Origin: a virus
IMG/VR virus record: IMGVR_UViG_3300034012_000597
Coordinates: 1-20,010 of that record
DNA length: 20,010 nt
Strand: one strand, 5' to 3'
The position numbers and the translations under genes were made by a program. Below the pieces are notes generated by a model. That model was given only the letters and a program-made list of their open reading frames with translations, searched no databases and was not told the DNA's origin. Positions 1-20,010 of the stretch are shown here, piece after piece. The stretch's first letter is position 1. Each line of letters begins with the position of its first letter.

Positions 1-58
1 GGTTAGTTGACCTAGTGCAAAAAAACGGGGCTGAACTTTCGCAAACCGTTCCGCAAAA

Positions 59-544
59 ATGCCTAAAGCCGAACCCGAGCTAACCGCGATTTGCGAAGCG
101 CTGCAAATCGACGTTCGCACGCTTCGCAACTGGCGAAAGCGCGACGGTTTTCCGCACGGAAAAGGCGCCGATGAGGTGAAGCTTTGGGCAGACCGCAACG
201 GGCTGGGCAGGCTCAAGGACTCGACGCTTTCGGACCTCAAAGCCGAACTAATGCGCGAGCAAATCCGCCTCGCTCGCGCAAAGAACGAGCGCGAAGCCGG
301 CGACGTAATCGACCGCGATGTGGTAGAAGCGATGCTCGTGACTCTTGGCCAGAAGCTCGACCTGCTCCTCCGCCTAAAACTCGAAGTGGAGCTGGGTCCA
401 CGCGTCGCCGGAAAAAGCGCAGCCGAGGCCAACGTCGAAGGAGGGGAGATCCTGGCCGAGATTCGCGAGGTGATCAATTCCAACGTCGCAAAGTTCGAGG
501 GCGAGGCGCTGGCGAAATCGCGGGCCGCGGAGGTCGAGACGTGA
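59..544 (+). CDS. Terminase small subunit-like DNA-binding protein
   Basis: 161 aa. It probably recognises the phage packaging site and recruits the large terminase, the role of lambda Nu1. Residues about 6-50 look like a helix-turn-helix: helices around AICEALQIDVRTLRNWRKRDG followed by basic residues. A long charged helical region (about 60-110, rich in R, K and E) could be the oligomerisation or large-subunit contact region. The position immediately before the large terminase supports the call, since the sequence itself diverges from Nu1. The ATG at 59 follows an A-rich leader with no Shine-Dalgarno sequence, and stops close upstream leave no earlier start in the window. The stop overlaps the next start as TGATG. 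Function is inferred from the helix-turn-helix and gene order; a generic DNA-binding phage protein is the alternative. Confidence 0.75.
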   Translation: MPKAEPELTAICEALQIDVRTLRNWRKRDGFPHGKGADEVKLWADRNGLGRLKDSTLSDLKAELMREQIRLARAKNEREAGDVIDRDVVEAMLVTLGQKLDLLLRLKLEVELGPRVAGKSAAEANVEGGEILAEIREVINSNVAKFEGEALAKSRAAEVET

Positions 545-756
545 TGGACACGCCGAAGTTCGGGCTCGGGGATATGGTCTGGCACCGCGCGTGCGGCGAT
601 GACGCGGGCGTTATCATCGCGCTGATCTACCGGCAGCACGGCCTTCTCTATCAGGTCTCGTGGGCGGGGCGCTGCGTGGATGACCACTACGAAATCGAGC
701 TGACGGCCGAGCGGCCTTTTTTCTCTTCGATTGGTGGCGAGAAGGAGGGGGCGTGA
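544..756 (+). CDS. Small SH3/KOW-like phage protein between the terminase genes
   Basis: 70 aa from the ATG at 544, which overlaps the small-terminase stop (TGATG). A longer reading of this frame reaches back to 184 but runs inside the terminase gene and is rich in arginine, as expected of a shadow frame. The protein begins MDTPKFGLGDMVWHR and continues with alternating short beta-strand-like segments (VIIALIYR, LLYQVSW) and a DDHYEIELT end. This pattern resembles small SH3-like barrel proteins found near phage head genes. Function is unknown; a packaging accessory role is suggested only by its place between the two terminase subunits. A Shine-Dalgarno sequence for the next gene lies within its last codons. 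Confidence 0.7.
   Translation: MDTPKFGLGDMVWHRACGDDAGVIIALIYRQHGLLYQVSWAGRCVDDHYEIELTAERPFFSSIGGEKEGA
744..750 (+). promoter_or_regulatory. Shine-Dalgarno site for the large terminase
   Basis: A GGAGGGG run lies nine bases before the ATG at 760. It is one of the few strong Shine-Dalgarno matches in the window. It supports the start chosen for the terminase and shows that the host can use this signal even though most genes here lack it. Confidence 0.7.
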
Positions 757-759
757 ACC

Positions 760-2550
760 ATGACCGCATCCGACTCACTACTCGCCAAGCTGCGCCTCCC
801 GCAGCCCGATCGCTCCCCGATCTACGAATGGGCGCGCAAGCACGTCATTCTTCCCGAGAGCTACGCGACGCCGGGACCGTTCAGCGCGAAGATTACGCCT
901 TGGCTGATCCCGATCTTTGACGCGCTCCAGAATCCACTCGTGCGCCGCGTGCATTTCCGCAAAGCCGTGCAGATTGGCGGCACGCTCGTCGCTGACATTT
1001 GGATTCCGTGGCTGATCGCAAACGACGCTGGGCCGATCTCGTGGACGATGCAGACCGACGAGATGGTCGAGAAGCATTGCAAGAGCCGGCTCAATCCGCT
1101 TCTCGAACGCTGCAAGCTCGTGGCCGCGATGCTCCCGAAGCCGGGGCCGCACCGGACGACAACCGAGATTTACTTCGGCGGATTCTTTCTTTCGCTCAAC
1201 CCCGCGAATCTTTCAACGCAGCAATCGCAGTCGATCCGCTACAAAGTAAACGACGAAATTTGGCTTCCCCGCTGGCAGGACGTTTACGGCCACGCAATCG
1301 CGCGCGTCTCGAAGTTTGAGGAGGTGGGGCGCTCGAAGATTTACAACGTGAGCCAAGCGCCCGAGATGAGCGCCGAGGTCGGCAACGTCGAAGACACGAG
1401 CTTCCGTTCGGGCAATCAGCAGGAGTGGCACGCGCTTTGTCCGTCGTGCGGCAAGGCGCACCCGGTCGCATTCTCGCAGCCGTCAATCGACGACAAGGAA
1501 ACGCGCGGCGGCGTCGTCTGGGACAAGACCGCGAAACGCGACGACGAGACTTGGGACGTGGCGCGCGCGATTGAGACGACGCGGTTCCGTTGCATTCACT
1601 GCGGGCACGAGTCACCGGACACGGACGCGACGCGCAACCATTGGCGCAAGACTGGGCACTACATCGCCGAGCGACCAGACGCGCCGGCTGAGATTAAAAG
1701 CTTTCGCATCGAGGCGCTCGTCGCTCGCCCGATGAAGATGCTCGTCGAAGAGTTTTGCGAAGCCGAGAACCAGTGGGCGAAGCGCGGCGAGGACCGAATG
1801 AAGATGGAGTTTCGCACGAAGCGCGAAGCGAAGCCGTGGATCGTAGAAAAGAAAACCGTCAATCTCTTCGTGCAGTCCAGCGGCTACAAGCTTGCCGACT
1901 ACACGCAAGGCCAAGGCATCGAGAACGAGGCGATTCGCTTTATGACGATCGACCGCCAGCTTGACCATTGGTGGGTCGAGATCGGCGCCTTCTCGACGAA
2001 CGGCGGCACGCGCTACCGGCAGCTCCACTTCGGGCGCATTGACACGCGGGACCAAATGCGCGCGCTGCAACTGCGCTACAAGGTCGCAGACGCGTGCGTC
2101 GCGCAGGACCGCGGCTATCGACCGAGCGACGTGGACCGCGATTGCGCGGACTTTGGATGGCGCTCAATGCGTGGGCACGCGCGCAAGACCTGGACGATGC
2201 GGGACGAGGCAACCGGCAAGCTCATTAACTTTCCGTTCTCCGACCCGCAGGTCAGCGACTACCGCGGCGGCGACGTGTTCTTTTACAACTGGAGCGGCGA
2301 CTACTTCAAGGACGTGCTCCAGACCGCGCTCGAAGGCAAAGGAGACCTCAAATGGGAGCTTCCCGATGACGTGAACCCGCTGTATCTCCAGCACCTCAAG
2401 GGCGAGTCAAAGGTTGAGATTCGCGCGGGCGTCTGGGAGTGGAAGGAAGTCAAAAGTAATGCCGCGAATCACGGTCTCGACACGTCGGCCATGATGCTCT
2501 GCATTGCGACGATTGCCGGCGTGGTGCGCTACGTTCCTGCGGCGCCGTAA
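760..2550 (+). CDS. Terminase large subunit, GpA family
   Basis: 596 aa, a little shorter than lambda gpA (641 aa). This is the ATPase and nuclease that cuts concatemeric DNA and drives it through the portal. The N-terminal motor has a Walker A-like segment at residues about 67-75 (RKAVQIGGT) and a Walker B-like VNDEIW at about 163-168. Two CxxC pairs (C227/C230 and C278/C281) form a probable zinc site, as in GpA proteins. The C-terminal RNase H-like nuclease has likely metal-binding acids at D398 (MTIDRQLD), D450 (AQDRGY) and D574 (NHGLD). The start has a strong Shine-Dalgarno sequence and lies three bases after the preceding stop. The GpA type is usually paired with a gpW connector and lambda-type portal, both of which follow. 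Confidence 0.95.
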   Translation: MTASDSLLAKLRLPQPDRSPIYEWARKHVILPESYATPGPFSAKITPWLIPIFDALQNPLVRRVHFRKAVQIGGTLVADIWIPWLIANDAGPISWTMQTDEMVEKHCKSRLNPLLERCKLVAAMLPKPGPHRTTTEIYFGGFFLSLNPANLSTQQSQSIRYKVNDEIWLPRWQDVYGHAIARVSKFEEVGRSKIYNVSQAPEMSAEVGNVEDTSFRSGNQQEWHALCPSCGKAHPVAFSQPSIDDKETRGGVVWDKTAKRDDETWDVARAIETTRFRCIHCGHESPDTDATRNHWRKTGHYIAERPDAPAEIKSFRIEALVARPMKMLVEEFCEAENQWAKRGEDRMKMEFRTKREAKPWIVEKKTVNLFVQSSGYKLADYTQGQGIENEAIRFMTIDRQLDHWWVEIGAFSTNGGTRYRQLHFGRIDTRDQMRALQLRYKVADACVAQDRGYRPSDVDRDCADFGWRSMRGHARKTWTMRDEATGKLINFPFSDPQVSDYRGGDVFFYNWSGDYFKDVLQTALEGKGDLKWELPDDVNPLYLQHLKGESKVEIRAGVWEWKEVKSNAANHGLDTSAMMLCIATIAGVVRYVPAAP

Positions 2551-2578
2551 GGTTGGTTTTAACGAGGCGCGCTTTGGC

Positions 2579-2818
2579 GTGGCACTCGACAACCCATTTC
2601 TCGGCCTCGACGCAACGACGTTGGCTACGTTCAAATCACGCGTAAGCGATGCAATCTTGGCCGTTCTGAGCAATCAAAGCTACTCGCTCAACGGAAAAAG
2701 CGTTACGCGCGCGGACCTCAATTCGTTGACGCAGATGCTCGGTCAAGTGCAGTGGGCGATTGACGACGCGAACGGAACGGCGCGCACCGAAACCTTTGTC
2801 AGCTTCACCGGAAACTGA
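2579..2818 (+). CDS. gpW-like head-tail connector
   Basis: 79 aa from a GTG at 2579; lambda gpW is 68 aa. gpW-type proteins bind below the portal and help close the filled head and join the tail. The segment SYSLNGKSVTRADLNSL followed by a hydrophobic/charged helix is the characteristic gpW pattern of a beta hairpin between two helices. The frame is open back to a TTG at 2504, but that would overlap the terminase by 47 bases and add an arginine-rich leader. The GTG has a GAGG about 11 bases upstream and lies 28 bases after the terminase stop, so it is preferred. Position between terminase and portal matches lambda A-W-B. The start is less certain than the gene. Confidence 0.8.
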   Translation: MALDNPFLGLDATTLATFKSRVSDAILAVLSNQSYSLNGKSVTRADLNSLTQMLGQVQWAIDDANGTARTETFVSFTGN

Positions 2819-2826
2819 CCACGCTC

Positions 2827-5001
2827 ATGGAAACCTTCGACCCGTCAAAAGTCATCGCCTCGCGTCCGTGGATCGACAAAGCCATTGAGGCCGTTGCGCC
2901 GTCCTGGGGAAAACAGCGTTTGCAATCGCGCGTTGAGACCGCGCTTTTCAGCTACAACGCCTCGCAGACGAACCGACTTTACGCGCCGAAGACCTACGGC
3001 CAGCCGAGCGAATCGACGCAGACCTCGCGCTCGCGCGTTGTGATGATGTGGGAATCTCGCGACCTAGTGGAGAACTTTCCCGAGGCGCGCGAGATCACGC
3101 GCAAGTTTGGGAACTACCTTACGCCGAACGAGTATTCGCCGGCGACGCAGGACCGCGCGTACAACCAAATTGTCTCCGAGTTCTTTCACGAGTGGTGCAA
3201 GCGGTGCGACGTGACCGGCCGGCACACGTTCAAGAAGCTGATCCAACTCGGATGCGAAGAGCGACCCGTGGACGGCGATTGCGGATACGCCATCCGCCGC
3301 GTTGGCGATGAACTCAAGATTCAGCTCGTGCCGGGAACGCGCATCGGCAATCCGAACGCGCTCGGGGCCGAGTCGGACAATTACTACCAAGGCATCATTA
3401 CCGACGAGTTCGGCAAGCCGGTCGCGTATCGCATTTATCGCGTCACGCGGGAGGGTGTTTACTTCGGCGCCGAGGACGTGGCCGCGCACAACTTCTGCCA
3501 CTACTTCGACCCGTTCCGCGTCGATCAATACCGCGGGATCACTGACTTTCATGCGGCAATCAAAACCGCGCGGATGCTCTACGAAATCCTCGAAGCCGAA
3601 AAGGCCGGCGTGCGCTTCGCGTCGCAACAGGCGGCGCTCGTGTTTAACGACCGCGGCTCGGCGAATCCTCGCAACTTGTTCACTCCGCAACCGACGGTCA
3701 CGATGCCGAACGGGCAGACGCAGCAGAACGAAATGTCGGAGGTGGGAATGATTCGTTACATGGGCGCCGCTGACCGCGTGGAAGTCATGCCGTCGCGACC
3801 TTCCGCCGCGTTCTCCGGCTTCGTGCAGCATCTGATGCACGAGATTGCAATCGGCGTCGGCGTTCCCGAGGGAGTACTTTTCGGCACGCAGGATTACAAG
3901 GGGCCAAGCGTGCGCGCCGAGTTTGCGGCAGCTGATCGCGTGTTCACGCGGCACCAGGGCGTGCTCACCGACAAGGTTCTCGACCCGATCAAGAACGCAG
4001 TAATTCTCGACGCCATCGCGCGCGGGGAGATCTCGGCGCCGCCTTTGCTTGCCGGCGAAACCATTGTGCAGGCGCTCCGCCGCGCAACTACTGGCGAATG
4101 GCGTTTCCCGGCCAAGCTCTCAATCGACGTGGGCCGCGAGTCGGCTGCGAATTTGAACGAGAACCGCCAAGGCGCGAAGTCACTCCAAGAGATCGCCGGC
4201 GAAGAGGGCACGGACGCTTTCGCTCGCTTGGAGCAGATCGCGATTGAGGCAAGCTACGTCAAAGAACTCGCGACGAAGTACGGCATCCCCGAGACCGCGA
4301 TTCGACTCGTGACTAATTCACTTCCAAGCACGCCGGTAGCCGCAGCGGCAGCGGGTGAGAACGTCGCGACCGCGGCAGCACAGGCGCAGGTCGATTCGAC
4401 CGCGGCAACCAATGCGGGCGTCGCTTCCGACGGCGGCGAGTCGAAAACCTCGTCCGCGCTTTCTGCGAATTTCGCCGAAGCCTCCTACGTGCCGAACGAC
4501 GCGATGGTCGCAAATGCGAAACGTGCGCTCGACGTGCGCGAGAAAGCGTCGCCGTCGAACCGCGGAATGACTGACGTCGGCATCGCTCGCGCTCGCGACA
4601 TCATGAACAAGCGCCCGCTCTCCGAGGATACGGTGCGGCGCATGAAGGCATATTTCGACCGGCACGAGATCGACAAGCAAGGCGAGACGTGGAGCGAGCA
4701 GGGCAAAGGCTGGCAGGCGTGGAACGGCTGGGGCGGGGACGCCGGCCAGACGTGGGCCAATGCAATCGTCGAGCGACTCAACGCTGGGCGAAACAGCTCG
4801 GCGCGTGAACGCATCGCGCTCGCTCTCGCTGGTCCGTCCGCAAGCAAGCTCGCCCGCAACGAGGCCATCGTGCGCAAGCAGGTTCGAATTGCCGCGATGC
4901 GGAAGCGTCTCGGCAACAGCAACGCGTCGCTCGAAATGACGCGGCACACATTTGAACGCCTCGGCGGGGTGAAACTAGCAACGACCGAAACCGAGCAATA
5001 A
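2827..5001 (+). CDS. Portal protein, lambda family, with extra C-terminal domain
   Basis: 724 aa; lambda gpB is 533 aa. It forms the dodecameric ring at one capsid vertex through which DNA enters and leaves. Residues about 1-500 match the lambda portal family: an N-terminal YNASQTNRLY region, wing and stem sequence, and a late segment around GVPEGVLFGTQDYKGPSVRAE. An alanine-rich linker (about 503-545) leads to an additional domain at about 550-645 with VPNDAMVANAKRALDVRE, VGIARARDIM, RRMKAYFDRHEIDK and WNGWGGDAG, then a basic helix to the end. I recognise this module as recurring in phage proteins but cannot name its function. The ATG has no Shine-Dalgarno sequence and lies eight bases after the connector stop. 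Confidence 0.93.
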   Translation: METFDPSKVIASRPWIDKAIEAVAPSWGKQRLQSRVETALFSYNASQTNRLYAPKTYGQPSESTQTSRSRVVMMWESRDLVENFPEAREITRKFGNYLTPNEYSPATQDRAYNQIVSEFFHEWCKRCDVTGRHTFKKLIQLGCEERPVDGDCGYAIRRVGDELKIQLVPGTRIGNPNALGAESDNYYQGIITDEFGKPVAYRIYRVTREGVYFGAEDVAAHNFCHYFDPFRVDQYRGITDFHAAIKTARMLYEILEAEKAGVRFASQQAALVFNDRGSANPRNLFTPQPTVTMPNGQTQQNEMSEVGMIRYMGAADRVEVMPSRPSAAFSGFVQHLMHEIAIGVGVPEGVLFGTQDYKGPSVRAEFAAADRVFTRHQGVLTDKVLDPIKNAVILDAIARGEISAPPLLAGETIVQALRRATTGEWRFPAKLSIDVGRESAANLNENRQGAKSLQEIAGEEGTDAFARLEQIAIEASYVKELATKYGIPETAIRLVTNSLPSTPVAAAAAGENVATAAAQAQVDSTAATNAGVASDGGESKTSSALSANFAEASYVPNDAMVANAKRALDVREKASPSNRGMTDVGIARARDIMNKRPLSEDTVRRMKAYFDRHEIDKQGETWSEQGKGWQAWNGWGGDAGQTWANAIVERLNAGRNSSARERIALALAGPSASKLARNEAIVRKQVRIAAMRKRLGNSNASLEMTRHTFERLGGVKLATTETEQ

Positions 5002-5002
5002 C

Positions 5003-5284
5003 ATGGACGAACCAACGACAAAGACGGTAAACCTTTCGTGCGTCGAACTCGTCGCCGAGAAAACCGGCGAACTCAACGGGCGCGTCGGCAAGATCGAGCA
5101 CGACCTCGGCACGCAGACCGCCGCGCTTGACGCTGCCGTCGTCGCGCTTAACGCCGGCATCGAAGCGGTCGGCCTACTTCGCTCCAACGTGCTGCGCAAT
5201 GACCTCGTGCAATGGAAGCACGCAATGTCCGCGCGCATCGCAAATCTCGAACTCGCTCTCGAAAAACTCAATTCCAGCAAATGA
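5003..5284 (+). CDS. Short coiled-coil protein, paralogue of the fibre N-terminus
   Basis: 93 aa, beginning MDEPTTKTVN, with an ATG one base after the portal stop. The body is a heptad-like helix with regularly spaced leucine, valine and isoleucine, so a coiled-coil oligomer is likely. Residues 15-68 align with residues 17-70 of the next protein with about 31 identities in 54 positions (shared blocks ELVAEK, GELN, RVGKIE). The two genes therefore arose by tandem duplication. The stop overlaps the fibre start as ATGA, implying coupled translation. It could be a partner that co-assembles with the fibre base, or a remnant of it. No enzyme motif is visible. Confidence 0.8.
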   Translation: MDEPTTKTVNLSCVELVAEKTGELNGRVGKIEHDLGTQTAALDAAVVALNAGIEAVGLLRSNVLRNDLVQWKHAMSARIANLELALEKLNSSK

Positions 5285-7233
5285 AACTCAACGAACCGCA
5301 GAACATCGAACAGAACTTTGACGAGCTCGAGCTTGTCGCCGAAAAAGCGGGCGAGCTAAACGACCGCGTGGGCAAGATTGAGAACGAGCTGGGCGCGCAG
5401 ACCAAGACGCTTGAAAGCGCGGCGATGGTCCTGGATGCCGCAATCAAAGGGCTCGGCGCGCTCAAGCATCAGGTTCTGGAGAATGACATTGGCGCGCTCC
5501 AGCTCGCGCTGAACGACAAGACCGCGCACCTCGCGCGCGAGATCGGCCGCTTCGAGTCCGCCGTCGCCGAGATCGACCGCCGCGCGGAAGCAGGCGACGA
5601 ACAGCTTGCCGCGTCGCTTCGCGACATTGCGCTCGGGCTGCGCTCGTCCTTTGACGCGAAGTCCGTCGAGATTGCTGAATGGTCCGTGCGCGTGGAGCGC
5701 GAGATTGCCGCTCATTCCGTCGCATTAGCGGCCATTCCTCCGGTCATCAAGGGCGCAGACGCAAAGCCTTTCAACCCACGCGGGGAATGGCAAGCGGGCA
5801 TGATTGCAAACTCGCTCGACGTGGTGAGCTACAACGGGTCGAGCTACATCTCCAACGAGGATGGCAACACGGAAAAGCCGACGCGCTCAACCAAGTACAC
5901 GACGCTGGCGAAACGCTCGGGCAATGGCGCGGGCGGCGCGACGGACTTCGGCAGTCTCACCGGCACGATCCTGCCGGCACAAGTGGTTCCCGGCTCCGCG
6001 ACCTACGCCGTGGGCGACGTGCTTTACGCCGGCACAACGGGCGCACTTTCCAAGCTCGCGGCGGGAACCTCGGGGCAACTTCTCTCGACGCAAGGCGCGG
6101 GCGCGGCTCCTATTTGGGTCAGCGCAACCGGCGGCGCAGGCGACGTGAACGGTCCCGGCAGCGCAACCGACAACGCGATTGTGCGCTTCGACGGCACGGG
6201 CGGAAAAACGGTTCAAAACTCGACCGTAATCATCGGAGACACTGGCGCAATCACTGGCGTCGAGAGTCTCAAGTCGTCCACTAGCGGCGGTCTTGCTATC
6301 ATAGGCAGTGGAGGCACGACCGTTGCCACATTCGGTCCCGGCGCAGGCACAGGCGTCGCGTTCAATTCAAGCGGGCTAACGAGCGTCAACTCCGTCACGG
6401 CAGCATCCACCACCGACCTCACCCTCGCAAGCGGCAGCACGGGCGCGAGTCTGGTGCTGGGGCAGGGGACGACGGCGGGCACTATTACGCTCACACCAAC
6501 CGGATCAGGAACGGTCGCTATCGCTGGAGCCAAAAAACTCCGACCTAGTGGCGACATTTATTTTTCCGCAACGAATCCTTTCGTCTATACCGACATTGCC
6601 ACAAATCTTACCGGGCTGGAGATTTCAGGGAACTCGGCATATCTGAATTTGTGGACCAATAATGTCGAGCGCGCCCGCCTCACCTCCACCGGCAACCTCC
6701 TCATCGGCACCACGACGGACGCAACCTCCCTCTCAGGCGGTCTCGTCGTTAACGGCTCAGGCAGCGGAGCAGCGGCTAGCGGTCCCGGCACCGGCGCACT
6801 CCGCGTCACGGGCGGGAGCTACGTAAGCGGGGCGGGGTATTTCGGGGGGACGATCAACACCACAGCCGCCACCGGCAACCCCACCATTTCCGCAACGATC
6901 ACGGCGGCAGGCGGAGCAGGTCAATTCCCGCTTTTCCAGCTCATCGACTCTCGCGCCAGTGGGGCCACTTGGAACATGGAAAACGGCAGGACGCTCGGTT
7001 CATTCGCGCTGCGCTCGTCAGGCAGTGGCGATGTCCTCACCATGACCAGCACCGGAGCCGCCACCTTCGCGGGCGCGGTGACGGTGGCGGGCACCGTCAT
7101 CCACACGCTCAGCGCCACCCCCGCCAGCGCCTCTGCCACCGGCACCGTCGGCACCATGTCGTGGGACGCCAACTACATTTACATCTGCACCGCCACGAAT
7201 ACGTGGAAACGCGTCGCCATCGCGACGTGGTAA
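5281..7233 (+). CDS. Fibre protein with coiled-coil base and carbohydrate-binding-like module
   Basis: 650 aa from the ATG at 5281, inside the ATGA overlap; an upstream in-frame ATG at 5212 lies within the preceding gene. Residues 1-150 are a long coiled coil. Residues about 163-210 (FNPRGEWQAG, DVVSYNGSSYIS) resemble the aromatic CBM5/12 sugar-binding module. The remainder is rich in Gly, Ser, Thr and Ala in short beta repeats, with LTSTGNLLIGTTTDA at about 464-478, ending in a small compact motif (SWDANYIYICTATNTWKRVAI) typical of fibre C-termini. It probably forms a trimeric fibre that binds surface glycans. It sits between portal and protease rather than beside the tail tip, so a head-attached fibre is possible. 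A side tail fibre encoded out of place is the alternative. Confidence 0.85.
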   Translation: MKLNEPQNIEQNFDELELVAEKAGELNDRVGKIENELGAQTKTLESAAMVLDAAIKGLGALKHQVLENDIGALQLALNDKTAHLAREIGRFESAVAEIDRRAEAGDEQLAASLRDIALGLRSSFDAKSVEIAEWSVRVEREIAAHSVALAAIPPVIKGADAKPFNPRGEWQAGMIANSLDVVSYNGSSYISNEDGNTEKPTRSTKYTTLAKRSGNGAGGATDFGSLTGTILPAQVVPGSATYAVGDVLYAGTTGALSKLAAGTSGQLLSTQGAGAAPIWVSATGGAGDVNGPGSATDNAIVRFDGTGGKTVQNSTVIIGDTGAITGVESLKSSTSGGLAIIGSGGTTVATFGPGAGTGVAFNSSGLTSVNSVTAASTTDLTLASGSTGASLVLGQGTTAGTITLTPTGSGTVAIAGAKKLRPSGDIYFSATNPFVYTDIATNLTGLEISGNSAYLNLWTNNVERARLTSTGNLLIGTTTDATSLSGGLVVNGSGSGAAASGPGTGALRVTGGSYVSGAGYFGGTINTTAATGNPTISATITAAGGAGQFPLFQLIDSRASGATWNMENGRTLGSFALRSSGSGDVLTMTSTGAATFAGAVTVAGTVIHTLSATPASASATGTVGTMSWDANYIYICTATNTWKRVAIATW

Positions 7234-7254
7234 ACCGTCAGGCTATTTCCAACC

Positions 7255-7512
7255 ATGAACGATCCCATCATCACCACTACGTTGCAGCGCATCCAAACCG
7301 ACCCGCAAGGCGAGGCTCCTATCGCCACGGCCTTCTTTGAAAAGAAAACCATCATCGACGGGCAAACCTACGTCGCGCCTTGGACGCAGGTCACTTGGCC
7401 GCTATTGAGCGACAAGACCGTGACCGTCGGCGGGCAGACATACACCTATGCCGAAATCTCGGCCGCGGTTACGGCCATCGCGTATCGGGAAAACGGTGCC
7501 GCCACCGTCTGA
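7255..7512 (+). CDS. Small protein of unknown function downstream of the fibre
   Basis: 85 aa starting MNDPIITTTLQRIQ at an ATG 21 bases after the fibre stop, with no Shine-Dalgarno sequence. The sequence looks like a small beta-rich folded protein: TIIDGQTYVAPWTQVTWPLL, then VTVGGQTYTYAEISAAV. A GQTYxxA phrase occurs twice, suggesting a weak internal repeat. There is no signal peptide or membrane segment. Its place makes a fibre-associated or fibre-folding role conceivable, but nothing in the sequence demonstrates that. I do not recognise a family. Confidence 0.7.
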   Translation: MNDPIITTTLQRIQTDPQGEAPIATAFFEKKTIIDGQTYVAPWTQVTWPLLSDKTVTVGGQTYTYAEISAAVTAIAYRENGAATV

Positions 7513-7525
7513 AAGGATGCCAACC

Positions 7526-7690
7526 ATGACCAAGAAAAACGCTCTCGAAATCTTCGCACAGATCGCCGGCCAGTTTCGCGCGACTCCGCAGGAACATGCG
7601 ACGATAAAAGCCGCGTTCGACCTGCTCGCGTCGTTGCCAGAACCGACCGCGACCGACGCGAAAGGGACTGACACGGTGACGCTCCCGTGA
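7526..7690 (+). CDS. Very small hypothetical protein
   Basis: 54 aa starting MTKKNALEIFAQIAG. The frame extends upstream, but two nearby ATGs (7517 and 7526) compete. AAAGG at 7512-7516 is correctly spaced only for 7526, so that start is chosen. The N-terminal 35 residues look like a small amphipathic helical hairpin, followed by a T/D-rich tail. The stop overlaps the next start as GTGA, placing it in the same translational unit as the S26-like gene. No function is recognised. Confidence 0.6.
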   Translation: MTKKNALEIFAQIAGQFRATPQEHATIKAAFDLLASLPEPTATDAKGTDTVTLP

Positions 7691-8157
7691 ACCGCATCGG
7701 CCTAGTTCTCGCGCTCGTTCTCGGGCTGGCTGCGTTGCTCGTCGTGAGCAAGCGCAAGCAGGCCGACCTTGCGCGAGGACTGCCGCCGCGGGTCGTTTGC
7801 GCGTCGCAGGCCGATGCGCTCGCGCAGGCTGGCGCGGGCGCGACGCCGATCCTCGGGACTGGCTCGATGGCGCCGTGGATTCCCGCGGCGCTGCCGGGGC
7901 TGAACCCGCGGACGACCGTCGTGGCCTATGCTGCGATGGACGGTGCGGCGACGTTCGCGGGCGTCACGGTCGGCGCCCTTGTCGTTTATGTTCCGGCGTG
8001 GGCGTCCGGCGGGCACGTCATGCATCAAGCCGCCGCGCGCGACTCTGGCGGCTGGATTATGTCAGGGCTGCACAATGAGCGCAGCGAGACCTGGGAACGC
8101 GTGACGGCGGCGAACTACGTCGGGACCGTGGCGCGGGTTTACGTTTGGGCGCAGTAA
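7687..8157 (+). CDS. Membrane-anchored S26 signal-peptidase-like protein
   Basis: 156 aa from a GTG at 7687 overlapping the previous stop (GTGA). Residues 4-20 are one hydrophobic segment followed by KRK, a signal anchor that would place the rest outside the cytoplasm. The soluble part follows the S26 plan: GTGSMAP at 57-63 with S60 as candidate nucleophile, a beta segment VGALVVYVP near 95-103 matching the usual GDxVVY strand, H113 in VMHQ where the Sec11-type enzymes carry a catalytic His, then SGLHNERSE and a closing YVGTVARVYVW strand. The expected late aspartate is not obvious and may be replaced by E131 or E134, so activity is uncertain. It may process a phage or host envelope protein, or be a non-catalytic relative. 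Confidence 0.55.
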   Translation: MNRIGLVLALVLGLAALLVVSKRKQADLARGLPPRVVCASQADALAQAGAGATPILGTGSMAPWIPAALPGLNPRTTVVAYAAMDGAATFAGVTVGALVVYVPAWASGGHVMHQAAARDSGGWIMSGLHNERSETWERVTAANYVGTVARVYVWAQ

Positions 8158-8159
8158 CC

Positions 8160-8807
8160 ATGCGCACGTCGTCGCCACTCGCCCTCTGTCTGCTCGCGCT
8201 GTTGTGCGGGTGTTCGCTGCCGCAATGGCGCGTCGGGCAGAAGACCGTTCCGGTGGATGCAGGCCCATCCGTGCAGGCGGTCGAGTCGCAGAGGCGGGCG
8301 GCTGCGCTCATCGTGGACCTGTCTGCGTCGCTCTCGGCGGATCCCGGCAAGCAGGTGGCGGACATTCACGCCGTTGCCGTGCCGCTTTCCGTTTCACTTG
8401 GCGAACCGCTGAAACGCGCGACCGTGTTTCAGGCGCCGGACGTGGTGACGGCGCTGCGGAAGTCGAGCCTGGACGCGCAGGCCAAGGCCGAGAAGTGGCG
8501 CGAGTTCGCGCGCAAGCACGCCGGCACGCCGCTCGAAGGGACGGGCGTGAACCTCGCGGGGCCGGCTGGACTGCTCGGGCTGATTGGCGTCGTGGCTGCG
8601 TGCATCGCGTTTCCGCCCATCGGATACATTCTGTTGCGCGCGCTGCCGGTGCTGTGGGGATTCTTTCGCTCCACGACCTCGGCCATCTCGGAATTTACCA
8701 CGGCCAACCCCGATGAGGGCGAACGGCTCAAACTCACTTTATCCCGCAAGATGGACGCCGCTCACAAGCGGCTCGTTAAAACTCGAAAAGCAACCTTCGC
8801 ACCATGA
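8160..8807 (+). CDS. Putative lipoprotein with internal membrane segment
   Basis: 215 aa from the ATG at 8160; a TTG at 8145 in the same frame lies inside the previous gene and is not preferred. Residues 1-18 form a lipoprotein signal: a short positive start, a hydrophobic core, and LCGC with C18 as likely lipidated residue. Residues about 137-170 are strongly hydrophobic (AGLLGLIGVVAACIAF then GYILLRALPVLWGFF) and probably cross the membrane once or twice. The C-terminus is charged and basic. The combination suits an envelope protein, perhaps a lysis accessory or superinfection-exclusion factor, but no family is recognised. The stop overlaps the next start (ATGA), so the two are probably translated together. 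Confidence 0.65.
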   Translation: MRTSSPLALCLLALLCGCSLPQWRVGQKTVPVDAGPSVQAVESQRRAAALIVDLSASLSADPGKQVADIHAVAVPLSVSLGEPLKRATVFQAPDVVTALRKSSLDAQAKAEKWREFARKHAGTPLEGTGVNLAGPAGLLGLIGVVAACIAFPPIGYILLRALPVLWGFFRSTTSAISEFTTANPDEGERLKLTLSRKMDAAHKRLVKTRKATFAP

Positions 8808-8998
8808 TTGACCGCATACAATCTCACACGGGCCAGATAGTCGGGTCCGCGGTTTCCAGCGGCGGTACGATCACGGCGGTTGCGGCTTGGCAGTCGCAGC
8901 TTGCGTGGGGCGTGACGATCACGGCGGGCGTGGTTGCGATTGTGTCGGGCCTTTTGACGATTCGCAGCATCTTGCGCCGCGACGTGGCAAGTAAATAA
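8804..8998 (+). CDS. Small holin-like membrane protein
   Basis: 64 aa beginning MIDRIQSHTG, in ATGA overlap with the lipoprotein gene. Two hydrophobic stretches (about 12-28 and 34-53) are followed by a basic tail, RSILRRDVASK. This size and layout match small phage holins, which make membrane lesions at lysis. There is no endolysin beside it in this window, so the call rests on topology alone. The first hydrophobic stretch is weak, and a single-span membrane protein is possible. It is in the same reading frame as the protease that follows, separated by one TAA and nine codons. Confidence 0.5.
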   Translation: MIDRIQSHTGQIVGSAVSSGGTITAVAAWQSQLAWGVTITAGVVAIVSGLLTIRSILRRDVASK

Positions 8999-9025
8999 CG
9001 CTTTCTGACATTCGCAGCATCTGCG
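8951..9025 (+). repeat. Imperfect direct repeat between holin-like and protease genes
   Basis: A 26-base segment at 8951-8976 recurs at 9001-9025, with a 13-base exact core (ATTCGCAGCATCT at 8960-8972 and 9010-9022) and a few single-base insertions or deletions. The first copy lies within the 3' end of the holin-like gene; the second ends exactly at the base before the protease ATG. It marks the downstream edge of the accessory island and may record a duplication or recombination join. Confidence 0.75.
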
Positions 9026-9964
9026 ATGCAGACAGCAACCAGCTTTCGACAATTCGCCGCGACTGCGCAAGCAAGGGTTAACCCTGCCGACGGCGTGATT
9101 TACGGCGTTTCGCTGATCACCGAGGGGCCGGCGCTGGGCCACGGAGTCTACATTGACTCGACGACCTTGCAGCAAGTGAAGACCGCCGCGGGAATGTATT
9201 CGGGCGGGCTGAAGGTAAAGATGGATCACGGCGGGGGCGCCGGTGACATCGTGGGCTTTATCGACAATCTGCGGATCGCGGGCGCGAAGCTTCTCGGAGA
9301 TTTTCACCTGCTGCAATCTTCCGAGCATCGGCAATACATTCTCGAAATTGCCGAGAAGATTCCCGACACGTTCGGGCTTTCGATCGCCTTTTCCGGTCCG
9401 TCTGAAATCGGCGTGGACAAGCGCGCGATGCAGCGTTGCACCGAAATTTACTCGGTGGACCTCGTGAGCGAACCCGCCGCGAATCCCGATGGGCTCTTTT
9501 CCCGCATGAAACTACAAGCCGAGGAACCTTCGGCAAACATCGAAATCGAACTCCCTATGAACGAAGAAATGAAAAAGGCCATTGAGGCCATGATCCAGTC
9601 CGCGCTCGCCAACGTCGGTGAGCGTATGTCGAAGCTCGAAGGCGCAATGCCTCCTGCCGTTGACCCTAAAGTAATCGCCGCCTCCTCGCAGGCCGACGCC
9701 GTGCAGCTCGCCGCAAAAGAAGGCGCGCTCTCTGCGCTCAAAGAGTTCTCGAAGAGCTTCGGCGCTCCTCCCGCGCTCGCGACTCCCGCTCCTGCCGCGG
9801 CGCCAGTCGTTACCTCGGACAAGTTCGAGCAGTTCGTCGCGAAGAAAGCCGCGGAACTGAAGGGCGACAAAGCTGCCGCCATCTCGTTCTGCATCAAAAA
9901 CCACTCGGCCGAATACATCGCCTACCGCGCCCGCGTTGTCGCTGGCGAAGTCGTCAAACTCTAA
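9026..9964 (+). CDS. Capsid maturation protease fused to scaffold-like domain
   Basis: 312 aa. The N-terminal half (about 20-160) matches the prohead serine protease pattern: KMDHGGG with H68, a DTFGLSIAF segment with S119, and RCTEIYSVDLVSEPA with E140, giving a plausible His-Ser-Glu arrangement as in HK97-type proteases. From about 178 the protein becomes helical, charged, then proline/alanine-rich, the expected composition of a scaffold. An in-frame ATG at 9557 (residue 178) could give a separate 135-aa scaffold, as lambda does with C and Nu3, though it lacks a clear ribosome binding site. The enzyme would cleave scaffold and capsid proteins during head maturation. Decoration and major capsid genes follow directly. 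The ATG abuts a direct repeat. Confidence 0.88.
   Translation: MQTATSFRQFAATAQARVNPADGVIYGVSLITEGPALGHGVYIDSTTLQQVKTAAGMYSGGLKVKMDHGGGAGDIVGFIDNLRIAGAKLLGDFHLLQSSEHRQYILEIAEKIPDTFGLSIAFSGPSEIGVDKRAMQRCTEIYSVDLVSEPAANPDGLFSRMKLQAEEPSANIEIELPMNEEMKKAIEAMIQSALANVGERMSKLEGAMPPAVDPKVIAASSQADAVQLAAKEGALSALKEFSKSFGAPPALATPAPAAAPVVTSDKFEQFVAKKAAELKGDKAAAISFCIKNHSAEYIAYRARVVAGEVVKL
9557..9964 (+). CDS. Possible internally initiated scaffold protein
   Basis: 135 aa in the protease frame from the ATG at 9557, beginning MNEEMKKAIEAM. It is a long helix, then an A/P-rich linker (APPALATPAPAAAPV) and a basic helical end, resembling capsid scaffolds. Lambda makes its scaffold Nu3 from an in-frame start inside the protease gene. 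No strong Shine-Dalgarno sequence precedes this ATG, but most genes here lack one. Existence as a separate product is inference. Confidence 0.4.
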   Translation: MNEEMKKAIEAMIQSALANVGERMSKLEGAMPPAVDPKVIAASSQADAVQLAAKEGALSALKEFSKSFGAPPALATPAPAAAPVVTSDKFEQFVAKKAAELKGDKAAAISFCIKNHSAEYIAYRARVVAGEVVKL

Positions 9965-9981
9965 CTCAAAACTAAACTAAC
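9965..9981 (+). promoter_or_regulatory. G-free A/C-rich translation leader of the decoration gene
   Basis: The 17 bases between the protease stop and the decoration ATG contain no G and are mainly A and C. No Shine-Dalgarno pairing is possible, and the leader should be unstructured. A similar 19-base G-free leader precedes the major capsid gene, suggesting these very abundant proteins use an unstructured, A-rich initiation signal. Confidence 0.5.
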
Positions 9982-10335
9982 ATGGCTACCCAATACATCG
10001 GCAACGGTACGTTCCTTGCCAATTCCGCGATCACTGCATTCCGCAATGTCGTGATCTCTAACAACCGCGGCGTCGGTCTTTCCGCCACCGCTGGCTCCGT
10101 TGACGGTGTTGCAATGATTGACGCCGCCTCTGGCGATTACGTCACCGTGCAATTCCTCAGCGCAAACGGCACGCTCCAGGGCACGCTCGTTGGCGCTCCT
10201 GTCACCGTTGGCGACACGCTGTTTGCCGGCGCATCTGGTCAAGTCGGTCCCGCGGGCACCGTGACCATCGGCAAGTCCCTCACGACCTCGGCCGACAACG
10301 GCGCTATCATCGAGTTCATCCCGAAGAACCTCTAA
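9982..10335 (+). CDS. Capsid decoration/stabilisation protein
   Basis: 117 aa beginning MATQYIGNGTFLANSAI, close in length to lambda gpD (110 aa). It is a beta-rich, Gly/Ala/Val/Thr protein with repeating hydrophobic strands (VVISNNRGVGL, GVAMIDAASGDYVTVQFL, VTVGDTLFAGASGQVG), in the style of DUF2190 and gpD-like decoration proteins that bind the expanded capsid and stiffen it. The position between protease/scaffold and major capsid protein is that of lambda gpD. There is no signal peptide or enzyme motif. The leader is G-free, so initiation does not depend on Shine-Dalgarno pairing. The decoration role is inferred from fold style and gene order. Confidence 0.75.
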   Translation: MATQYIGNGTFLANSAITAFRNVVISNNRGVGLSATAGSVDGVAMIDAASGDYVTVQFLSANGTLQGTLVGAPVTVGDTLFAGASGQVGPAGTVTIGKSLTTSADNGAIIEFIPKNL

Positions 10336-10354
10336 ACCAAAATAATTACCTACC
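10336..10354 (+). promoter_or_regulatory. G-free leader of the major capsid gene
   Basis: The 19 bases before the capsid ATG contain no G and are A/C/T-rich, again without a Shine-Dalgarno sequence. The AAAATAATTA block is the most A/T-rich stretch nearby. It may help initiation by remaining single-stranded; I do not see a convincing promoter in it. Confidence 0.45.
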
Positions 10355-11320
10355 ATGTACACTAATTCTGCTGCCGTTTTCCGCGGCGATGTTGCCGGCG
10401 TCCTCGAACAAGCCAAAGACTGGGAGACTGGTCTTATCGGCTTGGGCGTCATGCCCGTGCTCAATGTTCCCGTGCGCGCCGGTCAGTATCCGTCGTTCCT
10501 GCTCAAAGAGGGCCAGCTCCTCAAGAGCGAGGTCAAGAACCGCGCTCCGTATTCGTCCTTCGCTCGCGGCACGCGCTCCTTCAATCAGGAGACCTACGCC
10601 GCTTTGGAGTACGGCTACGAAGAGGCCGTTGACGACACTGTGATCGCCGACGTGTCGCGCTTCTTCGACGCCGAAGTCGTGGCCGCGAAACTCGCCAAGC
10701 GCAAACTCCTGCTCGCTCACGAGCTGCGCGTTGCCGCCGCGATCTTCAACACGTCGAACTTCACCTCGACGAACAGCGGCACGGCCTACACCGTCGCCAA
10801 CCTCGCGACGTTCGACGCCGCTCTCGACGTGCAGGACGCGATTGACCGTCTGCTCGCCAAGGGCGAGAGCACGAACAACCTCAAGGTTGTAATCCCGTAT
10901 CCCGTGTGGACCCGCATCCGCGCCTCGACGAAGTTCCAGAACCGTCTCCGCGGCGCTGGTATGTCGTCCGACACGATCCTCAACGCGTCGCTCGCGAACG
11001 CTGCCGAGGTCTTCGGTGTTGCCGAGGTGCTGATCGGCCGCACGAGCTACGACACCGCCGCCGAGGGCATCGCGTTCTCCGCCGGTAACGTCTGGGCCAA
11101 TACCTACATCTGGGTTGGCTCGGTCACCGAGTCGTCCGGTGGCTTCTTCGGCGGCGGCGCCGGATTTACCCTCAACTGGAGCGAATACGGTCCCGCGGTC
11201 GGCGTGTTCACCTACCGCGACGAGACGATCAAATCGAACATCGTGCGCGCTTCACACTACGTGTCCGAGAAGATCGTCAACGGCAACGCGGGCCAGTTGG
11301 TTGCTACCCAGTACAGCTAA
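10355..11320 (+). CDS. Major capsid protein
   Basis: 321 aa, close to lambda gpE (341 aa). It builds the icosahedral shell. The sequence starts MYTNSAAVFRGDVAGVLEQA with no long cleavable scaffold region, consistent with a separate scaffold in the preceding gene. The order is helical N-arm, a strand-rich region around ARGTRSFNQETYAALEYG, a long helix with KLAKRKLLLAHELRVAA (the spine helix expected of the HK97 fold), a central domain with VVIPYPVWTRIRAS, and a C-terminal strand region rich in Trp, Tyr and Gly. It follows the decoration gene and is closed by a strong terminator 23 bases downstream. The HK97 fold is inferred from context and secondary-structure pattern rather than from a motif. 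Confidence 0.9.
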   Translation: MYTNSAAVFRGDVAGVLEQAKDWETGLIGLGVMPVLNVPVRAGQYPSFLLKEGQLLKSEVKNRAPYSSFARGTRSFNQETYAALEYGYEEAVDDTVIADVSRFFDAEVVAAKLAKRKLLLAHELRVAAAIFNTSNFTSTNSGTAYTVANLATFDAALDVQDAIDRLLAKGESTNNLKVVIPYPVWTRIRASTKFQNRLRGAGMSSDTILNASLANAAEVFGVAEVLIGRTSYDTAAEGIAFSAGNVWANTYIWVGSVTESSGGFFGGGAGFTLNWSEYGPAVGVFTYRDETIKSNIVRASHYVSEKIVNGNAGQLVATQYS

Positions 11321-11342
11321 TCCCTCGCGGATTCAGCTTAAC

Positions 11343-11379
11343 GCCTCGCGCTCCAAAAGGGCGCGAGGCTTTTCGTTTT
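11343..11379 (+). terminator. Intrinsic terminator after the major capsid gene
   Basis: A perfect 9-base-pair GC-rich stem (GCCTCGCGC at 11343-11351 with GCGCGAGGC at 11361-11369), a 9-base loop, then TTTTCGTTTT at 11370-11379. This is a textbook rho-independent terminator. It would make the capsid genes the most abundant late messages, with the genes beyond depending on read-through, antitermination or another promoter. Confidence 0.88.
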
Positions 11380-11398
11380 GACGCCTCCGCAAGCGTCA
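11379..11398 (+). repeat. Short inverted repeat abutting the glycosyltransferase start codon
   Basis: TGACGC at 11379-11384 pairs with GCGTCA at 11393-11398; the last A is the first base of the ATG. It occupies the whole 18-base interval between terminator and gene and could form a small hairpin that hides the start codon. No Shine-Dalgarno sequence or promoter fits here. A functional role is uncertain. Confidence 0.5.
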
Positions 11399-13098
11399 TG
11401 CCACGAATCTCCCTTTGCGTCATCTGCGGCAACGAGTCCGAGCACATCGCCGCAATGCTCAATTCGTTCGCGCCGTGCTTCGACGAACTCTCGCTCGTGC
11501 GAGCCATCGGCAAGCGCGAGCCGGACGACACGATGCAACAGGCGCAAGCGTGGTGCGCGGCGAACGGCAAAGCGTTTCTCTTTGGCGAATACCGAAACGG
11601 ATTTACGGCGCGCGACTGGGATCACGTCGATTCATTCGGGGCTGCGCGCAATCAGGCGTTTCGCCAAGCGACCGGCGATTGGCTTATCTGGGCTGACTGC
11701 GACGACACGTCGGAAGGCGCGGACAAGCTGCGCGCTGATCTCTCCGCGATCCCCGCGGACGTCTCGATGGTGCGCTACGCCTATGACGTGCGCGGAAGCG
11801 GGAAAAAGCTTATGCGCGAGCGAGCGATTCGCGCGACCGCGTTTCGCGATGGGCGCATCTGGCATCATGCAGTCCACGAAAACCTTTTAATTCTTCCCGG
11901 CGACAAGCACGAGGACCGGCACGCGTGCGTCTGGATCCACTCGCCCAACAGCGTAAAGCGCGAGAATCGCCGTCGAAATCTCCGCATCCTCGGCAACAGC
12001 GTGATCGAGTGCGCAACGCAGTATTTCTACATCCACCAAGAGCACTATTGCAACCAGGACAAGCAGGCCGCGGAGCAGTTCGGCAAGCTCGCGCTGGGCT
12101 TCCCGAATCTACAACCGTCGTTTCGCTACGAGACGCTTCTCAACCTCGCGCGCATCTGCGGCAATTACCGCGAGGCGATGACGTATTGTATGGAGGCGCA
12201 CGGAATCTTTCCGTGGTGCCGAGAGGCGATCGCCGCAATGATTCTTCTTCACTTCGAGAAACGCGATGCGCGGCGCGCGACATGGTGGGCCGACCGTATG
12301 CTCGAACTTCGCGAGCCAAGCGAAGCCGAGAGGCCGTGGACGCATGAGGCGAAGTATTACGGCTGGGCCGGCTTCGACATTGCGGCTCGGGCGCACCGCA
12401 TGGCGGAAAACGCGAACAAGGCGAGCGAGCTTCAACGCAAGTTTCACGCGGGAGTAACGCCGACGATTTCGCTCATCCACGCGACGCGCGGTCGCTCAAC
12501 GAAGGCGGTCGGATGCCGTGAGTCTTGGATGAACACGGCGGCGAATCCCTGGAACGTCGAGCACGTCTTCGCGGTGGATTCCGACGACAAGGAAAGCGTC
12601 GCGATGGCGAAGCAGTTCGTCAGCGTGACGAGTCACGGTCGGTCATGCGTTGCAGCGTGGAATCTTGCGGCAAAGTCGGCGCGCGGAGATTTAATCGTGC
12701 AGCTTTCCGACGATTGGTTGCCGTCGCCGAACTGGGACTTGAAGTTGCTGGACCTTGTGAAAGGACGCGACCTCGCGCGCGAGCAAATCGTGATCGCGGT
12801 GAACGACGGTCATCGGCGCGATGACCTGCTCTGCATGGCGATTCTTTCCCGCGGCCGGCTTGAGGCCCAGGGCGAGCTTTTCTTCGACGGCTACGAATCC
12901 GTTTTCAGTGACAACGAGTTCTCCGTGCGCGCCTTCGCTGACGGCGTGGTGATCGACGCGCGCGACAAGATCACGTTCGAGCACGCACACCCGGCTTTCG
13001 GCAAGGCGCCGATGGATAAAACCTACGAGCACAACAATTCAAGCGAACGCTACAAGGCCGGCAAGGCGTTGTTCGACGCTCGCAACCCATCAAAATGA
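11398..13098 (+). CDS. Two-domain GT2-type glycosyltransferase with TPR-like centre
   Basis: 566 aa. It carries two GT-A domains. The first (about 1-190) starts ISLCVICGNESEHIAAML and has GAARNQAF then WLIWADCDD, with DCDD at 100-103 as nucleotide-sugar/metal motif. The middle (about 195-350) is helical and TPR-like, as in GT2 enzymes of the SunS type. The second (about 354-560) starts TISLIHATRGRS and has GDLIVQLSDDW with SDDW at 437-440 and a later FDGYESVFSDNEF acceptor-region segment. It probably transfers sugars to a virion protein or host surface glycan; the target is unknown. The fold begins immediately at the ATG, which supports this start just after the terminator. The stop overlaps the methyltransferase start (ATGA). 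Confidence 0.85.
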   Translation: MPRISLCVICGNESEHIAAMLNSFAPCFDELSLVRAIGKREPDDTMQQAQAWCAANGKAFLFGEYRNGFTARDWDHVDSFGAARNQAFRQATGDWLIWADCDDTSEGADKLRADLSAIPADVSMVRYAYDVRGSGKKLMRERAIRATAFRDGRIWHHAVHENLLILPGDKHEDRHACVWIHSPNSVKRENRRRNLRILGNSVIECATQYFYIHQEHYCNQDKQAAEQFGKLALGFPNLQPSFRYETLLNLARICGNYREAMTYCMEAHGIFPWCREAIAAMILLHFEKRDARRATWWADRMLELREPSEAERPWTHEAKYYGWAGFDIAARAHRMAENANKASELQRKFHAGVTPTISLIHATRGRSTKAVGCRESWMNTAANPWNVEHVFAVDSDDKESVAMAKQFVSVTSHGRSCVAAWNLAAKSARGDLIVQLSDDWLPSPNWDLKLLDLVKGRDLAREQIVIAVNDGHRRDDLLCMAILSRGRLEAQGELFFDGYESVFSDNEFSVRAFADGVVIDARDKITFEHAHPAFGKAPMDKTYEHNNSSERYKAGKALFDARNPSK

Positions 13099-13715
13099 CA
13101 CATCACGACGGCTACGAAATCTGCAAAGAAACGGGCGCGCTAAAATCAATCAGTCGCGAGATTACGGCGCACTACGACCACGCCTACGTTGCGCGATACG
13201 AGAATTATCCGCAGGCCGAGCTTTCAAGGATTCGCGCCGAAATCGTGATGAAGCACGCCGGCCAATTCGAGAACATTTGCGACGTCGGATTTGGAACGGG
13301 CGCTTTCCTCTCCGAGATCGGCCACAGGAACCCGATGGCAACGCTTCACGGCTTCGACGTCTCGCCCTATCGGCCTCCGCATTTCGTTCGCATCGAGCCG
13401 GACTGGCAGGAAAAGGAATGGGATGTTGTGACGTTCTTCGACTCGCTCGAGCACTTTGTCGATTTGCCGAAGGTCCGAGCTAAGGTCGTCGTCGTTTCCG
13501 TGCCGTGGTTTGACTGCGTGGCCGGCGAGAAATGGTTCGCGCAGTGGAAGCACCGCCGCCCCGGCGAGCATCTTTGGCACTTCACGTCGCTCTCGCTCTC
13601 TCGCGTGTTTCAGCGGATGGGAATGCGGGAGGTCTATGCCGGCAACCCCGAGGACGCGATCCGCATCGGCGACGGCAAGCGCCCGAACATTCTGACGATG
13701 GCGTTTGCCCGATGA
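13095..13715 (+). CDS. SAM-dependent class I methyltransferase
   Basis: 206 aa. It has the Rossmann methyltransferase motifs: DVGFGTGAF from residue 63 (SAM-binding glycine loop), HGFDVS with acidic D88 for the ribose, and VVTFFDSLEHF at 111-121 as motif IV. A later EHLWHFTSLSLSRVFQRMGM segment is typical of the Methyltransf_23 group, whose members often act on sugars, lipids or small metabolites. No target-recognition domain for DNA is visible. Being between two glycosyltransferases, joined by ATGA overlaps on both sides, it most likely methylates the glycan being built or its precursor. The exact substrate is unknown. Confidence 0.87.
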   Translation: MTHHDGYEICKETGALKSISREITAHYDHAYVARYENYPQAELSRIRAEIVMKHAGQFENICDVGFGTGAFLSEIGHRNPMATLHGFDVSPYRPPHFVRIEPDWQEKEWDVVTFFDSLEHFVDLPKVRAKVVVVSVPWFDCVAGEKWFAQWKHRRPGEHLWHFTSLSLSRVFQRMGMREVYAGNPEDAIRIGDGKRPNILTMAFAR

Positions 13716-14425
13716 AAATCTGCTTGGCCTATCCGCAGCGCCTCGGCGACATCATCCGCATCCTGCCGATCGCGCGGCACTTCGCGGCCGACGGAAACAA
13801 GGTGCTCGTCGAGTGCCTGCCGCCGTATCACGAGTTCTTCGATTGCGTGAGTTACTGCCGGCCGTCTCTGCGCGCGGAACGCGATGCGCACCGCTTCGAC
13901 GTGGTGCTTGACCTCGAAATCTGGCCGAATCGGTTCAACGAGTTCGTGGCATCCGGCAAGACCTGGCTGGACTTCGTTTACGGCTCAAGCCCGATGCTCG
14001 CCGGCATTGACCGAAAGCCAGTGTTCGACCTGATCGACGAGATGCCGGGGCTTGCCGACTACGGCTTGCCGGCCGACGCGAGCGTCTTTTCGCCGTTCGG
14101 TTATTCGCAGCGCGACAGATACACGCCCAAAAGCCTCGCCGAAGAGGCAAAGAAGCGCATTTGCGGGCCTTTCGTGACCTTGGCTGACCCTATTCATGCC
14201 GACGCGCTTTCGAGAGCTGGAATCGCGCGCAATTCAATCCTGACCGCGCATCGTTCGTCGCACCTGCCACGCCTACTTCGCGATGCGAAAAACGTCTTCA
14301 CGATCAATTCCGCGCCGTCGATTATCTGCGGGGCCGTGCGCAGCGAGTTTTGGCACGTCCTCGGAGGCGAACCGCAGAACGACGCGATCTCGCCCGCCTC
14401 GCGCATTGTGACATTCGGCGCCTAG
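13712..14425 (+). CDS. GT9/heptosyltransferase-like glycosyltransferase (compact)
   Basis: 237 aa from the ATG at 13712, overlapping the methyltransferase stop (ATGA); a longer in-frame reading from 13532 lies inside that gene. The N-terminus KICLAYPQRLGDIIRILPIA is the GT9 signature first strand and loop, seen in ADP-heptose:LPS transferases. DVVLDLEIW and a late FTINSAPSIICGAV match the positions of the family's DLQ and acceptor/nucleotide segments. Normal GT9 enzymes have two Rossmann domains and about 320-350 aa, so this one is shortened, mainly in the C-terminal half. It may be a minimal phage version or degenerate. It closes the three-gene sugar cassette, two bases before the stopper gene. 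Confidence 0.7.
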   Translation: MKICLAYPQRLGDIIRILPIARHFAADGNKVLVECLPPYHEFFDCVSYCRPSLRAERDAHRFDVVLDLEIWPNRFNEFVASGKTWLDFVYGSSPMLAGIDRKPVFDLIDEMPGLADYGLPADASVFSPFGYSQRDRYTPKSLAEEAKKRICGPFVTLADPIHADALSRAGIARNSILTAHRSSHLPRLLRDAKNVFTINSAPSIICGAVRSEFWHVLGGEPQNDAISPASRIVTFGA

Positions 14426-14427
14426 GC

Positions 14428-14745
14428 ATGGCCGTCCGCGACTTCGACCCGACTCAGCTCTCGACCGACTTTGACGCGATCTTGTCGCAAGCCGGAATCA
14501 CGTTCTCGTTTCTCGGCGCAAGCGTCACCGGCGTCTGGTCATCCTCGCGCGATGCGTTCGCCGACTTTGAGAACCAGCGCCGCGACGAGTCGAAGTTCAC
14601 CGTGTTTCTGACCACGAGCCAAGTCGCGACAACGCCTGCGCAAAGCCAGACCCTCGTGCGCGCAGGCGTCACTTACTTCGTCGAGCAGGTGCGATTTGAC
14701 GCCGAGGGAACGGGCGTCGAGATGGATGTCTGCAAGGTGATATGA
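14428..14745 (+). CDS. Head-tail stopper / FII-like completion protein
   Basis: 105 aa from the ATG at 14428; lambda gpFII is 117 aa. An upstream in-frame reading from 14350 overlaps the GT9 gene and is not preferred. The protein has an N-terminal helix (MAVRDFDPTQLSTDFDAIL), then beta strands including KFTVFLTTSQVA, GVTYFVEQVRFDAEG and VEMDVCKVI, the pattern of small head-tail joining proteins that close the portal channel. It lies between head genes and the gpZ-like tail gene, as FII does. The stop overlaps the next start (ATGA). Assignment depends on order and strand pattern. Confidence 0.7.
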   Translation: MAVRDFDPTQLSTDFDAILSQAGITFSFLGASVTGVWSSSRDAFADFENQRRDESKFTVFLTTSQVATTPAQSQTLVRAGVTYFVEQVRFDAEGTGVEMDVCKVI

Positions 14746-15620
14746 ACTTCTCGGTCAAAGTGGACTCGGCGAAGCTGGAGTTCGCGCTGGCTCGGCTGGC
14801 TGACGCTGCGCGCGTGGAGCTGGGCCAAGTGATCAAACAGGAGGGCGGGCTCGTCGCAAAGACGCTGATGCTGATTATCCCGCCGACGACCGGCAAATCT
14901 TCCGCGGGCAACCCCGGCTCTGGAGGCATGAGCACGGCGGCAAAGCAACAGGGCGAGAGCGCAATCAAGGGCGACCTATTCGGCGGCAAGAAGGCGTCAA
15001 GCGCGCGCTACTCGTCGATTGGCTTGTTTCAGCGCATCGGCAGCTCCTCGCTAGTTCCTCCGCGCAACGGCATCGGCGAAACCGTCGGCGTGCGCCTGGG
15101 CTGGGAGCAGTCAAAGAAGATTCGCATCATGTCGCGTTACTGGAAGCCGGCCGCGTCTGCGTCTGAAATGTCGGCTTTCCACAAACGCTATCGCAACGCG
15201 CGCGGGCGCACCGGCAACGTGTCGCAAAGCTCAATCGGCAGGTGGCAGGTTCAAGATCAAATGTGGATTCAAGACGCCTCGGCAGATGCGTATTTCAATC
15301 TCGTCAAGGCGCGCGTCGGCTGGAGCAAATCAGGATTTGCCGCGGCTGCGCTCGCTTGCGGCATCCGCGTTCCCGCGTGGATTCGCCGGCACGCTTCCGC
15401 GTCTGGCACGACCTCGTTTAACTTCGGGAGAAACCCTTACATCGTCGGGACCGCGACGAACACGAAGATTCCCGACATCAATCGTTACGTCGATAACGCG
15501 ATGGCAATTCGCGTGAAGGTCACGCAGCAGAAGGTTGACCGCATCCTCGCGAACAAGGCCGTCAATCTGGGCTTCGCCAAAGTGGACGGCGCCGGGAAAA
15601 TCCAATACAAAGAACCATGA
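14742..15620 (+). CDS. Minor tail protein Z-like / tail completion
   Basis: 292 aa, starting MNFSVKVDSAKLEFALARL in ATGA overlap with the stopper gene. The opening amphipathic helix and the early AKTLMLIIPPTTGK segment are typical of gpZ and HK97 gp10-type completion proteins, which bind the tail end that joins the head. The protein is basic with many R and K. It is longer than lambda gpZ (192 aa): an inserted, tyrosine/arginine-rich middle (about 130-170) has no obvious counterpart. The following gene overlaps by ATGA and is the tail terminator, matching Z-U order. Confidence 0.75.
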   Translation: MNFSVKVDSAKLEFALARLADAARVELGQVIKQEGGLVAKTLMLIIPPTTGKSSAGNPGSGGMSTAAKQQGESAIKGDLFGGKKASSARYSSIGLFQRIGSSSLVPPRNGIGETVGVRLGWEQSKKIRIMSRYWKPAASASEMSAFHKRYRNARGRTGNVSQSSIGRWQVQDQMWIQDASADAYFNLVKARVGWSKSGFAAAALACGIRVPAWIRRHASASGTTSFNFGRNPYIVGTATNTKIPDINRYVDNAMAIRVKVTQQKVDRILANKAVNLGFAKVDGAGKIQYKEP

Positions 15621-16048
15621 GCACACGCACCGACATCCGCAACGCAATCGGGACCGCGCTGACCACGGCGGGCGTCGTCGTGACCGCAAATCTCATCCGC
15701 GGGCGAAACAACACGATCGCCAGCGTGAGCTTTCCGTCCGCTGCGGTTTACGCGATCAATGAGCAGATCGAAGTTCGCACGATGCCGATTGGCCGCGGCG
15801 AGCAGTTTCGCCAGCTCCAAGTCATGGTCGATTATTTCACGGCGCAGACCTCGGCCACCATCATTGACGACCTATTTGATACGGGCTCCGCCGCAGTTGA
15901 GGCCGCAATCTTGGCAGACCCGACCCTTGGCGGAGCGTGTCGGGACACGCATTTAACGTCCGTCGATTATGTGATCGAACCCGACGAGAATAAACGATGG
16001 GGCGTCGCTCGGCACACTTTTAACTGCATCTACCTAACCACCGAATAA
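15617..16048 (+). CDS. Tail terminator U-like protein
   Basis: 143 aa, close to lambda gpU (131 aa). It begins MSTRTDIRNAIGTALTTAG, a helix common to the family, followed by strands AAVYAINEQIEVR and RQLQVMVDYFTAQ, a helix IIDDLFDTGSAAVEAAIL, and a final strand region. This helix-strand order is that of tail terminator proteins, which cap the growing tube and set its end. It overlaps the gpZ-like gene by ATGA, and the tail tube gene begins one base after its stop. Confidence 0.82.
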   Translation: MSTRTDIRNAIGTALTTAGVVVTANLIRGRNNTIASVSFPSAAVYAINEQIEVRTMPIGRGEQFRQLQVMVDYFTAQTSATIIDDLFDTGSAAVEAAILADPTLGGACRDTHLTSVDYVIEPDENKRWGVARHTFNCIYLTTE

Positions 16049-16049
16049 C

Positions 16050-16436
16050 ATGGCCAACCAACTCGGACGCTCTGGCGTCGTCAAAATCTCGTCCACCACC
16101 GTCGGCGAGCTGCGCAACTACTCGCTTTCGCACTCGTCCGATACCGTTGAAGATTCCGTCATCGGCGACACCTACCGCACGCGGCGCGGAACGATGAAAA
16201 CTTGGAACGTGTCCGGCTCCGTTTACTGGGACCCGATCGACGCCGGCCAAGTGCTTTGCTCCATCGGCTCGTCCGTGACTGTGAACCTTTATCCGATGGG
16301 CATCACGGCGACTTCGACTTACTACTCCGGTGGCGGCGTGGTCACGAAGTTCGACATCACCGCGGCTTTCGACGGCATGGTTGAGGGCTCCATCTCCATC
16401 GAAGGCAACGGCGCACTCTCGACTTTGACAGTCTGA
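16050..16436 (+). CDS. Major tail tube protein V-like
   Basis: 128 aa. It polymerises as stacked hexamers around the tape measure. It has the beta-rich pattern of siphovirus tube proteins: GVVKISSTTVGELRNYSL, a short EDSVIGDTYRTRRGTMKTW loop, VSGSVYWDP, and a closing GSISIEGNGALSTLTV strand pair. Lambda gpV is about twice as long because it carries an added Ig-like surface domain; that is absent here, so the tail surface should be plain. The ATG lies one base after the preceding stop without a Shine-Dalgarno sequence. Confidence 0.83.
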   Translation: MANQLGRSGVVKISSTTVGELRNYSLSHSSDTVEDSVIGDTYRTRRGTMKTWNVSGSVYWDPIDAGQVLCSIGSSVTVNLYPMGITATSTYYSGGGVVTKFDITAAFDGMVEGSISIEGNGALSTLTV

Positions 16437-16444
16437 GGTGACGC

Positions 16445-16768
16445 ATGGACGCAATCGACCTTGTTCGGGAACATTTCGCTTCACTCGGCACCAAGAAAAT
16501 TGAGGTGCCCGAGTGGAAGCTCACGGTTTACGCAACGCCGGTCACTCTCGCGGAGAAAAACAAGCTCTATCGCAAGAGCCGCGAGAGCGACATGGAGTTA
16601 CTCGTTGACATTCTGATTCTCAAAGCGGCCGACGCCGACGGGAAGAAGCTCTTCGACATTGACCACAAGCCGACGCTCTTGAACAAGGCCGACAGCAACA
16701 TCGTTGCGCGCGTAGCAAACGCCATTATCTCGACGGAGGCGCCCGCGGTTGAAGAGCTAAAAAACTGA
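16445..16768 (+). CDS. Tail assembly chaperone G-like (zero-frame product)
   Basis: 107 aa; lambda gpG is 140 aa. It begins MDAIDLVREHFASLG and is a mixed alpha/beta protein ending in a helix and acidic TEAPAVEELKN. It coats the tape measure before tube assembly and is not in the virion. GAGGTG lies just upstream of the ATG. The last codons form the slippery sequence for a -1 shift into a downstream extension, so a minority product gpG-T is expected. Identification rests on position between tube and tape measure plus the frameshift architecture, which is diagnostic for this gene pair. Confidence 0.88.
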   Translation: MDAIDLVREHFASLGTKKIEVPEWKLTVYATPVTLAEKNKLYRKSRESDMELLVDILILKAADADGKKLFDIDHKPTLLNKADSNIVARVANAIISTEAPAVEELKN

Positions 16769-16926
16769 TCCACGGCGGGGAGGCTTCCGACTTCCTCGCC
16801 GTTTATGCTATTGCGGATCGCCTCGGGAAGTTCGCGCACGAAGTCGCAGCCATGCCGGTTCAAGAATTGAACGGCTGGCTCGCTTACATAGACCACCAGA
16901 ACAAACTCAACAAACCAAATGGCTAG
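16445..16926 (+). CDS. Tail assembly chaperone GT fusion by -1 frameshift
   Basis: After the AAC codon ending at 16765 the ribosome moves back one base and reads from 16765 to the TAG at 16924-16926, adding 53 aa to give about 160. The extension begins LIHGGEASDFLAVY and ends PVQELNGWLAYIDHQNK plus a short tail; this phrase is typical of gpT extensions, which contact the tape measure. It has no ATG-started reading of its own covering the region, so without frameshifting the 150 bases before the tape measure gene would be non-coding. It overlaps the tape measure start by eight bases. This is the conserved lambda-type arrangement. Confidence 0.88.
16759..16801 (+). promoter_or_regulatory. -1 programmed ribosomal frameshift signal
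   Basis: The slippery heptamer A AAA AAC occupies 16759-16765, read in zero frame as CTA AAA AAC followed by a TGA at 16766. Seven bases later, 16773-16781 pairs with 16793-16801 in a 9-base-pair GC-rich stem with one G-U pair. It can extend by two more pairs to a 7-base loop. Slippery sequence, spacer and stem have canonical geometry. In E. coli the AAC form usually shifts less than AAG, so efficiency depends on the host. Confidence 0.88.
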
Positions 16927-18118
16927 CGCAACATTCCAGCTCAGGGCGGCAGACGAGACGGCGCAGGCGTTTGCGAGCGTGCAGAACAATTTGCAGCGAC
17001 TCAAGAATACGTCGAATGAAGCCGGCCGTGCGTTGACCAAAAATCTCGACGTGAAGGACGCGATGCGCTCCTTAGCGATGGCCGTCGGACTGAGCGCGGA
17101 CAAGATCGCGAACAAGATTGCGGAGTTTGTGACTGGTCAAACCGATGAGGTTGTGAAGATGCAGGAAGAACTTGTGAAGGCCGGGGATGAAGCCGCCGCA
17201 AGCGCGGCGGCACTTGCGAAGGCGAGAAATACCGACACGCAAAATCTCGCCATTCTGATTCGTGAAGAGCAGAGGTTGAGTCAGATAATCAAACAAAAGC
17301 CTGCGGATTTAGCGGCTCAAGTTGCGGTTCAAAAAGCCGTCAATTCCTTAAACCTGACGCAAATCGAATTGGTTAAGGCGCAGCGCGCGGAGATGGATAA
17401 ATTGATTGCGGCAAATCAGGAGGCCAACAAGCAACGGAAGGAGCGCATGGATGTTGAGCGAGAGCTTGACGTCACGCTTGGATTTCAAGCCGACAAAGAA
17501 AAGCTCTTGAACCAGCTTTGGGATGCTCGCGGCGTTTACCTCAAGCAGATCGGTCAACTGAACGGAGAGGATTTGGCGACCGTATCGCAGCGAAACGCAG
17601 CGGAGCGCAACTACATCGACATCACGAAACAGATAATTCCGCTTGAGCAAGAGCGCCGAAAGCTCGCAATGGATGCCGGCCAAGCAATCGCGCAAGGATT
17701 CGAGGACGCGATTATCTCTGGCAACAATCTGCGCGAAGTCCTCAAGGGCTTGGCGCAAGACCTGATTCGCCTCGTGTTTCGCCAGCAAATAACGCAACCG
17801 CTGGCTTCCGCGGTCGGAAGCATCTTCGCCGGCTTCCGCGCCGAGGGCGGTCCCGTTGGCGCCGGCAGCGCGTACATGGTCGGCGAGAAAGGGCCGGAGC
17901 TTTTCGTTCCTGGCTCGTCCGGCAGCATCGTGCCTAATGGCGCGATGGGCGGTGGCAGCGGCAAAGGCGGCTCGTCGGTAAACATCACCTACAACATCGC
18001 GTCCGGCGTCTCGCGCTCGGACCTCGTGCCGATCCTCGACCAAGAGCGCAAGCGGCTCAAGGCCGAGATTCCAGACATGGTTCGGCGCGGCGGCTCTTAC
18101 CGCGCTGCGTTCGCTTAA
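16919..18118 (+). CDS. Tail tape measure protein (short)
   Basis: 399 aa; lambda gpH is 853 aa. It sets tail length and travels with DNA into the host. It starts MASATFQLRAADETAQAFAS, followed by long charged helices with coiled-coil character (about 70-230). A conserved tape measure C-terminal part follows: GFEDAIISGNNLREVLKGLAQDL at about 260-282 and then GGPVGAGSAYMVGEKGPELFVPG at about 311-333, a hallmark of this family. The C-terminus is Gly/Ser-rich then basic. At the usual 0.15 nm per residue it would specify a tail of roughly 60 nm. Its ATG lies inside the end of the gpG-T reading frame. Confidence 0.9.
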   Translation: MASATFQLRAADETAQAFASVQNNLQRLKNTSNEAGRALTKNLDVKDAMRSLAMAVGLSADKIANKIAEFVTGQTDEVVKMQEELVKAGDEAAASAAALAKARNTDTQNLAILIREEQRLSQIIKQKPADLAAQVAVQKAVNSLNLTQIELVKAQRAEMDKLIAANQEANKQRKERMDVERELDVTLGFQADKEKLLNQLWDARGVYLKQIGQLNGEDLATVSQRNAAERNYIDITKQIIPLEQERRKLAMDAGQAIAQGFEDAIISGNNLREVLKGLAQDLIRLVFRQQITQPLASAVGSIFAGFRAEGGPVGAGSAYMVGEKGPELFVPGSSGSIVPNGAMGGGSGKGGSSVNITYNIASGVSRSDLVPILDQERKRLKAEIPDMVRRGGSYRAAFA

Positions 18119-18130
18119 TCGCAAAGCATC

Positions 18131-18712
18131 ATGGCTATCACTTACCCACTCACGCCTCCTTCGCCGTTTCGCGCGAGCCGTCTCAGCTTCACCGGCGTTT
18201 CGTCGGTCTCGCGGAACCTTTCGCCGTTCACGATGCAGGTTCAGCAATACAACTGGCCAGGTCAGGCGTGGATGGGCTCCGTTGAATGTCCGCCGATGGT
18301 GCGTGCCGATGCCGAGGCGGTCATCTCGTTTCTCTTGGCGGCGCATCGCGGCACGTTCTATTTTCAGGACTACTCGAACCCAACGAACCGCGGCGGAGTC
18401 ACCGGCACGCTCACCGTGACAACGGCCACGGCGAACTCGAGCACGCTGACGTTTTCCGGCGCCACCGGATCGTTCGCTTTGGGCGACTGGCTCCAGATCT
18501 CGACGAGCCTTTACAAAGTTGTGCAGGTCAATTCCTCGTCGTCGGTTGAGCTGTTCCCGGTGCTTCGTTCAAGCTACGCCGCAAGCACGCCGATCACCTA
18601 CGCAAACGCAAAGGGCGTCTTCCGCTTGGCTTCGCCGCAGACCGAGTGGTCAATCGACCTTGCCTCAATTTACGGCGTCAACTTTTCGATTATGGAGGAC
18701 GTTGCCACATGA
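18131..18712 (+). CDS. Distal tail protein, gpM-position
   Basis: 193 aa beginning MAITYPLTPPSPFRASRL. A segment FTMQVQQYNWPGQAWMGSVECPPM followed by RADAEAVISFLLAAHRG and FYFQDYSNP is shared by phage proteins at the tail tip of lambda-like siphoviruses. The middle (about 95-145) is a Thr/Ser-rich beta module with GDWLQISTSLYKVVQV, perhaps an inserted small domain. It probably joins the tube to the tip, like lambda gpM or Dit proteins. It follows the tape measure and overlaps the next gene (ATGA). Assignment is by order and partial recognition. Confidence 0.7.
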   Translation: MAITYPLTPPSPFRASRLSFTGVSSVSRNLSPFTMQVQQYNWPGQAWMGSVECPPMVRADAEAVISFLLAAHRGTFYFQDYSNPTNRGGVTGTLTVTTATANSSTLTFSGATGSFALGDWLQISTSLYKVVQVNSSSSVELFPVLRSSYAASTPITYANAKGVFRLASPQTEWSIDLASIYGVNFSIMEDVAT

Positions 18713-19362
18713 GCATAACAACCGCAGGCCGCACGATCTCGGCCGACATGGTGGCGGAAGTCACGACCGCGCAGCTTTCGCCGATCCTGATGGCGCAGCT
18801 CGACTTCTCGACGCCGCTTTATCTTTGGACCGGCTACGGGACGCTGACCTACAACGGCATTGGCTACCTAGGTCTTGGCACGCTTGGCACCATTTCTCCG
18901 GTGCAGGAGACGACCGACCTTTCGGCGCGCGGCATCACGATGCAGCTTTCCGGCGTACCCACCGCAATGGTCTACGACGCGCTCACCGAGGATTATCAGG
19001 GCCGGACGTGCTCGGTGATGTTCGGCGCGCTTTCACCGACGGCCGGTTTGATCTCTTCGCCCATCACCGTGTTCTCTGGTCGAATGGACGTGATGCAAAT
19101 CTCGGACGACGGACAGTCATCGCTCATCACCATGAGCGCGGAAAACAAGCTGATTGATTTCAAGCGCACGCGCGAAATCCGATACACTGACGAGGATCAG
19201 CAAACGCTTTTCCCTACCTACGCTTCGATCACGATGCCCGACCTCGGGCTTGAGTTCGTCAACGCGATCCAAGAGAAGACGATTTATTGGGGAAACCAGA
19301 ACCACACGAACGGGAGCAACTGGAACGGCGGCGGCGAGACGACCGCGCTGGACAACGAGTGA
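18709..19362 (+). CDS. Tail tip/hub protein, gpL-position
   Basis: 217 aa from the ATG at 18709, overlapping the previous stop (ATGA); a longer in-frame reading from 18646 lies inside that gene. It starts MSITTAGRTISADMVAEV, then strands around LYLWTGYGTLTYNGIGYLGLG, and a middle FSGRMDVMQISDDGQSSLIT segment followed by AENKLIDFKRTREIRYTDEDQ. This strand pattern is familiar from baseplate-hub proteins of lambda-like tails and gene transfer agents (DUF2163-type). The last 30 residues are Asn/Gly-rich and low in complexity. lambda gpL carries an iron-sulphur site through cysteines; only one cysteine is seen here (TCSVMFG), so that site is absent. Confidence 0.75.
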   Translation: MSITTAGRTISADMVAEVTTAQLSPILMAQLDFSTPLYLWTGYGTLTYNGIGYLGLGTLGTISPVQETTDLSARGITMQLSGVPTAMVYDALTEDYQGRTCSVMFGALSPTAGLISSPITVFSGRMDVMQISDDGQSSLITMSAENKLIDFKRTREIRYTDEDQQTLFPTYASITMPDLGLEFVNAIQEKTIYWGNQNHTNGSNWNGGGETTALDNE

Positions 19363-19364
19363 CC

Positions 19365-19784
19365 ATGAAACGCGTCGAGAATTGGCCGACCCTGCTGACC
19401 GCCTACATCGAGGAACGGCGCGAGGTTCCCTTTATGTGGGGAAGGGCCGATTGCTGCCTGTTTGCGGCCGATTGGGTGCGCCTCGCTACTGATCTAGACC
19501 CTGCGGCTGATTTGCGCGGCAAATACGATTCTGCGCTAGGCGCTCGGCGCATCATTAAGCGGCGCGGAGGGCTTGCCGCAATGGTTGCGCGGGCGCTGAC
19601 TCCGCTCGGCTTCCGCGAAGTTGCATTATCGCTCGCCACGCGCGGGGACATTATCGTGCGTGACTCGGGCGACGGCGATTGCGCGGGCGTGGTGCTCGGC
19701 AAGCAATCGGCTTTCGTCGGGCGCGATGGGCTGCGTTTCGTACAAACCAACCTTCAAGCAGACGCGCGGGCGTGGAGAATCTAA
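19365..19784 (+). CDS. NlpC/P60-like tail protein, DUF6950 type, gpK-position
   Basis: 139 aa from the ATG at 19365; an in-frame reading from 19287 lies inside the previous gene. It has PFMWGRADCCLFAADWV (the Cys-helix of NlpC/P60 folds), then LRGKYDSALGARRII, RRGGL, ATRGDIIVRDSGDGDCAGVVLG and a closing AWRI, the DUF6950 pattern. In lambda, gpK acts at the tail tip and is thought to cut or loosen peptidoglycan during entry. This protein contains no histidine anywhere, so the usual Cys-His dyad cannot form; it is probably structural or uses another base. It precedes the tip protein gene by four bases. Confidence 0.8.
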   Translation: MKRVENWPTLLTAYIEERREVPFMWGRADCCLFAADWVRLATDLDPAADLRGKYDSALGARRIIKRRGGLAAMVARALTPLGFREVALSLATRGDIIVRDSGDGDCAGVVLGKQSAFVGRDGLRFVQTNLQADARAWRI

Positions 19785-19788
19785 CATC

Positions 19789-20010
19789 ATGCCAAGTTTA
19801 CTCGTCGAGGCAGCGTACTACCTTTATGTCGCGGTGCAGGCCGTAGGCATCCCGCTTTCACAAGCCGCGGCAATCGCTACCGTAAACTTCATCGCCGTGA
19901 CCGCGGCGTCAATGGCCGCGTCGAAACTCCTCGCGCCAAAGATGCCGAGCTTCGCGGATTCGTCGATCGCTGAACGCTCGCAAATGGTTCGCTCGCCCAT
20001 TGCTTCGCGA
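19789..20010 (+). CDS. Tail tip protein N-terminus (gpI/J-like), truncated by window end
   Basis: The frame is open from an ATG at 19789 to the last base, 74 codons without a stop. It begins MPSLLVEAAYYLYVAVQAVG, an alanine-rich, partly hydrophobic helix region up to about residue 48, then AAASKLLAP-type sequence and SIAERSQMVRSPIASR at the end. The phrase ending in RSPIASR normally precedes a YG...VSG segment in tip attachment proteins of the lambda gpJ group, which bind the receptor and hold the tail tip together. This suggests gpI-like and gpJ-like functions are joined in one large gene. Only the first portion can be judged. Confidence 0.6.
   Translation, partial: MPSLLVEAAYYLYVAVQAVGIPLSQAAAIATVNFIAVTAASMAASKLLAPKMPSFADSSIAERSQMVRSPIASR

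Follow-up and report, generated by a model that had tools for sequence, protein, structure and literature searches.

A glycosyltransferase-methyltransferase cassette as a putative virion-glycosylation module in the structural operon of an uncultivated phage lineage

The window analyzed here, a virus record of 20,010 bases from IMG/VR, carries a cassette of three genes between the major capsid gene and the head-closure gene that is best explained as a putative virion-glycosylation module forming a fixed part of the structural operon of its lineage. This reading, to which we assign a probability of about 0.65, draws on sequence conservation, predicted structures and analogy with known phage and bacterial systems. 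The original prediction had proposed that the virion itself is glycosylated. Its main line is supported by a core glycosyltransferase that is invariant across relatives, by the protein-acting relatives of that enzyme and by a precedent in mycobacteriophages, while three of its details, namely, coupling to the capsid gene, the argument from late timing and the methylated sugar, are corrected below.

The gene order of the window broadly follows the lambda plan, with genes for the terminase large subunit, portal, protease, decoration protein (named by position and size), major capsid protein, the cassette, head closure, tail terminator, tail tube and tape measure. The position of lambda FI is taken by three genes, all on the plus strand, confirming the predicted placement between the capsid and stopper genes. 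These encode a GT2 family glycosyltransferase (GT2; 11398..13098, 566 amino acids), a class I S-adenosylmethionine (SAM)-dependent methyltransferase (13095..13715, 206 amino acids) and a glycosyltransferase-like protein with a predicted GT9 fold (13712..14425, 237 amino acids). Both junctions within the cassette are 4-nucleotide overlaps (ATGA), and only 2 nucleotides separate the stop codon of the GT9-like gene from the start of the head-closure gene. The start of the GT9-like gene is placed at ATG 13712, which fits its homologues; the program-made open reading frame (13532-14425) is over-long, and its first 180 nucleotides fall within the methyltransferase gene. The upstream boundary of the cassette is the major capsid gene (10355..11320, plus strand), which matches phrog_1005 (major head protein) at 3e-29 and for which 80 relatives were retrieved per scan in viral contigs. 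Downstream, a lambda FII-like head-closure or stopper protein (14428..14745, plus strand) matches PF05354 (Phage_attach, the lambda FII family) at 5e-5, slightly below the curated cut-off, and phrog_82 (head closure) at 0.03. It is followed by a neck gene (14742-15617) and by the genes for the tail terminator (15617-16048), tail tube (16050-16436) and tape measure protein (16919-18118), the last of which encodes only 399 amino acids and would imply a short tail. The region between portal and protease (5212-8807) holds, in an unusual position, one gene that is fibre-like (phrog_17312) and a pair (7687-8157 and 8145-8807) whose products have segments of transmembrane strength and which are possible lysis genes.

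The enzyme types originally predicted for the cassette, a double GT-A glycosyltransferase, a methyltransferase and a GT9-like enzyme, fit the results of profile and structure searches. GT2 comprises a GT-A domain (residues ~1-180), a helical region resembling tetratricopeptide repeats (TPR; 184-350) and a second GT-A domain (357-562). It matches PF00535 in Pfam over two stretches (2e-12, above the cut-off), and in PHROGs its N-terminal half matches phrog_13126 (1e-10) and its C-terminal half phrog_14945 (6e-20). The best PDB profile matches are to GmaR (1.3e-9) and then SunS (4e-4). Foldseek places the AlphaFold2 model (pLDDT 87.8) closest to SunS (9.6e-14) and ThuS (2e-11), followed by matches that include double-domain polysaccharide synthases. 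The first-domain catalytic motifs DCDD and VHEN are kept in 103 of 103 GT2 homologues; the PF00535 match, the universal DCDD motif and the structural match to SunS indicate the GT-A fold with an acidic DxD-type motif that characterizes the SunS/GmaR-like GT2 family. GmaR and SunS act on polypeptides, which suggests a protein acceptor for the phage enzyme as well. The likeness is one of catalytic fold, and in Foldseek it reaches polysaccharide enzymes too (K4CP, TarS and TarP). The phage GT2 shares its type of GT-A catalytic domain with the peptide S-glycosyltransferases SunS and ThuS and with the flagellin glycosyltransferase GmaR, but differs from them in having a second GT-A domain fused to it (or a separate gene instead) and in its setting within a phage structural operon.

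The methyltransferase matches PF13489 (2e-13) and phrog_6564 (3e-13), and the alignment of its homologues contains a conserved CDVGFGTGAFL motif; a PDB sequence search gave no match. For the GT9-like protein, sequence searches of Pfam, PHROGs, NCBIfam and PDB gave no match, and the GT9 Pfam model matched none of 12 homologues. Its AlphaFold2 model (pLDDT 91.3) nevertheless matched GT9 structures in Foldseek with E values from 1e-6 to 1e-5, including 3tov (1.2e-6), WaaC (4e-6), TibC (8e-6) and also WaaF, at query TM scores of 0.58 to 0.68. An RLGD motif is invariant among the homologues, with LGD near the N terminus. As modelled, the protein has the GT9 fold and is not a GT9 sequence member: it has the fold and the N-terminal LGD in common with the heptosyltransferases WaaC, WaaF and TibC, but has only 237 amino acids against roughly 300 to 390 in the matched chains and lacks a Pfam match. 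TibC, among these fold matches, is a protein heptosyltransferase.

The predicted coupling of the cassette to structural genes holds for the head-closure and tail genes but not for the capsid gene. An intrinsic terminator with an 11-bp GC-rich stem, a 5-nucleotide loop and a T-rich tail (11343..11378, plus strand) lies directly 3' of the capsid gene and is the best of 6 sites (z -2.98). A hairpin with a T-run follows the capsid gene in 117 of 117 relatives compared with 14 of 354 random windows, and the post-capsid hairpins of relatives differ in stem sequence. Conservation of this strong terminator sets the cassette apart from the capsid gene and places it in one group with the genes for head closure and tail. 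From its position alone, the cassette would be expressed late. A second small hairpin (GACGC...GCGTC) occupies 11379-11397, directly 5' of the GT2 start codon, where there is no obvious Shine-Dalgarno sequence; this hairpin could limit translation of GT2.

Relatives were fetched by capsid similarity, not by glycosyltransferase similarity, for most loci, and a few were added through GT2 and GT9-like queries. The sample comprised 118 distinct capsid genes, 115 of them with enough downstream sequence to be informative; the three left out had 56 or 125 nucleotides downstream or an HNH gene filling 736 nucleotides. A search of related phages for the same placement, as the original prediction had proposed, found GT2 as the next gene after the capsid gene in all 115 informative loci (with an HNH-type gene between them in some), 94 of which also extend to the head-closure gene. 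Among close relatives, dN/dS for the three cassette genes was 0.09 to 0.21, like that of neighbouring structural genes, and indicates purifying selection. The recurrence of the same gene in the same place, combined with these dN/dS values, indicates more than chance placement. Pairwise distances of GT2 correlated with those of the tail terminator (0.87), head-closure (0.85), decoration (0.83) and capsid (0.74) proteins. Given its invariant placement, conserved motifs, dN/dS and distance correlations with structural genes, GT2 behaves as a core gene of the structural block and not as a moron.

The correlation of GT2 with the neck gene was 0.43, and the neck gene itself correlated with its neighbours at only 0.23 to 0.43. 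Two very different allele types of this gene (~23-33% or 51-62% identity to the window) occur in otherwise close relatives, a pattern of recombination or exchange at the neck. In about 12 relatives (L010, L024, L067 and others), an HNH/endonuclease VII-like gene encoding 227 to 242 amino acids lies between the capsid gene and GT2 and is possibly a homing element. The capsid search found no relative in the isolate collection. The sole match in the genome collection was a 28-kb contig (L103; VGHX01000030.1) from a Betaproteobacteria MAG bin, of which 18.5 kb was read and found to be all phage-like; the bin may be either a hint to the host or a binning artefact. Verrucomicrobia phage P8625 was discarded as a host clue, with a TerL identity of 22% and no annotated glycosyltransferase.

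The genes between GT2 and head closure vary by branch. The methyltransferase and GT9-like pair of the window occurs in 28 loci, some of which end early after the methyltransferase gene and some of which carry an extra glycosyltransferase. A separate glycosyltransferase of 212 to 214 amino acids takes this place in 62 loci, a GT2-family protein of 196 to 204 amino acids in 4, a DUF5672 protein with a GT9-like protein in 5, and a Methyltransf_24/TylF methyltransferase with a further glycosyltransferase in 2; other partner sets are single cases. In all 62 loci with the separate 212- to 214-residue enzyme, GT2 is shortened and the SDDW motif of its second domain is lost, whereas SDDW is kept in the 41 other GT2s (41/41); in this type, the second activity of GT2 seems to have been transferred to the separate enzyme. 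Partner architecture required 7 changes on the capsid tree (minimum, 6; mean after shuffling, 36.5) and 6 on the head-closure tree (minimum, 5), showing that it is inherited with the phage. A glycan-switching locus with frequent partner swaps, for which many changes would be expected on the capsid tree, was rejected on this count. Since the architectures track both trees, any glycan type, if one exists, would be a stable trait of each branch. The methylated sugar that had been predicted is consistent with the methyltransferase gene in the branch of the window but does not extend to a general trait, as in most of the lineage sampled a methyltransferase is absent from the cassette site and another partner gene is present.

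The closest anatomical parallel is found in mycobacteriophages. Che8, Corndog and Myrna are described as having glycosylated proteins, and the capsid and tail tube are the reported targets of Corndog-type enzymes, in accounts that follow Freeman 2023 (PMC11600133, PMC12363180). In the cluster O Corndogvirus Idergollasper (ON260829), the head block runs portal, O-methyltransferase, hypothetical protein, glycosyltransferase, glycosyltransferase, protease and capsid, with the O-methyltransferase and glycosyltransferase genes tightly overlapping as in the cassette. The window likewise encodes its own predicted glycosyltransferases (PF00535 at 2e-12 and the modelled folds) and combines them with a methyltransferase within the head block as in Corndogvirus, a combination that is not universal among such modules. 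The Corndogvirus genes differ in lying between portal and protease rather than between capsid and head closure, in having a TylF-type methyltransferase and in their mycobacterial host. Homology between the cassette proteins and the Corndogvirus glycosyltransferases or methyltransferase was not detectable (hhalign E values of 0.08 to 0.17 against the two Idergollasper glycosyltransferases), so the likeness would be one of anatomy and probable function. The function does not depend on homology to Corndogvirus glycosyltransferases, and such homology does not define virion-glycosylation modules, because mycobacteriophage glycosylation enzymes themselves fall in more than one structural cluster (PMC12363180). 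Che8 and Myrna, too, are reported in the same account to encode glycosyltransferases that glycosylate virion proteins; the Che8-related phage Maravista differs from the window in that its glycosyltransferase genes are not part of the structural block but are found toward the 3' genome end (PMC11256854). The podovirus lineage of ctKR88 and L249 (MW202524) resembles the window in carrying a GT2 plus TPR enzyme, other glycosyltransferases and one or more methyltransferases directly 3' of its capsid gene, but its capsid belongs to the SU10_MCP family, and a GT4 domain is fused where the window's enzyme has its second GT-A domain. This unrelated lineage would be a case in which a module of this kind reached such a position independently.

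In the scheme that we infer for the protein acceptor, the order of sugar addition, the methyl target and the function of the glycan, the SunS/GmaR-like GT-A domain of GT2 with its helical half probably starts the glycan by attaching a sugar to a virion protein that is exposed. Another sugar would then be added by the second GT-A domain of GT2 or, in the majority of relatives, by the separate small glycosyltransferase. In the branch of the window, the GT9-fold enzyme may add a further residue, and the methyltransferase would cap the glycan. That residue is possibly a heptose, which would come from nucleotide sugars of the host, because the cassette contains no gene for sugar-nucleotide synthesis. 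Such a glycan may shield the particle or alter adsorption.

The main rival, which we consider rather unlikely, is a late modification of the host cell surface by these enzymes that would keep progeny virions or competing phages from binding to the dying cell or to debris from it. The original prediction had argued against a host-surface target on the grounds of late timing, which is insufficient alone: in 'Gratiaviridae', a glycosyltransferase gene lies close to those for portal and capsid, and the authors of that description proposed that its product modifies the host capsule late in infection (PMC8008677). Phage glycosyltransferases often serve surface change, and the fold of the GT9-like protein matches the lipopolysaccharide heptosyltransferases WaaC and WaaF. 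Against such a role, none of the three cassette proteins has a hydrophobic segment of transmembrane strength (maximum 19-residue hydropathy, 1.01 to 1.13), and a GtrA flippase (PF04138) was found in 0 of 19 long relatives in a search whose controls matched in 7 of 14 genomes. Integrases of the PF00589 family were found in none of the 19 viral records, which span 24 to 47 kb and are possibly incomplete; a lack of integrase would make lysogenic conversion unlikely. With no GtrA, membrane glycosyltransferase or PF00589 integrase found, the system is unlikely to perform Gtr-type serotype or O-antigen conversion. Host-surface modification also predicts neither the constant association with head and tail genes nor the protein-acceptor type of the best match of GT2; virion glycosylation is more likely because of that invariant link and those protein-acting relatives.

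A role in decorating the bases of phage DNA, giving hypermodified DNA that resists restriction, is very unlikely. Phage glycosyltransferases can glycosylate modified cytosines (Pyle 2024, as described in PMC12619734), one relative (G004) has a TET/JBP gene, and another (L235) encodes beside its terminase genes a Mom-like DNA modification protein (8771-9706; phrog_1384, 3e-48). Yet among the 19 long relatives, whose records are possibly incomplete, TET occurs in 1 and thymidylate-synthase-type hydroxymethylases in 0, which makes DNA hypermodification improbable as a general role, whereas GT2-family domains occur in all 19; the cassette, moreover, lies in the structural block and not in a replication block. 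Slightly less probable still is that the cassette is a selfish or accessory element that entered a permissive gap and contributes nothing to the particle. The HNH-type insertions at this site and the variable partner genes are in keeping with a moron; the presence of GT2 in every informative locus, its intact motifs throughout and its evolution locked to that of the structural genes are not.

Virion glycosylation has previously been shown for a few mycobacteriophages, and the putative module described here differs from the known ones in its enzymes, its position and its obligate presence across a lineage. Throughout this uncultivated lineage, a glycosyltransferase shows the invariance of a structural gene, with partners that vary by branch. 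A stronger version, which we regard as distinctly doubtful, would make glycosylation by GT2 an obligatory assembly step in a widespread uncultivated lineage, with the glycan on a head or connector protein and the downstream enzymes setting a branch-specific glycan inherited with the capsid. The conservation of GT2 suggests that particle glycans may be a regular trait beyond phages of Actinobacteria, and the lineage offers a clear target for studying what such glycans do where no animal immune system is involved.
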